DNA of 64,000 bases from positions 2,728,001 through 2,792,000 of the forward strand of contig FNSS01000001.1 of NCBI GenBank assembly GCA_900104855.1, in the 5' to 3' direction. This stretch comes from Rhizobiales bacterium GAS188. GTDB taxonomy: Bacteria > Pseudomonadota > Alphaproteobacteria > Rhizobiales > Beijerinckiaceae. This document shows, in pieces, positions 1 through 64,000 of this stretch; the first letter of the stretch is position 1; every line of letters begins with the position of its first letter. The translations under genes and the position numbers were made by a program. Under the pieces are notes generated by a model. The model searched no databases, was not told the origin of the DNA, and saw only the letters and a list, made by a program, of their open reading frames with translations.

Positions 1-219
1 GGCCTGTCCACCGCCGAGACGGAGAATGTAGTCTCGCTCATCAAGGGGCTGAGCCGCGACGTCACCTTGCTCATCATCGAGCATGACATGGACGTGGCCT
101 TCGCGATCGGCGATCGCTTCACCGTCCTTTCGGCTGGCGCGGTCCTCGCCGAGGGTACAGCCGAGGATATCCGCGCAAACCCGAAGATCCAGGCGATCTA
201 TTTCGGCGAATCCGGGTAG
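1..219 (+). CDS. livG: Branched-chain amino-acid ABC transporter ATPase, LivG type (C-terminal part)
   Basis: This is the last 72 codons of a gene that begins before the window. The frame is open from base 1 to a TAG at 217-219. What remains is the D-loop side of an ABC ATPase (GLSTAETENV), followed by the H-loop segment LLIIEHDMDVAF and the C-terminal IQAIYFGE-type end typical of LivG. LivG-type subunits energise cytoplasmic-membrane uptake of branched-chain amino acids, amides or urea. The livF-type gene starts 12 bp after the stop, so the two belong to one operon whose permease and binding-protein genes should lie to the left. The true substrate cannot be read from this fragment. Confidence 0.9.
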   Translation, partial: GLSTAETENVVSLIKGLSRDVTLLIIEHDMDVAFAIGDRFTVLSAGAVLAEGTAEDIRANPKIQAIYFGESG

Positions 220-231
220 AGGCGCGATCTC

Positions 232-939
232 ATGCTCGAAATCGACGACATCCACTGCTATTACGGCGACAGCTATATCCTGCAGGGCTTGTCGCTCAGC
301 GTGGAGCCCGGCGAGATCGTCGCCGTGCTCGGCCGCAACGGCGTCGGCAAGACCACCCTGCTCAGCTCGATCATCGGCTTCGTGTCGCCGCGCAGGGGCG
401 CAATGCGCTTCGAGGGTCGCGACATCATGGGTCTTTCGCCCGAGCGGATCGCCAGGCAGGGCATCGCGCTCGTGCCGCAAGGCCGGCGCGTCTTCGCCTC
501 GCTGACGGTCGCCGAGACGCTGGCCATCGCGGCGCGGCGTATGGATCAAGCCAGGGCAGGGCGGAACTGGTCGGTCGAACGGGTCTATGAGGCCTTCCCG
601 CGCCTGCGCGAGCGCCGCGACTACCGCGCCGCCAATCTTTCCGGCGGCGAGCAGCAGATGCTGGCGACCGGCCGGGCGCTCATCGCCAATCCGACGCTCA
701 TCCTTCTCGACGAGCCGACCGAGGGCCTGTCGCCGCTCCTGGTGCGCGAGCTTCAGGGCGTCCTGCGCCAGCTCAAGGACGAGGGCGTGACCATGCTGCT
801 CGTGGAGCAGCGCATCAATTTCGCGCTGGCGCTTGCCGATCGCGTCTATCTGATGAGCAAGGGCAGGATCGCCGACGAGACGACGCCCGGTGGCTTGCGC
901 GCCGATGCCGCCATGCGGCAGCTTTATCTCGGCGTATGA
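232..939 (+). CDS. livF: Branched-chain amino-acid ABC transporter ATPase, LivF type
   Basis: This is a complete 235-residue ABC ATPase of LivF size. Walker A is GRNGVGKT at about residues 34-41, the signature LSGGEQQ is at 136-142, and Walker B LILLDEP is at 156-162. The Q-loop VPQGRRVFASLTV has the form usual in LivF. It pairs with the LivG-type subunit just upstream (12-bp gap) to drive a HAAT-family importer. The ATG at 232 is the first start after the livG stop. A strong hairpin at 1086-1119 lies between this gene and the convergent amidohydrolase. The substrate may be an amino acid, amide or urea-like compound. The family call is safe, the substrate is not. Confidence 0.95.
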   Translation: MLEIDDIHCYYGDSYILQGLSLSVEPGEIVAVLGRNGVGKTTLLSSIIGFVSPRRGAMRFEGRDIMGLSPERIARQGIALVPQGRRVFASLTVAETLAIAARRMDQARAGRNWSVERVYEAFPRLRERRDYRAANLSGGEQQMLATGRALIANPTLILLDEPTEGLSPLLVRELQGVLRQLKDEGVTMLLVEQRINFALALADRVYLMSKGRIADETTPGGLRADAAMRQLYLGV

Positions 940-1085
940 GGCGTCTCGACCAACAGCGATAGCCCGGCAGTAGGTAGCAACCTCACCTTAAGAGGTATTG
1001 CCCCCTTCGGCGAAATTGGTAGGCTTAGGCTCCGGCCGATGCCCCCCAACGGCCGGCAGAACAAGAAGACTATCTGCAAAATCTA

Positions 1086-1119
1086 GGCCCGGCTTGTTGA
1101 CCCCCTCCTCAGCCGGGCC
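1086..1119. terminator. Hairpin between convergent genes, probable bidirectional terminator
   Basis: A perfect 9-bp stem (GGCCCGGCT at 1086-1094 with AGCCGGGCC at 1111-1119) encloses a 16-nt loop and is followed by GTTTC on the plus strand. It sits between the livF stop at 939 and the amidohydrolase stop at 1123, as expected for a shared terminator. The U-tract is short. Confidence 0.6.
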
Positions 1120-1122
1120 GTT

Positions 1123-2652
1123 TCATTGTCGCCCCACATAGCGATGCAGGCCGAGCTCCTGCGCCCAGATGCGCTTATCGGCGTCGAGGATATGGGGCCG
1201 CAGCTTCGCGGTACGCGCCATCACGGCCTCCGCGTCCTGGCGAAAGCCCACCATCACCGCATCGAGCTCGGTGCGTAGCGCTGCCTCGTCGAGGCTCAGG
1301 ATCTTGCGGTCGCGCATCACCACGCGCCCATCGATGATCACGGTCTCGACGCCGCGTCCTCCTTCGCCATAGACGAGCTGGCGGGCGGCGCTGTTGAACG
1401 GCACATAGACCGGGTCGGTCAGGTCGAGCAGCACGAGGTCGGCGCGGCCGCCGACACGGATCGTCCCGATCTCCTTTTCCATGCCGGCCGTGCGCGCCCC
1501 GCCGATGGTCGCGGCGCGGATGGCGTCGATCGCATCGGGGGGCCCTTCGCTCGGATCGCTGACGGCGGCGAGCAGCGTGAACAGCTTCATCGCCTGGAAG
1601 ATGTTCTGCGCGTCCGAGCAGCTGCAATTATCGCAGCCGAGCGCGAGATTGATTCCGGCCTGGAGCAGGGGCCGGATGGGGGCGACGCCGTTCTTGGTCT
1701 TGAGGTTGCTCAAGAGATTGAGGACGACGTTGACGCCCTTCGCCGCGAGCACGGCGATTTCCGCGTCGTCGAGCCAGACGCCATGCGCCAATGTGAGCCT
1801 CGGGCCCAACAGGCCGACGGCGTCGAGATAGGCAATGAGCGACCCTCCATAGGCCGCGAAGGCGCTGCGCGCATGCAAAGCCTCGGCGCGCGAGATGCAG
1901 ATATGCGAGTAGACCGGGAGGTCGAAGCGCTTGGCGAGATCGGCCAGAGCTTCGAGCAGCGCCCGGCTGCAGCGCTCCGGGCTCGACGGCGACACGGCGA
2001 AGCGCCGCATCGCATCGGGCGCGCTGCTGCGGAAGATCTCTTCCATCACGGCAAGCGGGTCGGCCGCGCCGGGAGGCGGCGGGCCAAGGAGATTCGCCTG
2101 CAGCTCGACCGGGATGATCTCGCGCCAGAAGGGCGTGGTGTCGAGCGGCGAGACATTGGCGACCTGCAGGCCGAGGATCACCCGCAAGCCCGCCTCCCGA
2201 TAAGCGCCCGTCACCACCTCGACCTGGCCCGCGCTCAATGGCGACAGGGTCAGCATGTCCTGGACGGTGGTGATGCCGCCCCTGATGCATTCGACGGCCC
2301 CGAGCAGGGTGCGCAGCCGCACTTCCGCATCGCTGCGCGGCGGATAGGCGCGCGGCAGGGCGTTGAGCACCCAGAATTCGAGCACTGACGGATCGAAGCA
2401 ACCCTTCAGCAAGACGTCGTGGGAGTGGTAATGGGCGTTGACGAAGCCCGGCACCACGAGCTTGCCGGCCGCGTCGACGATCTCGATCGGTGCCGTCTCG
2501 CTCACCCCCAAGGCACGCCGCGACCCCTGATCGCGGATCCCGGTGATGATCCCGTCCTCGATGAGGATGTCGGCGAGGCGTGGCCGGTGCGGATCGGCAT
2601 CGAGGTCGAGCAGTTTTCCGCCCTTGACCAGGAGAGTGGCGCGAGCCTGCAT
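1123..2652 (-). CDS. Amidohydrolase family protein (cytosine deaminase/chlorohydrolase type)
   Basis: This 509-residue protein is a metal-dependent hydrolase of the TIM-barrel amidohydrolase superfamily (TrzN/AtzA, cytosine or guanine deaminase branch). The metal site is visible: NAHYHSH with His74 and His76, SHICISRAEA with His250, LAHG with His290, and Asp341 in GCDNCSCSD. A strand set at both ends (VVPGFVNAH and GGRADLVLLDL) forms the usual composite beta-sandwich. AAGGAGG lies just before the ATG at 2652. The alpha/beta hydrolase gene lies 28 bp upstream on the same strand, so the two are probably co-transcribed and may act one after the other on an amide, ester or N-heterocycle. The exact substrate is unknown. 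Confidence 0.9.
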   Translation of the reverse strand: MQARATLLVKGGKLLDLDADPHRPRLADILIEDGIITGIRDQGSRRALGVSETAPIEIVDAAGKLVVPGFVNAHYHSHDVLLKGCFDPSVLEFWVLNALPRAYPPRSDAEVRLRTLLGAVECIRGGITTVQDMLTLSPLSAGQVEVVTGAYREAGLRVILGLQVANVSPLDTTPFWREIIPVELQANLLGPPPPGAADPLAVMEEIFRSSAPDAMRRFAVSPSSPERCSRALLEALADLAKRFDLPVYSHICISRAEALHARSAFAAYGGSLIAYLDAVGLLGPRLTLAHGVWLDDAEIAVLAAKGVNVVLNLLSNLKTKNGVAPIRPLLQAGINLALGCDNCSCSDAQNIFQAMKLFTLLAAVSDPSEGPPDAIDAIRAATIGGARTAGMEKEIGTIRVGGRADLVLLDLTDPVYVPFNSAARQLVYGEGGRGVETVIIDGRVVMRDRKILSLDEAALRTELDAVMVGFRQDAEAVMARTAKLRPHILDADKRIWAQELGLHRYVGRQ

Positions 2653-2680
2653 CCCTTGCGCCTCCTTGCGGGGCGGGCTT

Positions 2681-3559
2681 TCACCCGAGCCCGGCGACGA
2701 AATCCGCGACGAGCCGGTTGAAGCGCTCCGGCGCCTCGAGCTTCACGAGGTGGCCGATGCCGTCGAGAATCTCCATGCGGCCATGCCTCAGCTTGGCGTG
2801 GATCGGCTCGGCGCAGCTCACGACGGGCGTCACGATGTCGAGGGCGCCGACGATCACCAGCGTGGGCGCAGCGATCAACGGCGCGAGCGCGATGGTATCG
2901 GCCTGGTCGAGCGCATGGGCCGCCTGGGCGTAGCCTTGCGGACGCGTCTCCGAGACCAGTCGGGCCGCCGTATCGAGGACATGTCTTGGCGAGTTGGGCG
3001 CGACCAGCGCCGGTGCCCGCTGCACGGCGACGCCGGCGGGCCCTAAGCGTTCCATGTCGCCGATGCGCGCCTCGAGGATCCTGGCCCGCTCGGCAGCCTG
3101 CAGCATGGCGTTGCCGGCCGCCGGCGCCGCCAGGACGAGGCCAAGCGCACGCTCCTTGTGGCGCACCGCGAAGCTCGCAGCGATCACGGCCCCGAAGGAG
3201 CTGCCGACGAGCACCAGGCGCTCATGGCCGAGCGCATCGGCGAGGCCTGCCAGCGCATCCGCATAACGGTCCGGAGACGGCTCCGGGTCCGGGAGCGGGT
3301 CCGAGCGCCCGTAGCCCGGCGCGTCCCAGGCGATCATCCGATAGCGGTCCGCCAGCGCGAACTGGGCCCGATAACCGCTCGAATTCGAGCCGATGCCGTG
3401 CATGCAGATGATCGGCGTCGTCTCGCGCGGCCCGGCCTGGCGAATGCTCACGGAGAGCCCGCGCAGCCCGGCGGTCGGGCCCGCGAGCCGCACGAGCTCG
3501 AGCTCGGGGAGGGGAGTTCGGGCGGCCGGGCTCGGATCGGTGACCGTGTTCATCGCCAT
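2681..3559 (-). CDS. Alpha/beta-fold hydrolase
   Basis: This 292-residue alpha/beta hydrolase has an oxyanion strand motif MHGIGSNSSGY (about 53-63), a nucleophile elbow GSSFG with Ser121, a probable acid in VGALDIVTP, and a catalytic His in GIGHLVKLEAPERF near the C-terminus. No signal peptide or membrane segment is seen, so it is probably cytoplasmic. It resembles the haloperoxidase/MhpC-like esterase group, but this fold gives no safe substrate. It precedes the amidohydrolase by 28 bp on the same strand. ATG codons at 3559 and 3553 are both possible starts and neither has a strong ribosome-binding site. Confidence 0.88.
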   Translation of the reverse strand: MAMNTVTDPSPAARTPLPELELVRLAGPTAGLRGLSVSIRQAGPRETTPIICMHGIGSNSSGYRAQFALADRYRMIAWDAPGYGRSDPLPDPEPSPDRYADALAGLADALGHERLVLVGSSFGAVIAASFAVRHKERALGLVLAAPAAGNAMLQAAERARILEARIGDMERLGPAGVAVQRAPALVAPNSPRHVLDTAARLVSETRPQGYAQAAHALDQADTIALAPLIAAPTLVIVGALDIVTPVVSCAEPIHAKLRHGRMEILDGIGHLVKLEAPERFNRLVADFVAGLG

Positions 3560-3766
3560 GCGCCCCGTTGATCCAACCGCGTTTCATGCTTCCGAGGGGG
3601 AAGCACGCTGACGGTAAGACCGGTCGGCAGTCGCGTCTTGCGCTCGAGCGCAGCGGCCCTTGTCGGCGAGCGCCGCGGTTGGCGGGTGGCTGGGCGTGTC
3701 TCCCTGCTCCCGCCCGAAGAGGCAGGAGAAGGAGCCCCGCACGAGCGGCGCTCGGCCAGCCGAGCA

Positions 3767-5059
3767 TCATTGATTTTTCAGGAAGGCCAGGAGATAGACG
3801 CGCGCCCTGCGGTCGACCATCCGGAATTCGGGATAGACCCGGCCGTCGAGAATGCTGACTGTCGTGGTGCCGGCCGGCGCACTTCCGCTCGGAACAGGCT
3901 GTGGGCAGCTATCGGTCAGGATCGTCAGGATGTTGGCGGCTTCGGCGGCGCGCAGATTCGGCAGATCCTCATTGCCGTAGGTCACGCCGCCCTTGTCCTG
4001 GCGCCCGATGGACACAGGGGTCAGAGCCTCGCGGAACGTCAGGGCATAGTCGACGGGCGTCACGTTCGGGTGAGCGTTCTCATGGACCTGGATGAGCTTC
4101 GGCGTCGCGCCCAGGGGGTGCCGCCAATTCGTGCGCTCCCCATCCGCATAGCCGCGCACCAGCACGAATCCCGTCCCCGCCAGGAGCTGGAATCGCATCT
4201 GCACATATTTGAATTGCGCCATCGCGCTGACGAAGTTCTGATTCACGTCAATGCTGCCGATGCGCTGGATGTGGCTGATCGCCTCGGTCAAGGAAATGCC
4301 CTTCACCAGGGCGCCCTCGACCGCTTGGCAGATCGCTTTCGAGATCTCGTTGCGCATCACCTCGGACATGCGGCCCTGAAAGTCTCCCGCGATCTTGAAC
4401 TCCTCCGACTGGAAGTCGAGGAGCCCTGCGCCGCGCGGGCGCGTTTCGTCGGCCTCGAAGGCTTTGTTATAGATCTCGAAGATCGCGATCGCCTTGCGTC
4501 CCTCGATATTGGGCCGGTCCACCGCATTGATCTTGAGCAGGGTGAGCTGGCTGTTGAGGGCCAGGACGTCGTCGTGAAGATCCTCATATTCGGCCCGCTG
4601 CTGCTCGCTCAGGGAACCTTCCGTCATCGCCCTCAAGGTTTGGCTGACCATGTCCTGGGCTTCGAGCCGCTCGGCCTTCTCGCGCTCCGCGGCGCTCTGG
4701 AAACCCTGAGCTTCCGCGCTCTTGGCGATGAGAGCCTCGTTCGCGGCGTTCAGCTTGTCCTTGGCGTCGCCCGCGTCCTTCTTCGCGCTCGCCGCCTCCC
4801 CTTGCGCCGTCTTCAGATCGGCACCGAGCTTTGTCGCCTCTTCCTTCAGGAGCGCATTCTCCTTCTCGACCGCCGGCTCATATTGCGAGTAGACGTACCC
4901 CGTCGCGGCCATTGCGGCCACGGCGAGCACGATGCCCACCTGCCCCTCCACCTTGATGTCTCTCCAGGTCAGTGTCGTGGCGCCGCTCACCCCGCGGAAA
5001 ATCATGACGATGCCCGCGGCCAGCGCGAGAGCGAGCACAATGAGGATGAATATCAGCAT
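3767..5059 (-). CDS. Membrane-anchored coiled-coil protein with divergent OmpA-like C-terminal region
   Basis: I do not recognise this 430-residue protein as a named gene. Residues 1-21 form a hydrophobic segment and about 41-58 a second one. Residues 60-140 are rich in Ala, Glu and Lys with heptad-like spacing and should form a coiled coil. A middle domain follows (RPNIEGRKAIAIFEIYNKAFE onward in part). Near 300 the segment FVLVRGYADGE, and later NLRAAEAANILTIL, resemble the conserved strand and helix of OmpA/MotB peptidoglycan-binding domains. A cell-envelope scaffold or stator-like role is possible but inferred. It stands alone, with about 200 bp free on its 3' side and tRNA-Trp beyond its 5' side. 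Confidence 0.75.
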   Translation of the reverse strand: MLIFILIVLALALAAGIVMIFRGVSGATTLTWRDIKVEGQVGIVLAVAAMAATGYVYSQYEPAVEKENALLKEEATKLGADLKTAQGEAASAKKDAGDAKDKLNAANEALIAKSAEAQGFQSAAEREKAERLEAQDMVSQTLRAMTEGSLSEQQRAEYEDLHDDVLALNSQLTLLKINAVDRPNIEGRKAIAIFEIYNKAFEADETRPRGAGLLDFQSEEFKIAGDFQGRMSEVMRNEISKAICQAVEGALVKGISLTEAISHIQRIGSIDVNQNFVSAMAQFKYVQMRFQLLAGTGFVLVRGYADGERTNWRHPLGATPKLIQVHENAHPNVTPVDYALTFREALTPVSIGRQDKGGVTYGNEDLPNLRAAEAANILTILTDSCPQPVPSGSAPAGTTTVSILDGRVYPEFRMVDRRARVYLLAFLKNQ

Positions 5060-5304
5060 GCCGGGCCGTTTATTCAGCTATGCGCTAGCAAGCAGAACCG
5101 GCAATCCATGCGGTGAGGGCTTGGCTCGAGCGAGCACCCCCCAGCGGCCGATCCGTCTCAGATGTTAACGCAAGGACGGTCTCGGCGCTAGACGGGGCAC
5201 TCATCAAAGCAGTGCCGTCCCGGGCAGAGTTCGACCACGAACTGTCCACGAAACTCGGTTGCTTGTAACGGCCAGCTCGAAATCACTGCCGCTTCGCTCA
5301 TTTT

Positions 5305-5381
5305 TGGCAGGAGTGGAGGGACTCGAACCCCCAACCCCCGGTTTTGGAGACCGGTGCTCTAGCCAGTTGAGCTACACTCCT
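5305..5381 (-). tRNA. tRNA-Trp (anticodon CCA)
   Basis: Read on the minus strand, the acceptor stem AGGAGTG (5381-5375) pairs with CACTCCT (5315-5309). The anticodon loop reads CTCCAAA with anticodon CCA, and the T arm contains GTTCGAGTC. The discriminator base is G, as expected for bacterial tRNA-Trp, and the 3' CCA is encoded at 5307-5305. The rest of the 5060-5455 gap (about 400 bp) shows no other gene. Confidence 0.97.
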
Positions 5382-5455
5382 AAGGCAGTCGGACGTCCAT
5401 TTGCCGAAAGCTTGGCCTCAGCGCAAGGGAAAAGGCGTTTGCCTCGGTTCTGGCG

Positions 5456-6235
5456 TCAGCCCTTATGGCTCATGCCGCCATCGATGGTGACGATCGTGCC
5501 GGTGGTGTAGCCCGAGAGATCCGAGGCGAGGAACGCCACCATGGCGGCGATCTCGTCCGGCGTGCCGGCCCGTCGGAAGGGCAGATCGGCCAGCGTCTCG
5601 CGCCAGCGCTCGGGATCACCCAACAGGCTCTTGGCGCGCCCGCGCTGCAAGGTCTCGAGCCGTCCGGTCGAGACGGGGCCGGGATTGATGCCGACGACGC
5701 GCACCCCGTCGGCCGGGGCCGCGGCGCCGATCGCCCGGGTGAAGGCCATGAGCGCCGCATTAGCGGTCGAGCCCGCGATATAGGAGGCGCTCATGCGCTC
5801 GCCGGCCGCGCCGATCACATTGACGATGACGCCGGATTTGCGCTTCGCCATCGGTGCGTAGAATTCGCGCGTCATGCCGATATAGCCGAACAGCTTCAGC
5901 TCCCAGGCGGCCCGCCAGCGCGCCTGGTCGATATCGCCGAGCGTGCCGCCCGGAATGGCGCCGGCATTGTTGACCAGGATGTCGATGCGTTCGCCGTAGC
6001 GCTCGACGAGGCGGCCGGGCACCTCGTCCTGCGACAGGTCGCAGGCCTCCGTCTCGATGCGCCGCCCGGGCGCGGCCTTCTCGATTTCGGCCTTGGCGCG
6101 CTCGAGATCGGCCGGGCTGCGCGACACCAGCACCACATCGCAGCCTTCCTGCGCCAACAGCTTGCCGCTCGCAAAGCCGATGCCCTTCGAGCCGCCGCTG
6201 ACGAGCGCGCGGCGCCCGGACAAGCGAAGATCCAT
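5456..6235 (-). CDS. SDR-family oxidoreductase with altered active-site residues
   Basis: This 259-residue short-chain dehydrogenase/reductase has the Rossmann glycine motif VSGGSKGIG at 12-20, the NNAG motif at 89-92 and the C-terminal TIVTIDGGMSHKG end. The active site is unusual. Tyr152 is followed by IAGS, so Ser156 stands where the catalytic Lys of YxxxK normally is, and the usual Ser about 13 residues before Tyr is replaced by the NVIGAAG segment. The same YIAGS-type motif seems to recur in a subfamily of SDR proteins, which would argue against a sequencing error. Cofactor binding looks intact. Standard dehydrogenase chemistry is doubtful. The EthD-like gene ends 24 bp upstream on the same strand. 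Confidence 0.88.
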   Translation of the reverse strand: MDLRLSGRRALVSGGSKGIGFASGKLLAQEGCDVVLVSRSPADLERAKAEIEKAAPGRRIETEACDLSQDEVPGRLVERYGERIDILVNNAGAIPGGTLGDIDQARWRAAWELKLFGYIGMTREFYAPMAKRKSGVIVNVIGAAGERMSASYIAGSTANAALMAFTRAIGAAAPADGVRVVGINPGPVSTGRLETLQRGRAKSLLGDPERWRETLADLPFRRAGTPDEIAAMVAFLASDLSGYTTGTIVTIDGGMSHKG

Positions 6236-6259
6236 GTCGTCCTCCGTGTATGGCCGAGA

Positions 6260-6967
6260 TCAGCGCGGCAAGGATCGCCGCAAGACCGCCTCGGTGATCA
6301 TGGGGAAATGGAAGCTGCCGCCCTCGAAGGCCGGGAATTTGTGGTAATCGGCGCGCATTTCGTGGCGCACCGGGGATTGCAGCGCCGCGGTCAATGCCTC
6401 GGGGCTGTCGAAGACGACGCGGTTGCGCTGCATATGCCCCGCCCGCGCGAAGGGCATGGCGTCGATCCAGTCGACCCGGCTCAAGATCTCGATCTGCCTG
6501 ATGCCGGGGAAGCGCCGCATGATCGGCGGGTGGCTTTCGATGTAATGGGCGAGCCAGGCGTTGAAATCCGGCGCCGGGCCCGGATAATGCACCAGGAAAC
6601 TGCATTTCGGGCGCTCCCAGGCGGATTGGCCCGGCACCGGGAAATGGCGCGCATACATCGCCTGGTGGGTGGCCTTGGCGCCCTCGAGGCTCGGCCAGGC
6701 GCCCGGCTGTGCGAGCCCCTGCAGATGTCCGTCCGGGGCGATCGCCGCCTCGAGCTCGGTGAGATCGTCGAAATAGAGCTGCAAAGCGAGCTGAGGCGAG
6801 GGACCGTCCGCCGTGTAGATGTCGCTCGCCACCGCCGGCAGATGCAGATCGGCATGGCGCAGCGACGGGGTCGCCGCAATGAGCGCCGTGATGCCGGCCT
6901 TGTCGGCCTCGCTGAGCCGCGCCTCGGGCGAGGCGTTCTCGAAAGTGACGAAATAGCAAAAGCGCAT
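6260..6967 (-). CDS. EthD-like protein with two ferredoxin-like domains
   Basis: This 235-residue protein has two similar halves. Residues 1-110 start MRFCYFVTFEN and carry LALQLYFDDLTELEAAI. Residues 120-220 start KCSFLVHYPG and carry RNRVVFDSPEALTAAL. Each half looks like an EthD-type dimeric alpha/beta barrel, with a strand, a PG.RHAD-like helix region and a final strand. Single-domain EthD proteins work as dimers and are often found beside ring-degrading or polyketide enzymes, so a fused pair would act as a monomeric barrel. It shares a strand with the SDR gene 24 bp downstream, which suggests a joint metabolic role. The substrate is unknown. Confidence 0.75.
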   Translation of the reverse strand: MRFCYFVTFENASPEARLSEADKAGITALIAATPSLRHADLHLPAVASDIYTADGPSPQLALQLYFDDLTELEAAIAPDGHLQGLAQPGAWPSLEGAKATHQAMYARHFPVPGQSAWERPKCSFLVHYPGPAPDFNAWLAHYIESHPPIMRRFPGIRQIEILSRVDWIDAMPFARAGHMQRNRVVFDSPEALTAALQSPVRHEMRADYHKFPAFEGGSFHFPMITEAVLRRSLPR

Positions 6968-7023
6968 CGGTGGGCTCTCTGGAGCTGGGTGATTTCAGGT
7001 GGGGCAGCGCCGACGCCTCAAAA

Positions 7024-8043
7024 TCACGCAACGCCCCCGCGCAGCAGATCGAGGAAATGCACGAGCCCCACGGGGCGCCGTTCCTCGATCACTACGAGCG
7101 CCGTGATCTTGGCGGTCTCCATCATCTCGAGCGCCTCGGCCAGCAGCGCATCGGGCGGGATGGTGCGCGGCGTCTTCGTCATGATGGCGGCGGCGGGCGC
7201 CTCGGGCGCGCACCCCGCATGGCGACGCAGATCGCCATCCGTGATGATGCCGGAAAGCACCCCTTCGCCATCAACCAGGATGGCGCAGCCGAAACGCTTC
7301 GCCGAGATCACGGCGATGACCTCGCGGATGCTGGCCGTCTCGGCGATCAACGGCAAGGTCTCGCCCGCATGCATCACGTCGCGGGCATGGCGCAATTGCG
7401 CGCCGAGCCGCCCGCCGGGATGGAAGATGCGGAAATCCGTCGCCGAGAAGCCGCGCGCCTCGAGCAGCGCGATGGCGAGCGCATCGCCGAGCACGATCTG
7501 CAGGGTGGTCGAGGTGGTGGGCGCCAGCTGGTTGGGGCAGGCCTCGCGCGCCTTGGGCAGGACGAGCGCGACATCCGCCTCGCGTGCCAGCGTCGACTGG
7601 GCTTCCGAGGTGACGGCGATCAGCGCGATGCGGAAACGCCGCGAATAGGAGACGAGGTCGGCGAGCTCGGCCGTCTCGCCCGACCAGGAGAGAGCGAGCA
7701 CCACATCATCGGCCTGGATCATGCCGAGATCGCCATGGCTCGCTTCGGCCGGATGCACGAAATAGGCGGGCGTGCCGGTCGAGGCGAGAGTGGCGGCGAT
7801 CTTGCCCCCGACATGGCCGGATTTGCCCATGCCGGTGACGATGACGCGCCCTTTCGAGGCGCCGATCAACGCCACGGCCTGGTCCAGCGCATTGCCGAGC
7901 TCGCCGGCGAGGGCTGCCGACAGGGCATCGAGCCCCTCGCGCTCGGCGTTCAGGGTGCGCAGCGCCGAGGCGACGGCCTCGTTGCCTTTGGGCTCGGGAG
8001 ACTTCTCAGGAGACTTCTCAGGAGATTTGGCGAGACGTTGCAT
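7024..8043 (-). CDS. kdsD: Arabinose-5-phosphate isomerase (KpsF/GutQ family)
   Basis: This enzyme converts ribulose 5-phosphate to arabinose 5-phosphate, the first step to Kdo of lipopolysaccharide. The 339-residue form has an SIS domain (about 50-190) with [13 protein letters not shown] and SWSGETAEL, then two CBS domains to the C-terminus ([15 protein letters not shown]-like and [12 protein letters not shown]). I chose the ATG at 8043. The frame stays open to 8208, but that extension is wholly inside ispG and unlike the family. The chosen start overlaps the ispG stop by 26 bp, implying translational coupling. The first residues, [11 protein letters not shown], come from a short tandem DNA repeat at about 7998-8028 and look like a recent slippage insertion. 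Confidence 0.93.
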
Positions 8044-9295
8044 CTGTGTGTCCGGCTCCGTAGCGGCGCTCGATATATTCCCCGACCATCTGTTTGAAAT
8101 CGGCGACCAGGGTCGGGCCGCGCAAGGTCGCGGCTTTGGCGCCGTCGATAAAGACCGGCGCGGTCGGCTGCTCCCCGGTGCCGGGCAGCGAGATGCCGAT
8201 ATCGGCATGCTTGGACTCGCCAGGCCCGTTGACGATGCAGCCCATCACCGCGACGTTCAGCGCTTCGACTCCGGGATAGCGCGTCTTCCATTCGGGCATC
8301 GATGCCGAGATCCAATCCTGGATATCCTTGGCGAGCTCCTGGAACACGGTCGAGGTGGTGCGTCCGCAGCCGGGGCAGGCCGCGACCAGCGGCACGAAGG
8401 TGCGAAAGCCCATCGTCTGCAGCAGTTCCTGCGCCACCTTGACTTCGACGGTGCGGTCGCCACCCGGCTCGGGCGTCAGCGAGACGCGGATCGTGTCGCC
8501 GATCCCCTCCTGCAGCAGCACCCCCATGGCGGCCGAGGAGGCGACGATCCCCTTCGAGCCCATGCCGGCCTCGGTGAGGCCAAGATGCAGCGCATAATCG
8601 GAGCGCGAGGCCAGCATGCGATAGACCGCGATCAGGTCCTGCACGGCCGAGACCTTGGCCGAGAGGATGATGCGGTTGCGCGGCAGCCCGATTTCCTCGG
8701 CCCGCGCCGCGGAGAGGAGGCAGGACTGGACCATGGCCTCATGGGTGATGGCGCGCGCCTCCCTGGGGGAGGCGGAGCGCGCATTCTCGTCCATCAGATG
8801 CGTCAGCAGCTCCTGATCGAGCGAGCCCCAATTGGCGCCGATGCGCACCGTCTTGCCGTGCTTCACCGCCATCTCGACGATGGCGCCGAATTGCCGGTCG
8901 CGTTTCTCGCGAAAGCCGACATTGCCGGGATTGATGCGGTATTTGTCGAGCGCCTCGGCGCAGGCCGGATGTTCGGCCAGGAGTTTATGGCCGATATAGT
9001 GGAAATCGCCGATGATCGGCACCGCGGCGCCCATCCGCGCCAGGCGGTCGCGGATATGCGGCACGGCGGCGGCCGCCTCGTCGCGATCGACGGTGATGCG
9101 CACGAGCTCGGAACCGGCGCGGGCCAGCGCCGCCACCTGACGCGTCGTCGCCTCGATATCGGCCGTGTCGGTGTTGGTCATCGACTGCACGACGATCGGG
9201 GCGCCGCCGCCGACGCGCACGCCCGAGACATCGACCGCGACCGTGCGATGCCGCGGCGCGATGCCGTGTTCCTGCGTGCGAAGGGCTTGGTTCAT
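8018..9295 (-). CDS. ispG: 4-hydroxy-3-methylbut-2-en-1-yl diphosphate synthase (GcpE)
   Basis: IspG makes HMBPP from MEcPP in the non-mevalonate isoprenoid pathway, using a [4Fe-4S] cluster. The 425-residue protein begins [11 protein letters not shown] and shows the family blocks [42 protein letters not shown] and [17 protein letters not shown]. The last two supply the cluster cysteines. The ATG at 9295 is preferred over an in-frame start at 9379 because it has a GAAAGG-like ribosome site and the usual family N-terminus. kdsD starts inside its 3' end, so the two share an operon. Confidence 0.97.
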
Positions 9296-9404
9296 GGCTT
9301 TTCGCCTTTCGCGGCAGCTTTTCGACCATGGCGAGGGGCGGGTCAAGCCGGACGCGGCCGTGACGATGCCGGTGCCCACGGCGCCGCTATGAGTGAGAGC
9401 GATC

Positions 9405-9890
9405 CTAGGCCAGGGTTTTCTGCATACGGAAGTTCGTTAGCATCTGCCCGCGCTTCTCCACGCGCTGGGAGGCCAGGACCGAGAATCCTCGCTTCTCAAA
9501 GAACGGCCGCGCCGTGATGCTTGCCTCCGTAAACAGCCGAGAGATTCCCTGCATGTTCGCGGCTGCCTCGACGGTCTCAAGAAGCAAGGTGGCCACTCCG
9601 ATGCCCTGGTGGGCTGGATGGACGAACATCATGTCGAGATGACCGTTAGCCTCCAAGTCGGTGAAGCCCACGGATGCTTGACCGAGGACGGCGACCCAGG
9701 TCGGTCTGCTGAGGCGCCGCTTGGCCCATGCGTCGCGGTTAACCTGAGCCCAGGCGTCAACCTGTGCCTGATCGTAGTCCTTGGACGCAACCTCCCGGAT
9801 CGCTCCCAGAAATATTGCAATGACGACATCCAGGTCCGTGGACTGATAGGCCCTGACGGAGAGCTTGGCGTTCGACGGCATGGCAAACAT
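9405..9890 (-). CDS. GNAT-family N-acetyltransferase
   Basis: This 161-residue GNAT-fold protein shows the acetyl-CoA loop in the segment [20 protein letters not shown] (motif A, with HQGIG replacing the usual R/QxxGxG/A) and ends in the [10 protein letters not shown] motif B. It resembles the YafP/ElaA-like acetyltransferases. The frame extends to 9995, but the family start lies at the ATG at 9890 (or 9881), which also avoids overlap with the aminotransferase end at 9932. It lies 41 bp downstream of that gene on the same strand. The substrate is unknown. Confidence 0.85.
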
Positions 9891-9931
9891 ATAACCGGTG
9901 TGAGGCGCGCACATTGGCGAGCTCTGCCGGT

Positions 9932-11074
9932 TCACAACCCTCGGCCGAGCCGCTCCAGCGCCGCATCGAGGGTGGCGTCGGTCTTGGCGAAGCAAAAGCG
10001 CACCACGGTCTTCACGGGCGCGTCCTCATAGAAGGCCGAGACCGGGATGGCGGCGACGCCGCGCTCCTTCACCAGGCGCTGGCAGAAGGCGGAGTCATCG
10101 CTCTCGCCCAAGGGGCCGATGTCCATGTTGAGGAAATAGGTGCCCTCGCAGGGCAGCACCTTCAGCCCGAGGCGCGACAGGCCTTGCGAGAAGCGGTCGC
10201 GGCTCGCCGCGAAGGCGCCCCGCATGCCGGCGAAATAGCCATCCTCCTTGCCGAGCCCGTAAGCGACTGCGCTCTGCAGGTTGGGCGGGGTGGTGAAGGT
10301 GATGAATTGATGCGCCTTGGCCAAGACCCGCATGAGCTGCGGCGCCGCGCAGACGAATCCGACCTTCCACCCGGTGAGCGAGAAGATCTTGCCGGCCGAG
10401 CCGATCTTCACCGTGCGCTCGCGCATGCCTGGGCGGGCGATCAGCGGCAGATGCCGGTGATTGTCGAAGACGACATGCTCCCAGACCTCGTCGCACAGCG
10501 CCACGGCGTCGAATTCGGTGCAGAAACGCGCCAGAAGGTCGAGATCCTCGGCCGAATAGACGATTCCGGCCGGATTCAGCGGGTTGTTGAACAGCACCAC
10601 CTTGGTCTTGGGCGAGAAGACCTGGCGCAGCATGGCTTCGTCGAAGCGCCAATGGGGCGGAGCAAGCCGCACCAGCTTCGGCACGCCGCCAGCCCGCCGC
10701 ACGAGCGGCAGGTAGGCATCGTACATCGGCTGGAACAGCACCACCTCGTCGCCCGGCACGATCAGGGCAAGGAGGGCTCCGGCGATCGCTTCGGTCGCGC
10801 CGGAGGTGATCATGATCTCGGCATCCGGATCGAAGGCGATGCCGTGATGATGCGAATAATGGGTCGCGACCGCCTGGCGAAGCTCGGGAAGGCCCATCAT
10901 CGGCGGATATTGGTTCCAGCCCGAGATCACCGCCTCGGCGGCCTTGCGGCGCACATCCTCCGGACCCGGATCGTCCGGAAAGCCCTGGCCGAGATTGACG
11001 GCTTGATGCTCGCGCGCCAGGCGCGACATCACCTCGAAGATCGTGGTCGGCAGATTGGCGAAGGTCGGGTTCAT
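9932..11074 (-). CDS. PLP-dependent aminotransferase, class I/II
   Basis: This 380-residue fold-type I aminotransferase has family blocks NLGQGFPDDPGPEDV, NQYPPMMGLPELR, ITSGATEAIAGAL, NNPLNPAG, and GSAGKIFSLTGWKVGF with the PLP lysine. The sequence pattern is closest to the YbdL/kynurenine-oxoglutarate transaminase group, which acts on methionine, kynurenine or other aromatic and sulfur amino acids. It ends in VVRFCFAKTDATLDAALERL. I prefer the ATG at 11074. An in-frame TTG at 11086 would add four residues. The GNAT gene follows by 41 bp. Confidence 0.9.
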   Translation of the reverse strand: MNPTFANLPTTIFEVMSRLAREHQAVNLGQGFPDDPGPEDVRRKAAEAVISGWNQYPPMMGLPELRQAVATHYSHHHGIAFDPDAEIMITSGATEAIAGALLALIVPGDEVVLFQPMYDAYLPLVRRAGGVPKLVRLAPPHWRFDEAMLRQVFSPKTKVVLFNNPLNPAGIVYSAEDLDLLARFCTEFDAVALCDEVWEHVVFDNHRHLPLIARPGMRERTVKIGSAGKIFSLTGWKVGFVCAAPQLMRVLAKAHQFITFTTPPNLQSAVAYGLGKEDGYFAGMRGAFAASRDRFSQGLSRLGLKVLPCEGTYFLNMDIGPLGESDDSAFCQRLVKERGVAAIPVSAFYEDAPVKTVVRFCFAKTDATLDAALERLGRGL

Positions 11075-11285
11075 GCGAAAAGCCAATGGTGAGGCGATGC
11101 AGCGGCATTATCGGCCGGAGACGGGGCGTCGAGCCGCCATCCGTATATAGCCGAATGATTAGCGAGGAACATTCCGGCCCTCGGGGCCTGAAGCGGCAGG
11201 CCGAATCCCTGTCTTGATCCGGTTCGCCTCATGGGCAACCACGCAAAAAGGCGGGTATCGCTTGGTCGCTGGAGCCGCTTGGTCG

Positions 11286-11771
11286 TCAGAGGCCGCGCTC
11301 GAAGCGCACCGTCCCGCCAAGTCCTTTGACGATCAGGATATTCGCCCCTTCCATGTCCCATTCCTTGGCGCCGCGGACGGCGTTGAGGAAGCTGCGCTCC
11401 GCATCGACGACAGGCTTGTCGCAAGTCTGCCTGGCGATGGCGAGCGGCCCAACCGCGATCTTCTGCTGCTTCAGCGGATAGGCGGTCACCGAGAACATGT
11501 TGCAGCCGTCGAAGCCGCGCATGCGCATCTGCTTGTCGATATAGATCGACGGCCGGTCGGGCCCGTTCCACAGCTGCTTGCCGTCCAGGCTATTGGCCAC
11601 CCAATTCACATTGACCGGGAATAGCTTCTCCTTGCCGATCTGGACGGCCGGCGGCCCATCCCCCTCGTCGGGAGATGTTCTTCCGCCTGTCCTCGACCAG
11701 GCCGATGACGCACACGCCACCGCACCGATCACGACAGCACTCGCCAGCACCCGCGCGCATCGTTTCCACAT
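11286..11771 (-). CDS. META-domain (HslJ-like) putative lipoprotein
   Basis: This 161-residue protein starts with a signal-like segment MWKRCARVLASAVVIGAVAC, in which VAC could serve as a lipobox, so it may be a lipoprotein. The rest resembles the META/HslJ domain: WVANSLDGKQLW, then GFDGCNMFSV (GxxGCN core), then GPLAIARQTC and LIVKGLGGTVRFERG. META proteins sit in the periplasm or outer membrane and are linked to heat or antibiotic stress in E. coli. The ATG at 11771 has GAAGGAACC before it. An upstream in-frame start at 11840 has no comparable ribosome site. About 210 bp separate it from the aminotransferase start. Confidence 0.8.
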   Translation of the reverse strand: MWKRCARVLASAVVIGAVACASSAWSRTGGRTSPDEGDGPPAVQIGKEKLFPVNVNWVANSLDGKQLWNGPDRPSIYIDKQMRMRGFDGCNMFSVTAYPLKQQKIAVGPLAIARQTCDKPVVDAERSFLNAVRGAKEWDMEGANILIVKGLGGTVRFERGL

Positions 11772-11864
11772 GGTTCCTTCTCCGTGTTCGACGTGGTCAC
11801 GCGATGGCGCCGACATGGCGCACAGGGGGCATTTCGTCAATATTTCGAGATGTCGCGACGGCTC

Positions 11865-13076
11865 TTACTGCACCCGTTCGACCGCAAGCGCAACGCCTTG
11901 ACCGACGCCGACACACAGGGTGGCGAGGCCGAGCTTGCCGCCCATCGCCCCGAGCTGGCGAGTCAGCGTCAGGGCGAGCCTCGCACCCGAGGCCCCGAGC
12001 GGATGGCCGAGCGCGATGGCGCCGCCATTCACATTGACGTGCTCCGCATCGTCGGGGAGGTGCAGCTGGCGCACCACCGCCAGCGCCTGGCTGGCGAAGG
12101 CCTCGTTGAGCTCGATCGCGTCGATCTCGGAAATCTTGAAGCCGAGCCGATGGGCAAGCTTATGGGTCGCCGGTACCGGACCGATGCCCATGATGCGCGG
12201 CTCGACGCCCGCCGAGGCCATGCCGAGCACGCGCGCCTTCGGCGTCAGGCCATGGGCCTGCACGGCCTCGGCGCTGGCGAGGATGATGGCGCAAGCCCCG
12301 TCATTGACGCCGGAGGCATTGCCCGCCGTCACGGCGCCGTCCTTGCGCACGATCGGCTTGAGCTTGGTGAGCTGCTCGAGCGTGGTGTCGGCGCGCGGAT
12401 GCTCGTCCTTGGCCACGCTCACCGGGCCGGCGCGACCGCCCGGCACTTCGACCGGCACGATCTCGCCATCGAAGAAGCCGGCGGCTTGCGCCTTGGCGAC
12501 ACGTTGCTGGCTGCGCAGCGCGAAACCGTCCTGATCGGCCCGCGACACCTGGAACAGTTCGGCGACGTTCTCACCGGTTTCGGGCATGGAATCGATACCG
12601 TAACCGGCTTGCATCTTCGGGTTGACGAAGCGCCAGCCGATGGTGGTGTCGAACATCTCGGCCGAGCGCTGGAAGGCCTGCTCCGCCTTGCCCATGACGA
12701 AGGGCGCGCGCGACATCGATTCCACCCCGCCGGCGATCATGAAATCGGCTTCGCCGGCCCGGATGCTGCGCGCCGCGAGGCCGACGGCGTCGAGGCCCGA
12801 GGCGCAGAGCCGGTTCACGGTCGAGCCCGAGACCGAATAGGGGAGCCCCGCGAGCAGCAGCGCCATGCGGGCCACATTGCGGTTGTCTTCGCCCGCCTGG
12901 TTGGCGCAGCCATAAATGACCTCGTCGAGCTTGCCCCAATCGGCCTTGGGCAGGCGCGCCATCAATGCCTTGATCGGCGCGGCCGCGAGATCGTCGGTCC
13001 GCATTTTGGCGAGCGCTCCGCCGAAGCGGCCGATGGGCGTGCGCACGCCCTCGCAGATGAACACCTCGCGGGTCAT
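11865..13076 (-). CDS. pcaF: 3-oxoadipyl-CoA/acetyl-CoA thiolase
   Basis: This 403-residue thiolase II has the active-site Cys in NRLCASGLDAV, the general-base His in GGAIALGHPLGASGARL, and the second Cys in LATLCVGVGQG. The block VFICEGVRTPIGRFGGAL and the length match PcaF/PaaJ, which cleave 3-oxoadipyl-CoA to succinyl-CoA and acetyl-CoA at the end of the beta-ketoadipate and phenylacetate routes. No other pca or paa genes are next to it, so a general acetyl-CoA acetyltransferase role cannot be excluded. It is a single-gene unit, with more than 90 bp free on each side. Confidence 0.9.
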   Translation of the reverse strand: MTREVFICEGVRTPIGRFGGALAKMRTDDLAAAPIKALMARLPKADWGKLDEVIYGCANQAGEDNRNVARMALLLAGLPYSVSGSTVNRLCASGLDAVGLAARSIRAGEADFMIAGGVESMSRAPFVMGKAEQAFQRSAEMFDTTIGWRFVNPKMQAGYGIDSMPETGENVAELFQVSRADQDGFALRSQQRVAKAQAAGFFDGEIVPVEVPGGRAGPVSVAKDEHPRADTTLEQLTKLKPIVRKDGAVTAGNASGVNDGACAIILASAEAVQAHGLTPKARVLGMASAGVEPRIMGIGPVPATHKLAHRLGFKISEIDAIELNEAFASQALAVVRQLHLPDDAEHVNVNGGAIALGHPLGASGARLALTLTRQLGAMGGKLGLATLCVGVGQGVALAVERVQ

Positions 13077-13181
13077 GACGCCTCTCCTGAGCTGCTACGC
13101 CGACACTGCTGTTAGGTGACAGAGGGCGCCAAAAGGGTCAAGCCGAGCGGGGCAAGCCAGCCTTCTGGAACGATGTTTGCC

Positions 13182-14030
13182 TCAGGCGAACAGGCCCATC
13201 GCCTGCAGGAAGAGCGGCGTGCCGGCGCGTCCCAGCTCCTCGACCACGTCGAAATGATGCCGCCCCGGAATGCTCACCGGCGCATGGCAGATTTCGGGCC
13301 AGGCGGCCGCGAGCTCGGCACTCTGGCGATGGAATTCGGGCGATTCCAGCCCGCCGACCGTAAGGAGGAGAGGCGCTGCCACATGCGGGCAGGCTTTGGG
13401 CAGGCTCCAGGCGCGCGCCCGCGCGACGTCGAGCCCGATGGCACTGTTCATGCTGGTGTTGACGAGCGGCTCGAGCTCGAAGACGCCCGAGATCGACAGC
13501 CCGCCGCAAAAGGGCGTCGACGGAAGTGCGTAATCCGCCCAATCCGTGGCGAACAGCGCCGCCGTCAAATAGCCGCCCGCCGAATGGCCGGAGACGGCGA
13601 GCTTGGCGCGTTCGGCCGGCGACAGAACGTCGCGCCACAATTTGGCGACGGCGCGCCTGCAGCTTTGCGCGATGTCGGCGACGCTCACTTCCGGACAGAG
13701 CGGATAGCTCGGCAGCGCGACCGAGATGCCTTCCTTCACCAGCGCCTGCGCCAGGAAGGAAAAATCATCCTTGGAGAAGCCGCGCCAATAGCCGCCATGG
13801 ATGAAGACGAGGGCGCCGCGCGGATCGGCGGCATGGAACACGTCCATCACCTCGCGCGCATGGTCGCCATAGCGGATATCGGCCTCATGCGGCAGCTCGG
13901 CGCGCAGGCGCGCCGAATCGAGAGGCCAGCGCGCATAGATGTCGGTGGCGTTCGGCACCGCACCGCGCGGGTTGTACTGCGCTTCGCACCAGGCCGGGTC
14001 GGAATAGAGGGATGAGACCTGAAACGTCAT
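13182..14030 (-). CDS. Alpha/beta hydrolase, arylformamidase-like (HGGYW motif)
   Basis: This 282-residue protein has the HGGYW oxyanion motif in FIHGGYWRGF and the nucleophile elbow GHSAGG. The probable acid lies in LTVGGLESPEF and the His in GRHHFDVVEEL. HGGYW with GHSAGG is typical of the alpha/beta-fold kynurenine formamidases and related esterases. It begins 6 bp after the stop of the YfgM-like gene on the same strand. An aminotransferase of the kynurenine type lies 2-4 kb away, but no other tryptophan-catabolic gene is visible, so the formamidase role is plausible rather than shown. Confidence 0.85.
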   Translation of the reverse strand: MTFQVSSLYSDPAWCEAQYNPRGAVPNATDIYARWPLDSARLRAELPHEADIRYGDHAREVMDVFHAADPRGALVFIHGGYWRGFSKDDFSFLAQALVKEGISVALPSYPLCPEVSVADIAQSCRRAVAKLWRDVLSPAERAKLAVSGHSAGGYLTAALFATDWADYALPSTPFCGGLSISGVFELEPLVNTSMNSAIGLDVARARAWSLPKACPHVAAPLLLTVGGLESPEFHRQSAELAAAWPEICHAPVSIPGRHHFDVVEELGRAGTPLFLQAMGLFA

Positions 14031-14036
14031 GTCGGA

Positions 14037-14699
14037 TCAGGATTTCGCCGGCAGCGGCCCCGCCTTGACGATGCCGAGATAGATGTCGACGCGCTGCCGC
14101 AACGCGGCAGGCGTCTCGGGATCGGTGATGATCTCGTCGAAATAGCGCCCGGCAGCCTCGTAATCCTGGGCCTTCAGCTGGGCGAGGCCGAGCAATTCAC
14201 GGGCAAGATTGCGCCAGGGGCTCGCCGCACCGGTGAGCGGATCGAGCCTTTTGGCGAGATCGGCGGCCGGCTGGGTGTCGGCGAGCAGCATCGCGGCACG
14301 CAATTGCGCCAGGCCCTGCAGCGCCGCTCCGAGGCCGGCATCCGCCGCCAGCACGTCATAGAGGGTCACGCCCGCGGCCGGATCGCGCTTGCCGGTCTCG
14401 GCCGCCTCGCGAAAGCGTGCGAGCACCGCATAGCCCGAGGGGCCCTTCTTCATGATGTTGGCGAGCAGCGATTCGGCTTCGGCCGGACGACCGGATTCCG
14501 AGGCTTCGATCGCCGTCTGGAACTTGGCGGAGGCGCGTTCCTCCATCTTCAGCCGGAAATGGCCGTAGAGCTGCCAGCCCGCAGCGGCCGCGACCACGAG
14601 CAGGGCGGCCGCGACGACCAGGTTGCCATATTGCTTCCAGATCTGCTCGAACCGGTCGCGCCGGACATCCTCGTCGACTTCGCGGAAAATATCGCTCAT
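14037..14699 (-). CDS. YfgM-like tetratricopeptide membrane protein
   Basis: This 220-residue protein starts MSDIFREVDEDVRRDRFEQ, has one membrane helix (about 26-46, VVAAALLVVAAAAGWQLYG), and then a helical TPR-like region with FQTAIEASESGRPAEAESLL and AARYFDE-like helices. It fits the TPR_21 family of single-pass inner-membrane proteins with a periplasmic TPR domain. E. coli YfgM in this family associates with the SecYEG translocon and periplasmic chaperones. The ATG at 14699 gives the family N-terminus. The in-frame start at 14783 adds an atypical stretch. The arylformamidase-like gene follows after 6 bp. Confidence 0.85.
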   Translation of the reverse strand: MSDIFREVDEDVRRDRFEQIWKQYGNLVVAAALLVVAAAAGWQLYGHFRLKMEERASAKFQTAIEASESGRPAEAESLLANIMKKGPSGYAVLARFREAAETGKRDPAAGVTLYDVLAADAGLGAALQGLAQLRAAMLLADTQPAADLAKRLDPLTGAASPWRNLARELLGLAQLKAQDYEAAGRYFDEIITDPETPAALRQRVDIYLGIVKAGPLPAKS

Positions 14700-14858
14700 G
14701 CGCCGTGTGATCTCGTCGTTCCAGAGGGCTGCCAAGGAGGCTGCCAAGGCGTCGGGACGCCGGGGCGGCCGGGTTTCGGCCATGGCCTAGCGGATTTCGG
14801 GCCTTTGCGCCAAGGGAAAACACTGAGGCGAAATCGCTTGGCGCCCTGCGCCTTGTCA

Positions 14859-15710
14859 TCATCGGCGCGTTGCGGCGAGCGATGAGGCGATGATCAGCAG
14901 CGCACCCGCAATGGTGGTCCAGGCGGGCGTCTCGGCGAAGAAGACATAGCCGAAGATCACGGCGTAGATCATGGAGGTGTAATCGGCGGGAGCCATGCGC
15001 GCCGCCGGCGCCAGCGAATAGGCCTTGGCGATCACGAGATGTCCACCGATGCCGAGGCAGCCGATGGCGGCGAAATTGACCAGATCGGTCATCGTGACTG
15101 GCTGCCAGAACTCGGCTGGCGCGAAGGGCGCGAGCAACCCGAGGATCAGCAATGAGCCGAGATTTTGCACCGCGACGATGGTCATCGGATGGTCGCGCGT
15201 GGCGCGCGAGCGCAGCAGCACGAGCGACAACGAATAGGTGACGGTCGAGACCAGCACCGCAACCGTGCCCTCGAGCGCCGAGGTCGAGGCGCCGCCGAAA
15301 TTCGGCGCGACGATCAGCAGCATGCCGAGGAAGCCGATGATCAGCGCGATGACGATCGGGCGCCCGACCGTCTCGCGCAGCAGGAGCGCGCCGAACACCA
15401 CCGTGAAGCAGGGCGAGAGCAGCGACAGTGCGAGCGTCTCGGCGAGCGGCAGGCGGCCGAGCGCATAATAGAAGGTCAGCGCAGTCGAGACGCCAAGTAC
15501 GGCGCGCCAGCTATTGGCAAGGATGGTGTCGAGACGCGGGCGCGGCGGGCGCGCTACCGCCGCCACACCGAGGATGGCGAGCGAGCCGAAGACGAAACGC
15601 ATGAGCACGATCTGCGGCGTCGAGAAGGCGGCCGCCTGCGCCTTGATCATGGCGTCCATCCCCGACAGGAGACCGACCGCCAGGACCGCAAGCGCGAAGG
15701 CCCGGCTCAT
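14859..15710 (-). CDS. EamA (drug/metabolite) family transporter
   Basis: This 283-residue protein is made almost entirely of hydrophobic helices, about ten, in two five-helix EamA repeats. They run from ALAVLAVGLLSGMDAMIKA to the end and from EGTVAVLVSTVTYSLSLVLL onward. The second-repeat block APADYTSMIYAVIFGYVFFAE is diagnostic of DMT exporters related to RhaT/YdcZ/S-adenosylmethionine carriers. It should export or exchange a small metabolite across the inner membrane. The substrate is not deducible. It stands alone, 159 bp upstream of the YfgM-like start. Confidence 0.9.
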   Translation of the reverse strand: MSRAFALAVLAVGLLSGMDAMIKAQAAAFSTPQIVLMRFVFGSLAILGVAAVARPPRPRLDTILANSWRAVLGVSTALTFYYALGRLPLAETLALSLLSPCFTVVFGALLLRETVGRPIVIALIIGFLGMLLIVAPNFGGASTSALEGTVAVLVSTVTYSLSLVLLRSRATRDHPMTIVAVQNLGSLLILGLLAPFAPAEFWQPVTMTDLVNFAAIGCLGIGGHLVIAKAYSLAPAARMAPADYTSMIYAVIFGYVFFAETPAWTTIAGALLIIASSLAATRR

Positions 15711-16102
15711 ATGTCGCAGCGGGCGCGGCGGGCGCGCGCGGTCCTCGAGGAAAGCGACGCAGTCCTGGAGAAAAGCGAAGAGACGGTCATGGCGGGGAGC
15801 ACGGGATCACGCATGGCGAAAGCGCACTGAGGCGGCGCCCTTGACCTGATGGACGCTTCGCGCCTCGCGCGCAACGTCTGCGGCGTCTTGCAGCGATGCG
15901 TCGGTCGAGGCTCACGAGGCTGTTGAGAAAGTGCTGTGTTCACCCTTTAGACTCTTGCGGGCGATTCAAGCGCTAGTGTAGCGTCCTCGTCACCAGCCAC
16001 GAGATGTCGTGGGTGTTCATAGTTTCACCGAAATCGTCACGCCTGTGACGGTCGCCGCGTATGCGACCGGCGCGAAGAGGATTCCGATTGAAGGAGATAG
16101 GA
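15711..16102. other. 392-bp intergenic region between divergent eamA-type gene and gcrA
   Basis: No credible gene is seen. It must contain the promoters for the EamA gene (minus) and gcrA (plus). The sequence from 15920 to 16080 is less G+C-rich than its surroundings. AAGGAGATAGGA at 16088-16099 is the gcrA ribosome site. I could not identify a specific operator. Confidence 0.6.
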
Positions 16103-16591
16103 ATGTCCTGGGACGGCGAGCGCGTCGAGCTTCTACGGAAATTATGGCAGGATGGGATCAGCGCCAGTCGTATCGCATCGCAACTCGGCGCGGGCATCAC
16201 GCGCAATGCGGTGATCGGCAAGGTGCATCGGCTCGGCCTTTCGGGTCGAGCCAAGCCCTCCGCATCTGCAGGTGTGCCGCGCCCCAAGAGGGTGGCGGCC
16301 GCCCATACGACCCAAAAGACCGTCGCGCTGCGAGGCAATACCGTGATGCTGAGAGAAGTCGTGGTCGCCGAGGACTATGAGCCTGAGGTGAGGCCCGAAG
16401 CCGTGGTGATCCCGATCTCCGCGCGAGTGACGATCACCGAGCTGCGCGACAATATGTGCCGTTGGCCGCTCGGCGATCCGTTGGCGCCGGAATTCCGCTA
16501 TTGCGGCACAAATTGCGATCCGGCCGTGCCCTATTGCGTGCCGCATGGCCGCATGGCCTATCAGCAGGCACCCGACCGCAGGCGGCATTGA
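16103..16591 (+). CDS. gcrA: Cell-cycle regulator GcrA
   Basis: GcrA is an alphaproteobacterial transcription factor that binds sigma70-RNA polymerase and activates methylated promoters in the CtrA/DnaA/CcrM cell-cycle circuit. The 162-residue protein opens MSWDGERVELLRKLWQDG, followed by the helix-turn-helix with SRIASQLG and TRNAVIGKVHRLGLSGR. It ends in the Cys/His-rich sigma-binding part NMCRWPLGDP, FRYCG and YCVPH. The ATG at 16103 has a strong AAGGAGATAGG site and gives the canonical start. An upstream ATG at 16061 does not. It is convergent with phoB, with a REPIN-like element between them. Confidence 0.97.
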   Translation: MSWDGERVELLRKLWQDGISASRIASQLGAGITRNAVIGKVHRLGLSGRAKPSASAGVPRPKRVAAAHTTQKTVALRGNTVMLREVVVAEDYEPEVRPEAVVIPISARVTITELRDNMCRWPLGDPLAPEFRYCGTNCDPAVPYCVPHGRMAYQQAPDRRRH

Positions 16592-16603
16592 ACGGCGGCC
16601 CTC

Positions 16604-16741
16604 CTTCTCCCGCTCTTTCGCGGGAGAAGGTGCCCGAACGTAGTGAGGGCGGATGAGGGACGCCGGTGAAGCGCTCGACCGCCGCCCCTCACCCGCCTCG
16701 ACTACGTCTCGGCACCCTCTCCCGCAAAGGGCGGGAGAGGG
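16604..16741. repeat. Two-armed palindromic repeat, REPIN-like (copy A)
   Basis: The left arm opens with hairpin CTTCTCCCGC...GCGGGAGAAG, then GTGCCCGAACG and GAGGGCGGATGAGGG. The right arm carries the inverse order, CCCTCACCCGCC, then GGCACC, then hairpin CTCTCCCGC...GCGGGAGAGG. It is nearly identical to the copy at 31299-31434, including the spacer. It lies between the convergent gcrA and phoB stops, where it may also end transcription. Confidence 0.9.
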
Positions 16742-16751
16742 AAGAAAGACC

Positions 16752-17552
16752 TCAGCCCCGGCCCTTGGCGATCTCGCCGTGCGGCACCGGCCGGATAAGC
16801 CTCGAGGTGTCGACCGGCTCGGGCACGCCGTGAGACGGTGATGCCGCCAGATGGCCTTTGGCGTTGAAGGTCTCGTCGAAGCCGTAGCCGCCGCCGCGCA
16901 CCGTACGGATCGGGTCGCGCAGGCCGCCCTGATTCAGCACCTTGCGCAACCGCCCCACATGCACGTCGACCGTGCGCTCGTCGATATAGGCATCCTGGCC
17001 CCACACGGCATTCAGCAATTGCTGGCGGCTGTAGATCCGCCCCGGGACGCTCATCAGGAAGGCGAGCAGGTTGAACTCGGTCGGGCCGAGATGGATCTCG
17101 CCGCCGGAGCGGAAGACGCGCCGCCTTTCGCGATCGAGCTCGAGATCGGCCGCCTTGAACAGGTTGATCGACTGATGCGGCAGGGAGCGGCGCAACAAGG
17201 CCTTGACCCGCGCCACGAGCTCGCTCACCGAGAAGGGCTTCACCACATAGTCGTCAGCCCCGACGACCAGGCCGCGCACGCGCTCGGATTCCTCGCCGCG
17301 CGCCGTCAGCATGATGATCGGCAGCTTGGCCGATTGCTCGCGCAGCCGCAGACGCCGGCACAATTCGATACCCGACAGGCCGGGCAGCATCCAATCGAGG
17401 ATCAGGAGATCGGGAACCCGTTCCTTCAGGCGCAGATCGGCCTCGTCGCCACGCGTCACCGCCTCGACCTCGAAGCCCTCGGCTTCGATATTGTAGGTCA
17501 GGAGCACGACGATCGCCTCGTCGTCCTCGACAATCATGACCCGAGGTTTCAT
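16752..17552 (-). CDS. phoB: Phosphate regulon response regulator PhoB
   Basis: This OmpR-class response regulator binds pho boxes when phosphorylated by PhoR. The 266 residues contain the receiver domain, with Asp10/Asp11, phospho-acceptor Asp53 in LILDWMLPG and Lys105 in VVKPFS. The winged-helix DNA-binding domain follows, with HLGPTEFNLLAFLM and DERTVDVHVGRLRKVL, ending at TVRGGGYGFDE. About 36 further residues (from FNAKGHLAA to the end) have no counterpart in normal PhoB and run up to the adjacent repeat. phoU lies 40 bp upstream. Confidence 0.93.
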   Translation of the reverse strand: MKPRVMIVEDDEAIVVLLTYNIEAEGFEVEAVTRGDEADLRLKERVPDLLILDWMLPGLSGIELCRRLRLREQSAKLPIIMLTARGEESERVRGLVVGADDYVVKPFSVSELVARVKALLRRSLPHQSINLFKAADLELDRERRRVFRSGGEIHLGPTEFNLLAFLMSVPGRIYSRQQLLNAVWGQDAYIDERTVDVHVGRLRKVLNQGGLRDPIRTVRGGGYGFDETFNAKGHLAASPSHGVPEPVDTSRLIRPVPHGEIAKGRG

Positions 17553-17592
17553 GAGGTGCTCCCGCGCCGATCGCCGCCTGCGGATGAAGACG

Positions 17593-18306
17593 TCATGACG
17601 CCCCCATCGGCTTTTCGAGGCTCGTCGTGTCCGCCTTGACGCGCTCCGCCAGGAGCTTGTTGCCGGTCACGAGGTAATAGACGTTCTCGGCCACATTGGT
17701 GGCGTGATCGCCCATGCGCTCGATATTCTTGGCGCAGAAGAGAAGATGCGCGCAAACACCGATATTGCGCGGATCCTCCATCATATAGGTCAGAAGCTCG
17801 CGGAACAGCGACGTATAGAGCGCGTCGATATTCTCATCATGCTGCCAGACATCCAACGCCTTCTCGGGGTTGCGCTCGACATAGGCATCGAGCACATCCT
17901 TCAACTGGGTGAGCACGAGCTGCGACAGATGCTCGACGCCCTTGACGAGCTTCGGCGCCTGGACGAGGCCCGTGATGGCAAGCACGCGCTTGCAGATATT
18001 CTTGGCGAGATCGCCGATCCGCTCGAGATCATGGGTGACGCGGATCGCCGCGATCACGGCGCGCAGATCGACCGCGAGCGGCTGGCGCCGCGCGATGGTC
18101 AGAATGGCCTTTTCCTCGATATCCTGCTGCAAGGCGTCGAGGCGCGCGTCGAGCGCGATCACCTCATTGGCCATGGCGGGCGATTGCCGCACCAGGGCCT
18201 CGATGGCCCGCGTCGTCATCGATTCGGCGAGGCCGCCCAGCTCGGCGACGCCGCGGCTCAAGGCGTCGAGGTCGGCATCGAAGGCACGAACGATGTGATC
18301 CGCCAT
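17593..18306 (-). CDS. phoU: Phosphate signalling protein PhoU
   Basis: PhoU is a cytoplasmic helical protein that links the Pst transporter to PhoR and restrains Pho signalling. The 237-residue protein shows the twin three-helix repeats with metal-binding ExxxD motifs: ALDARLDALQQDIEEKA, then VTHDLERIGDLAKNI, and the second copy CAKNIERMGDHATNVAE. It opens MADHIVRAFDADLDAL, as usual. The order is phoR-phoU-phoB on the minus strand, without pstSCAB genes between phoR and phoU. Confidence 0.97.
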   Translation of the reverse strand: MADHIVRAFDADLDALSRGVAELGGLAESMTTRAIEALVRQSPAMANEVIALDARLDALQQDIEEKAILTIARRQPLAVDLRAVIAAIRVTHDLERIGDLAKNICKRVLAITGLVQAPKLVKGVEHLSQLVLTQLKDVLDAYVERNPEKALDVWQHDENIDALYTSLFRELLTYMMEDPRNIGVCAHLLFCAKNIERMGDHATNVAENVYYLVTGNKLLAERVKADTTSLEKPMGAS

Positions 18307-18470
18307 TATGGTCTCCGCATCATGCTGCCCCCAAGGAGCGAACCTGGGGCGCGAATCGGGCGTGAGCCCAAGGCCGAAATAGCGAATCGAACGCCGAAGC
18401 TGGAATTATAACGCAGCTGTGACATTAAGATGACGCCCCTTGTCACCCGGAGTCCAGGTGGCCTGCAACA

Positions 18471-19751
18471 TCAGCTGGCGGCGAGGGCTTTCGGGAAGAC
18501 GACCTCGAAGCTCGCCCCGGCGCCGAGCTCGCTGCGCACCACCAGGCGGGCCTTGTGCCGGTTGAGGATGTGCTTGACGAGAGCGAGCCCCAGCCCCGTG
18601 CCGCCTTTCTGGCGGCTCTCCACCACATCGACGCGATAGAAGCGCTCGGTGAGGCGCGGCAGATGTTCCGGCGCGATGCCGGGCCCATAATCGCGCACCG
18701 TGACGCCGACCACACGTTCCTTCTCGGTGAGCGACACCTCGACGCGGCCCCCGGACTGCCCGTATTTCACGGCATTCTCGATCAGGTTCTCGAAGACCCG
18801 GATGAGCTCGTCGCGATCGCCGCGGACCACCACCCGGCCGAGACCTTCGGCAATGATCTGCGTCTTGCATTCGAGCGCCAGCGGCGAAAGCGTGTCGATC
18901 ACCTCGCGCAACACCGTGTCGAGCCGCACATCGTCGGTCGGATGGACATGCTCCTTCAGCTCGATGCGCGACAGCGAGAGCAGATCGTCGATCAGCCGCG
19001 ACATGCGGCGGGCCTGCTCGCGCATGATGGCGAGGAAGCGCTTCTGGGCGGCCGGGTCGTTGCGGGCCGGCCCCTCGATCGTCTCGATGAAGCCGTAGAG
19101 GGAGGCGAGCGGGGTGCGCAATTCATGGCTGGCATTGGCGACGAAATCGACGCGCATGCGCTCGAGCCGGCGCGCCGCCGTGACGTCGCGGAACAGCACG
19201 ACGATCTCGGTGCCGGGATTGACCAGGGAGGTCGGCGCCGCCTCGATCCTGACCGGGGTGGCGTGCACCTCGAAGCTGCGCTCGACCGGGACCTTCTCGT
19301 GGAACTCGGTCTCGGCCACGGCACCTTCACGCAGCACGCGCTCGACGGCGCTGACCACTTCGGGCGAACGGACCGCAAAGCTCAAGGAGCGCGCTACCTC
19401 CAATTGCGGCAATGCCGCCTTGGCCTTGGCGTTGAACATCGACACGTTGCCTTGCGGATCGAGGACCACGACCGGATCGGCGATGCCGGAGAGGATCGCC
19501 GCGATCCCGAGACGCAGGGTTTCTTGCGATTGCGCCTCCGCGGCGGCGACGGGGTCCCGACGGCGTGGACGCAGCAAGGCGCAGATCGCCATGCCTGCCA
19601 GGCCAGCCGCCATGGGCAGGAGGAGCGGTGCGCCAAGGGCTGCCAGCACGCAACCGATGAGAAGCGTCGCGATTCCGGCGCCTGCCACCGGCCCATAGCG
19701 CAGGCGCGTTCCCTCATTCGCCTCGATTTGCCGTTCCGTTGCCGCAACCAT
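18471..19751 (-). CDS. phoR: Phosphate regulon sensor histidine kinase PhoR
   Basis: This 426-residue sensor kinase has two membrane helices at about 20-60 (GAGIATLLIGCVLAALG and the next stretch), a PAS domain (about 80-190, with IADPVVVLDPQGNV), the phosphorylatable His209 in NASHELRTPL, and an HATPase domain with NLIENAVKYG, DYGPGI and GGTGLGLALVKHIL. The absence of a large periplasmic loop is typical of PhoR, which reads phosphate status through PhoU and Pst. The gap of 164 bp to phoU holds no pst gene. Confidence 0.95.
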   Translation of the reverse strand: MVAATERQIEANEGTRLRYGPVAGAGIATLLIGCVLAALGAPLLLPMAAGLAGMAICALLRPRRRDPVAAAEAQSQETLRLGIAAILSGIADPVVVLDPQGNVSMFNAKAKAALPQLEVARSLSFAVRSPEVVSAVERVLREGAVAETEFHEKVPVERSFEVHATPVRIEAAPTSLVNPGTEIVVLFRDVTAARRLERMRVDFVANASHELRTPLASLYGFIETIEGPARNDPAAQKRFLAIMREQARRMSRLIDDLLSLSRIELKEHVHPTDDVRLDTVLREVIDTLSPLALECKTQIIAEGLGRVVVRGDRDELIRVFENLIENAVKYGQSGGRVEVSLTEKERVVGVTVRDYGPGIAPEHLPRLTERFYRVDVVESRQKGGTGLGLALVKHILNRHKARLVVRSELGAGASFEVVFPKALAAS

Positions 19752-20091
19752 GCGCTGCGCTATCCTCCCCAGGACATATCATTCGTTCGGTGCGCGATCC
19801 GCCCGAACGGAAAGCCTTGCCGCGTAAAGCCTTACCGGGCCATGCATCACATCCATATCGGGTGCCTGATCGCATCGCAAAAGCGGTGGGCGCATTTTGC
19901 GGATCACGTTCGAGCAGCTCCCGCGCCGCTCGAATCGGATCGGAGGCTCCAGCACATCGATGGATGGATGACCCTTCGGCGAAGCGGAGGCCGCCTCGCC
20001 AGTCGATTCTAGGCGAGATTGACGATCACCATGTGACAGAGCTGGTGACAGAGCTCATGACAGAACCCTGCCGCGCCGTCAGCTTCGAGCC
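19752..20091. other. 340-bp intergenic region with an imperfect inverted repeat
   Basis: This region lies between the phoR start and the kup stop. At 19878-19905 the segment CGCAAAA...TTTTGCG forms an imperfect palindrome flanked by GATCGCAT and GGATCACG. It resembles the dispersed element at 46200-46262. No gene or clear Pho box was found. The phoR promoter should be near 19752-19850. Confidence 0.5.
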
Positions 20092-21969
20092 TCACAGCTT
20101 GACCGTATAGCCGATCTCGAGCGTGCGGCGGCGCGGCAAGTCGAAACGATCGACGGCGCGCTCGGCATTGCGGGCCAGGAAAGCGAAGACATGAGCGGTG
20201 AGATCGCGATATCCGCCTATGCCTTCCGGCGCCAGGATGCGCTCATGGCCGATGATGTAGACGGCCTCCTCGGGTTCGAGCCCGGCTCGTCGCAGCGCCG
20301 GAGCAAGGATCGAGGGCACATTGATGACCTGCATATAGCCGTAGCGCAGATCGACCCGGATCAGCCTTTCATCGAGCGTGGTGAGCACGACGCGCTCGCT
20401 GACCGGCACGCGCGGCCGCGAGGCGATCCAGACCGAGGCGATCACCACCTTGTCGAAGCTCATGTCGAGGAGCTCGTAGAGGCGCGCCAACGCCACCGGC
20501 GCCATGGCGCCGGCCCGCGACAGGAAGATGGCCGGCCGCGTCGAGCGGAAATTGGTGGCCCGCGCCTCGCGCCGCGCGAAAGCGTCGAGCGGCTCGGACA
20601 ACCGCATCTGCTCCTCGACAACGCGCATCACGCCACGCCGCCAGCTCGCCATCAGGAAGATGATGATGAGACCGATGGTGAGCGGCAGCCAGCCGCCATC
20701 ATGGATCTTGCTCAGATTGGCGAGGAAGAACGGCACGTCGACACCGAGCATCGCCAGCCCAAGTGCATAGACGAAGGGCGGGCTCCATCTCCAGGCGCGG
20801 CGGATTTCGGCGACCAGGAGGATGGTCGTGGTGATCATGGCGATCGAGACCGCGATGCCATAGGCCGAGGCCAGGCTGTCGGATGAGCCGAAGCCGACCA
20901 CGATGCCGAGCGTGCCCATGCCGAGGAACAGGTTGACGCGCGGCACCACCACATGCGCCTGGGTATGGTGCGAGGTGTAGCGCATCCCCATGGGCGGCAG
21001 ATAGCCGATCTCGATCGCCTGCTTCGCCAGGCTGAAAGCGCCCGTGATGATGGCTTGGCTCGCGATGATGGTGGCGGCCGTCGCCAGCACCACCATGCCG
21101 TTGCCGGCGAATTTCGGCACGAGCTCGTAGAACGGATTGGCGCCCGCCTGCGGATTGCCGAGCACCAATGCGCCCTGCCCGAAATAATTGAGGATGATCG
21201 CCGGCATGGCGACATAGAGCCAGGCGCGCGAAATGGCGGTCCGGCCGAAATGGCCGAGATCGGCATAGAGCGCCTCGCCGCCGGTGAGCACCAGGAACAC
21301 GGCTCCGAGGATTTCGCCGGCGAGCAGCGTGTGGTTCATCAAAAGCTTGATGCCGTAGATGGGATTGAGGGCCTGGAAGACGCTCGGATCGCGGGCGACC
21401 TCCATGACGCCGAAGGCGCCGATGGTCAAAAACCACAGCACCATGACGGGCCCGAAGAAACGCCCGATGCCCTCCGTCCCGAAACGCTGGCTGACGAACA
21501 GGGCGAGCAGGATGCCGACCGTCAGCGGCACGATCAGCGTTTGCATCGAGGGGGTGAACACCCGCAGGCCTTCGACCGCCGACAGGACGGAGATCGCCGG
21601 CGTCAGCATGCCGTCGCCGAACAGCATGGCGGCCCCGATCAGGCCGATGCCGAGCAGGATGCGCTTGGCGCCGAGCGGCGCGCGATGCAGGTTGAGGAGC
21701 GTGATGAGGGCCAGGATCCCGCCTTCCCCGTCATTGTCGGCGCGCAGCACCACGGTCACATATTTGATGGTCACCGAGAGCGTCAGCGCCCAGACCACGA
21801 GCGAGAGCAGGCCCAGGACGTCGTCGACCGATGGCTGCGTCGTGCCGAGCGCCGCAAGCGCGGTCTTGAACGCATAGAGCGGCGACGTGCCGATATCGCC
21901 GAACACCACACCGAGCGCGCCGACTTCGGCCGCAAGCCGCATCGGCCGTCTAGAGGCTCGAACGCTCAT
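20092..21969 (-). CDS. kup: Low-affinity potassium uptake protein Kup
   Basis: Kup is a proton-coupled K+ importer of the inner membrane. The 625-residue protein has about 12 membrane helices, the Kup signature GVVFGDIGTSPLYAF near the N-terminus, and the blocks NDGEGGILALITLL and GGEALYADLGHFG. A soluble C-terminal region follows, ending GGYRDLTAHVFAFLARNAERAVDRFDLPR in part. Length and block order are normal for the family. It is a single gene, divergent from the DUF1330 gene with about 290 bp between them. Confidence 0.97.
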   Translation of the reverse strand: MSVRASRRPMRLAAEVGALGVVFGDIGTSPLYAFKTALAALGTTQPSVDDVLGLLSLVVWALTLSVTIKYVTVVLRADNDGEGGILALITLLNLHRAPLGAKRILLGIGLIGAAMLFGDGMLTPAISVLSAVEGLRVFTPSMQTLIVPLTVGILLALFVSQRFGTEGIGRFFGPVMVLWFLTIGAFGVMEVARDPSVFQALNPIYGIKLLMNHTLLAGEILGAVFLVLTGGEALYADLGHFGRTAISRAWLYVAMPAIILNYFGQGALVLGNPQAGANPFYELVPKFAGNGMVVLATAATIIASQAIITGAFSLAKQAIEIGYLPPMGMRYTSHHTQAHVVVPRVNLFLGMGTLGIVVGFGSSDSLASAYGIAVSIAMITTTILLVAEIRRAWRWSPPFVYALGLAMLGVDVPFFLANLSKIHDGGWLPLTIGLIIIFLMASWRRGVMRVVEEQMRLSEPLDAFARREARATNFRSTRPAIFLSRAGAMAPVALARLYELLDMSFDKVVIASVWIASRPRVPVSERVVLTTLDERLIRVDLRYGYMQVINVPSILAPALRRAGLEPEEAVYIIGHERILAPEGIGGYRDLTAHVFAFLARNAERAVDRFDLPRRRTLEIGYTVKL

Positions 21970-22257
21970 CCGGCGATGTCAGAGGGATTTGGGCGCGTCT
22001 CGCGCGTCTCGGGTTGCGGTTCTGCCGGGGCCTGATCGGTGCAAGCTCGCCTCCAACCCCTCGACAAGCATGTCAAACCCATCGTTCCAGACGCCGCCGC
22101 TCGGTCGCTTGTGGTTGCTCCGACCGGGGCGTTATAGACGGTTCCGCCAGATGAGGCGAGGGGCGTCGAAGCGAGCGCTGTGAAAGCTCTCTTTCGCGCT
22201 AGCCTGACCGAATGGCGCAGGGGGATGCGCCGGTTGCGACAGATAGAGGGAGAGACC

Positions 22258-22569
22258 ATGGCCAAGGGTTATTGGATCGCACGCGTCGATGTGGATGATC
22301 CCGAAGCGTACAAGAAATACGTCGCCGCCAACGCTATGCCCCTCAAGAAATATGGCGCGCGTTTCCTGGTGCGCGGCGGCACGACGCAATGCGTGGGCGG
22401 CACGATGCGGGCCCGCAATGTGGTGATCGAGTTCGACAGCCTCGAGACGGCGCTCGCCTGCTGGAACTCCCCCGAATACCAGGAGGCCGCGCGCCTGCGC
22501 GAGCCTCCCATCGCGGATGGTGATTTCATCATTTGCGAAGGCTATGACGGCCCGCAACCGGGCGATTGA
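22258..22569 (+). CDS. DUF1330 domain protein
   Basis: This 103-residue protein matches the DUF1330 family of small dimeric alpha/beta-barrel proteins. It opens MAKGYWIARVDVDDPEAYKKY, has the RFLVRGG strand and VVIEFDSLETALACWNSPEYQ, and ends with the AAR.REP segment usual in the family. The function is unknown. The fold resembles EthD and antibiotic-monooxygenase proteins. The ATG at 22258 follows AGAGGGAGA. The frame is open further upstream to 22180, without family similarity. It is convergent with aceB across a REPIN-like repeat. Confidence 0.9.
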   Translation: MAKGYWIARVDVDDPEAYKKYVAANAMPLKKYGARFLVRGGTTQCVGGTMRARNVVIEFDSLETALACWNSPEYQEAARLREPPIADGDFIICEGYDGPQPGD

Positions 22570-22596
22570 TTGCCATCGGAACGCACGCACCCTTCA

Positions 22597-22760
22597 CCTC
22601 GCCCCGCTTGCGGGGAGAGGTCGATCCCGAGCGAAGCGAGGGAGCGGGTGAGGGGCTTGGTGAGTACGAACCGGCGCTGGCTCGCACTCACCAAGTTCTT
22701 CCTAATCACCCGGCCCCTCACCCCCCGCCCTCTCGCCGTAAAGTGGCGGGGAGAGGGGGC
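22597..22760. repeat. Two-armed palindromic repeat, REPIN-like (diverged copy B)
   Basis: The left hairpin CCTCGCCCCGC...GCGGGGAGAGG (22597-22620) is followed by GAGGGAGCGGGTGAGGGGC. The right arm has GGCCCCTCACC and hairpin CTCTCGCC...GGCGGGGAGAG. It has the same architecture as the copies near 16.6, 26.8 and 31.3 kb but is clearly diverged. It lies between convergent genes. Confidence 0.75.
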
Positions 22761-22774
22761 TGCGCCGGTGCCTC

Positions 22775-24358
22775 TCACCCCAACAGGCGATAGGCCGGCA
22801 GCGTCAGGAATTCCTCGAATTTCGGGGCGAGCGACATCTCGGCGAACAGGGCTTGCGCCTCCGGGAAGCGGCCCTTGTCGTAGACCGACGCGCCGAGCGC
22901 CGAGCGCAGCTTGGCCATCTCGTCGGCCATCACGCTCCTAAACAATTCGGGCGTCACCTCGCGACCATCGGCGAGGTCGGCCTTGTGGTACAGCCATTGC
23001 CAGATCTGGGCGCGGCTGATCTCGGCCGTCGCTGCATCTTCCATCAGGTTGTAGAGCGGCACCGCGCCGCGGCCGCGCAGCCAGGCCTCGATATATTGCA
23101 CGCCGACGCGGATATTCTCGCGCAAGCCCGCCTCGCTGCGCGCGCCCTGATGCACTTCGAGCAGCATGTCGCGCGTGACCGAGACATCGGCGCGCAGCTT
23201 GTCGAGCTGGTTTTGCTGCGGCATCAGCCGGTCGAACACCGTATTCGCCACCGGCACGAGATCCGGATGGGCGACCCAGGTGCCGTCATGCCCGTCCGTC
23301 GCCTCGCGCTCCTTGTCGGCGCGCACCTTGGCGAAGGCCGCCTCATTGGCAGCGGGGTCGTTCTTCACCGGGATCTGCGCCGCCATGCCGCCCATGGCGA
23401 AGGCGCCGCGCTGATGGCAGGTCTTGATCACGAGCAGCGAATAGGCGCGCAGGAAGGCAGCCCCCATGGTCATGGCGCCGCGATCGGGCGTGAGGAAGCG
23501 CTTCTGCTTGCCGACCCGCTTGATGAAGGAGAAGATGTAGTCCCAGCGGCCGCAATTGAGCCCCACGATATGGTCGCGCATCTCGTACAGGATCTCGTCC
23601 AGCTCGAAGGCGGCCGGCAAGGTCTCGATGAGGATCGTCGCCTTGAAGGTGCCGCGCTTCACGCCGAGCTCAGCTTCCGCATGCGAGAACACTTCGTCCC
23701 ATAGCCGCGCCTCGAGATGGCTCTCGATCTTCGGCAGATAGAAATAAGGGGCCGTGCCCTTCGCCATGCTGGTCTTGGTGTTGTGGAACACATAGAGGCC
23801 GAAATCGACGAGCGCACCCGACATCTCTTCGGCGCCGACCGTGATATGGCTTTCCGGCAGGTGCCAGCCGCGCGGCCGCACCAGGAGGACGGCGGGACGG
23901 TCCGACAGCCGATAGGCTTTGCCGGTGCTCTCATCGGTGAAATCGATCGTCCCGAGGAAGCGATCCCGCACATTGAGCTGACCCTCGATGATATTGTGCC
24001 AGGTCGGCGAGGTGGCATCCTCGAAATCGCCCATGAACACCTTGGCGCCCGAATTCAGGGCATTGACGATCATCTTGCGGTCGACGGGCCCGGTGATCTC
24101 GACGCGACGATCGGCAAGCTCGGCCGGAATCGGTGCGACCTTCCAGCTTCCCTCGCGGACATGCTTGGTCTCGGGGAGGAAATCCGGAATCTCGCCGGCA
24201 TCGAAACGGGCCTGGCGGGCCGCGCGGGCCGCCAGCAGGCCACGGCGCCGCTCGTCGAAAGCCAGGTGCAACCGTGCAAGGAAGGAAAGGGCCTCTTGTG
24301 TCAGGATCTCCTCGAAGCGTGGCCCCATGGAGCCCGTGACGGTGGCGGTCTGAGTCAT
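22775..24358 (-). CDS. aceB: Malate synthase A
   Basis: This enzyme condenses glyoxylate with acetyl-CoA to malate in the glyoxylate shunt. The 527-residue length fits the A isoform. Blocks include KVFMGDFEDATSPTW, RPRGWHLPE, TILIETLPAAFELDEILYE with the catalytic arginine-rich TIM-barrel strands, GLNCGRWDYIFSFIK and AMGGMAAQIPVKNDP. The C-terminal helical plug carries the catalytic Asp in LYNLMEDAATAEISRAQIWQW. No isocitrate lyase gene is adjacent. It is followed, convergently, by repeat copy B. Confidence 0.97.
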   Translation of the reverse strand: MTQTATVTGSMGPRFEEILTQEALSFLARLHLAFDERRRGLLAARAARQARFDAGEIPDFLPETKHVREGSWKVAPIPAELADRRVEITGPVDRKMIVNALNSGAKVFMGDFEDATSPTWHNIIEGQLNVRDRFLGTIDFTDESTGKAYRLSDRPAVLLVRPRGWHLPESHITVGAEEMSGALVDFGLYVFHNTKTSMAKGTAPYFYLPKIESHLEARLWDEVFSHAEAELGVKRGTFKATILIETLPAAFELDEILYEMRDHIVGLNCGRWDYIFSFIKRVGKQKRFLTPDRGAMTMGAAFLRAYSLLVIKTCHQRGAFAMGGMAAQIPVKNDPAANEAAFAKVRADKEREATDGHDGTWVAHPDLVPVANTVFDRLMPQQNQLDKLRADVSVTRDMLLEVHQGARSEAGLRENIRVGVQYIEAWLRGRGAVPLYNLMEDAATAEISRAQIWQWLYHKADLADGREVTPELFRSVMADEMAKLRSALGASVYDKGRFPEAQALFAEMSLAPKFEEFLTLPAYRLLG

Positions 24359-24476
24359 GAGTTGCGCGGTTCCCTGCTATGCTGTTGCGCAGTCATGCCG
24401 CAAAGCGCGCAGCGAGGAAAGCCCAGGCGGCGCCAGCGCCCGGCAGATGGGCGCGCCAAATGCCGCCAAGAGCGCG

Positions 24477-24896
24477 CTATTTGGGGGGCTTCGGCTGGAC
24501 GATCCGACCGGGCTTCGCCGGCGCGACGCCGTCGGAGGGCGCCGATTGCGACGCGGGCATCTGGAGCTGCTTCTTGTTCTCGCGCGAGGCTTCGGCCGCC
24601 TGCTTGTCGAGCTGCAGGCAGGTGAGCAGCTCCACATAGCTCGGCGCCCCGCCGATCTTGGTCTCCTGCACGCAGGTCGATTGCGGGCCGGCCTTGAAGC
24701 TCGACCAGGTCTTGATGAGCTCCTTCTGCGCCTCGGTCTCGTCGTTGAGGCAGCCCTGATAGGCGCTCTTCTCGGCGCCTGACAGGGGTTGGGCGCGCCG
24801 GCATGTGGCCTGGACGTCGAGCTTGGGCGGCGAGCCCGCCAGCGCGGCGCCGGTGTCGAACAGCAGCAGAGCGATGATGGCCGCGAACCTGATCAT
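24477..24896 (-). CDS. Small secreted protein of unknown function
   Basis: I do not recognise this 139-residue protein. It starts with a clear Sec signal (MIRFAAIIALLLFDTGAALA, cleavage near AGS). The mature part has a Cys in QATCRRAQPLSGAEKSAYQ, a Cys in GCLNDETEAQKELIKTW, then QSTCVQE and LLTCLQL. These four cysteines could form two periplasmic disulfides. The tail is a Pro/Lys-rich low-complexity stretch. Similar small four-Cys secreted proteins are common in Hyphomicrobiales. The ATG at 24896 puts the signal peptide at the N-terminus. An in-frame start at 24926 adds ten residues. Confidence 0.75.
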   Translation of the reverse strand: MIRFAAIIALLLFDTGAALAGSPPKLDVQATCRRAQPLSGAEKSAYQGCLNDETEAQKELIKTWSSFKAGPQSTCVQETKIGGAPSYVELLTCLQLDKQAAEASRENKKQLQMPASQSAPSDGVAPAKPGRIVQPKPPK

Positions 24897-24981
24897 GGCA
24901 TTCCCCGGCTCGATCCGAAAAGGCATCGCCCTTTATCGACCAAGCCTCGCCGAAACGCCAGCGTCGCCACGCGAGCGGCAG

Positions 24982-25009
24982 CTTCTCCCGCCTTTTCAGG
25001 CAGGAGAAG
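24982..25009. terminator. Hairpin after the ornithine decarboxylase gene
   Basis: CTTCTCCCGCC (24982-24992) pairs with GGCAGGAGAAG (24999-25009), with one mismatch and a six-base loop. It lies just past the decarboxylase stop at 25018 (minus strand). The arm sequence equals the hairpin of the REPIN-like elements, so this may be a solitary half element reused as a terminator. Confidence 0.6.
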
Positions 25010-25017
25010 GGAAAGCG

Positions 25018-26166
25018 TCAGATCACATATTGCTTCAGTGGCGCGAAGCCGTTGAAGCCGACCGACGAATAGGTCGTCGTATAGGCGCCCGTGCCCTCGA
25101 TCAGCACCTTGTCGCCGACCTCGAGGCTGATGGGCAGAAGATACGGGACCTTCTCGTAGAGCACGTCGACCGAGTCGCAAGTCGGCCCGGCGAGCGCGCA
25201 GGCGGCCTTACGGTCCCCGTCGCGCTCGGTGCGGATCTTGTAGCGGATCGCCTCGTCGGCGGTCTCGGCGAGGCCGCCGAACTTGCCGATATCGAGATAG
25301 ACCCAGCGCAGCTCGTCATTCTTCGACTTCCGGGAGACCAGCACCACTTCGGCCTCGATAATCCCGGCATCGCCGACGAGGCCGCGACCGGGCTCGATCA
25401 CCGTCTCGGGCAAGGCGTTGCCGAAATGCTTCTTCAGCGAGCGGAAGATGGTGTCACCGTAAAGACGCACGGAAGGCACCTTCTTCAGGTATTTCGCCGG
25501 GAAGCCGCCGCCGAGATTGACCATGGCGAGGTTGATGCCGCGCTCGGCGCAGGCGCGGAAGACGCGCGCCGAAACGGCGAGCGCCGCGTCCCACATGGCC
25601 GGGTCGCGCTGCTGCGAGCCGACATGGAAGGAGACGCCATGCGGCGTAAGGCCGAGGCGCTTGGCATGCTCCAGCACCGCCAGAGCCATCTCCTCGTCGC
25701 AGCCGAATTTGCGCGACAGCGGCCAATCGGCACCCGCATTGTCGACGAGCAGCCGACAGAAGACGCGCGAACCGGGCGCGGCGCGGGCGATCTTCTCGAC
25801 CTCGGCCCCACAATCGACGGCGAACAGGCGCACGCCGAGCGCGAAGGCGCGCGCGACGTCGCGCTCCTTCTTGATGGTGTTGCCGAAGGAGATGCGCTCG
25901 GGCGTAGCGCCCGCCGCCAGCACCGATTCGATCTCGGTGACCGAGGCGGCGTCGAAGCAGGAGCCGAGCTCGGCCAGCAGCTTCAAGATCTCGGGCGCCG
26001 GGTTCGCCTTGACGGCATAGAACACGCGCGTGTCCGGAAGCGCACCCGCGAAGGCGCGATAATTATCGGCCACGACGTCGAGGTCGAGCACGAGACAAGG
26101 AGAACCTTCGAGGCAAGCAACATCTTCTCGACGCTTGCGCAGGAAGGCGCGAATCCGTTCGGTCAT
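25018..26166 (-). CDS. odc: Ornithine decarboxylase (alanine-racemase fold)
   Basis: This PLP enzyme of the fold-III Orn/DAP/Arg decarboxylase family, 382 residues, makes putrescine from ornithine. The PLP lysine is Lys53 in FYAVKANP. The phosphate-binding GGG lies in VNLGGGFPAKY, with HVGSQQRDP at 181, EPGRGLVGD at about 258, and the active-site Cys330-Asp331 pair in AGPTCDSVDVL. The ATG at 26166 gives the usual MTERIRAFL start. An in-frame start at 26235 would run into the leader. The gene is preceded by about 590 bp of structured leader (26182-26760), which fits the alphaproteobacterial speF RNA position. Some homologues also accept lysine. Confidence 0.95.
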   Translation of the reverse strand: MTERIRAFLRKRREDVACLEGSPCLVLDLDVVADNYRAFAGALPDTRVFYAVKANPAPEILKLLAELGSCFDAASVTEIESVLAAGATPERISFGNTIKKERDVARAFALGVRLFAVDCGAEVEKIARAAPGSRVFCRLLVDNAGADWPLSRKFGCDEEMALAVLEHAKRLGLTPHGVSFHVGSQQRDPAMWDAALAVSARVFRACAERGINLAMVNLGGGFPAKYLKKVPSVRLYGDTIFRSLKKHFGNALPETVIEPGRGLVGDAGIIEAEVVLVSRKSKNDELRWVYLDIGKFGGLAETADEAIRYKIRTERDGDRKAACALAGPTCDSVDVLYEKVPYLLPISLEVGDKVLIEGTGAYTTTYSSVGFNGFAPLKQYVI

Positions 26167-26181
26167 TTGAGCACCCATTGA

Positions 26182-26760
26182 CCTTGCGCGATCCCGGGCG
26201 AGGGAACCGCTTGGTGGACCAACTCGTCCAAGCACTGCTCAAAGAGCACCGCCCGGACAACGATCGCTTGCGGTTCTCGGGTGCCTCACCCCGCGCGATG
26301 GAGACGCGAGATGCGGTAGAGCCTTGAAACCGCGCCGGCCACGCCGACGACAAAAGTCGACGGCAAGTCCGGCTGGTGCGCCGTAACGACTACCCCTTGG
26401 GTCATAGGACCCAGTCGAGTAGCCCACGTAACGGATGAGAATGACCTCTTCCGCACGCCCGGCAAGATGGACAAGCCTCTTCGGTAACCCGACCTTTGGA
26501 GGGTCGGCTGGAGACCAAAAAAGCCCGCTCCGTCGTTGCTTCAAGCCGCGTCCACTCGTGGAGAACGAGTGTAAGCCGGTCGCCTCCGACCGCCGGTCTG
26601 GGTGTGGGGTCTTCGACCCCGGCGGCTGTCCGGCCTCTTGTCCGGATGCCCACCGACCGGCACGCAGCCACAGGCACGTGCGAATTAGGCGGGATTCACT
26701 TACGCAATCATCGCCGCAGATACAAGGCGAGATTTCGCCCCGACCCATCTTTTTTTGGGG
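26182..26760 (-). promoter_or_regulatory. Long structured leader of the decarboxylase gene, candidate speF RNA
   Basis: Upstream of the ornithine decarboxylase start on the minus strand there is no credible gene for about 590 bp, but many hairpins. Examples are CACTCG...CGAGTG at 26553-26571, GGGGTC...GACCCC at 26606-26620, and the palindrome TTGGTGGACCAA at 26211-26222. A longer-range pairing joins CCCGGGCG (26193-26200) with CGCCCGG (26250-26256) close to the start codon. The speF motif is a known conserved RNA found before this gene class in alphaproteobacteria. Position, length and structure agree. I have not matched its consensus base by base. The 5' end is a guess. Confidence 0.6.
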
Positions 26761-26767
26761 GCCTCTT

Positions 26768-26957
26768 CCCTCGCCCGCGCTCTTCGCGCGGGAGAGGGTG
26801 CCGAGACGCAGTCGAGGCGGGTGAGGGTGGATCGGAGGGGCGACTATTCAGAAGGGTACCCGGACCCGCGAAGTATCACGGCGTCTATGAAGCTCAACCG
26901 CCCTCATCCGCCCTCACTTCGTTCGGGCACCTTCTCCCGCCCAAGAGCGGGAGAAGG
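26768..26957. repeat. Two-armed palindromic repeat, REPIN-like (copy C)
   Basis: The left hairpin CCCTCGCCCGCGC...GCGCGGGAGAGGG is followed by GTGCCGAGACGCAGTC. The right arm has CCCTCATCCGCCCTCAC, TTCGTTCGGGCACC and hairpin TTCTCCCGCCC...GAGCGGGAGAAGG. The right arm is the reverse complement of the left arm of copy D. The spacer is longer than in copies A and D. It lies between the divergent decarboxylase leader and opgG. Confidence 0.85.
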
Positions 26958-27050
26958 AAATTGCGCTGCAAGCGACGACTATTTCGCAGGCGCGAATGCT
27001 GGTAAGGAAGCGGCGCTGCAACACATCCTTGGATCGAGCGGGCCGGAAGA

Positions 27051-28634
27051 ATGTCAGGTGAGGAAACGCGCCGCCGCGTGATATTGGCGGGGCTCGGTTC
27101 GGCGATCGCTGCGAGCACGCATCTTTCGGGTTCGCGAGCCTTTGCCCAATCGGCCGATCCGGGGAAGCCCAATGCCCGCTTCGGCTATGAGGATGTGGTA
27201 CGGCGCGCCAAGGACATCGCCTCCGTTCCCTACGAGCAGGCGCCGGCGCAGCTGCCACCGGCCATCGCCAATCTGGATTTCGATGCCTGGCGCGATATCC
27301 GCTTCCGCCCCGACAAGGCGTTCTTCCAATCCTCGGGCGGCCTGTTCCAGCTGCAGCTCTTCCATCTCGGCTTCAACTTCAGGCGCGCCGTGGTGGTCAA
27401 CCTCGTGCGCGACGGCTCACCTGCGCCCATTCCCTATTCGGCGAGCCTGTTCGATTTCGGCCGCACCAAGATCGACAAGCCCTTGCCGGTGAATACGGGC
27501 TTTGCCGGCTTCCGCCTGCATTATCCGGTCAACGAGCCGAAGGTGATGGACGAGCTCGTCGCCTTCCTGGGCGCGAGCTATTTCCGCTTCCTCGGACGCG
27601 GCCAGCTCTACGGCCTCTCGGCGCGCGGCCTTTCGATCAATGCCGGTGTCGGGCGAGCTGAGGAATTCCCGTTCTTCCGCGAGTTCTGGATCGAGCAGCC
27701 GGTGCCTGACGCCGACCGGGCCACCATCTACGCACTCCTCGACAGCGAATCGGTCACCGGCGCCTATCGCTTCGTGATCTATCCGGGCGTCGAGACCGCA
27801 ATGGAGACGCAAGTCACCTTGTTCGCCCGCCGCCCGATCGCCAATGCCGGGCTCGCGCCCCTGACCTCGATGTTCCTCACCGCCGAGGACGACCAGCGAG
27901 TGCGTGACGATTACCGCGCCGAGGTGCATGATTCGGACGGGCTCTTGATGCAGGCTGGCTCCGGGGAATGGCTCTGGCGCCCGCTCAGAAATCCGGCCGA
28001 GGCCACGACCTCGGTCTTCCTCGACAAGGACATCCGCGGCTTCGGCCTGATGCAGCGCGACCGCCTGTTCGACCATTACGAGGATATCGATCTGCATTAC
28101 GAGCGCCGGCCGAGCTATTGGGTCGAGCCCTCGGGCTCCTGGGGGGAAGGCGCGGTGGAGCTCACCGAGATGCCGGCGCAGAACGAGGCGACCGACAATA
28201 TCGTCGCGGTCTGGCGGCCCAAGGCGCAGCTCGATCAGGGCCAGTCGCTCAGCTTCGGCTACCGGCTGCGCTCGCTGCTCGAATCGAACCGGCTGCATCC
28301 GGGCGGCAAGGTGCGCGCCACCTTCCAGACGGTCGCCAAGGCGCTGGGCTCGACCGAGAACGAAGTGCCGGGCAGCCGCCGCTTCCTCGTCGATTTCGCG
28401 GGCGGCGATCTCGCCTATTACCTGTCCGCCCCCGACATCGTCGAGATCGTCGCCTCGGTGTCGAGCGGTCGGGTGCTGCGCACCTTCCTGTCGCCCAATC
28501 CCGACATCAAGGGCTTCAGGGCCGGCATCGACGTCGCGCTCGAGCCCGGACAATCGGCGGATATCCGCGCCTTCCTGCGGGCCCGCACGCGCGCCTTGAC
28601 GGAAACCTGGACAATGCCGTGGAAAGCTCCCTGA
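27051..28634 (+). CDS. opgG: Glucan biosynthesis protein OpgG/MdoG
   Basis: This periplasmic protein is needed to make osmoregulated periplasmic glucans. The 527-residue sequence opens with a twin-arginine-like signal (ETRRRVILAGLGSAIAAS, cleavage near AFA). The family domain follows, with FGYEDVVRRAKDIAS, FFQSSGGLFQLQLFHLGFNF, GASYFRFLGRGQLYGLSARG, LTSMFLTAEDD and HYERRPSYWVEP. It ends with the beta-sandwich part carrying FLVDFAGGDL. OpgG usually works with the membrane glucosyltransferase OpgH, which is not adjacent here. A hairpin follows the stop at 28640-28661. Confidence 0.95.
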   Translation: MSGEETRRRVILAGLGSAIAASTHLSGSRAFAQSADPGKPNARFGYEDVVRRAKDIASVPYEQAPAQLPPAIANLDFDAWRDIRFRPDKAFFQSSGGLFQLQLFHLGFNFRRAVVVNLVRDGSPAPIPYSASLFDFGRTKIDKPLPVNTGFAGFRLHYPVNEPKVMDELVAFLGASYFRFLGRGQLYGLSARGLSINAGVGRAEEFPFFREFWIEQPVPDADRATIYALLDSESVTGAYRFVIYPGVETAMETQVTLFARRPIANAGLAPLTSMFLTAEDDQRVRDDYRAEVHDSDGLLMQAGSGEWLWRPLRNPAEATTSVFLDKDIRGFGLMQRDRLFDHYEDIDLHYERRPSYWVEPSGSWGEGAVELTEMPAQNEATDNIVAVWRPKAQLDQGQSLSFGYRLRSLLESNRLHPGGKVRATFQTVAKALGSTENEVPGSRRFLVDFAGGDLAYYLSAPDIVEIVASVSSGRVLRTFLSPNPDIKGFRAGIDVALEPGQSADIRAFLRARTRALTETWTMPWKAP

Positions 28635-28639
28635 GCGAT

Positions 28640-28661
28640 GGCCATGCCCTGTTGCATGGCC
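28640..28661 (+). terminator. Hairpin after opgG, probable terminator
   Basis: GGCCATGC (28640-28647) pairs perfectly with GCATGGCC (28654-28661) across a six-base loop, followed by TTT. It lies 6 bp after the opgG stop and 40 bp before the next gene, so the GNAT/peptidase operon probably has its own promoter. Confidence 0.55.
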
Positions 28662-28703
28662 TTTGCATCGCGCTAACGTGAAGGCTCCCGTCAGCGCCCG
28701 TAT

Positions 28704-29816
28704 ATGTCGCACCCCTTCACCATCCGCCCCGCGACCCTCGCCGATCTCGATCGGCTTGAGGCGCTGGAGAATCGCGTCTTCGACATGGACCGCTTGTCGC
28801 GGCGTTCGTTGCGCAACTTCATCGTCAACCCCAAGGGCGCCTTGATCGTCGCCGACCGCGGCGATCATCTGTCCGGCTATGCGCTGCTGACTTTCCGTTC
28901 CGGAACGGCGCTGGCGCGTCTCTACTCCATCGCGGTGTCGCCCGAGACCGGGCGCTCAGGCGTCGGGCGGGCGCTGATGCAGGCCGCCGAGAAGATCGCC
29001 ATCGATCGCGACTGCGTGCTGCTGCGCCTCGAGGTGCGCGCCGACAATCACGGCGCCGTCGCGCTCTACGAGAAGCTCGGCTACCGGCAGTTCGGCATCT
29101 ACGAGCATTATTACGAGGACGACCAGGCGGCGCTGCGCCTCGAAAAATTTCTGGTGGCCCAGGTCGCACCCCCTTCCAGGCCGCCGCCTTATTATCGCCA
29201 AACCCTCGAATTCACTTGCGGGCCCGCATGCCTTCTCATGGCGCTCGGCTGGGCCGATCCCGACTTCCATCCCAGCCGCGTCGCCGAAGTTCAGCTATGG
29301 CGCGAATCGACGACGATCTTCATGACTTCGGGGCTGGGCGGCTGCGAGCCCTACGGCCTCGCGGTGACGCTCGCCAAGCGCGGCCTGCACGCCTCGCTGC
29401 ATCTATCCCATGAAGGTCCCTTCTTCCTCGACACGGTCCGCAATGACGAGAAGCGCGAGGTCATGCGGCTGACCCAGGAGGAATTCCGTCGCGAAGCCGA
29501 GGAGTGCGGCGTCCCGATCGCCCTGCAGCCGCTCGATGCGCTGGGCCTGCAGCGCGTCTTCGACGAAGGCGCGATCGCGGTGGTGCTGGTTTCCGGCTAC
29601 CGCATGTTCCACGAAAAATTCCCGCATTGGCTTCTCGCCTATGCGGGTGATCAGCGCCATGTCCTCGTGAACGACCCCTATATCGAGCCCGAAGACGAAG
29701 GGAGCCTGGTGTCGGCCGCCAACCTGCCGATCCCGACGGGCGAGTTCCAGCGCATGGCGCGCTTTGGCAAAGGCAATCTGCGCGCCGCGATCGTGGTGCG
29801 GAAGGGTCCCCGATGA
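28704..29816 (+). CDS. GNAT acetyltransferase fused to a C39-like cysteine peptidase
   Basis: This 370-residue two-domain protein begins with a RimI-like GNAT domain (about 5-150), with IAVSPETGRSGVGRALM for acetyl-CoA binding and NHGAVALYEKLGYRQFG. The second domain (about 165-365) is papain-like of the peptidase C39 type. It has Cys172 in LEFTCGPACLLM, His308 in FPHWLLAY and Asp324 in LVNDPY. No export signal is seen, so it acts in the cytoplasm. Its stop overlaps the ATG of the ATP-grasp gene (ATGA), so the products are made together. The pair looks like a dedicated peptide-bond-forming, acetylating and cleaving unit. The substrate is unknown. Confidence 0.9.
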   Translation: MSHPFTIRPATLADLDRLEALENRVFDMDRLSRRSLRNFIVNPKGALIVADRGDHLSGYALLTFRSGTALARLYSIAVSPETGRSGVGRALMQAAEKIAIDRDCVLLRLEVRADNHGAVALYEKLGYRQFGIYEHYYEDDQAALRLEKFLVAQVAPPSRPPPYYRQTLEFTCGPACLLMALGWADPDFHPSRVAEVQLWRESTTIFMTSGLGGCEPYGLAVTLAKRGLHASLHLSHEGPFFLDTVRNDEKREVMRLTQEEFRREAEECGVPIALQPLDALGLQRVFDEGAIAVVLVSGYRMFHEKFPHWLLAYAGDQRHVLVNDPYIEPEDEGSLVSAANLPIPTGEFQRMARFGKGNLRAAIVVRKGPR

Positions 29817-31282
29817 GCTGGGTCATCGTCGTCGATAATCTCAAGGACTTCCCGAACGCCGACACGCCGCACAAGGTGATCACCACCTCCGACTACATCG
29901 TGCGGCCGAAGCTGTTCGAGACCGATCGCGCCAAGGTGGTGAACCTGTCGCGCTCCTATGCCTATCAGTCCAAGGGCTATTACGCATCGCTGCTCGGCGA
30001 GGCGCGCGGCCACCGCGTGCTGCCCGAGGTGCAGACAATGCTGGAGCTGCGCGAGGCCAAGCTCTACGAGCATGTCATTCCGGAATTGGAGGATGCGCTC
30101 AACCGCTGCTTCTCCAAGAGCCGGATGGAGAAGACCGAGTGCCGTATCCTCGTCTGCTTCGGCCTCGTGCGCGAGACCGCCTTCGAGAGCTTCGGCAAGC
30201 TGCTCTTCGACTGGTATCGCTGCCCGGCGATCGAGGTCTCGGTCGAGATCGATGCGGTGCCGTCCGGCGCCTGGGCCTCGATCGAGAGGCTGCGGCCGCG
30301 CCCGATCGTCAAGCTCGACGTCGAGGAGACGCAGTTCTTCCGCGACGCCCTGCACGCCCACACCAAGCGCGAATGGCGCGATCCCAAGGCGCGCCTGCCG
30401 GCCCGCTATTCGCTGGCGGTGCTGCACGACCCCGAGGAGGTGCTGCCGCCCTCGACCCTCGATACCCTCAAATATCTCGGCAAGGTGGGCGAGCGATTAT
30501 CCGTCGATGTCGAGCCGATCACCAAGAAGGACCTGTCGGATCTCGCCGAGTTCGATGCGCTCTTCATCCGCGAGACCACCTCGATCGACAACCACACCTA
30601 TCGCTTCGCGCGCCGCGCCGCCCAGGAAGGCATGCCGGTCATCGACGACCCGATCTCGATGATCCGCTGCACCAACAAGGTCTATCTGATGGAGCGCATG
30701 GCGGCCAATAACGTGCCCATGCCCAAGACCGTGATGCTGGCGGCCGAGGACGATCTGCCCAAGGCCATCGCCGAGCTCGGCCTGCCGCTCGTGGTCAAGA
30801 TCCCGGACGGCTCCTTCTCGCGCGGCGTGCACAAGGTCGAGACCGAGCGCGACATGCGCAAGCTGTTCGAGGAGCTCTACGAGGACACCGATCTGCTCAT
30901 CGCCCAGAAATTCATGCCGACCACCTTCGACTGGCGGGTCGGCATCCTCGAGGGCGAGCCGCTCTTCGTCTGCCAGTACATGATGTTCCGCGGCCATTGG
31001 CAGATCGTCAAGCACGAGAACGGCTCGGCCCCGAAGGAGGGCCGCTTCAAGACGATCCCGCTTTCCGAGGCGCCGCCCAAGGTGATCGAGATCGCGGTGC
31101 GGGCGGCGCGCGCCATCGGCGACGGGCTCTATGGCGTCGACCTCAAGGAGACGCCGGAGGGCGTGTTCCTGATCGAGGTCAACGACAATCCCAATCTCGA
31201 GCACGGCGTCGAGGACGCGCATGGCAAGGACGAGATCTGGGAAAAGCTGCTCAGATGGTTCATCAAGCGCATCGACGCGTGA
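29813..31282 (+). CDS. RimK-type ATP-grasp ligase with RLAN N-terminal domain
   Basis: This 489-residue protein has an N-terminal region (about 1-190) that fits the RimK-like ATP-grasp N-terminal (RLAN) domain, with WVIVVDNLKDFPN and KVVNLSRSYAYQSKGYY. An ATP-grasp core follows: pre-ATP-grasp IRETTSIDNHTYRFAR, LPLVVKIPDGSFSRGVHKV, then LIAQKFMPTTFDWRVGIL and the metal-binding EVNDNPNLEHGVED. RimK relatives join amino acids, often glutamate, to carboxylates of proteins or peptides. The gene overlaps the GNAT/C39 gene by 4 bp. The acceptor and the added residue are unknown. Confidence 0.9.
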   Translation: MSWVIVVDNLKDFPNADTPHKVITTSDYIVRPKLFETDRAKVVNLSRSYAYQSKGYYASLLGEARGHRVLPEVQTMLELREAKLYEHVIPELEDALNRCFSKSRMEKTECRILVCFGLVRETAFESFGKLLFDWYRCPAIEVSVEIDAVPSGAWASIERLRPRPIVKLDVEETQFFRDALHAHTKREWRDPKARLPARYSLAVLHDPEEVLPPSTLDTLKYLGKVGERLSVDVEPITKKDLSDLAEFDALFIRETTSIDNHTYRFARRAAQEGMPVIDDPISMIRCTNKVYLMERMAANNVPMPKTVMLAAEDDLPKAIAELGLPLVVKIPDGSFSRGVHKVETERDMRKLFEELYEDTDLLIAQKFMPTTFDWRVGILEGEPLFVCQYMMFRGHWQIVKHENGSAPKEGRFKTIPLSEAPPKVIEIAVRAARAIGDGLYGVDLKETPEGVFLIEVNDNPNLEHGVEDAHGKDEIWEKLLRWFIKRIDA

Positions 31283-31298
31283 GCTTTTCGCGCGCCTC

Positions 31299-31434
31299 CT
31301 TCTCCCGCTCTTTCGCGGGAGAAGGTGCCCGAACGCAGTGAGGGCGGATGAGGGACGCCGGTGAAGCGCTCGACCGCCCCTCATCCGCCTCGGCTTCGCC
31401 TCGGCACCTTCTCCCGCGGAAGAGCGGGAGAAGG
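31299..31434. repeat. Two-armed palindromic repeat, REPIN-like (copy D)
   Basis: The left arm is hairpin CTTCTCCCGC...GCGGGAGAAG, then GTGCCCGAACGCAGTGAGG and GCGGATGAGGG. The right arm is CCCTCATCCGCC, then GGCACC and hairpin TTCTCCCGC...GAGCGGGAGAAGG. It matches copy A at 16604-16741 almost base for base over the left arm and the spacer (GACGCCGGTGAAGCGCTCG). It lies 17 bp after the ATP-grasp stop. Confidence 0.92.
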
Positions 31435-31544
31435 GACGCGCACGAATGGCCCGCCCTTAGTTGTTTCCGGCCAAGACAAGATCTGCGCATCCCGTAGTCA
31501 TGGGGTGAGAGCGATTTCAGGTTCTCCCAAACGACGAGTGACAC

Positions 31545-33287
31545 ATGCCCTCCCACACGCCCCGCCCGACGCGCCCCGCCGAGAAGCCGAAGCGGCAGCG
31601 TTCGCGCACCATTTATGACGGGGTGATCCGCGCCACGACGAGGAGCTTCCTCTTGGCGCTCGGCCAATCGGATGCCGAGATCGAGCGGCCTCATGTCGGG
31701 GTGTTCCACACCGGGGGCGAGATGAGCCCCTGCAACCTGAACCTCGCCGAGCAGGCCCTGCACGCCAAGACCGGCATCTATGCGGGCGGCGGCATGGCGC
31801 ATGAATGCCCGGTGGTGTCGGTCTCGGACGGGCTGTCCATGGCGCATTCGGGCATGCGCTTCTCGCTGCTCTCGCGCGAGCTGATCGCCGACAGCGTCGA
31901 GGCGAGCGTGCGCGGCCATCAGTTCGACGGCATCTTCGGCATCGGCGGCTGCGATAAGAACCTGCCCGGCCTGATGATGGGCATGGTGAGATGCAATGTG
32001 CCGTCGGTGTTCATGCATGGGGGCGCGGCCATGCCCGGCCGCTTCCGCGGCGCCGACAAGACGGTGATCGACACCTATGAGGCGATCGGCGGCGTCATCG
32101 CCGGCACCACCTCGATGGCCGATCTCGAAGCGCTCAGCCATGCCTGCCTGCCCAGCGCCGGCTCCTGCCCGGGGCAGTTCACCGCCAACACCATGGGCAT
32201 GGTGTCGGAGGCGATCGGGCTCGCCCCGCTCGGCTCCTCGATGATCCCGGCGGTGTTCAGCGCCCGCGCCCCGCTGCTGCGCCAGGCGGGCGCGATCTTG
32301 ATGGGCGCCGTCGAATGGCAATGGCCGCTGCCGCGCGACATCGTGACGCGCCAGGCGCTCGAGAATGCCGCCGCCATCGTGGCCGCGACCGGCGGCTCGA
32401 CCAATGCGGTGCTGCACATCCCCGCCCTCGCCAACGAGGCCGGCATCGCCTTCGACATGGACGACGTGGCCGCAGTCTTCGCCCGCACGCCGCTGATCGG
32501 CAACCTGCAGCCGGGCGGCAAATATCTCGCCCGCGACGTGTTCGAGATCGGCGGGGCGCCGGTGATTCTCGCCGAGCTCATGCGCGGCGGCTTCATCCAT
32601 GGCGGGGCCCTGACCTTCACGGGCCGCCGCCTCGACGAGGAGCTCGCCACAGCGAGGCCAACGGACGGCGAGATCGTCAAACCGCATGGCGCGCCGATCG
32701 CTGCGACCGGCGGCCTCATCATCCTCAAGGGTAATCTCTGCCCGGACGGGGCCGTGTTGAAGACGGCCGGCCTCAAATCGCTGACGCATCGTGGCCCGGC
32801 CCGCGTCTTCGACGGCGAAGAGGCCTGCCAGGCAGCCGTGCAGAACCGCCGCTATGAGGCGGGCGAGGTGATCATCATCCGCAATGAAGGCCCGCGCGGC
32901 GGACCCGGCATGCGCGAGATGCTTGGCATCACCGCCCTCATCTACGGCCAGGGCATGGGCGAGAAGGTCGCGCTGTTGACCGATGGGCGCTTCTCGGGCG
33001 CGACGCGCGGCCTGTGCATCGGCTATGCGAGCCCCGAGGCTGCGGCCGGTGGCCCGATCTCGCTGGTGCGCGACGGCGACATCATCGCCATCGATGCGAG
33101 GCCGGGCATCGGCCAGATCACGCTCGAGATCGAGGAGGCCGAGCTGCAGAGGCGGCGCCTCGCCTCGCAAGGGCCGCTCCCCGCCCCGCGCGGCGGAGTG
33201 CTCGAGAAGTACGCCAGGACGGTCGGCCCCGCCAATAAGGGTGCGGTCACCCATTCGGGCGACGTCGTCTGGCCGCTGGACGATTGA
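31545..33287 (+). CDS. ilvD: Dihydroxy-acid dehydratase
   Basis: IlvD dehydrates dihydroxy acids in valine, leucine and isoleucine synthesis, using an Fe-S cluster and Mg2+. The 580-residue protein shows cluster cysteines in GEMSPCNLNL, GIGGCDKNLPGLMM and PSAGSCPGQFTANTM, plus RNEGPRGGPGMREML and TDGRFSGATRGLCIGYASPEA in part. It ends with the usual TVGPANKGAVTH segment. The first 20 residues are a basic, Pro-rich extension. Related sugar-acid dehydratases share these motifs, but the overall pattern is that of IlvD. It stands alone, 110 bp after the repeat. Confidence 0.93.
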   Translation: MPSHTPRPTRPAEKPKRQRSRTIYDGVIRATTRSFLLALGQSDAEIERPHVGVFHTGGEMSPCNLNLAEQALHAKTGIYAGGGMAHECPVVSVSDGLSMAHSGMRFSLLSRELIADSVEASVRGHQFDGIFGIGGCDKNLPGLMMGMVRCNVPSVFMHGGAAMPGRFRGADKTVIDTYEAIGGVIAGTTSMADLEALSHACLPSAGSCPGQFTANTMGMVSEAIGLAPLGSSMIPAVFSARAPLLRQAGAILMGAVEWQWPLPRDIVTRQALENAAAIVAATGGSTNAVLHIPALANEAGIAFDMDDVAAVFARTPLIGNLQPGGKYLARDVFEIGGAPVILAELMRGGFIHGGALTFTGRRLDEELATARPTDGEIVKPHGAPIAATGGLIILKGNLCPDGAVLKTAGLKSLTHRGPARVFDGEEACQAAVQNRRYEAGEVIIIRNEGPRGGPGMREMLGITALIYGQGMGEKVALLTDGRFSGATRGLCIGYASPEAAAGGPISLVRDGDIIAIDARPGIGQITLEIEEAELQRRRLASQGPLPAPRGGVLEKYARTVGPANKGAVTHSGDVVWPLDD

Positions 33288-33394
33288 GCGCAAGGCGTGG
33301 TCCTGAGGGCGACAAATCGCCGATGACGGCGTGCGCGGGCGCCGTCAAGGATGGTTGCAAGGTGCAATTTCGCTTATTTTTTGAGATGTGATAA

Positions 33395-33408
33395 GTTACA
33401 CGTTACAC
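33395..33408 (+). promoter_or_regulatory. Direct repeat before higB, possible HigA operator
   Basis: GTTACAC occurs twice in direct, abutting order at 33395-33401 and 33402-33408, immediately before the higB ATG. HigA antitoxins usually bind short repeats at their own promoter. Because the repeat leaves no room for a ribosome site, it may instead lie inside a slightly longer reading frame. Confidence 0.35.
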
Positions 33409-33687
33409 ATGATAAAGCGATTTCGACATAAAGGGTTGGAACGCTTCTACTCTAGCGGCGACACTCGAGGCATCAACGCGAAGCATGCTGGTTGGCTCCG
33501 TATCTTGCTCACGGCCCTCGATGCTGCCGGCAGACCCGGTGATTTGAGCAACCCCGGTTTCGGGCTCCATCCCCTGAAGGGCGACCGTAAAGGACAATGG
33601 GCAGTGTGGGTTTCCGGCAATTGGCGGTTGGTCTTTGCCTTCGACGGCGAGGATGTGACGAACCTCGATCTCGTTGATTACCACTAG
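33409..33687 (+). CDS. higB: HigB-type toxin (RelE/ParE superfamily)
   Basis: This 92-residue toxin of the HigB family starts [22 protein letters not shown] and ends [21 protein letters not shown]. The block [20 protein letters not shown] carries the catalytic basic and aromatic residues. HigB proteins are ribosome-dependent mRNA nucleases. The toxin gene comes before the antitoxin gene, as is usual for hig modules, and 20 bp separate the two. The ATG at 33409 gives the family start. A GTG at 33388 would add seven residues and leave more space for translation signals. Confidence 0.92.
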
Positions 33688-33707
33688 CTGCTGGAAAGGA
33701 AGCGACG

Positions 33708-34001
33708 ATGCAGATGCACAATCCCGCACACCCCGGCGAGGTCATCCGGGCGTCGTGCCTTAAGCCCCTCAATCTCACTGTCACGGCGGCAGCTGAGGGC
33801 CTCGGCGTGACACGCAAGGCTCTGTCCGACCTTCTGAACGGGCATAGCGGCGTATCGCCGGACATGGCAATCCGGCTTGAGAAGGCAGGGTGGGGCACGG
33901 CCGACTCTTGGCTCCGGATGCAAACGACCCGGAACCTTTGGGAAGTCCGCCAGCGAGCCCATAAGATCAAGATCAAGGGGTTTGAGCCGCAAGCAGCCTG
34001 A
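33708..34001 (+). CDS. higA: HigA-type antitoxin
   Basis: This 97-residue Xre/HTH antitoxin opens [18 protein letters not shown], the typical HigA N-terminus, and has the helix-turn-helix [27 protein letters not shown] in part. The dimer segment [20 protein letters not shown] follows. GGAAAGGAAGCG precedes the ATG. It should bind HigB and repress the higBA promoter. Confidence 0.94.
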
Positions 34002-34100
34002 CTTCGCTCCTCTTCAGCGATCAAAACCGGACGACTCGTGTGCTACCGACACTGTCCCGCTCGACCCTTGCACGTTGCTTGCGGCTGCGCGATATAGGGC

Positions 34101-34198
34101 GCGGGAGGTTGGCGAGGGACGTTTCACTCGCCAACCGGGTCAGGTCCGGAAGGAAGCAGCCCTAACGGGACCGAGCGGGTCTTCGTCCAGCCTCCCAC
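34101..34198 (+). ncRNA. ffs: Signal recognition particle RNA, small (4.5S) type
   Basis: The apical SRP signature GGTCAGGTCCGGAAGGAAG followed by CAGCCCTAA is intact at 34138-34165. The flanking arms pair: GGGAGG at 34103-34108 with CCTCCC at 34191-34196. The length of about 98 nt fits the bacterial small SRP RNA, which works with Ffh to target membrane proteins. It lies just upstream of dnaX, a common neighbour in alphaproteobacteria. No protein-coding gene overlaps it. Confidence 0.96.
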
Positions 34199-34217
34199 TC
34201 TCATCGGGACATCAGCG

Positions 34218-36152
34218 ATGCAGGAACCGCCTCCTTCCGCACCGGCGAGCCTAGCGCCGCTGGCGGAGGCGCACGCGGCCCAAATACCGTCCTTGGAGCC
34301 GTCTTTGCCCGGCTTCGCGGCTCCGCCGGACGTCAGGCCTTCCAAGACCGGCTACCGGGTGCTGGCGCGCAAATACCGGCCCTCGAGCTTCAACGACCTG
34401 ATCGGCCAGGACGCGATGGTGCGCACCTTGCGCAACGCCTTCGCCAGGAACCGCATTCCGCAGGCCTGGATGCTGACGGGGGTGCGCGGCGTCGGCAAGA
34501 CGACGACCGCCCGCATCCTGGCGCGCGGCCTGAATTTCGAATTGCCCGACGGCACGGGCGCACCGACCGTCGACATGGACCGGCTCGGCCTGCATTGCTC
34601 AGCCATCATCGAGGGCAACCATATCGATGTGCTGGAGATCGACGCCGCCTCCAATAACGGCGTCGAGAATGTTCGCCAGATCACCGACAGCGTGCGCTAT
34701 GCGCCGACCTCGGCGCGCTACAAGGTCTATATCATCGACGAAGTGCATATGCTCTCGGCCGGCGCCTTCAACGCCTTCCTGAAGACGCTCGAGGAGCCGC
34801 CCCCGCATGTGAAGTTCATCTTCGCGACGACCGAGATCCGCAAGGTGCCGGTGACCATCCTGTCGCGCTGCCAACGCTTCGACCTGCGGCGCGTCGACGC
34901 AGCGACCCTGGTGCAGCACCTTCGGCGCATTTGCGGCCTTGAATCGGTGACCATCGAGGACGAGGCCCTGGCGCTGATCGCACGCGCCGCCGAAGGCTCG
35001 GTGCGCGACGCGATGTCGCTGCTCGACCAGGCGATCGCGCATGGGGTCGGCACGGTCCTCGCCGAGGATGTGCGCCAGATGCTCGGCCTCGCCGACCGGG
35101 CCCGCCTGCTCGATCTGTTCGAAGAGCTGATGGCCGGACGTGCCGCCGAGGCGCTCGGGCAATTGCGCGCCCTCTACGATGTCGGCTCCGATCCGGCGCT
35201 GGTGATCGCCGACCTCGCCGATATCGCGCATCTCGCGACCCGCCTGAAGATCCTCCCCGAGGCCGCCAAGGACGCCTCGCTGTCGGAAGCCGAGCGGGTG
35301 CGGGGGCTCTCCTTCGCGGAGCGTCTGTCGATGCCGGTCCTGTCGCGCGCCTGGCAGCTTCTGTCGCGCGGGCTCCTCGAGGTGCAGGCAGCCGGCAAGC
35401 CGATCGCGGCGGCCGAGATGCTGCTGATCCGCCTCGCCTATGCGGCCAATCTGCCGACGCCCGACGAAGCCCTGAAAGCGCTCGCATCGACGCCAGGTCC
35501 GGGCAGCGGCGGAGGAGCGCCTGCCGGCATCAGCGGCGCGGGCCCGGCCGGCGGCGCGTCTTCCGCGTTACAGCCGGCGGCAGCGCCGTCGAGCCGCCCG
35601 CCGACCAGCCTGCGCCTCGCGGCCTCGGGTGGTGGCACCGGAGCTTTGCGCCGCGAGGCGGCTCCGCAAGCCGTGGCCGCGCCGCAGCTCGCGAGCTTCG
35701 CGGATGTGGTGGCGCTGGCGCGCGAGAAGCGCGACCTGACCTTGACCTATGCGCTCGAAACCGATGTGCGGCTCGTCGCCTTCGAGCAGGGCCGCATCGA
35801 GTTCGAGCCGGGGCAAGGCGCGAGCGACGATCTCGCCAAGACCATCGCGAGGCGCCTGCTCGAATGGACTGGCGAGCGCTGGCTGGTGGCGGTGTCGCCG
35901 GCTTCAGGGACCCAGAGCGTCGCCGAGAGGCGCGACCTCGAGCGACGGAGCGCGCTCGAAGACGCCAGGGGCCAGCCGCTGGTGCGCGCCATCCTCGAAC
36001 GTTTCCCGGGCGCCGAGATCGTCGATGTCCGCGACAGCCTCGCGCCGCAGGACGAAGAGGGCGACGAGAACGCAGCCGTGCCGCAGGATTTCGACCCTGA
36101 GAGCAGCGATGACGATGATCCGTTCGAATTCCTCGATTCGCTGCAAGACTGA
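34218..36152 (+). CDS. dnaX: DNA polymerase III subunit gamma/tau
   Basis: DnaX is the ATPase of the clamp loader that joins polymerase cores to the sliding clamp. The 644 residues include Walker A GVRGVGKTT (about 88-96), Walker B YIIDEVHML (172-180), the SRC sensor in ILSRCQRFDLRR, and lid segments typical of AAA+ clamp loaders. A Gly/Ala/Pro-rich linker (about 420-470) precedes the tau domain, and the tail is acidic (SSDDDDPFEF). The zinc-binding cysteines of E. coli DnaX are mostly missing, as is usual in alphaproteobacteria. No slippery heptamer for a frameshift was identified. ybaB follows after 55 bp. Confidence 0.97.
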   Translation: MQEPPPSAPASLAPLAEAHAAQIPSLEPSLPGFAAPPDVRPSKTGYRVLARKYRPSSFNDLIGQDAMVRTLRNAFARNRIPQAWMLTGVRGVGKTTTARILARGLNFELPDGTGAPTVDMDRLGLHCSAIIEGNHIDVLEIDAASNNGVENVRQITDSVRYAPTSARYKVYIIDEVHMLSAGAFNAFLKTLEEPPPHVKFIFATTEIRKVPVTILSRCQRFDLRRVDAATLVQHLRRICGLESVTIEDEALALIARAAEGSVRDAMSLLDQAIAHGVGTVLAEDVRQMLGLADRARLLDLFEELMAGRAAEALGQLRALYDVGSDPALVIADLADIAHLATRLKILPEAAKDASLSEAERVRGLSFAERLSMPVLSRAWQLLSRGLLEVQAAGKPIAAAEMLLIRLAYAANLPTPDEALKALASTPGPGSGGGAPAGISGAGPAGGASSALQPAAAPSSRPPTSLRLAASGGGTGALRREAAPQAVAAPQLASFADVVALAREKRDLTLTYALETDVRLVAFEQGRIEFEPGQGASDDLAKTIARRLLEWTGERWLVAVSPASGTQSVAERRDLERRSALEDARGQPLVRAILERFPGAEIVDVRDSLAPQDEEGDENAAVPQDFDPESSDDDDPFEFLDSLQD

Positions 36153-36207
36153 TGCTGCAAGACTGATTGCCGGAAGACTGATTGCCGCACCGCCTGAAGG
36201 AGAAAGC

Positions 36208-36528
36208 ATGCGCGACATTATGGGCCTCATGAAGCAGGTGCAGTCCGCCCAGGCGAAGCTGCAGGAAATGCAGGCCGAGCTCGAGACGGTCGAGGTGGAT
36301 GGCCAGGCGGGTGGCGGGCTGGTCAAGGTCCGTCTGACCGCCAAGGGCGAGCTGAAGGGCATCTCGATCGATGCCAGCCTGTTGAAGCCCGAGGAGGCCG
36401 AGATCCTCGAGGACCTCGTGGTCGCGGCGCATGCCGAGGCGCGCAAGAAAGCCGAGGCCGTGCTCGCCGAGAAGATGAAGGACGCAACCGGCGGTCTGCC
36501 GCTGCCGCCGGGCCTCAAGCTGTTCTGA
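36208..36528 (+). CDS. ybaB: YbaB/EbfC family nucleoid-associated protein
   Basis: This 106-residue DNA-binding protein is of the YbaB/EbfC family. It opens MRDIMGLMKQVQSAQAKLQEMQ and has the conserved VDGQAGGGLVKVRLTAKGELKGI and LEDLVVAAHAEARKKAEAVL. It forms tweezer-like dimers on DNA. AAGGAGAAAGC lies before the ATG at 36208. It follows dnaX by 55 bp. The intervening DNA carries three near-copies of a CAAGACTGATTGCCG-like motif (36148-36190). The usual third gene, recR, is not next. Confidence 0.96.
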   Translation: MRDIMGLMKQVQSAQAKLQEMQAELETVEVDGQAGGGLVKVRLTAKGELKGISIDASLLKPEEAEILEDLVVAAHAEARKKAEAVLAEKMKDATGGLPLPPGLKLF

Positions 36529-36557
36529 GGGCCGCCTTGAACGGGTGCGGCTGACAC

Positions 36558-37253
36558 GTGTCGCCGCCGCTACCTCTCATCACGCCCGAGCTTTTGCTGC
36601 GGGCCTATGAGATCGGCCTCTTCCCCATGGCGGAGGATGCCGACGATCCGACGATCTATTGGGTCGAGCCCGAACGGCGCGGCATCATCCCGCTCGATGG
36701 CTTCCACGTGCCGGCGCGGCTGGCCCGGACGGTGCGGTCCGACAGGTTCCGCATCGAGATCGACCGGGATTTCGACGCCGTCATCGCGGGTTGCGCCAGC
36801 ATCGGAGACGCCAAGCGACAGCGTACCTGGATCAACGCCCGTATCCGTGCCCTCTATGGCGAACTCTTCGCGATCGGCCATTGCCATACGGTCGAGGCCT
36901 ATCACGGCGAGGAGCTGGTGGGCGGGCTCTATGGCGTGTCGCTCGGCGCGGCCTTCTTCGGGGAGAGCATGTTCTCGCGCCAGCGCGACGCCTCGAAAGT
37001 GGCGCTGGTGCATCTCGTAGCGCGGCTCAAGCGCGGCTCCTATCTCCTGCTCGACACGCAATTCGTGACGCCGCATCTCGCAAGCTTCGGGGCCCGCGAG
37101 CTGCCGCGCCCCGCCTATCTGCGGCATTTGCAGCGTGCCACCCAGGAAAGCCCATCCGCCGATGCCTGGCGGCCCGACCGGGCGTTGAACGGCGCCGAGG
37201 CCTTGGCGGCGATCGGCGATGGCGACGCGCCGAGGTTGGGGCCGAAGGGCTGA
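36558..37253 (+). CDS. aat: Leucyl/phenylalanyl-tRNA-protein transferase
   Basis: Aat adds Leu or Phe to proteins with an N-terminal Lys or Arg, making N-degrons for ClpS/ClpAP. The 231-residue protein has [63 protein letters not shown] in part, and [24 protein letters not shown] at 36558 is the start and is placed 29 bp after ybaB. The motif LFPMA and the C-terminal [14 protein letters not shown] are diagnostic. Confidence 0.96.
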
Positions 37254-37355
37254 GAGCCCGGGACGGCCGATGGGCACTCACCTGTCCCCGATCTAACTTA
37301 TTGATCGGACTTATAATTCAGTCGCAGGGCCGCCGCTGAAAGACGGCAAGGCGTG

Positions 37356-37382
37356 GATGGCCGGGACAAGCCCGGCCATGAC
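37356..37382. repeat. Palindromic repeat of the GGCCGGG-loop-CCCGGCC family
   Basis: TGGCCGGG and CCCGGCCA form an 8-bp stem around ACAAG, flanked by GTGGA and TGACGAG. Two further copies lie at 42437-42470 and 42525-42560. It lies 103 bp after aat and may end its transcript. Confidence 0.8.
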
Positions 37383-37510
37383 GAGTGCGAGACGAGCACG
37401 GGCTTCACTTGATCAAAAGCCAATTCTTGCTATATCCCCAGCGTTCCATTTGATGTCGTAGGCGCCTTGCCGAAGGGATGAGCGCCGCTCACGGGCCGAA
37501 AGAGATCTTT

Positions 37511-37617
37511 GATCCCAAGGAGACTTGGATCCCAAGGAAACTTGGATCCCAAGGAAACTTGGATCCCAAGGAAACTTGGATCCCAAGGAAACTTGGATCC
37601 CAAGGAAACTTGGATCC
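37511..37617. repeat. 17-bp tandem repeat, six units, self-pairing
   Basis: The unit GATCCCAAGGAAACTTG occurs six times head to tail from 37511 to 37612, followed by a GATCC remnant. Only the first unit differs (GGAGAC for GGAAAC). Each unit can form CCAAG-GAAA-CTTGG with a GNRA-type loop, or alternatively CTTGG-ATC-CCAAG across a unit boundary. It ends 36 bp before rpmJ. The unit is not a multiple of three, so the frames running through it are not coding. Confidence 0.95.
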
Positions 37618-37652
37618 TCTTGCGGCCAGTGCCTTTCGAGACAGGTGTACCG

Positions 37653-37778
37653 ATGAAGATTCGCAATTCCTTGAAATCGCTGCGCGGGCGTCACCGCGAC
37701 AACCGGCTGGTGCGGCGTCGCGGGCGGCTCTACGTCATCAACAAGACGCAGCGCCGTTTCAAGGCTCGCCAGGGCTGA
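37653..37778 (+). CDS. rpmJ: 50S ribosomal protein L36, zinc-free (YkgO) type
   Basis: This 41-residue protein is basic throughout: [18 protein letters not shown], then [22 protein letters not shown]. It lacks the four zinc-binding Cys/His residues of classic L36, so it is the C-minus form, which appears to be the usual L36 in alphaproteobacteria. It sits in the large ribosomal subunit. The ATG at 37653 follows an AGACAGG-like ribosome site. The tandem hairpin array lies just upstream and may be within its leader. Confidence 0.96.
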
Positions 37779-37785
37779 GAACGCC

Positions 37786-38469
37786 ATGCTCCCCAAGCGC
37801 ATCGTAGCGACGACGCGTCTGGGGGGAACGATGCCGGCTTGTGCCGGCAAGCGCGCGGCCCGTCAGGGCCGCGCTGCATTTGCGGCTGCGCTGATCGCTG
37901 CCGGAACCCTGTCCTTTGCGGCGTTGACGGCGCTCCCGAGCGCTGCGGCGTATGCCGCCGACCGTGACGGCATGGTGGCGGTGCCGAAGCCGCTCGACCT
38001 CGACGGCCTGTTCGAGAAGCTGAAGCAGGCGCCTGATGCCTCCTCCGCCGCCATCACCAGCCATGCGATCGCGCAGCGCTGGGCGAAATCGGGCAGCGAC
38101 ACGGCCGATCTCCTGATGCAGCGGGCCGATGCGGCGCTGGCCGCCGGCGAACAGCCGCTCGCCATCGAGATTCTCGATCGCGTCCTGGTCATCGAGCCGG
38201 ATTGGGCCGAGGCCTGGAATCGGCGCGCCACGGTCTTCTTCCTGCAAGAGGATCTGTCGCGCTCGGCGGCCGATATCCAGGAGGTGCTGGCGCGCGAGCC
38301 GCGCCATTTCGGAGCCCTGATGGGGCTTGGCGGCATTCTCGAGCGCATTGGCGATGACCGCAAGGCGCTGATTGCCTATCAGCGCGTACTCGCCATCTAT
38401 CCCCTGTTGCCCGCCGCCCAGAAGGCTGTCGAGCGCCTGACGGTGAAGGTCGGCGATACTCCGATCTGA
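37786..38469 (+). CDS. Secreted tetratricopeptide-repeat protein
   Basis: This 227-residue protein has a signal-like hydrophobic segment (about 29-57, AAFAAALIAAGTLSFAAL onward, ending AYAAD). TPR helices follow: DLLMQRADAALAAGEQPLAIEILDRVLVIEPDWAEAWNRRATVFFLQEDLSRSAADI in overlapping repeats, then ALMGLGGILERIGDDRKALIAYQRVLAIYP. It is probably periplasmic or membrane-anchored. The N-terminus is uncertain. ATG at 37786 or 37831 could serve. It lies 7 bp after rpmJ on the same strand. Similar genes often follow rpmJ in this order. Confidence 0.85.
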   Translation: MLPKRIVATTRLGGTMPACAGKRAARQGRAAFAAALIAAGTLSFAALTALPSAAAYAADRDGMVAVPKPLDLDGLFEKLKQAPDASSAAITSHAIAQRWAKSGSDTADLLMQRADAALAAGEQPLAIEILDRVLVIEPDWAEAWNRRATVFFLQEDLSRSAADIQEVLAREPRHFGALMGLGGILERIGDDRKALIAYQRVLAIYPLLPAAQKAVERLTVKVGDTPI

Positions 38470-38523
38470 CCGGCCGCAAGGCGACGCCCTTCAAGCCATG
38501 ACGCTCTCCGAAACGAGAAGCGT

Positions 38524-39492
38524 ATGCCTGTGAGCTTGGCGACCGCCCTCTTTGCCGTTCTGGTTGCGCTCTTGGTCATCGCGGCGATCTCGCTCGCGAT
38601 CACGGCGATCATCAATCGGCGCTTTCCACCCGAGGGAAAGCTGTACGGGATGCCGGGCGGACGCCTGCATATCGCGGCGCGCCAGCCGGCCGATCGCCCG
38701 GCCGAGGCCACGGTGCTGCTGATCCATGGCGCCTCGACTTCGCTCGGCGACCAGTTGCTGGCTCTGTCGGATACGCTTGCCTCGCGCTACCGGGTGCTCG
38801 CCGTCGACCGGCCGGGCCAGGGCTGGAGCGACCGCAAAGGCGGGGCGCTCGACGCCTCGCCGAGCCGCCAGGCCCGCCTCATCGCCACGACGCTGCGGAG
38901 CGCAGGCATCGAGGGCGCGGTCGTGGTCGGGCATTCGTTCGGCGCCGCGGTCGCCGCGGCTTTGGCGATCGAGGATCCGGGCTTCGTGGAGGGCCTCGTC
39001 TTCGTGGCGCCGGCGAGCCATCCCTGGCCCGGAGGGATCGCCTTGCACTATCGCCTCGCCGCCATGCCGGTGCTGGGACCGGTCTTCACCTTGCTCGCGG
39101 CGCCCATCCTCGGCCGGCTGAGCCTGAAGGCCGGCATCCGGGAGGCGTTCGCGCCACAATCACCGCCCGAGGCCTATGCGCGCCGCAGCGGCGCTGCCCG
39201 CGCCCTCACGCCGCTGCGCTTTCGCGCCAACGGGCAGGATGTCGCCAACCTCAAACGCCATGTCGAGGCGCTGTCGCCGCGCTATCGCGAGATCGCGGCG
39301 CCCTGCGTCATCATCACGGGTGATGCCGACGCCATCGTCTGGCCGAGCATCCATTCGGAGGGGCTGGCGCGCGACATCGCCGGCGCCAAGCTGGTGACGC
39401 TCCCGGGCGTCGGCCATATGCCGCACCACTCCCATCCCGAGACGGTGCTGGCGGCGATCGATGATGTTCTCGGTCGCCGCGAGGGCGGTTGA
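38524..39492 (+). CDS. Membrane-anchored alpha/beta hydrolase
   Basis: This 322-residue protein has an N-terminal membrane helix (about 5-30, LATALFAVLVALLVIAAISL onward) followed by an alpha/beta hydrolase domain. The oxyanion motif is LLIHGASTSLGD, the nucleophile is in VVVGHSFGAAVA, the acid in IITGDADAIV and the His in PGVGHMPHHSHPE. The catalytic part should face the periplasm or the cytoplasm depending on helix orientation. The substrate is unknown. It follows the TPR gene by 54 bp. Confidence 0.87.
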   Translation: MPVSLATALFAVLVALLVIAAISLAITAIINRRFPPEGKLYGMPGGRLHIAARQPADRPAEATVLLIHGASTSLGDQLLALSDTLASRYRVLAVDRPGQGWSDRKGGALDASPSRQARLIATTLRSAGIEGAVVVGHSFGAAVAAALAIEDPGFVEGLVFVAPASHPWPGGIALHYRLAAMPVLGPVFTLLAAPILGRLSLKAGIREAFAPQSPPEAYARRSGAARALTPLRFRANGQDVANLKRHVEALSPRYREIAAPCVIITGDADAIVWPSIHSEGLARDIAGAKLVTLPGVGHMPHHSHPETVLAAIDDVLGRREGG

Positions 39493-39499
39493 TGACAGA

Positions 39500-39787
39500 T
39501 CAGACCTTGCGGTCACGCCAATAGAGCGGGGCACGATGCAAATGCGCGACGGCAATCACCAGAAGCTCATCGGGCTCGTAAATTATGCCGTACGGGAAGC
39601 GCATCAATCGACACCGTCGAAGGTCTGGCGTCAGAGGGGGCCATGTATGCGGGTGTCGCTCGATTCGACCCAATGCCTTGATGATATCTGCAAAAAACAC
39701 TTGCCCCAATCCCGGCGCTTGGGCGCCGTACCAGGCGATGGCCTCATCCAATTCCGCCTGAGCTATGGCGAGAAATCGCAGGCTCAC
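39500..39787 (-). CDS. RelE/ParE-family toxin
   Basis: This 95-residue toxin-like protein starts MSLRFLAIAQAELDEAIAWYGAQ, a ParE/RelE N-terminal helix pattern, and ends FPYGIIYEPDELLVIAVAHLHRAPLYWRDR with the usual strand-strand-arginine end. ParE members poison gyrase and RelE members cut mRNA. Which applies cannot be told from sequence. It overlaps the antitoxin gene by 4 bp. The start is GTG at 39787. Confidence 0.9.
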   Translation of the reverse strand: MSLRFLAIAQAELDEAIAWYGAQAPGLGQVFFADIIKALGRIERHPHTWPPLTPDLRRCRLMRFPYGIIYEPDELLVIAVAHLHRAPLYWRDRKV

Positions 39788-40029
39788 CCTGGGGTGTGCT
39801 TGGCAAGCACCGTAACCATGGGCACAGCCTCGATTTCTCCTCGCCGATAGGCGGCCACCCGGTCTTCAGCTTCGCCGATCCAGAGCGCATCAACAGCCTT
39901 GTCAGGGGCGTCCAGGCTATCGAGAAGCTCCTCTACCAATGCCAATCGCTGCATCGGCGAAAGCTTTTTGGCCGTGGCGGAAATAGCCTCGATACCGTCA
40001 GTCACCGGCGGTTCTCCGAGTTGGTCCAT
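39784..40029 (-). CDS. Putative addiction-module antitoxin (CHP02574 type)
   Basis: This 81-residue protein has the segment KKLSPMQRLALVEELLDSLD, the typical helix of the addiction-module component family paired with RelE/ParE toxins. It ends with a short RRGEIEAVPM hinge. It precedes the toxin gene and overlaps it by 4 bp. The ATG at 40029 is used. An in-frame TTG at 40035 would add two residues. Confidence 0.88.
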   Translation of the reverse strand: MDQLGEPPVTDGIEAISATAKKLSPMQRLALVEELLDSLDAPDKAVDALWIGEAEDRVAAYRRGEIEAVPMVTVLAKHTPG

Positions 40030-40110
40030 CCGCAAATTCTATCAGTAACGAGACCGGCTTGCCATCGCCCCCATTTGGAAGTGTCCGCGCCGCAAGCCCT
40101 GCCATCGACC

Positions 40111-41121
40111 TCACATACGCGGCAGGTCGAGCCAGCCGGCCGCTCCGCCGGCGGTCCCGAAGGCGAGCTTGGCGCCGGCCGTGTCCCAGCCGAGCGCTGA
40201 GACCGCGCCGGTCAGCGCCGAGGCGCGCCGCACCAGGAGCTCGGCGCCGTCCGTCAGCCGGCACATCAGGATGCAGCCATCCTCATAGCCGATCGCCGTC
40301 ACCAATGCCTTGGGATGGCTCGCCACCGCGGTGACGCGCGAGCGGCGCACCCCGCATTCGCGCGGCGCCTTGCCCATGGGTCCATCCTTGTCGGCGAAGG
40401 GCCAGATGATGCAGGCCTCGGCGCCGCTTGAGGCGAGCCATTTGCCGTCATGCGACCAGGACAGCGAGCGGCTCTTCCCCGGATAACCGGTCATCCGCAT
40501 ATGCTTCTTGTCGGCGAGCCTCCAGCCATGCAGGGCGTTCTCCTGCATCGAGGTGACCAGGAAACGCCCATCCGGCGAGAAGGTGACGTCGAGATGGGAG
40601 CCCTTCCACTCGAGAGACTCGGGCGCCGCCGCAGCGTTCGGAAACCACAGGCTCGCCCCGCCATTATGGGCGTAGGCGAGGCGATGGCCCTTGGGCGCGA
40701 AGGCAAGGCCGCGCACGCTCGAAGGTGCGGTCATGTCCTTGATCCCGCCGGACTTGTCCATCACCTTGACGTTGCGTCCGGCCGACCAGGCGAGCGCGCC
40801 AGCGGGCGACAGCGCCACGGCGTCGATCCATTTCCCCTTCTCGTCGGCAACGGTCTCGATCACGCCCGCAGCATCGATCCGCTTGAGCCGGCCGTCATCG
40901 CCGCCCGTGTAGAGGTGCATCGCGTCATGGGCGAAGACCTGCACCGCCCCTTCATGGGCAGGGACCTCTTGGCGCATCTCGGCGCCGCGCTGCAGCACCA
41001 CGCGCCCATCGCCCAGCGCGAAGGTCGCCGCCTCGCCGAGGAAGCAGGCGCCCGTCACATGGGCGTCGAGCGCGAGGCTCGTGACATGCTCGGTGAGCGA
41101 GATGGTATCGGCGATCGTCAC
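40111..41121 (-). CDS. WD40-repeat protein linked to CobW
   Basis: This 336-residue beta-propeller has repeats visible as VQVFAHDAMHLYTGGDDGRLKRID, IDAVALSPAGALAWSAG, VRGLAFAPKGHRLAYAHNGG and SLSWSHDGKWLASSGAEACIIW. It has no signal peptide. The start is GTG at 41121. It begins 24 bp after the CobW GTPase stop, so the two are co-transcribed. A propeller gene directly following a CobW gene seems to be a common Hyphomicrobiales arrangement, which suggests a metal-handling partner. The role is not established. Confidence 0.9.
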   Translation of the reverse strand: MTIADTISLTEHVTSLALDAHVTGACFLGEAATFALGDGRVVLQRGAEMRQEVPAHEGAVQVFAHDAMHLYTGGDDGRLKRIDAAGVIETVADEKGKWIDAVALSPAGALAWSAGRNVKVMDKSGGIKDMTAPSSVRGLAFAPKGHRLAYAHNGGASLWFPNAAAAPESLEWKGSHLDVTFSPDGRFLVTSMQENALHGWRLADKKHMRMTGYPGKSRSLSWSHDGKWLASSGAEACIIWPFADKDGPMGKAPRECGVRRSRVTAVASHPKALVTAIGYEDGCILMCRLTDGAELLVRRASALTGAVSALGWDTAGAKLAFGTAGGAAGWLDLPRM

Positions 41122-41145
41122 GATGGCGGATCTTTCGCGTCGCTC

Positions 41146-42249
41146 TCAGGCCGCGCAGGCCAGGAAGCCCTTGCGGATGGCCGCCTCGTCGAGATGGCGG
41201 CCGATGAACACGATCTTGCTCTCGCGCTTCTCGTCATCCTTCCACGGGCGCTGCAGATCGCCGTCGAGGATCATGTGGACGCCTTGGAAGACGAAGCGCT
41301 TGGGCTCGTCCTTGAAGGCCAGGATGCCTTTCGAGCGCAGGATGTCGACGCCGCGCGTCTGGGTTAGCTCTTGGATCCAGGGCATGAATTTCTCCGGATC
41401 CACCTCGCCCTCGATCCTGGCCGAGACCGACTGCATCTCCTCGTCATGATAGTGCTTGAGGCCGCGATGCGAATGCGCCTTGCCGGCCGAACCCGCATGC
41501 CCGTTCCCCTTCGCGTCATGGTGATGGTCATGCTCGTGGTGGCCATCATGATGGTGATCATGGCCGTGGGCGTGATCGTGACCATGATGATCATGATCCT
41601 CCTCGTCGTCGAGGAAGGCCGGCTCGATCTCCAGGATGCGCTCGAGGTCGAAGGCGTCGCGACCGAGCACCGCGTCGAGCGGCACGGCGCAGTTCTGGGT
41701 GCGGTGCAGCTTGGCATAAGGGTTGATGCCGCGGATGCGCGCTTCGACCTCCTCGAGCTGCTCGCCCGTCACGAGATCGGTCTTGTTCAGCAAGATCACA
41801 TCCGCGAAGGCGATCTGGTTCTTGGCTTCGGGCGCGTCCTTCAGCCGGTCGAGCAACCAGCGCGCATCGGCGACCGTCACCACGGCGTCGAGCTTCGCGG
41901 CGGCGCCGACATCGGCATCGACGAAGAAGGTCTGCGCCACCGGGGCGGGGTCGGCGAGGCCCGTGGTCTCGACGATGATGGCGTCGAACTTGCCCTTGCG
42001 CTTCATCAGCCCTTCGACGATGCGGATCAGGTCGCCGCGCACCGTGCAGCAGATGCAGCCATTATTCATCTCGAAGATTTCTTCGTCCGCCCCGACGACG
42101 AGCTCGTTGTCGATGCCGATTTCCCCGAACTCATTGACGATGACGGCGAATTTCCGCCCGTGCTCCTCGGTCAGGATGCGGTTGAGGAGCGTGGTCTTGC
42201 CGGCGCCGAGATAGCCGGTGAGGACGGTGACGGGGATCTTGTCGGACAT
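41146..42249 (-). CDS. CobW/COG0523-family GTPase
   Basis: This G3E GTPase of 367 residues has Walker A GYLGAGKTTLLNR, Walker B and switch IIVETTGLADP, and the metal motif GCICCTVRGDL. NKTD lies in ILLNKTDLV. A His/Asp-rich region follows (about 213-265, with repeated DHDH and HGHDH), and the CobW_C domain ends at IRKGFLACA. COG0523 proteins act as metallochaperones, often for zinc. The ATG at 42249 gives the family start (MSDKIPVTVL). A longer frame to 42489 only reads through a repeat. The WD40 gene follows by 24 bp. Confidence 0.95.
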   Translation of the reverse strand: MSDKIPVTVLTGYLGAGKTTLLNRILTEEHGRKFAVIVNEFGEIGIDNELVVGADEEIFEMNNGCICCTVRGDLIRIVEGLMKRKGKFDAIIVETTGLADPAPVAQTFFVDADVGAAAKLDAVVTVADARWLLDRLKDAPEAKNQIAFADVILLNKTDLVTGEQLEEVEARIRGINPYAKLHRTQNCAVPLDAVLGRDAFDLERILEIEPAFLDDEEDHDHHGHDHAHGHDHHHDGHHEHDHHHDAKGNGHAGSAGKAHSHRGLKHYHDEEMQSVSARIEGEVDPEKFMPWIQELTQTRGVDILRSKGILAFKDEPKRFVFQGVHMILDGDLQRPWKDDEKRESKIVFIGRHLDEAAIRKGFLACAA

Positions 42250-42436
42250 GGATGAACTCGCGAGTGCTGCGCAAGGCTGCTGCGGAAGGCGGATCGGGGA
42301 TAGATAGTCGGTGAAAGCCCGAATGGGAATGACCTCAGGGCTCCCATCCCGATTCGCATGAGGGAATCGGGCTTCCGCGCATGCCCTCTCCCGCTTGCGC
42401 TCAGCTGTCCGGGGAAAGTATCGATCGTAGCATATG

Positions 42437-42560
42437 CACGGATGGCCGGGCCAAGCCCGGCCAAGACGCAGTTGCTGTGGCGAGCGCAATCAAGAGCTGG
42501 TGGTCATTTTGCTCAGGCGAATGGACTCTTGGCCGGGCTTGTCCCGGCCATCCACGCCTG
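42437..42560. repeat. Inverted pair of GGCCGGG-type palindromes
   Basis: The left copy at 42437-42470 has GGATGGCCGGG and CCCGGCCAAGACG. The right copy at 42525-42560 has CTTGGCCGGG, CTTG and CCCGGCCATCC. They face each other across about 55 bp. The rest of the 340-bp gap between the cobW start and the binding-protein stop shows no gene. Confidence 0.85.
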
Positions 42561-42588
42561 TCCGCTGCGAATTCCGGACCTGCGCGTC

Positions 42589-44094
42589 CTACTCCCAGTG
42601 GACGACTGACATGTCGTTGGCGAAGACAGCGGAATCCTTCCACAACCCCCTCAGCTTGGCATTGGCCACCGTGATCTGCTGCGGCTGGAACAGGAAGGCG
42701 TTGACTGCGTCGGTCGCCAATTGCTTCTGCGCTTGCGCCAGATAGGTCTTGCGCTCGGTCTGATCGACCGTGCTGTTCGCCTTCTTCATGATGTCGCGGA
42801 AGGTCTGGCTGTCATATTGGAAATAGTAGCTGGGGTCGGCATAGATCATCAGGTCCATGGGCTCGACATGGCTGATGATGGTCAGGTCGAAATTCTTGTC
42901 CTTGTAGACGCCCGACAGCCATTGCGCCCATTCGACATTCTCGATCTTGGCATCGACCCCGACCTTGGCGAGCTCGGCCGCGATGACCTCGCCGCCCTGG
43001 CGCGCATAGGCCGGGGGCGGCAAGGTCAGGGTCAGCTTGAGCGGCGTCGCGACACCTGCCTCCTTGAGCAAGGCCTTCGCCTTCTCGGGATCGTAAGGAT
43101 AGGTGCCGGCGAGGTCGACATAGCCCGGATCGAGCGGCACGTAATGCGAGCCGATCGGTGCGCCATAGCCGTTCATGGGTCCATCGATGATCGATTTGCG
43201 GTCGATCGCATAGGCGAGAGCGCGGCGCACCCGGACATCGTCGAGCGGCTTCCTCTTGTTGTTGATCGACATGATCGTCTTGCTCTCCGTGCCCCCGACA
43301 GTCACCTGGAAGCGCGGATCGCTTTTGAACTGGTCGACGCTTTGCGTCGAGGTGAAGCGCGGGATGGCGTCGACATCGCCGGCGAGTAGCGCAGCGACCT
43401 GGGCGGCCGGATCGTTGATGATGCGGAACGTCACCTTGTTGAGCTTGATCTTGGCGGCGTCGCGATAACCGTCCCATTTGGCCATGGCGACGGATGAGCC
43501 TTTCACCCAATTGACGAATTTGAAGGGGCCGGTGCCGACCGGATTGGTCGCGTTGGTCGGCTCGCTCTTGGGGTCGACGATGACGGCGGGTGACAGGCCG
43601 AGCTCGAACAGCGCATCGGGCGCTGCATCCTTGAAGGTGATGGCGACGGTCGAGGCATCGGGCGTCTCGATCGTGCTTACCGTCTGGAAGAAGGCCTTGA
43701 GCTTGTTGGTCGAATCGGCGGCGGCGGCGCGCTCGAAGGAGTATTTCACATCGGCCGAGGAGAAGGTTTCGCCATCCTGGAACTTCACCCCGGACAGGAG
43801 CTTGAACGTATAGGTCTTCACGTCCGGCGACACGGTCCAGCTCGAGGCGAGCAGCGGCGTCACCGAGCCGTCGCCATTCACCTTGGTGAGGCCCTCATAG
43901 ATGTTGTAATCGGTGATTTCGCCGATCGCGGCGGCGGCGCCTGTGGTGGCGTCGAGGCCGGGCGGCTCGAGTACCATGCCGATGACGATGGAGTCCTTGC
44001 CGGATTGCGCCTGTGCGGCCAAAGGCAAGGCGGCGAACGGCAGGGCGGCGGCGAGCGCCAGCGCCGTCGCGGTGAGCGAAATTTTGACGATCAT
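42589..44094 (-). CDS. Periplasmic substrate-binding protein, peptide/opine ABC type (SBP_bac_5)
   Basis: This 501-residue protein has a signal peptide (MIVKISLTATALALAAALPF to AQAQ) and the DppA/OppA-like fold. Markers are IGMVLEPPGLDATTGAAAAIGEI in part, GLTKVNGDGSVTPLLASSW, VKFQDGETFSSADVKYSFER, NPVGTGPFKFVNW and DDVRVRRALAYAIDR. Such proteins bind peptides, opines or nickel chelates in the periplasm. TGGAGG precedes the ATG at 44094. No permease or ATPase gene is adjacent, so it is an orphan binding protein here. Confidence 0.93.
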   Translation of the reverse strand: MIVKISLTATALALAAALPFAALPLAAQAQSGKDSIVIGMVLEPPGLDATTGAAAAIGEITDYNIYEGLTKVNGDGSVTPLLASSWTVSPDVKTYTFKLLSGVKFQDGETFSSADVKYSFERAAAADSTNKLKAFFQTVSTIETPDASTVAITFKDAAPDALFELGLSPAVIVDPKSEPTNATNPVGTGPFKFVNWVKGSSVAMAKWDGYRDAAKIKLNKVTFRIINDPAAQVAALLAGDVDAIPRFTSTQSVDQFKSDPRFQVTVGGTESKTIMSINNKRKPLDDVRVRRALAYAIDRKSIIDGPMNGYGAPIGSHYVPLDPGYVDLAGTYPYDPEKAKALLKEAGVATPLKLTLTLPPPAYARQGGEVIAAELAKVGVDAKIENVEWAQWLSGVYKDKNFDLTIISHVEPMDLMIYADPSYYFQYDSQTFRDIMKKANSTVDQTERKTYLAQAQKQLATDAVNAFLFQPQQITVANAKLRGLWKDSAVFANDMSVVHWE

Positions 44095-44240
44095 TATGGC
44101 CTCCACCGGGCACGCCCGGGAACACAGGTTTCGCAGGTCTGGCACGTCCTCTCCGAAAGGAGATGCGATCGTGCCGCCCGCTCGGTCGCGAGTGTGCCCG
44201 GTGGATCGGCGGCGTCAAGAGGGCAGCGAGGCGCGCCAAT

Positions 44241-44335
44241 GCAGCCCGGGATCGCGGGCGTCCCGCCCGCCCTTGCGAACGGCGAGGCTGCCGCACCGCC
44301 GCGAATAGGGCGACCGAGACGGTCGCGGTCCCAGG
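44241..44335. repeat. Dispersed repeat with GCGGGCGTCCCGCCCGC and GCGACCGAGACGGTCGC palindromes
   Basis: The left end GATCGCGGGCGTCCCGCCCGC (in part) and the right end GGGCGACCGAGACGGTCGC then GGTCCCAGG are both palindromic. The unit recurs twice, in inverse orientation, at 52486-52656. It lies in the gap between the binding protein and the GST gene. No gene is seen. Confidence 0.85.
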
Positions 44336-44365
44336 AGAAAGGTGGGCGCCGGCGCGAAACTGAGG

Positions 44366-45052
44366 TCAGGCGGCGCGCGAGACGTTCTGCGGGAACATGT
44401 GGCGACGCGCCTCGTCGTCCATCTCGGTCTTGAAGGCGAACTTCTCCTTCAAGGCCCTCGCCCGCTCGGCCGCCGGGCGCGCGCTGATCTCGTCGAAGAG
44501 CCGTTTCAGGTTCGGCAGCTTGGCCCAGGCGGTGTCGCCCAAGATGTACGGCACGACGCCCGCCCAACCCCATACCGCCATGTCGACGATAGTGTAGTCG
44601 CCGCCCAGCATGTAGCGGTGCTTGCCGAGCTGAGTGTCGAGGATGCCCCAATGACGCTCCGCCTCATGCCGATAGCGGTTGATCGCATAGGCAAGCTGCT
44701 CGGGGGCATGGTGCTTGAAGTGCACCGCCTGGCCCGAATAAGGCCCGATGCCGGTCGCGACAAACATCAGCCAGGACAGCATCTGGCCCCGAGCGGCCGG
44801 CGCGTTCGGCGGCAGGAACTTGCCGCTCTTCTCGGCGAGATAGATGAGGATCGCATTGCTGTCGAACACGGTCGCGTCACCGTCGACGATCGCCGGCGTC
44901 TTGCCATTCGGGTTGATGGCAAGGAATTCCGGCTTGAATTGCTCGCCCTTGCGCGTGTCGACCGGCACGACCTCATAGGGCAGGCCGGATTCCTCCAGGA
45001 ACAGGGCGATTTTCGCAGGGTTGGGCGAGGGGTGGTAATAGAATTTGATCAC
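44366..45052 (-). CDS. Glutathione S-transferase family protein
   Basis: This 228-residue protein has a thioredoxin-like N-terminal domain (MIKFYYHPSPNPAKIALFLEE, then NPNGKTPAIVDGDATVFDSNAILIYLAE in part, with the DSNAI glutathione-contact segment) and an all-helical C-terminal domain with YTIVDMAVWGWAG. It resembles the YfcG/GstB group. The start is GTG at 45052. The role may be detoxification or disulfide exchange. It stands alone. Confidence 0.92.
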   Translation of the reverse strand: MIKFYYHPSPNPAKIALFLEESGLPYEVVPVDTRKGEQFKPEFLAINPNGKTPAIVDGDATVFDSNAILIYLAEKSGKFLPPNAPAARGQMLSWLMFVATGIGPYSGQAVHFKHHAPEQLAYAINRYRHEAERHWGILDTQLGKHRYMLGGDYTIVDMAVWGWAGVVPYILGDTAWAKLPNLKRLFDEISARPAAERARALKEKFAFKTEMDDEARRHMFPQNVSRAA

Positions 45053-45328
45053 GAGAGATCTCCTGTTTGTAGGCGCGTGATAGAAGCCACACTGCGAGCC
45101 CGATACAAGCCAGCCCTTCTGCCGCTGCGAACCCCCTCATTTCTCGACGATGCATGGCGAATTGTGCTGGAATGACAGCCGGTTCCGCCGAAAATTCCGC
45201 CGCGGGGGTCGCGAATTCTTCAGATTTTGCGCACATGAATGTGAGCTTGCTCCCATGTTCGTGAGAGCCGCCGTGCACCGGGCCTGCTAGATGAAGGTGG
45301 TTGCCTCTTTTCAGATCGGACATCCGTC

Positions 45329-46069
45329 ATGCGAAGCGGATTTTTGGCCCTTATGGGGGGCAGCATCTTAGCGAGCAGCATCTTGTGCGCCGTCGCGCTT
45401 CCGGCCAAGGCCGAGCCGGTGCGCAAGGTCATCGAACTGTTCACCAGCCAGGGCTGCAATTCCTGCCCGCCGGCCGATCGCCTCGCGGCGCAAATGGCGC
45501 ATGAGCCGGGCACTGTGGTGATCTCGCTGCCTGTCGACTACTGGGATTATCTCGGCTGGAAGGACAGTTTCGCCTCGCCCGCCTTCACGGCGCGGCAAAG
45601 GGCCTATTCGAAGGCGCGCGGCGACATGCAGATCTATACGCCGCAAGCGGTGATCGACGGCATCGCGCATGCGGTGGGGTCCGAGCGCGACGCCATCGAG
45701 GCCGCGGCTGCGGCGAGCCGCGCGCCGGAGGTTGCGATCACCGATACGCTCAACGGCGATCAATTGCGGATCGATGTCGCCGCAGGGCCTGATGCCGGCA
45801 AACAGGCCAAGGTCTGGCTCGTTCCTATCCTCTCGGCCGCAAGCGTCGCCATCGGCCGCGGCGAGAATGCCGGGGCGACGGTCACCTACACCAATGTCGC
45901 ACGCGAGCTGCGCAAGCTCGGCGATTGGGATGGCGGGGCGCGCAAGTTCGATGTCTCGGCGGCCGAGCTGCGCAAGCTCGGCGCCGACAGCGCCGCCGTC
46001 CTGCTGCAGGCAGATAGCGGCGGCCTGCCCGGTCGCATCCTCGGCGCCGCCATCGTCAAGCTGAAATAG
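45329..46069 (+). CDS. Secreted DUF1223 thioredoxin-like protein
   Basis: This 246-residue protein has a signal peptide (residues 1-28, ending LPAKA) and then the DUF1223 domain. VIELFTSQGCNSCPPADR has a CNSC thioredoxin-like pair, and SLPVDYWDYLGWKDSFASP and MQIYTPQAVIDG are family blocks. Proteins of this family are predicted to be periplasmic redox proteins. The function is unknown. It has its own promoter region of about 270 bp, where no gene was seen. Confidence 0.93.
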   Translation: MRSGFLALMGGSILASSILCAVALPAKAEPVRKVIELFTSQGCNSCPPADRLAAQMAHEPGTVVISLPVDYWDYLGWKDSFASPAFTARQRAYSKARGDMQIYTPQAVIDGIAHAVGSERDAIEAAAAASRAPEVAITDTLNGDQLRIDVAAGPDAGKQAKVWLVPILSAASVAIGRGENAGATVTYTNVARELRKLGDWDGGARKFDVSAAELRKLGADSAAVLLQADSGGLPGRILGAAIVKLK

Positions 46070-46199
46070 ACCTCACTCCCTCGCATAGGTGGCCTTCTGC
46101 CCCGGCCACTGGCAGCTCGCGACGAACGGCGCTAGCGTGCGGCCCGGCCGGGCGGTACCGCTTGGCCGTCAAGATCTTGGCCCATCAAGATCGCACGCC

Positions 46200-46262
46200 A
46201 CTTCAACGGTTTGAGCTTGGCCTTGTCGCAAAAGTGATGTCCACTTATGCGGATCATGCTCT
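46200..46262. repeat. Rhizobial-type inverted repeat (GCATGATCCGCA...TTTTGCGACAAGG family)
   Basis: Read on the minus strand, AGAGCATGATCCGCATAAG is followed by TGGACATCACTTTTGCGACAAGG (in part), an imperfect palindrome. This dispersed element type is common between genes in Hyphomicrobiales. It covers the region just upstream of ggt and argues that the open frame from 46162 is not translated there. Confidence 0.6.
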
Positions 46263-46293
46263 AAACGTCGAGGCGCAATCCAGCGAGGCTCTC

Positions 46294-48138
46294 ATGTTCA
46301 CCACCCGCCCCGAGATCAAAGGCACCTTTGGCGTCGTCGCCTCGACGCATTGGATCGCGAGCTCGGTCGGCATGTCGATGCTGGAAAAGGGCGGCAATGC
46401 CTTCGATGCCTGCGTGGCGGCGGGCTTGATGCTGCAGATCCTCGAGCCGCATCTGTGCGGCCCGGGCGGTGACTTGCCGGCCATCTTCCACTCGCGGCGC
46501 AGCGGCAAGACCGAGGTGCTGTGCGCACAGGGCGTGGCGCCGGCCGGCGCCACCATCGCGCATTATCGCGGCAAGCTCGGCCTCGATCTCATCCCGGGCT
46601 CGGGCTTCCTCGCGACCGTCGTGCCCGGCGTCTTCGACGGCTATATGGCGCTGCTCCAGGATCACGGCTCGCTCGACATCGAGGAAGTGCTGTCGCCCGC
46701 CATCCATTATGCGCGCCACGGCCATCCGGTGTTGCCGCGCGTCTGCCAGACGATCGCCGATATCGGACCTTTCTTCGCGCAATATTGGCCGAGCTCGGCC
46801 GCCACCTGGATGCCGGGCGGGCAGGGTCCGACAGCCGATTCCCTGTTCAAGAACCCAGTGCTCGCAGACACCTATGAGCGCATCCTCGGCGAGGCCAAAT
46901 CCGCCAAGGGCGGGCGCGAGGCGAGGGTCGCGGCAGCGCGGCGCGCCTATATGCAGGGCTTCGTCGCCGAGGCGATCGAACGCTTCGCCACCGGCTCGGA
47001 GCTGATGGATTCCTCGGGGCAAGCCAATAAGGGCGTGATCACCGCTCATGACATGGCGAGCTGGCAGGCAAGCTACGAAACGCCGCTCACCTATGATTAC
47101 GACCGCTGGACGCTGTGCAAGACCGGGCCCTGGGGCCAGGGGCCGGTGCTCGCCCAGACGCTGTCGATCCTCAAGGGCTTCGAGATCGCCAAGATGGATC
47201 CGGCAGGCCCCGATTTCGTGCACACCGTCGCCGAGGCGATGAAGCTCGCTTTTGCTGATCGCGAAGCCTATTACGGCGACCCCAAATTCTCGATCGTGCC
47301 CATGGAGAAGCTGCTCGGCGAAGCTTATGCGGCCGGCAGGCGCCAGCTCGTCACCGATCGCGCCTCCCATGAGCTGCGTCCGGGCGTGCTGCCGGGTTTC
47401 GAGGAGCAGATCGCCAGGACCTTCGCGGCGCTGGCCAAGGGCGGCGGCAAGGCCGCGAGCGTGCTGACGCGCGAGCCGACCATGGCGCATCTCCTGCCGG
47501 GCGCGCAGCGCGGCAACGCGCCCGTGACGCCGCTCGCGGCGCGCAGCGCCAGGCGCGGCGACACGGTGCATATCGACGTCATCGACCGGCACGGCAACAT
47601 GATTTCGGCCACGCCTTCGGGTGGTTGGCTGCAATCCTCGCCGGTCATTCCCGAGCTCGGCTTCTGCCTCAATACGCGCGGCCAGATGTTCTGGCTGGAT
47701 GAAGGCCTGCCCTCGAGCCTCGAACCCGGCAAGCGGCCGCGCACCACGCTCTCGCCGTCGCTGGCGCTCGAGGACGGCGAGCCGCGCCTGGTGTTCGGCA
47801 CGCCGGGCGGCGACCAGCAGGACCAGTGGCAGGCTTCGCTCTTCCTGCGCCATGTGCATCATGGGTTGAACCTGCAGGAGGCGATCGACCTGCCGATGTT
47901 CCACACGGCGCATTTTCCGGGCTCTTTCTATCCGCGCGACAGCCGGCCCGGCCATCTTCTGGTCGAGGAGACGGTCGGCAAGGACACGATCAAGGAGCTC
48001 GAGAAGCGCGGCCACGAGGTCGAGGTGGCTCCGGCCTGGTCGGCCGGACGCCTCACTGCCGCCAAGCGCGGCAAGGACGGCGTGTTGCGCGCCGCAGCGA
48101 CACCGCGCCTGATGCAGGCCTATGCGGTCGGCCGGTGA
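46294..48138 (+). CDS. ggt: Gamma-glutamyltransferase family protein
   Basis: This Ntn-hydrolase proenzyme has 614 residues. The autocleavage Thr is about residue 424 in RRGDTVHIDVIDRHGN. Other blocks are GVVASTHWIASSVGMSMLEKGGNAFDACVAAGLML in overlapping parts, LEPHLCGPGGDL, and the substrate-site TPSGGWLQSSPVIPELGF. No signal peptide is seen, so the enzyme may be cytoplasmic, unlike E. coli Ggt. Glutathione, gamma-glutamyl peptides or cephalosporin-like amides are possible substrates. I chose the ATG at 46294. The frame extends to 46162, but that part is a dispersed repeat. The next gene starts 7 bp downstream (or overlaps, if its ATG at 48122 is used). Confidence 0.9.
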   Translation: MFTTRPEIKGTFGVVASTHWIASSVGMSMLEKGGNAFDACVAAGLMLQILEPHLCGPGGDLPAIFHSRRSGKTEVLCAQGVAPAGATIAHYRGKLGLDLIPGSGFLATVVPGVFDGYMALLQDHGSLDIEEVLSPAIHYARHGHPVLPRVCQTIADIGPFFAQYWPSSAATWMPGGQGPTADSLFKNPVLADTYERILGEAKSAKGGREARVAAARRAYMQGFVAEAIERFATGSELMDSSGQANKGVITAHDMASWQASYETPLTYDYDRWTLCKTGPWGQGPVLAQTLSILKGFEIAKMDPAGPDFVHTVAEAMKLAFADREAYYGDPKFSIVPMEKLLGEAYAAGRRQLVTDRASHELRPGVLPGFEEQIARTFAALAKGGGKAASVLTREPTMAHLLPGAQRGNAPVTPLAARSARRGDTVHIDVIDRHGNMISATPSGGWLQSSPVIPELGFCLNTRGQMFWLDEGLPSSLEPGKRPRTTLSPSLALEDGEPRLVFGTPGGDQQDQWQASLFLRHVHHGLNLQEAIDLPMFHTAHFPGSFYPRDSRPGHLLVEETVGKDTIKELEKRGHEVEVAPAWSAGRLTAAKRGKDGVLRAAATPRLMQAYAVGR

Positions 48139-48145
48139 GGGGCCG

Positions 48146-49282
48146 GTGGCGCTGATCCAATACATCAACAAGGCCTGGCTCGAAGCCGGCGCCGTCAAGC
48201 GGCTGCCGCGCGAGCTCGCCGAGCTCGGCGTGAAGCGCCCGCTGCTCTGCACCGATCCCGGGGTCTTCGCTGCGGGCCTCGAGGGGAGACTGCGTCCCCA
48301 TTGGCCGCAAGACGCTCCCTTCACGATGTTCGGCGCGACGCCGAGCAACCCGACCGCCGCTGCCGTGCGGGCCGCGCGCGACGTCTATCTGCGCGAAGGC
48401 TGCGACGGGCTCGTTGCGCTCGGCGGCGGCTCGCCCATCGACCTCGCCAAGGGCGTCGGGCTGATGCTGACGCAAAAGGAGCCCTTGGAAGAGCTCGACG
48501 TGATCCGCAAGGGCGGCGCCAAGATCGGCAAGCAGCCGCCGCTGATCGCTATCCCGACCACGGCCGGAACCGGCAGCGAGGTCTCGATCGGCGCCATCGT
48601 CATCACCGATGACGGACGCAAGGCGACTTTCGCGAGCCGCCATCTGGTGCCGGCCGTGGCGCTCTGCGACCCCGAGCTGACGCTCGGCCTGCCGCCCGGG
48701 CTGACCGCCGCGACCGGAATGGACGCGGTGGCCCATTGCATCGAGACCTATCTGTCGCCCGTGGACAACCCGGTCGCCGACGCCATCGCGCTCGACGGAC
48801 TGAGGCGCAGCGTCAAGAACGGAGCGCTGAAGCGGGCCGTCAAGCATGGCGACGACCTTGCGGCGCGCACCGAGATGATGACGGCGGCACTCGAAGGCGC
48901 GCTCGCCTTCGCCAAGGGGCTCGGGGCCGTGCATGCGATGAGCCACTCGATCGGCCGGCTGAAGGCGCTCAACCTGCATCACGGCACGCTCAACGCCGTG
49001 ATCCTGCCCTCAGTCTTGCGCTTCAATGCGGACGCGGCGCCGGCCAAGATGCAGGCTCTGGCGCAAGCGATGGGTCTTCATCCGGGCGAGGATGTCGCCG
49101 GCGCGATCGAGACGCTCAATCGCGAGATCGGCATGCCGGCCTCGCTCGGCGCCATGGGCGTGACGGCGGCCCTGATGGAGGATCTGGTGGCGGTCGCGCT
49201 CACCGATTCGGCCGGCGCCACCAACCCGATCCGCGCCTCGGCCGAGGATTACCGGCACCTCTATGCGCAGGCGATCGGGTAG
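48146..49282 (+). CDS. Iron-containing alcohol dehydrogenase
   Basis: This Fe-ADH family protein, about 378 residues, has the NAD-binding motif VALGGGSPIDLAKGV and IPTTAGTGSEVS. The metal site lies in DAVAHCIETYLS (Asp and His), MSHSIGRLKALNLHHG (His residues) and nearby. It is close in form to the maleylacetate-reductase/lactaldehyde dehydrogenase branch. GTG at 48146 follows GTGAGGGG. An ATG at 48122 would overlap the ggt stop by 17 bp. It should be co-transcribed with ggt. The substrate is unknown. Confidence 0.9.
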   Translation: MALIQYINKAWLEAGAVKRLPRELAELGVKRPLLCTDPGVFAAGLEGRLRPHWPQDAPFTMFGATPSNPTAAAVRAARDVYLREGCDGLVALGGGSPIDLAKGVGLMLTQKEPLEELDVIRKGGAKIGKQPPLIAIPTTAGTGSEVSIGAIVITDDGRKATFASRHLVPAVALCDPELTLGLPPGLTAATGMDAVAHCIETYLSPVDNPVADAIALDGLRRSVKNGALKRAVKHGDDLAARTEMMTAALEGALAFAKGLGAVHAMSHSIGRLKALNLHHGTLNAVILPSVLRFNADAAPAKMQALAQAMGLHPGEDVAGAIETLNREIGMPASLGAMGVTAALMEDLVAVALTDSAGATNPIRASAEDYRHLYAQAIG

Positions 49283-49291
49283 TGCAGCCGC

Positions 49292-51133
49292 TCACCCCGC
49301 TGCCTGCAGATCCTTGAGGGCGGCGGCTCCCGCCTCGAATTGCAGTCGCGCGAGGCGCGCGTAGAGGCCGTAGCGGGCGACCAGTTCGGCGTGCTTGCCC
49401 TCTTCGACGATCCGCCCGCTGTCGAGCACGAGGATGCGATCGGCCGACAGCACGGTCGCAAGCCTGTGCGCGACGACGAGCGTGGTGCGCCCCCGCATCA
49501 GCGTGTCGAGCGCTCCCTGCACCAGCGCCTCGCTTTCGGCGTCGAGCGCCGAGGTCGCTTCGTCGAGCAGCAGGATCGGCGCGTCCTTGAGGATGGCGCG
49601 CGCGATGGCGAGACGCTGGCGCTGGCCGCCCGAAAGCGTGACGCCGCGTTCGCCGAGCATGGTGTCGTAGCCTTTCGGCAAGGCCCGGATGAACTCGTCG
49701 GCCGCGGCGAGCTCGGCCGCCCGGCGCAAGGCGGCATCGCCGGCGCCCGGCGAGCCGTAGCGGATATTCTCGGCGACGGTCGCACCGAACACCACCGGGT
49801 CCTGGGCGACGAGCGCGACGCGCTTGCGTGCTTCGACCGGATCCGCGAGGGTCAGATCGACGCCGTCGATCGTGACCCTGCCCGATTGCGGGTCGTAGAA
49901 GCGCAAGATGAGCTGGAACACCGTGGTCTTGCCGGCACCCGAGGGCCCGACGAGGGCGATGCGCTCGCCCGGCGCCACGTTGAAGGAGAGATGATCGAGC
50001 GCCGAGGTCGTGCCCTTCCCCGCATAGGCGAAGCTGACATCCTCGAAGGCGACACGCCCCTGCGGAGACGGCAGAGCTTGCGGCCGCGCCGGCGCTGCGA
50101 TCGCCGGCCGGGTCGCGAGGATGTCGGCGAGGCGCTCGGCGGCGCCGGCGGCCGACGATAATTCGGCCCAAACCTCGGAGAGCTGTCCGAGCGCCGAGGC
50201 CGCGAGCACCGCAAACAGCACGAATTGCGACAGCGTCCCGCCCGTCATGCGGCCTGCGAGCACATCCTGCGCGCCGACCCACAGGACCGCGACCACGCTG
50301 GCGAGCACCAGGAAGATGCCGACCCCGGTGAGGACGGCGCGCGCCCTCGTCGAGGCCCGGGCGGCCTCGAAGGCGCCTTCGACCGCCGAGGCATAGCGCG
50401 CGATCGTCATGCGCTCGGCGCCGAAGGCCTGCAGGGTGCGGACCGCGCCGACCTGCTCGACCGCATAGGCGGCCGTATCCGCCAGGCGGTCCTGCGCGGC
50501 GCGCGAGCGCTTGCGCACGGCACGGCCCGAGAAGACCAGCGGCAGCACGATCAGCGGGATGGCGAGAGACACGAAGCCGGAAAGGCGCGGGCTGGTATAG
50601 ACCATCAGCGCAGCCGCACCGACGAACAGGACGAGGTTGCGCAGCAGCACCGAGGCCGAGGCGCCGAAGGCGGATTTGATCTGCGTCGTGTCGGCCGTGA
50701 GCCGCGACACGATATCGCCCGAGCGACTGGCGTCGAAAAAAGCGGGTTCGAGGCGGGTGAGGTGGGTGAAGACCTCGCCGCGCAGATCGGCCACGATGCG
50801 TTCGCCCAAGGTGATCACGAGGTAGTAGCGCGTGGCGCTCGCCAGCGCGAGCACCACGGCGACGGCGATCAGGGCGCCGAAATAGCTGTCGATGAAGCCT
50901 GCATTATCGGCGTTGAAGCCGAGATCGATGACCCGGCGCACCGCAAGCGGCAGGACGAGCGTCGCCGCGGAGGCCGCCAGCAAAGCGAGCGCGGCGAGCG
51001 CGATCCGGCCCCTATAGCGGCTGGCAAAGGGCAAAACGGCCTTGAGGGCGCCGAGATGCGGGCGCTTGCGCTCAGGCGCCGCCGCTTGCGTCGTGCTCAA
51101 GGCCGCGCCGTCCTGGTCTGCGATCGTGCTCAT
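49292..51133 (-). CDS. ABC transporter, fused permease and ATPase (MsbA/exporter type)
   Basis: This 613-residue half-size exporter has an N-terminal transmembrane domain of six helices (about 35-320, with [12 protein letters not shown] and [25 protein letters not shown] in part) and a C-terminal ATPase. The ATPase has [16 protein letters not shown] (Walker A), [17 protein letters not shown] (signature), [16 protein letters not shown] (Walker B) and VAHRL (H-loop). It should act as a homodimer exporting a lipid, drug or peptide. Convergent with the Fe-ADH gene, it ends 10 bp after that stop. The cargo is not deducible. Confidence 0.95.
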
Positions 51134-51212
51134 CGGCCCTCACTAGACTGCCGAGCGATGATGCGCCATGCGACAGGAGGTGTCGATTGGGGGCCCAGCG
51201 GCGCCCTGCTGC

Positions 51213-52451
51213 CTAGGTCTCGACCAGCCCCGTGGTCGAGCCGCTGGCGCTCGAATCGGCATGGCCATGTGGCAAGGCGAGATAATCGCGCGAGCGCATC
51301 TCGATGAGGCGCGAGGCGGTACGCCGGAACTCGAACATCTCGGCACCGGTATCGCCGACATAAAGCGCCTCGGGCTCTGATTCGGCGGAGGCGATGAGCT
51401 TCACATGGCGCTCATAGAGCGTATCGATCAGGGCGATGAAGCGCTTGGCATGGTTGCGACGGTCGAAATTCATGACCGGGACCGCATCGATGATCAGCGT
51501 GTGGAAGCCCTGGGCGAGCGCGATATAGTCGGAGGCGCCGAGCGGGTCGACGCACAGGTCGCGAAAGCTGAAGCGCGCGACGCCTTGCGCCTGCAGCGGC
51601 ACCTTCACGGCATGGCCCTTCACATGCAGGGTCAGCGCCGCAGGCTTCGCCCCGCCGGTGAGACGCACGAAGACACGGTCGAGCGCGGCCCTCGCGGCGG
51701 CGTCCGCCGGGCAATACCAGACCTGCTCGCCCTCGAGCTTCTCGAGGCGGAAATCGGCGCGCGCCTCGAGCCGCACCGTCTCGACCCGCTCCTCCAGGAG
51801 CTTGAGGAAGGGCAGGAACAGGGCCCGGTTCAAGCCGCCCTCATAAAGGCGGTCCGGCTCGACATTGGAGGTCGCGACCAGCACCACGCCCTGCGCGAAC
51901 AAGGCGGTGAACAAGCGCCCCAGGATCATGGCGTCGGCGATATCGGTCACCGCGAACTCATCGAAGCACAATAGCCGCGACTCCTCGGCGATCGTCTGGG
52001 CGACCGGCCCGATCGGATCGCCGTTCCGGATGTCGCCTGTCTTGATCTTGTCGCGGACGATGCGGATGCGCTCATGCACATCCGCCATGAAGACGTTGAA
52101 ATGGGCACGCCTTTTGGCCGAAAGCTCGACGCTGTCGAAGAACAGGTCCATGAGCATCGTCTTGCCGCGCCCGACCGGCCCGTAAATATAGAGCCCGCGC
52201 AGGGCTTCCGCATCGGCCGCGCCATTGCCGCGGCCGAACAGCCGCGCCAAGCGCAAGCGCGAATTGGCGTTGCGGCGCTGCACCAGCCGTTGCGCCAGCT
52301 CGTCGAGCCGGCCGATCAGGTCGAGCTGGGCCGAGTCGCGCTCGAGCGTGCCCGCCGCCACCAGGGCGTCGTAACGCGTCAGGACGCTGTGCTGCTCGGC
52401 TGAAGTCTCGGAAAGGGCCATCGAAACGGGGTGGAATTTGGGGGGCCGCAT
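51213..52451 (-). CDS. zapE: Cell division protein ZapE (AFG1-family ATPase)
   Basis: ZapE is an ATPase that associates with the Z-ring and is conserved as AFG1/LACE1 in mitochondria. The 412-residue protein has Walker A GPVGRGKTMLMDLFF, Walker B LLCFDEFAVTDIADAMILGRLF in part, VVLVATSNVEPDRLY, and the family C-terminus FIALIDTLYERHVKLIASAE. ATG codons at 52451 and 52421 are both possible. The latter begins at MALSETSAEQHSVLTRYDAL, which fits the family. It stands alone, 79 bp upstream of the exporter start on the same strand. Confidence 0.95.
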   Translation of the reverse strand: MRPPKFHPVSMALSETSAEQHSVLTRYDALVAAGTLERDSAQLDLIGRLDELAQRLVQRRNANSRLRLARLFGRGNGAADAEALRGLYIYGPVGRGKTMLMDLFFDSVELSAKRRAHFNVFMADVHERIRIVRDKIKTGDIRNGDPIGPVAQTIAEESRLLCFDEFAVTDIADAMILGRLFTALFAQGVVLVATSNVEPDRLYEGGLNRALFLPFLKLLEERVETVRLEARADFRLEKLEGEQVWYCPADAAARAALDRVFVRLTGGAKPAALTLHVKGHAVKVPLQAQGVARFSFRDLCVDPLGASDYIALAQGFHTLIIDAVPVMNFDRRNHAKRFIALIDTLYERHVKLIASAESEPEALYVGDTGAEMFEFRRTASRLIEMRSRDYLALPHGHADSSASGSTTGLVET

Positions 52452-52485
52452 CCCCTAGCCCCCTTGGGCGGCGCTGCCAAGTGGC

Positions 52486-52656
52486 AGTGGGAGCGCGACC
52501 GTCTCGGTCGCCCTTCTTCCCAGCCGTGCTGACCTGCCCGTTCGCAAGAGCGGGCGGGACGCCCGCGATCACTGGGACCGCGACCGTCTCGGTCGCCCTT
52601 CTTCCCGGCGTGGAGGCCTGGCCGTGCCCAAGGGCGGGCGGGACGCCCGCGGTCCC
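52486..52656. repeat. Two tandem copies of the GCGGGCG/GCGACCG dispersed repeat
   Basis: Copy 1 spans about 52486-52574 and copy 2 about 52572-52656. Each has GCGACCGTCTCGGTCGC near the left end, CCTTCTTCCC, and GGGCGGGACGCCCGCG near the right end. The inverse copy is at 44241-44335. It lies between the divergent zapE and the ABC importer operon. The rest of the 364-bp gap shows no gene. Confidence 0.88.
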
Positions 52657-52815
52657 AGAGCGGACCCCAAAGCCTTGGGGCGACATCGAAACGTCATCGC
52701 AGCGACGTATTCCACCCGGGGACTTGCCGGGCTAGGATGGCGTGAAGCGCCGCGGATGAGGGACGGGTGGCCCGCCTCGCTAAGCGGCCGATGGGCAAGG
52801 GTTGGGAACAAGCAG

Positions 52816-53835
52816 TTGTCGCGCATCGCTGTTGAGCATCTGGTCAAGGATTTCGGCGAGCGCGCCGCGGTCAGCGACGTCTCCTTTTCGGTGGAGCACG
52901 GCTCGCTCTGCGTGCTGCTCGGGCCGTCGGGCTGCGGCAAATCCACCACATTGCGCCTGATCGCCGGGCTCGAGGAGCCGACTTCCGGGCGCATCGAGAT
53001 CGAGGGCCGCGACGTGACGCAGCTCCCCTCGCGGGACCGGCGCATCGCCATGGTGTTCCAGTCCTACGCGCTGTTTCCGCATCTTTCGGTGGCCCAGAAC
53101 ATCGTTTTCGGGCTCGAAGTGCGCGGCGTGCCGCGGGCCGAGCGCGAGACGCGTATGCGCAAGGTGGCCGAGCTGGTGGGGCTCACCTCTTATCTGGCGC
53201 GCAAGCCCGGCCAGCTCTCGGGCGGCCAGCGCCAGCGCGTGGCGCTGGCGCGCGCCATCGTCAGCGAGCAGCCGGTCTGCCTGATGGACGAGCCGCTTTC
53301 CAATCTCGACGCCAAGCTCCGCCATGAGATGCGGGTCGAGATCCGGGCACTGCAGCAACGCCTCGGCATGACCATGGTCTATGTGACCCATGACCAGATC
53401 GAGGCGATGACAATGGCCGATCAGGTCATCTTGATGAATGACGGGGCGATCGAGCAGACGGGCACGCCGGCCGAGCTCTATGAGCGCCCGGCCTCCATGT
53501 TCGCGGCACGCTTCATCGGCGCTCCTCCCATGAATCTGATCGAATCAGGGTCGGCCGGGGGCGAGGCCGGCATCGTCACCGGCGTGCGCGCCGAGGATAT
53601 GCGGCTGCGGCCGGCGACCGGCAATGGCAGCGACGCGGAGGTGGCGAGCGTGGAATATCTCGGCGCCGACACCATCGTCGGCCTCAAGGGCAAGTCCGGA
53701 GAGGCGATCGCGGTGCGCGTACAAGGCCGCACCGAAGCCCGCATCGGCGAGCGCGCCGGCTTCGCCTGGGACAGGACGCGCGAGCATCGCTTCGACCGCG
53801 CCTCGGGAAAGCGCATCGATGCGCCGGCAAACTGA
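52816..53835 (+). CDS. ugpC: ABC importer ATPase, UgpC/MalK type
   Basis: This CUT1-class ATPase has Walker A GPSGCGKSTTLRLIAGLEEP, the Q-loop MVFQSYALFPHLSV, signature [15 protein letters not shown], Walker B VCLMDEPLSNLDAKL and an H-loop VTHDQIEAM. A C-terminal TOBE/OB region follows (GVRAEDMRLRP, VEYLGADTIVGL). The UgpC/MalK resemblance is clear. The start is uncertain. TTG at 52816 gives the family N-terminus (SRIAVEHLVKDFGE), while in-frame ATGs at 52756 and 52624 add unlike residues. It heads an operon with two binding proteins and two permeases. Confidence 0.92.
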   Translation: MSRIAVEHLVKDFGERAAVSDVSFSVEHGSLCVLLGPSGCGKSTTLRLIAGLEEPTSGRIEIEGRDVTQLPSRDRRIAMVFQSYALFPHLSVAQNIVFGLEVRGVPRAERETRMRKVAELVGLTSYLARKPGQLSGGQRQRVALARAIVSEQPVCLMDEPLSNLDAKLRHEMRVEIRALQQRLGMTMVYVTHDQIEAMTMADQVILMNDGAIEQTGTPAELYERPASMFAARFIGAPPMNLIESGSAGGEAGIVTGVRAEDMRLRPATGNGSDAEVASVEYLGADTIVGLKGKSGEAIAVRVQGRTEARIGERAGFAWDRTREHRFDRASGKRIDAPAN

Positions 53836-53944
53836 CGTGCCAAATTGAAGTGACTCGCCAAATTGAGGTGACCAAGTTGACCTGACTGGCAAGCCCGCCC
53901 GCGACCAGCATTGCGACATGACCGAACGAGACAGGAAGAGATCC

Positions 53945-55237
53945 ATGACCAGCTTCACCCGTCGCATCGCTCTTGCGGCCATGATCGCCGGAGGCGTCGG
54001 GCTCAGCCTGGCGCAGGCCCGCGCCGAAACCCAGATCAGCTTCTACTATCCGGTCGCGGTCGGCGGCCCGGTGACCAAGCTGGTCGACGGCATGGTGGCG
54101 GAGTTCGAGAAGGGCAATCCCGGCATCCGGGTGAAGCCGATCTATTCCGGCTCGTATCAGGATACGATCACCAAGATCCTGACCGCGCTCAAGGGCGGCG
54201 ATGCACCGCAAGTCGCGGTGGCGCTCTCGACCGACATGTTCACCCTGATCGATGAGGACGCCATCATCCCGTTCGATGAGGTGGTGAAGGGCGCGGACGG
54301 CAAGGCCTGGTTTTCGAGCTTCTATCCGGGCTTCATGGAGAACAGCCAGACGGGCGGCAAAACCTGGGGAATCCCGTTCCAGCGCTCGACCGTGGTGCTC
54401 TACTGGAACAAGGAGGCCTTCAAGGAAGCCGGCCTCGATCCGGACAAGGCGCCGGCGACCTGGGAGGAGATGCGCGACTTCGCCAAGAAGCTGACGAAGC
54501 GCGACGCGTCCGGCAACGTCACGCAATGGGGGATCGAGATTCCGTCTTCCGGCTTTCCCTATTGGTTGTTCCAGGGCCTCACCACGGAAGCCGGCGCCGT
54601 TCTCATGAATGCCGAGGGCACCAAGACCGCCTTCGACAATCAAGGGGTGGTCGAGGCGCTGCAATATTGGGTCGACCTGTCGCGGACGGACAAGACGCAC
54701 CCGCCGGGCATCGTCGAATGGGGCACGACTCCGAAGGACTTCTTCGAGAAGAAGACCGCGATGATGTGGACCACCACCGGCAATCTCACCAACGTCAAGG
54801 AGAACGCCAAATTCCCCTTCGGCGTCGCCATGCTGCCGGCGAAGGCCCGGCGCGGCTCGCCGACCGGGGGCGGCAATTTCTACCTCTTCAAGAAATCGAC
54901 GCCCGAGCAGCAGGCGGCGGCGGTGAAATTCGTCGGGTTCATGACGTCGCCGGAGCAGGCAGCAAGCTGGTCGATCGCGACGGGCTATGTGGCGACCTCG
55001 CCCGCCGCTTTCGAGACCAAGGCGTTGAAGGAATATCTCTCGACCTTCCCGCCGGCGGCGGTGGCGCGCGACCAGCTGCAATATGCGGTGGCCGAGTTCT
55101 CGACGCATGACAATCAGCGCGTCGTGAAGGCCTTGAACGACAATCTCCAGGCGGCGCTCAACGGCACGAAATCGCCGGCCCAGGCAATGAAGGACGCGCA
55201 GACCGAGGCCGACCGGCTGCTGAAGTCATATCAATGA
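53945..55237 (+). CDS. Extracellular solute-binding protein, UgpB-like (first copy)
   Basis: This 430-residue family-1 solute-binding protein has a signal peptide (MTSFTRRIALAAMIAGG to ARA). The mature protein starts ETQISFYYPVAVGGPVTKLV, then VKPIYSGSYQDTITKI and LYWNKEAFKEAGLDPDKAP. The late block GGGNFYLFKKST with FVGFMTSPEQAASWSIATGYV is typical of UgpB relatives, which bind glycerol 3-phosphate and glycerophosphodiesters. AGGAAGAG precedes the ATG at 53945. The next gene encodes a close paralogue. The ligand is an inference. Confidence 0.9.
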   Translation: MTSFTRRIALAAMIAGGVGLSLAQARAETQISFYYPVAVGGPVTKLVDGMVAEFEKGNPGIRVKPIYSGSYQDTITKILTALKGGDAPQVAVALSTDMFTLIDEDAIIPFDEVVKGADGKAWFSSFYPGFMENSQTGGKTWGIPFQRSTVVLYWNKEAFKEAGLDPDKAPATWEEMRDFAKKLTKRDASGNVTQWGIEIPSSGFPYWLFQGLTTEAGAVLMNAEGTKTAFDNQGVVEALQYWVDLSRTDKTHPPGIVEWGTTPKDFFEKKTAMMWTTTGNLTNVKENAKFPFGVAMLPAKARRGSPTGGGNFYLFKKSTPEQQAAAVKFVGFMTSPEQAASWSIATGYVATSPAAFETKALKEYLSTFPPAAVARDQLQYAVAEFSTHDNQRVVKALNDNLQAALNGTKSPAQAMKDAQTEADRLLKSYQ

Positions 55238-55361
55238 GACTTTTCGCCGGAGCTTTCGCGAGTGGAGTTTTCGCCAGTCTTGGCGAGTAGGGGGGACCCG
55301 GCGCAAAGGATCGAAAGCGACGAAGCTGACCAGACGAACGACAAGAGGAGGCTAAACCCCA

Positions 55362-56669
55362 ATGACAATGTCCACTCGGACGACCATCACCCGCCGCACC
55401 GCCGTCGCATCCGGTCTCGCGCTTGCCGCGGCCAAGGCCGTGCCGGCACGCGCCGCCGATATGGAGATCAGGTTCTATTACCCGATCGCCGTCTCGGGAC
55501 CGATCACCAAGCTGATCGACGGCTACGGAGCCGATTTCGAGAAGGAGAACCCGGGCGTCAAGATCAAGCCGATCTATGCCGGCGACTATGTGCAGACGAT
55601 CGGCAAGGCGCTGATCGCCGTGAAGGGCGGCGACATTCCCGAATGCGCCATCCTGCTCGCCGCCGATATCATGACGCTCACCGACGAGAACGCCGTCATC
55701 GCGCTCGATGATCTCGTCAAGACGCCGGAGGACAAGGCCTGGTTCGAGAGCTTCTATCCGGCCTTCATGGAGAATGCCCGCCTGAAGGGCAAAACCTATG
55801 CGATCCCCTTCCAGCGCTCGACGCCGGTGCTCTACTGGAACAAGGCGGCCTTCCAGGAAGCCGGGCTCGATCCGGAGAAAGGGCCGTCGACCTGGCAGGA
55901 AATGCTGGATTTCGCCAAGAAGCTCACCAAGAAGGATGCGAGCGGCAACGTCACCCAATGGGGGCTCGAGATCCCTTCCGACGGCAATACCTCCTGGCTG
56001 TTCACCGGCCTGACCACAGGTAGCGGCGTGCGCCTCATGAACGCCGACGGCAACAAGACGGTGTTCGACGATCCGCGCGTCGTCGAGGCCCTGCAATTCT
56101 ATCTCGATCTCTCCAAGGTGCATGGCGTGCAGCCTCCCGGATTGACCTCCTGGGGGACGGCGCCGCGCGACTTCCTGGAGAAGAAGCTCGCCATGATCTG
56201 GCAGACGACCGGCAACCTCACCAACATCAAGACCAATGCCAGCTTCCCGTTCGGCGTCGGCTTGCTGCCCAAGAAAGCGCAATTCGGCGCGCCGACCGGC
56301 GGCGGCAATTTCTACATCTTCAAGGGCATCGCGCCCGAGAAGCAGGCGATGGCCTTCAAATTCGTGAAGTTCATGACGCAGCCCGAGCGTGCCGCCGCCT
56401 GGTCGATCGCCACTGGTTATGTGGCGACCTCGCCGGCCGCCTATGCGACCGATGTGATGAAGGCCTATATCGGCGGCTTCCCACAGGCCGCGGTGGCGCG
56501 CGACCAGCTGCAATATGCGGTGCCGGAGATCACCGTGCATGACGGCCAGCGCGTCATGAAGGCGTTCAACGACAATCTGCAGGCGGCGCTCACCGGCGGC
56601 AAGACGCCGGAAGCCGCCATGAAGGATGCGCAGCGCGAGGCCGACCGCATCCTCAAGGACTACACCTGA
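55362..56669 (+). CDS. Extracellular solute-binding protein, UgpB-like (second copy)
   Basis: This 435-residue paralogue of the preceding gene is aligned with it over the full length, with more than half of the residues identical by eye. Shared blocks include YYPIAVSGPITKLIDG, IPFQRSTPVLYWNK, KDASGNVTQWGLEIPSDG and WSIATGYVATSPAAYA. The signal is twin-arginine-like (ITRRTAVASGLALAA). GAGGAGG precedes the start. ATG at 55362 or 55368 may be used. The ligand-site loops differ between the copies, e.g. ATM.LTDE for MFTLIDED and DGNTSWLFTG for SGFPYWLFQG, so ligands may differ. Confidence 0.9.
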   Translation: MTMSTRTTITRRTAVASGLALAAAKAVPARAADMEIRFYYPIAVSGPITKLIDGYGADFEKENPGVKIKPIYAGDYVQTIGKALIAVKGGDIPECAILLAADIMTLTDENAVIALDDLVKTPEDKAWFESFYPAFMENARLKGKTYAIPFQRSTPVLYWNKAAFQEAGLDPEKGPSTWQEMLDFAKKLTKKDASGNVTQWGLEIPSDGNTSWLFTGLTTGSGVRLMNADGNKTVFDDPRVVEALQFYLDLSKVHGVQPPGLTSWGTAPRDFLEKKLAMIWQTTGNLTNIKTNASFPFGVGLLPKKAQFGAPTGGGNFYIFKGIAPEKQAMAFKFVKFMTQPERAAAWSIATGYVATSPAAYATDVMKAYIGGFPQAAVARDQLQYAVPEITVHDGQRVMKAFNDNLQAALTGGKTPEAAMKDAQREADRILKDYT

Positions 56670-56691
56670 GGCCTTGGCGGACGCTTAAGTC

Positions 56692-57687
56692 ATGGTCGAC
56701 CAGCCGGTGAGGCGCGACAGCGTCGTCCCGCCCAGCCCCGCGACGCAGGGGTGGACGGGGCAGCGTGCCGCGGCGGCGCAAGGCGAGCCCGCCCGGCGCG
56801 GCGGGCTCGGCAAGCTGTTCCCGCGCCGCAGCGTCGAAGCCTGGCTGCTGCTCCTGCCATCGATCGTGCTGCTCGCGACCTTCACGCATATCCCGATCAT
56901 CTCGACCCTGATCGACAGCTTCTATTCGACACCGAAGGCCAACCGGCCCTCGCGCTTCGTCGGCCTCGCCAATTACGACGACATGTTCGCCGACCCGATC
57001 TTCTGGAAATCGCTGATCAACAACTTCATCTACGCGCTCGGCACCATCCCGCTCTCGGTCGCCATCGCGCTGGCCATGGCGATCTTCGTCAACGGCCGGT
57101 TGCCGGGCCGCGCCCTGTTGCGCATGGCCTATTTCACCCCGACCGTGCTGCCGATGATCGCGGTCGCCAATATCTGGCTGTTCTTCTACACGCCGAGCTA
57201 CGGCCTGCTCGACCAGATCGCCAAGGTCTTCGGCGGCCACGCCACCAATTGGCTCGGCTCGCAATCGACGGCGCTCGGCGCCATCATGGTCGTGACCGTG
57301 TGGAAGGAAGCCGGCTTCTTCATGATCTTTTATCTGGCGGCGCTGCAGCAGATCCCGCCCGACCTCAAGGAAGCAGCCGACATCGAAGGCGCCTCGCGCT
57401 TCACCTTCTTCCGCCGCGTCACCTGGCCGCTGCTCATGCCGGTGACGTTGTTCATCCTGGTCAATGCCGTCATCAACGCCTTCCGCACCGTCGACCACAT
57501 CTTCATCATGACGGGAGGCGGGCCGGACAACGCCACCAATGTGCTGCTCTTCCACATCTACGAGATCGGCTTCAAGTTCTGGGACCAGGGCTATGCGACG
57601 GCCTTGACGATGGTGCTGCTGGCGATCCTCGGCGGGCTGGCTCTGGTGCAGTTCCTGACGGCCGGCCGCAAGGTGCATTACCAATGA
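56692..57687 (+). CDS. ABC importer permease, UgpA-like
   Basis: This 331-residue CUT1 permease has about six membrane helices, after a Pro/Arg-rich cytoplasmic N-terminal tail of about 45 residues. The EAA loop is ADIEGASRFTFFRRVTWPLL. The gene ends in the ATGA overlap with the second permease. It follows the second binding protein by 22 bp. With UgpC and the second permease it should form the complete membrane complex. Confidence 0.93.
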   Translation: MVDQPVRRDSVVPPSPATQGWTGQRAAAAQGEPARRGGLGKLFPRRSVEAWLLLLPSIVLLATFTHIPIISTLIDSFYSTPKANRPSRFVGLANYDDMFADPIFWKSLINNFIYALGTIPLSVAIALAMAIFVNGRLPGRALLRMAYFTPTVLPMIAVANIWLFFYTPSYGLLDQIAKVFGGHATNWLGSQSTALGAIMVVTVWKEAGFFMIFYLAALQQIPPDLKEAADIEGASRFTFFRRVTWPLLMPVTLFILVNAVINAFRTVDHIFIMTGGGPDNATNVLLFHIYEIGFKFWDQGYATALTMVLLAILGGLALVQFLTAGRKVHYQ

Positions 57688-58511
57688 GCGCGGTCGATCG
57701 CTCACCGCCGCTGGCGCATGCGCTCGAGACCGCGGCCGCCTGGGCGCTCGGCCTGTTCTGGCTGGCGCCGCTGCTCTACGCGATCTGGACCGCCTTCCAT
57801 CCGGCGCTTTACGCCACGCATTTCGATCTATTGGCGCCGTTGACGCTCGAGAATCTCGACCGCGCCTGGCATGCGGCGCCCTTCGCGCGCTACTTCCTCA
57901 ACACCATCATCCTGGTGACGATGATCGTCGGCGCCCAATGCGTGTTGTGTACGCTCGCCGCCTTCGCCTTCGCGCGCTTCGAGTTCCGCGGCCGCAACCT
58001 GCTCTTCGCGCTGGTACTGATCCAGCTGATGATCGCGCCCGAGATCCTGGCGGTCGCCAATTACCAGACGGTGAGGGCGCTCGGCTTCGTCGACACGCTG
58101 GTCGGCGTCGCGCTGCCCTACCTCACCTCAGCCTTCGGCATCTTCCTGTTGCGCCAGGCCTTTCTCGGCGTGCCCAAGGATCTCGAGGAGGCGGCCCGCA
58201 TCGAGGGCTGCGGCACGCTCGGCGTCCTGTGGCGCGTCTATGTGCCTTTGGCGCGCCCCATCTATCTCGCCTATGGGCTGGTGCAGGTGAGCTTCCACTG
58301 GAACAACTTCCTGTGGCCGCTGATCATCACCAATTCGGTGGAGACGCGTCCGCTGACGGTCGGCCTCTCTGTGTTCTCCTCCACCGATCAGGGCATCGAC
58401 TGGTCGGTGATCACGGCCGCGACCATCATGACCTCGGGGCCGCTGCTGATCGGCTTCCTGCTCTTCCAGCGCCAATTCGTGCAGAGCTTCATGCGGGCCG
58501 GCATCAAGTGA
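57684..58511 (+). CDS. ABC importer permease, UgpE-like
   Basis: This 275-residue CUT1 permease has six helices, the first near 18-38 (AWALGLFWLAPLLYAIW). The EAA loop is EEAARIEGCGTLGVLWRVYVPLARPIY. It starts at ATG 57684, overlapping the previous stop by 4 bp. It is the last gene of the importer. The ynbA-like gene starts 71 bp downstream on the same strand, with no clear terminator between. Confidence 0.93.
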   Translation: MSAVDRSPPLAHALETAAAWALGLFWLAPLLYAIWTAFHPALYATHFDLLAPLTLENLDRAWHAAPFARYFLNTIILVTMIVGAQCVLCTLAAFAFARFEFRGRNLLFALVLIQLMIAPEILAVANYQTVRALGFVDTLVGVALPYLTSAFGIFLLRQAFLGVPKDLEEAARIEGCGTLGVLWRVYVPLARPIYLAYGLVQVSFHWNNFLWPLIITNSVETRPLTVGLSVFSSTDQGIDWSVITAATIMTSGPLLIGFLLFQRQFVQSFMRAGIK

Positions 58512-58582
58512 AGCTTGCGCTCTCTTTGCCTGAATCTCGGCCTCGTGCTTGAAACGGCGCGGGATCCGAGGGGGCGAGGTGT

Positions 58583-59182
58583 ATGACCCTTTATGAGCTG
58601 AAGCCGCGTTTCCAGGCGCTGCTGCGGCCACTTGCGGCCCGCCTTGCTGGCGGCGGCGTCACGGCGAATGCGGTGACCTTGACGGCGGCGCTCGGCTCCG
58701 TGCTGCTCGGCCTTGCGCTGTGCCGCTGGCCGGAGCAGCGCGCCCTCTTCCTGCTCCTGCCCGTCTGGCTGTTCATCCGCATGGCGCTCAACGCCATCGA
58801 CGGCATGCTGGCGCGCGAATTCGGGCAGAAGAGCCGGCTCGGCGCCTATCTGAACGAGCTCTGCGACGTCGTCTCGGATGCGGCGCTCAGCCTTCCCTTC
58901 TGTTTCATCGCCCCCTTCCGGCCGGCCGAGGTCGTGGTCGTGGTGCTGCTCGCCCTGATCGCCGAATATGCGGGTGTGATGGCGCCGCTGATCGGCGCCG
59001 AGCGCCGCTATGACGGGCCGCTCGGCAAAAGCGACCGTGCCCTGGTCTTCGGGGCGCTGGGGCTCTGGACCGGGCTTCGCTTGCCGATGCCGGATCTGCT
59101 GCACTGGCTGATGCCGCTCATGGGTATTTTGTTAGCCGCCACCATTTGGAACCGCGTGCGCCGGGGAATCGCCCAGATTTGA
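58583..59182 (+). CDS. ynbA: CDP-alcohol phosphatidyltransferase, YnbA type
   Basis: This inner-membrane enzyme of 199 residues is in the CDP-alcohol phosphatidyltransferase family, close in length and N-terminus (MTLYELKPRFQALLRP) to E. coli YnbA. It should place a headgroup alcohol on CDP-diacylglycerol. The catalytic motif is altered: N70-A-I-D73-G-M-L-A-R, then G87, N91, D95 and D99. Two of the four metal-binding aspartates are therefore Asn, as I recall for YnbA-type proteins in general. GGGGGCGAGG lies before the ATG. It opens the ynb-like operon. The headgroup is unknown. Confidence 0.92.
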   Translation: MTLYELKPRFQALLRPLAARLAGGGVTANAVTLTAALGSVLLGLALCRWPEQRALFLLLPVWLFIRMALNAIDGMLAREFGQKSRLGAYLNELCDVVSDAALSLPFCFIAPFRPAEVVVVVLLALIAEYAGVMAPLIGAERRYDGPLGKSDRALVFGALGLWTGLRLPMPDLLHWLMPLMGILLAATIWNRVRRGIAQI

Positions 59183-59269
59183 AGCGCATGAGCTGATCCA
59201 CTGCGTGGCGGACGGAATAGCGCTCGGCGCTGGCAAGTTCGTCGAGGCGAGCCGAAGAGGCGTTGAGCG

Positions 59270-61054
59270 ATGCGGCAGGCGCAAGAGCGGAATTTCACGA
59301 CGCATGACGGCGTCGAGCTCTTCTATCGGCTCTGGCCGGCGCTGACCGACAAGCCGCGCGGCGCCATCCTGCTCTTCCATCGCGGCCATGAGCATGGGCA
59401 GCGCATGGCGCATCTGGTCGACGAGCTGAACCTTAAGGACTTCGCCTTCTACGCCTGGGACGCGCGCGGCCATGGCCGTTCCCCTGGCGAACGCGGCTTC
59501 TCGCCCTCATTCGCGGTGAGCGTGCGCGACGTGCAGAACTTCGTCGATCATGTGGCCGAAACCGACGGCGTCGCCGTCGCCGACATGGCGGTGATCGCCC
59601 AATCGGTCGGCGCCGTGCTGATCGCGACCTGGGCCCATGACTATGCGCCGCGCATAAGGGCGATGGTGCTCGCTTCGCCGGCCTTCTCGGTGAAGCTCTA
59701 TGTGCCCTTCGCCCGCCTGGCGCTGCAGCTCAAGCGCAAATGGCGCGGCAATTTCTTCGTCAATTCCTATGTCAAGCCGCGCCTGCTCACGCATGACGCG
59801 CAACGCATCGCTTCCTATCGGAGCGATCCGCTGATCACTCGGGCGATCTCGGCCGATATCCTGCTCGGCCTCTACGAGGCGGGAGAGCGTGTGGTCACCG
59901 ATGCGCGCGCCATCACCATCCCGACGCAGCTGCTGATCTCGGGCTCGGATTGGGTGGTGCATCATTCGCCGCAGCACCGATTCTTCGTCAATCTCGGCGC
60001 CAGGGTGAAGGAGCGCCATGTGCTCAAAGGCTTCTTCCACGACACGCTCGGCGAGCGCGACCGTGCGGACGCGGTCGACAAGGCGCGGCGCTTCATCCTC
60101 GAGCAATTCGACGCGCTCGCGCCGCGGCTCAGCCTGCTCGATGCCGACAAGGCGAACTATACGCGCAATGAGGCCGACGACCTCGCCTCACCCTTGCCGG
60201 CCTTGTCGCCGCGCGGCCTCTACTGGGCGGCGACGCGGCTCGGCCTGAAGCTCGGCGGCCTGGTGTCGAAGGGCATCGCGCTCGGCCATCGCACCGGCTT
60301 CGATTCCGGCTCGACCCTCGATTATGTCTACCGCAACACGCCGTCGGGGCTCGGCGCCGTCGGGCGCGCCGCCGACAGGGCCTATCTCGACAGCATCGGC
60401 TGGCGCGGCATCCGCCAGCGCAAGCGCAATGCCGAGGAATTGATCGGCATCGCCATGGAGAAGCTGCGCGCTGGGGCTAAGCCCGTGCGCGTCCTCGACA
60501 TCGCGGCCGGCCATGGACGCTATGTGCTCGAGGCGCTGGCCGAAGGCGGCCCTAAGCCCGATTCCATCCTGTTGCGCGACTATAGCGATCTCAATGTCGA
60601 GAGCGGCACGAAGCTGATCGCCGAGAAGGGCCTTTCCGATATCGCGGGGTTCCGCAAAGGCGACGCCTTCGACCGCGCCGATCTCGCCGCCATCTCGCCG
60701 AGGCCGACGCTCGCCATCGTCTCGGGCCTCTACGAGCTTTTCCCCGACAACGACATGATCCGCGCCTCGCTTTCGGGCCTCGCCGAGGTGGTCGAGCCCG
60801 GCGCTTATCTCGTTTACACCAACCAGCCCTGGCACCCGCAGCTCGAGATGATCGCGCGGGCGCTGACCTCGCATCGCGGCGGGCAGGCTTGGGTGATGCG
60901 CCGGCGCAGCCAGGCCGAAATGGACGAGCTCGTGGCCGCGGCGGGCTTCCGCAAGCTCACCCAGCGCATCGACGAATGGGGCATCTTCACCGTCTCGCTG
61001 GCGCTGCGAGAGGATGCGAGCCGCGAGGATCCCGACGGGAAGAGCGAAGCTTGA
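59270..61054 (+). CDS. ynbC: Two-domain alpha/beta hydrolase-methyltransferase, YnbC type
   Basis: This 594-residue protein matches E. coli YnbC in size and plan. The N-terminal alpha/beta hydrolase (monoacylglycerol-lipase like) has Ser112 in IAQSVGAVL, Asp227 in SGSDWVV and His257 in GFFHDTLGE. The C-terminal half (about 380-580) is a class I methyltransferase with VLDIAAGHGRYVLEAL (408-423) as the SAM-binding strand-loop. It follows ynbA by 87 bp and its stop overlaps the next start. The hydrolase may act on a lipid ester and the methyltransferase on a headgroup, but neither substrate is known. Confidence 0.92.
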   Translation: MRQAQERNFTTHDGVELFYRLWPALTDKPRGAILLFHRGHEHGQRMAHLVDELNLKDFAFYAWDARGHGRSPGERGFSPSFAVSVRDVQNFVDHVAETDGVAVADMAVIAQSVGAVLIATWAHDYAPRIRAMVLASPAFSVKLYVPFARLALQLKRKWRGNFFVNSYVKPRLLTHDAQRIASYRSDPLITRAISADILLGLYEAGERVVTDARAITIPTQLLISGSDWVVHHSPQHRFFVNLGARVKERHVLKGFFHDTLGERDRADAVDKARRFILEQFDALAPRLSLLDADKANYTRNEADDLASPLPALSPRGLYWAATRLGLKLGGLVSKGIALGHRTGFDSGSTLDYVYRNTPSGLGAVGRAADRAYLDSIGWRGIRQRKRNAEELIGIAMEKLRAGAKPVRVLDIAAGHGRYVLEALAEGGPKPDSILLRDYSDLNVESGTKLIAEKGLSDIAGFRKGDAFDRADLAAISPRPTLAIVSGLYELFPDNDMIRASLSGLAEVVEPGAYLVYTNQPWHPQLEMIARALTSHRGGQAWVMRRRSQAEMDELVAAAGFRKLTQRIDEWGIFTVSLALREDASREDPDGKSEA

Positions 61055-62409
61055 GCATAGTGACACCCACGGCTTCGGCGGAGGAGGAGCGGCCGACCCG
61101 GGCGGCGCTGCTATGGCTCGCCGGCCTCGGTGCGTTCTTCTACCTCAGCTATGGCGGGGCAAACTGGCTCGCTTCGCTGCACGCCCATGTGCCGGCGATC
61201 GCCTTCGCCTGGGAGCGGCAAGTGCCGTTCCTGGATTGGACCATCCTGCCCTATTGGTCGACCAACGCCTTCTATGCGGCTTCCGTCTTCGTCTGCGCCA
61301 CGCGGCGCGAGCTCGACACCCATGTGCGGCGGCTGCTGACGGCGCAGATCGTCGCGGTGATCTGCTTCATCATCGTGCCCTTGCGCTTCTCCTGGCCGAA
61401 GCCCGACACCTCGGGGCTGTTCGGCTTCCTGTTCGCGGCACTCGGCGCCTTCGACAAGCCGTTCAACCAGGCCCCGTCGCTGCATGTGGCGCTGACGGTG
61501 ATCTTATGGAGCCTTTATGTCAGGCATCTGCCGCGCCGCGTCCTGCCGCTCTTCCATGCCTGGTCGGCCCTCGTCGTCGCCTCGGTGATGACCACCTTCC
61601 AGCACCATTTTGTCGACATCCCGACCGGGGCGCTGCTCGGCCTTTTCTGCGTCTGGACCTGGCCATGGGAAGGTGAGCCGCCGCTGGCGCGCCTCTCGCT
61701 CACGCGCTGTCCCGACCGGCTGTGGCTTGCGCGCTATTACGGCGCAGGCGCGGTCACGCTCGCCACAGTGGTGATCGCGGCCTTCAGCCTCGGCGCCGAC
61801 GGCGCCTGGTTATGGCTGCTCTGGCTGGCCTTCGCGCTCGCCATGGTGGCCTCGGGTTATGCGGCGATCGGCCCCGCTTTGTTCCAGAAGCGGCGGGATG
61901 GCGGCATGAGCGTGTCGGCCCGCCTCCTGCTCGCGCCCTATCGGCTCTGCGCCTTCGTGAATTCCAGGCTCTGGACCTATGGCGACGCCAAGCCGGCGCT
62001 GATCGCCGAGGGCCTCCATATCGGCAGGTTTCCGACCAGTGCCGAGCTGCGCCGGGGAAAGTTCCGCTGCGTCGTCGACCTGACGGCGGAATTCGCGGCG
62101 CCGCGCTTTGCAAGTAACTTGGCAGGTCGATGGCAGTCGGTGCCGATGCTCGATCTCGTGGCACCGCCCCCGGACGCACTCATCGAAGCCGCGACCGCAA
62201 TCGAGCGGGCGCGGCCACAGGGGCCGATCCTCGTCTGTTGCGCGCTCGGTTATGGGCGCAGCGTCGCCGCCGTCGCGACCTGGCTGATCCGCAGCGGGCG
62301 GGCGCGAGATGTGGCCGAGGCCGCGGCACAACTGAAGGCAGCGCGGCCGAGGCTTGCCTTGTCGCGAGCTCAGCTCGCAGCCATCGCGGAGGCGGTGCGT
62401 GAACCCTGA
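61051..62409 (+). CDS. ynbD: Membrane PAP2 phosphatase fused to dual-specificity phosphatase, YnbD type
   Basis: This 452-residue protein has an N-terminal PAP2 membrane domain with APSLHVALTVILW (PSLH, about 142-145) and FQHHFVDIPTGALLG (His and Asp of the third PAP2 motif). It is joined through extra helices (about 230-275) to a C-terminal dual-specificity phosphatase with LVCCALGYGRSVAAVATWL, in which Cys397 and Arg403 form CX5R. This is the plan of E. coli YnbD. The start is TTG at 61051, overlapping the ynbC stop, or GTG at 61060. It could remove phosphates from a phosphatidyl headgroup. Confidence 0.92.
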   Translation: MSIVTPTASAEEERPTRAALLWLAGLGAFFYLSYGGANWLASLHAHVPAIAFAWERQVPFLDWTILPYWSTNAFYAASVFVCATRRELDTHVRRLLTAQIVAVICFIIVPLRFSWPKPDTSGLFGFLFAALGAFDKPFNQAPSLHVALTVILWSLYVRHLPRRVLPLFHAWSALVVASVMTTFQHHFVDIPTGALLGLFCVWTWPWEGEPPLARLSLTRCPDRLWLARYYGAGAVTLATVVIAAFSLGADGAWLWLLWLAFALAMVASGYAAIGPALFQKRRDGGMSVSARLLLAPYRLCAFVNSRLWTYGDAKPALIAEGLHIGRFPTSAELRRGKFRCVVDLTAEFAAPRFASNLAGRWQSVPMLDLVAPPPDALIEAATAIERARPQGPILVCCALGYGRSVAAVATWLIRSGRARDVAEAAAQLKAARPRLALSRAQLAAIAEAVREP

Positions 62410-62845
62410 GGAACGCGCCATCTGCGTGGTGATGGCGGCGCTGCTCCGGCGCGGCCGCCTGATCCATGGTCTCAGCCTGCCCGTCACCCTCCTGGCTCTC
62501 GTTGCGGCGCCGCTCGTCGCGCTCGAGCTCGACATACGTCTTGGTTCGGCTGTTCTGGTCGCGACTGTGATCGCCGGGTTTTGCGAGGCGGTGCTCGCCG
62601 CGCGCGTCGCCTTCGATGCCGATCTCTTCGAGCGCCTCGGCGCCGGCGACCTCGACCTTCCCACCCTCGACGCCGCGCTCGCAAGGCTGCGTCTCGCGCC
62701 AGCCGCAAAGCTCGGACGGCCCCTCGATGCGCGCCTCGCCGGCGCCAGGCGCCTATTGGCGCTGCAGCTCACCGCGCTCCTCTTGCAACTCATCCTCGTT
62801 ATGGCCTGGCTCGTCCTGTTCCGGCTCTCGGGAGGGCAGATATGA
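62399..62845 (+). CDS. Small membrane protein within the ynb-like operon
   Basis: I do not recognise this 148-residue protein. It has a hydrophobic stretch of about 60 residues near the start (HGLSLPVTLLALVAAPLVAL, then VLVATVIAGF), a charged middle (FDADLFERLGAGDLDLPTLDAALARLRL in part) and a C-terminal helix (LQLTALLLQLILVMAWLVLF). It starts with GTG at 62399, overlapping ynbD by 11 bp, and its stop overlaps the next gene (ATGA). Translation is thus coupled on both sides, which supports it as a real gene and a part of the system. Confidence 0.8.
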   Translation: MNPEERAICVVMAALLRRGRLIHGLSLPVTLLALVAAPLVALELDIRLGSAVLVATVIAGFCEAVLAARVAFDADLFERLGAGDLDLPTLDAALARLRLAPAAKLGRPLDARLAGARRLLALQLTALLLQLILVMAWLVLFRLSGGQI

Positions 62846-63510
62846 TCGCCCGCTGCGCGGCGGGACTGCTCGCGGCGCTCGTCACCATTCTGGCGCGGCT
62901 CGTGACCGGCGTCAGGGCCGATTGGCGGGGCTGCCTGCCGGAGCTGCGCCAGCGCATCTATTTCGCCAATCACGGCAGCCACGGCGATTTCGTGCTGGTC
63001 TGGACGGTGCTGCTGCCGAGCTTGCGCGCCGTCACACGTCCGGTCGCCGGCGCCGACTATTGGGACAGGCCCGGCTTGCGCCGCTTCATCGGCCGCAATG
63101 TCTTCAACGCCTTGATGATCGACCGCAATCCGACGCCGAGCGGGCCGCATCCGGTAGCGCTGATGGCGGAGGCGGTGCGGCAGGGCTCCTCCCTGATCCT
63201 GTTCCCGGAAGGCACGCGCAACACCACCGATCAGCCGCTATTGTCGTTCCGCAGCGGGCTCTTCCATCTCGCCAAGGCCGCAGCCGAGGTCGAGCTCGTG
63301 CCGGTCTGGATCGACAATATCGCGCGCGTGATGCCCAAGGGTGAGATGTTCCCGATCCCGCTCCTGTGCGGCGTGATCTTCGGTGAGCCGCTGCGGCTCG
63401 AAGAGGGCGAACAGAAGGACGCTTTTCTGGATCGCTCCCGTGCCGCCCTGCTGGCGCTGCGGCCCCGAGATTCCTCCAGAGAAGATTCCTCCAGGGACAT
63501 GCATCCATGA
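62842..63510 (+). CDS. 1-acylglycerol-3-phosphate acyltransferase family protein (PlsC-like)
   Basis: This 222-residue acyltransferase has the HX4D motif (His44-Asp49 in NHGSHGDF), the FPEGTR motif at 121-126, and a membrane segment at the N-terminus. PlsC enzymes acylate lysophosphatidic acid to phosphatidic acid at the inner membrane. It overlaps the small membrane gene and ynbB by 4 bp each. E. coli ynbABCD does not include a plsC-like gene, so this operon is an extended form. The acceptor may be a special lysolipid. Confidence 0.93.
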   Translation: MIARCAAGLLAALVTILARLVTGVRADWRGCLPELRQRIYFANHGSHGDFVLVWTVLLPSLRAVTRPVAGADYWDRPGLRRFIGRNVFNALMIDRNPTPSGPHPVALMAEAVRQGSSLILFPEGTRNTTDQPLLSFRSGLFHLAKAAAEVELVPVWIDNIARVMPKGEMFPIPLLCGVIFGEPLRLEEGEQKDAFLDRSRAALLALRPRDSSREDSSRDMHP

Positions 63511-64000
63511 ACATGCCGCGCGAGAGCTTCATGCTGTTCGGGGGCGTCGTGGCGGTGCTCCTCCTCGCCTCGGTGATCGGGGCCGTCCTGGCGAAGCGGG
63601 CGGGGCCGGAGCCCAATGCGGCGATCGAGAACCTTAATGCCCGCGTCAAGGCCTGGTGGGTGATGGTGCTGCTGATCGCGCTCGCCTTCCTGTTCGGCAA
63701 GGGCGGCGTCATCCTGCTCTTCGGCTTCGCCTCCTTCACGGCCCTGCGCGAATTCATGACGCTCACCCCGACCCGGCGCGGCGACCATTGGGCGTTGGCG
63801 GCCGTGTTCTTCGTGAGCCTGCCGCTGCAATATTATCTCGTCTGGATCGAATGGTACGGGCTCTACACCGTCTTCATCCCGGTCTATTGCTTCCTGCTCC
63901 TGCCTATCATCGCCGCATTGCGGGGCGACACCACCCATTTCCTCGAACGCATCGCCTTCGTGCAATGGGGGTTGATGATCTGCGTCTTCTGCGTGAGCCA
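63507..64000 (+). CDS. ynbB: CDP-diglyceride synthase-like membrane protein, YnbB type (partial)
   Basis: The first 164 residues of a protein cut by the window end. It opens MNMPRESFMLFGGVVAVLLL and has several membrane helices: AWWVMVLLIALAFLFGKGGV, LFGFASFTALREF, and FFVSLPLQYYLVW in order. This fits the N-terminal half of the CdsA family, and in this operon the YnbB paralogue, which forms CDP-diacylglycerol from CTP and phosphatidic acid. The CdsA signature near the C-terminus lies outside the window. It starts in the ATGA overlap with the acyltransferase gene. Confidence 0.88.
   Translation, partial: MNMPRESFMLFGGVVAVLLLASVIGAVLAKRAGPEPNAAIENLNARVKAWWVMVLLIALAFLFGKGGVILLFGFASFTALREFMTLTPTRRGDHWALAAVFFVSLPLQYYLVWIEWYGLYTVFIPVYCFLLLPIIAALRGDTTHFLERIAFVQWGLMICVFCVS

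Follow-up and report, generated by a model that had tools for sequence, protein, structure and literature searches.

A six-gene phospholipid-type cluster of Rhizobiales bacterium GAS188 is probably an Arc1 system, and its Arc1A carries a strictly kept asparagine pair

The closest described relatives of the locus analysed here are the Arc1 cluster of Pseudomonas aeruginosa (PA2541-PA2536) and the ynbABCD operon of Escherichia coli K-12 (b1408-b1411). Arc1 was published as an "antagonism resistance cluster" and, in the part of that report available, is already read as a specialised phospholipid pathway (PMC8926400). Loss of arc1A sensitises T6SS-deficient P. aeruginosa to lipase effectors (PMC8926400, PMC12663445), arc1 mutants do not differ from the wild type when exposed to heat, peroxide, salt or detergent, and basal arc1 expression is very low until the Gac/Rsm pathway, which controls Arc1 in Pseudomonas and is described as confined to gamma-Proteobacteria, becomes active (PMC8926400). 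Other published results are less favourable to a defence role: a single Arc1 gene scored above the threshold with Tle3, and likewise a single one with ColA; Arc1 loss also modestly raised attacker survival (PMC8926400), and arc1A appeared auxiliary to arc3A (PMC12663445).

The window, a stretch of 64,000 nucleotides from Rhizobiales bacterium GAS188, ends in six same-strand genes, A to F (58583-64448), the last of which runs 448 bases beyond its edge. All of them lie on the plus strand: gene A (58583..59182; 199 aa), an arc1A/ynbA type CDP-alcohol phosphotransferase homologue; gene B (59270..61054; 594 aa), an arc1B/ynbC type monoacylglycerol-lipase-like hydrolase joined to Methyltransf_20; gene C (61051..62409; 452 aa, TTG start), an arc1C/ynbD type PAP2-like membrane domain with a C-terminal DSP phosphatase; gene D (62399..62845; 148 aa, GTG start), an arc1D type small membrane protein; gene E (62842..63510; 222 aa), an arc1E type PlsC-like acyltransferase; and gene F (63507..64000 in the window), an arc1F/ynbB type CDP-DAG synthase. 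The last gene proved complete when the sequence to the right was followed, encoding 313 aa and ending at window coordinate 64448 (L004:8507-9448). All six reading frames described in the initial annotation exist, and Pfam backs the domain plans of five of them (PF01066; PF12146 with PF12147; PAP2_3/DSPc; PF01553; PF01148). The tight overlap claimed there holds for B/C (4 nt, the TTG start of C overlapping the stop of B), C/D (11 nt), D/E (4 nt) and E/F (4 nt), but not for A and B, which are separated by 87 nt. As the complete set recurs at 87 of the 92 distinct related loci whose sequence extends sufficiently to either side, it is not a chance assembly.

Among 198 genomes belonging to the same family as genome G146, the exact arc1A primer sequence was found in one, G503. 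This P. aeruginosa-like genome has a locus, L143, that carries six genes in the order A-B-C-D-E-F; the published arc1F primer site lies at the start of its gene F, which identifies it as PA2541-36. The window cluster has the same six genes, order and domain plans, each gene being matched by its family profile, with identities from A to F of 56, 69, 49, 40, 52 and 67%. It differs in its setting, since Gac/Rsm is reported from gamma-Proteobacteria only and Ugp-like transporter genes lie upstream in the window. Gene content, order, homology to PA2541-36 and the intact motifs of B, of the C PTP loop, of E and of F, taken together, make it probable in our judgement that the cluster is Arc1 (arc1A-F), an accessory inner-membrane phospholipid pathway that would work beside the housekeeping one and help the cell to withstand phospholipase attack by other bacteria. 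The kinship of four genes with ynbABCD, already seen in the initial annotation, was confirmed by homology (A, F, B and C with ynbA, ynbB, ynbC and ynbD at 49, 38, 58 and 34% identity), although the E. coli operon is ordered A-F-B-C, with F between A and B, and is without D and E. The acyltransferase and the small protein are not an extension of what was known, however, the six-gene form having been published in 2022 as arc1A-F (PMC8926400).

Because the Pfam families are shared, genes A, C and F might be taken for ordinary PgsA, PgpB and CdsA, oddly placed and the only copies in the genome. This can be given almost no credence: besides F the host has its own cdsA, also of PF01148, and besides A it has four PF01066 genes that carry the canonical signature, which refutes the sole-copy reading for A and F, and the NCBIfam equivalog cut-offs listed for these two are all missed. 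Ordinary families with normal copies absent elsewhere, the contrary case named in the initial annotation, are thus not what this genome holds for A and F. The same extra genes bear out the description of the cluster as an additional phospholipid gene set. Calling it a full pathway is an interpretation. It is also uncertain that A carries out head-group transfer of the ordinary kind.

That uncertainty stems from the signature of Arc1A. Gene A scores 33.2 bits against PF01066 (cut-off, 22) but reads N70-x2-D73-G-x2-A-R-x8-G87-x3-N91-x3-D95, departing from the four-aspartate consensus DxxDGxxAR(x8)GxxxDxxxD as worded in the accessible text of PMC8633023. We therefore treat it as a homologue and do not file it as a conventional family member. 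The N/D/N/D form NxxDGxxAR(x8)GxxxNxxxD occurs in 102/102 distinct Arc1A family sequences; D/D/D/D is kept in all 25 other PF01066 proteins checked from eight genomes (4 + 21), although for 5 of the 21 canonical controls the spacing next to the glycine had to be relaxed to obtain a match. This strictly kept asparagine pair is the new point of the present comparison. Gene A also falls short of the NCBIfam equivalog cut-offs for archaetidylinositol-phosphate synthase (72.9 vs 180), PIPS (56.7 vs 170), pgsA (21.8 vs 109.1) and pssA (20.3 vs 107). By sequence, the nearest solved structures are those of phosphatidylinositol-phosphate synthase (6h53, 5d91/5d92), from which gene A differs in having Asn for two of the four signature Asp, besides the low PIPS score. 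With asparagine in place of two signature aspartates in all 102 distinct relatives checked, it is doubtful whether gene A transfers head groups in the usual way; judged from sequence, the Asn residues at two positions of the metal site speak against conventional transferase chemistry.

One explanation would be that gene A does not act as a transferase at all, that the N/N site serves a lipid-binding or scaffold role, and that the operon mainly recycles lyso-lipids through the B lipase, the E acyltransferase and F. The sharp division between N/D/N/D and D/D/D/D would suit this, as would work on MjPSS, a characterised relative, in which each tested change of a signature aspartate lowered or abolished activity and metal restored the activity lost in D62N, which has asparagine at one of the two sites concerned here, not at all or negligibly, as far as the consulted portion of that report goes (PMC8633023). 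Yet an alignment of 25 Arc1A sequences shows no variation at D73 G74, A77 R78, G87, D95 and D99 or along a GPxGKSDRA stretch, as would be expected of a strongly constrained enzyme, and deletion of arc1A has a clear phenotype (PMC8926400, PMC12663445). We consider a non-catalytic gene A rather unlikely. A bolder proposal, which we put forward tentatively and expect to fail sooner than to hold, is that Arc1A represents a CDP-alcohol phosphotransferase class with new catalysis, its metal site rebuilt around Asn at positions 1 and 3, and that Arc1A and B, its constant partner, together produce and methylate an undescribed lipid shielding membranes from phospholipase toxins in many Pseudomonadota, this genome included.

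Gene B matches PF12146 at 229 bits and PF12147 at 500 bits, and its triad S112, D227 and H257 is invariant across 14 aligned sequences. In a fold search, its predicted fold resembled monoacylglycerol lipases (Z 30.2, rmsd 2.6, 271 aligned residues), the bacterial and human enzymes 6eic, 7ozm and 8ptc sharing with residues 1-283 the predicted fold, at Z about 30, and the catalytic triad. Gene B differs from them in its fusion to Methyltransf_20 and in a nucleophile elbow reading A-Q-S-V-G in 96 of 102 sequences. For the methyltransferase part, a PDB profile search returned only "methyltransferase type 12" and similar entries, at E 4e-4 or weaker, and so pointed to no particular substrate. What the fold searches listed covered the hydrolase region of B and, in C, the DSP region.

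PAP2 phosphatases are marked by the motifs KX6RP, PSGH and SRX5HX3D. The whole gene C protein lies slightly under the Pfam cut-offs (PAP2_3, 26.6 vs 27; DSPc, 28.5 vs 33.5), and its N-terminal part alone reaches 27.4 vs 27 for PAP2_3. In that part, PSLH is found in 97/98 sequences and PSFH in the remaining one, and S-x2-T-T-x-Q-H-H-x2-D in 95/98, with V, I or T where the PAP2 motif has Arg. This domain may be akin to Aur1-type inositol-phosphorylceramide synthases. The C-terminal part carries the PTP loop CALGYGRS, a CX5R motif that, together with the fold, places it among DSP/PTP phosphatases; CALGxxRS is present in 96/98 relatives, the other two rows (L085 and L063) being short because their loci end there. 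The predicted fold of residues 311-452 resembled Tk-PTP (Z 17.7) and PTPMT1 (Z 16.5) in the fold search. PTPMT1 is the mitochondrial PGP phosphatase, and its structures (3rgq, 3rgo) align with the DSP domain over 139 residues at rmsd 2.1; however, Tk-PTP tops the list, many protein phosphatases come within 1-2 Z, and the aligned PTPMT1 chain has no counterpart of the PAP2-like membrane domain of C.

Gene D, with hydrophobic stretches at its N- and C-terminus, gave no Pfam or NCBIfam match, the best hit of a further homology search standing at E 0.48; four columns, the start Met among them, are invariant in 23 sequences. PlsC-type acyltransferases are marked by HX4D and FPEG motifs, and gene E (PF01553, 55.7 bits) has HGSHGD and FPEGTR; HX4D and FPEGTR are found in 93/93 distinct relatives, which identifies the gene as a PlsC-type acyltransferase. 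The signature of CDP-DAG synthases is S-x-K-R...K-D...H-G-G...D-R-x-D. Gene F (PF01148, 218.5 bits; 98 vs a cut-off of 385 for the NCBIfam phosphatidate cytidylyltransferase) and its distinct relatives carry it in 93 of 94 cases, L063 being the miss, which identifies F as a CDP-DAG synthase.

Such CDP-DAG-dependent enzyme types, with the E and F motifs intact, would also suit general auxiliary phospholipid synthesis, the view of the initial annotation, with the operon supplying another membrane lipid to meet demands of growth, phosphate or the envelope and the defence seen in Pseudomonas being a by-product; UgpB/A/E-like (glycerol-3-phosphate-type) transporter genes 71 nt upstream of the cluster point the same way. 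But the P. aeruginosa mutants are wild-type-like under the four stresses named above and basal expression is low (PMC8926400), the distribution over genomes is patchy (27/398), as suits an accessory trait, and the Ugp-like neighbours are not among the flanking clusters recurring at four or more loci (32 loci). Auxiliary synthesis is thus a possible reading that we hold to be improbable. The Ugp-like transporter was also rejected as a part of the system, the flanks of 32 of 101 loci having given, among clusters listed at no fewer than four loci, a single one, an ABC ATPase; for many of the loci the flank in view is no longer than 3-4 kb. An anti-phage system was likewise discarded: PADLOC returned one weak match (mad2, 26 bits, to the methyltransferase part), taken as generic methyltransferase similarity, and nothing else.

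The named Arc1 loci are the best 80 of 567 confirmed ones, mostly from Pseudomonas, and locus counts are not counts of independent events. In a gene B tree built from 37 of 103 rows, the sequence from the window falls together with those of genomes from its own family and order, as well as with Methylosinus, Ochrobactrum and Shinella, at a fork of 96/95 that is marked open, and this tree gave no clear sign of recent transfer into the genome. The host also has an Arc3A-like PF10101 protein; PF10101 occurs in 14/27 Arc1 genomes against 71/371 others (Fisher p 3e-4), a figure uncorrected for genome kinship and given no weight as proof. Where the cluster is rearranged, the pairs A-B, C-D and E-F stay together, and the comparison also gives a natural A-B fusion candidate. 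G296 keeps A-B and F, with no C found in its genome and no E beside F. In G043, a divergent A-like gene, which shares both asparagines and is 31% identical across 109 residues to that genome's arc1A, lies directly upstream of a distant E-F pair; as this pair has an A-like gene of its own, some of what resembles a split Arc1 may instead be a distinct, related unit. In G253, which likewise has a distant E-F pair, no such A-like motif was found. The distant pairs of G043 and G253 may belong to a related A-E-F unit and not be Arc1 halves, and the gene in G043 hints that the asparagine class is wider than Arc1. Better candidates for a split operon are C-D in G204 and, lacking E, F in G296.

In the pathway that we propose for Arc1, E would acylate a lyso-phosphatidate, F would turn the acylated product into CDP-diacylglycerol, A would link the phosphatidyl unit to an acceptor, probably a phosphorylated one, C would take off a phosphate or shift a head group, and B would deacylate monoacyl or lyso lipids and methylate part of the product. 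The outcome would be a lipase-resistant minor lipid or the rapid rebuilding of damaged lipid; the predicted likenesses of the hydrolase domain to monoacylglycerol lipases and of the DSP domain to PTPMT1, among others, are consistent with such steps. Published assays of these steps were limited, in the literature available to us in part, to E. coli YnbB, whose overproduction raises MPIase, and we found no description of the lipid product in open-licence PubMed Central papers, in agreement with the initial annotation.

Arc1 is thus a defence cluster of known phenotype whose chemistry we did not find described in the same body of papers; the kept Asn pair, the persistent gene pairs, the A-B fusion candidate and the monoacylglycerol-lipase-type domain offer handles on its lipid. 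The cluster of Rhizobiales bacterium GAS188 would be a complete Arc1 copy outside Pseudomonas, and the comparison suggests that in E. coli the ynbABCD operon may represent a pared-down relation of a pathway for membrane defence.

The initial annotation had proposed, at positions 58583-64000, an extended ynb-type operon for an alternative phospholipid pathway of undescribed product. We found six genes on the plus strand, together spanning 58583 to 64448, which encode a CDP-alcohol phosphotransferase homologue (A, 58583-59182), a hydrolase-methyltransferase (B, 59270-61054), a PAP2-like/DSP phosphatase (C, 61051-62409), a small membrane protein (D, 62399-62845), a PlsC-like acyltransferase (E, 62842-63510) and a CDP-DAG synthase (F, 63507-64448). 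Gene F crosses the window edge at 64000, and its remainder, up to 64448, was taken from the genome (locus L004). Overlaps of 4 nt (B/C), 11 nt (C/D), 4 nt (D/E) and 4 nt (E/F) join the genes, A and B being separated by an 87-nt gap. The first long frame downstream of F (365 aa) lies on the opposite strand. Upstream, four transporter-type genes on the same strand (53918-58511) end 71 nt before gene A; against NCBIfam, two of them score best with UgpB, one with UgpA and one with UgpE, every score being below cut-off, and they resemble an ABC transporter of the glycerol-3-phosphate type. Co-transcription with the operon and a substrate link to it are possible; in the flanks of the other loci, no Ugp-like genes were seen as recurrent neighbours.

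This operon is Arc1, the antagonism resistance cluster of Pseudomonas aeruginosa. PMC8926400, a paper covering PA2536-PA2541, gives arc1A and arc1F primer sequences. Within the family of genome G146, the exact arc1A site turned up in one genome out of 198, G503, which is placed among Pseudomonas in the gene B tree. The locus around it (L143) reads A-B-C-D-E-F, as in the window, with the arc1F primer located at the start of gene F, and its products share 56, 69, 49, 40, 52 and 67% identity (A to F, respectively) with those of the window. In contrast, the E. coli K-12 order ynbA-ynbB-ynbC-ynbD corresponds to A-F-B-C, and D and E, both present in the window, are missing there. Overproduction of E. 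coli YnbB raises MPIase without replacing CdsA, according to PMC6362211. As described in PMC12663445, arc1A deletion in P. aeruginosa lacking its own H1-T6SS confers sensitivity to attackers with lipase effectors, arc1A playing an auxiliary role beside arc3A; the portion of PMC11888443 seen mentions Arc1 once, without a mechanism. Arc3A belongs to the partner system of Arc1 in Pseudomonas, and the window's own genome also encodes an Arc3A-like PF10101 (DUF2339) protein (G000:C1:1214853-1218056).

Of 398 genomes sampled from the phylum, 27 carry PF12147, the methyltransferase domain of gene B. Among the 101 loci examined (100 distinct by gene B), 92 extended far enough on both sides, and 87 of these carry all six genes, which bears out the operon as real and well conserved; the remainder are ABCD (2), ABEF (2) and AB (1). 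Same-strand neighbours were A-B in 93/98 (4 more divergent), B-C in 91/96, C-D in 88/96, D-E in 89/96 and E-F in 90/94. In seven chosen genomes, relatives of F were always present (57-100% identity, where the other CdsA-like gene reached 32-45%), and gene C in six. Genome G204 keeps C and D together some 40 kb away from A-B-E-F, while G296 has F isolated on a separate contig with no adjoining E, and a search of that genome for gene C found none. Both G043 and G253 carry an E-F pair on a separate contig. Since a divergent A-like gene (L190, G043:C1260; frame L149:3-863) directly precedes E-F in G043, apart from that genome's A-B-C-D cluster, this arrangement may represent a related three-gene unit (A-E-F) and not one part of a divided Arc1. 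Natural module breaks are seen in L112, L130, L042 and L044, where A is divergent, and in L054 (G324), where E-F is. Arc1A and Arc1B share one open frame on a short Acetobacteraceae metagenome contig (L063:1968-4394), a candidate gene fusion or possibly an assembly error. An extra acyltransferase-model frame lies just 5' of arc1A in 12 loci (L046, L060, L065, L066, L070, L076, L097, L107, L132, L137, L138 and L139); the one copy checked by family, L046:3195-3980, is PlsC-like. A 717-aa open frame sits between B and C in G391 (L057:6208-8361).

Pfam assigns A to PF01066, B to PF12146 and PF12147, E to PF01553 and F to PF01148, with PAP2_3 and DSPc traces in C and no match for D. A and F fell far short of the cut-offs of every NCBIfam equivalog listed for them (archaetidylinositol phosphate synthase, PIPS, pgsA, pssA and phosphatidate cytidylyltransferase). 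As four more PF01066 proteins and one more PF01148 protein are encoded elsewhere in the genome, the gene set is extra for the steps of A and F. In gene B, the nucleophile-elbow serine and the histidine are conserved in 102/102 sequences, the catalytic acid in 97/102 by a strict pattern (the aspartate being kept in the 5 misses), and the SAM motif D-[IVL]-A-x-G-H-G-R-Y in 102/102 (94 with a stricter pattern). The motifs of E (93/93) and the signature of F (93/94) are likewise retained. Gene C shows CALGxxRS in 96/98, the two remaining rows being short sequences, and PSLH in 97/98; in the third PAP2-like motif, the arginine usually found there is absent. The structure predictions reached a mean pLDDT of 84 for gene B and a pLDDT of 91 for gene C. 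In the predicted folds, B residues 1-283 matched monoacylglycerol lipases (Z about 30), and C residues 311-452 small PTPs, including Tk-PTP (Z 17.7) and PTPMT1 (Z 16.5); because several protein phosphatases score within 1-2 Z, the PTPMT1 likeness is no proof of a lipid substrate.

The CDP-alcohol phosphotransferase signature contains four aspartates. Unusually, all 102 of 102 distinct sequences of gene A and its relatives, E. coli YnbA among them, have N-D-N-D at these positions. The other PF01066 proteins read D-D-D-D in 4/4 cases in the window's genome and in 21/21 in seven Arc1-bearing genomes (5 of the 21 matching only with loosened spacing), whose seven Arc1A copies are N-D-N-D. The A-like gene of G043, absent from both control sets, is also N-D-N-D (with A-I where A-R is usual), which counts against strict confinement of the asparagine pair to Arc1A. 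In MjPSS, according to PMC8633023, every tested change at the four aspartates cut or abolished activity, and D62N, equivalent to N91 of gene A, showed no or almost no recovery with added metal. By this precedent, the site of gene A would be strongly impaired, although loss of the gene exposes cells to lipases. A brief, partial literature search found no published description of the pair.

Overall, the operon is a further copy of a known system, and what surprises is the active site of A together with the missing product, not that the operon exists. Most likely, it constitutes a specialised phospholipid pathway for use under membrane attack, a reading based on motifs and gene logic, from which we infer substrates and step order: E and F would convert lyso-phosphatidate to CDP-diacylglycerol, A would consume the latter, C would take off a phosphate, and B would cleave monoacyl lipids and methylate. 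Such a pathway could be read in two ways, with a protective lipid being synthesised, or a damaged lipid being cleared and rebuilt.
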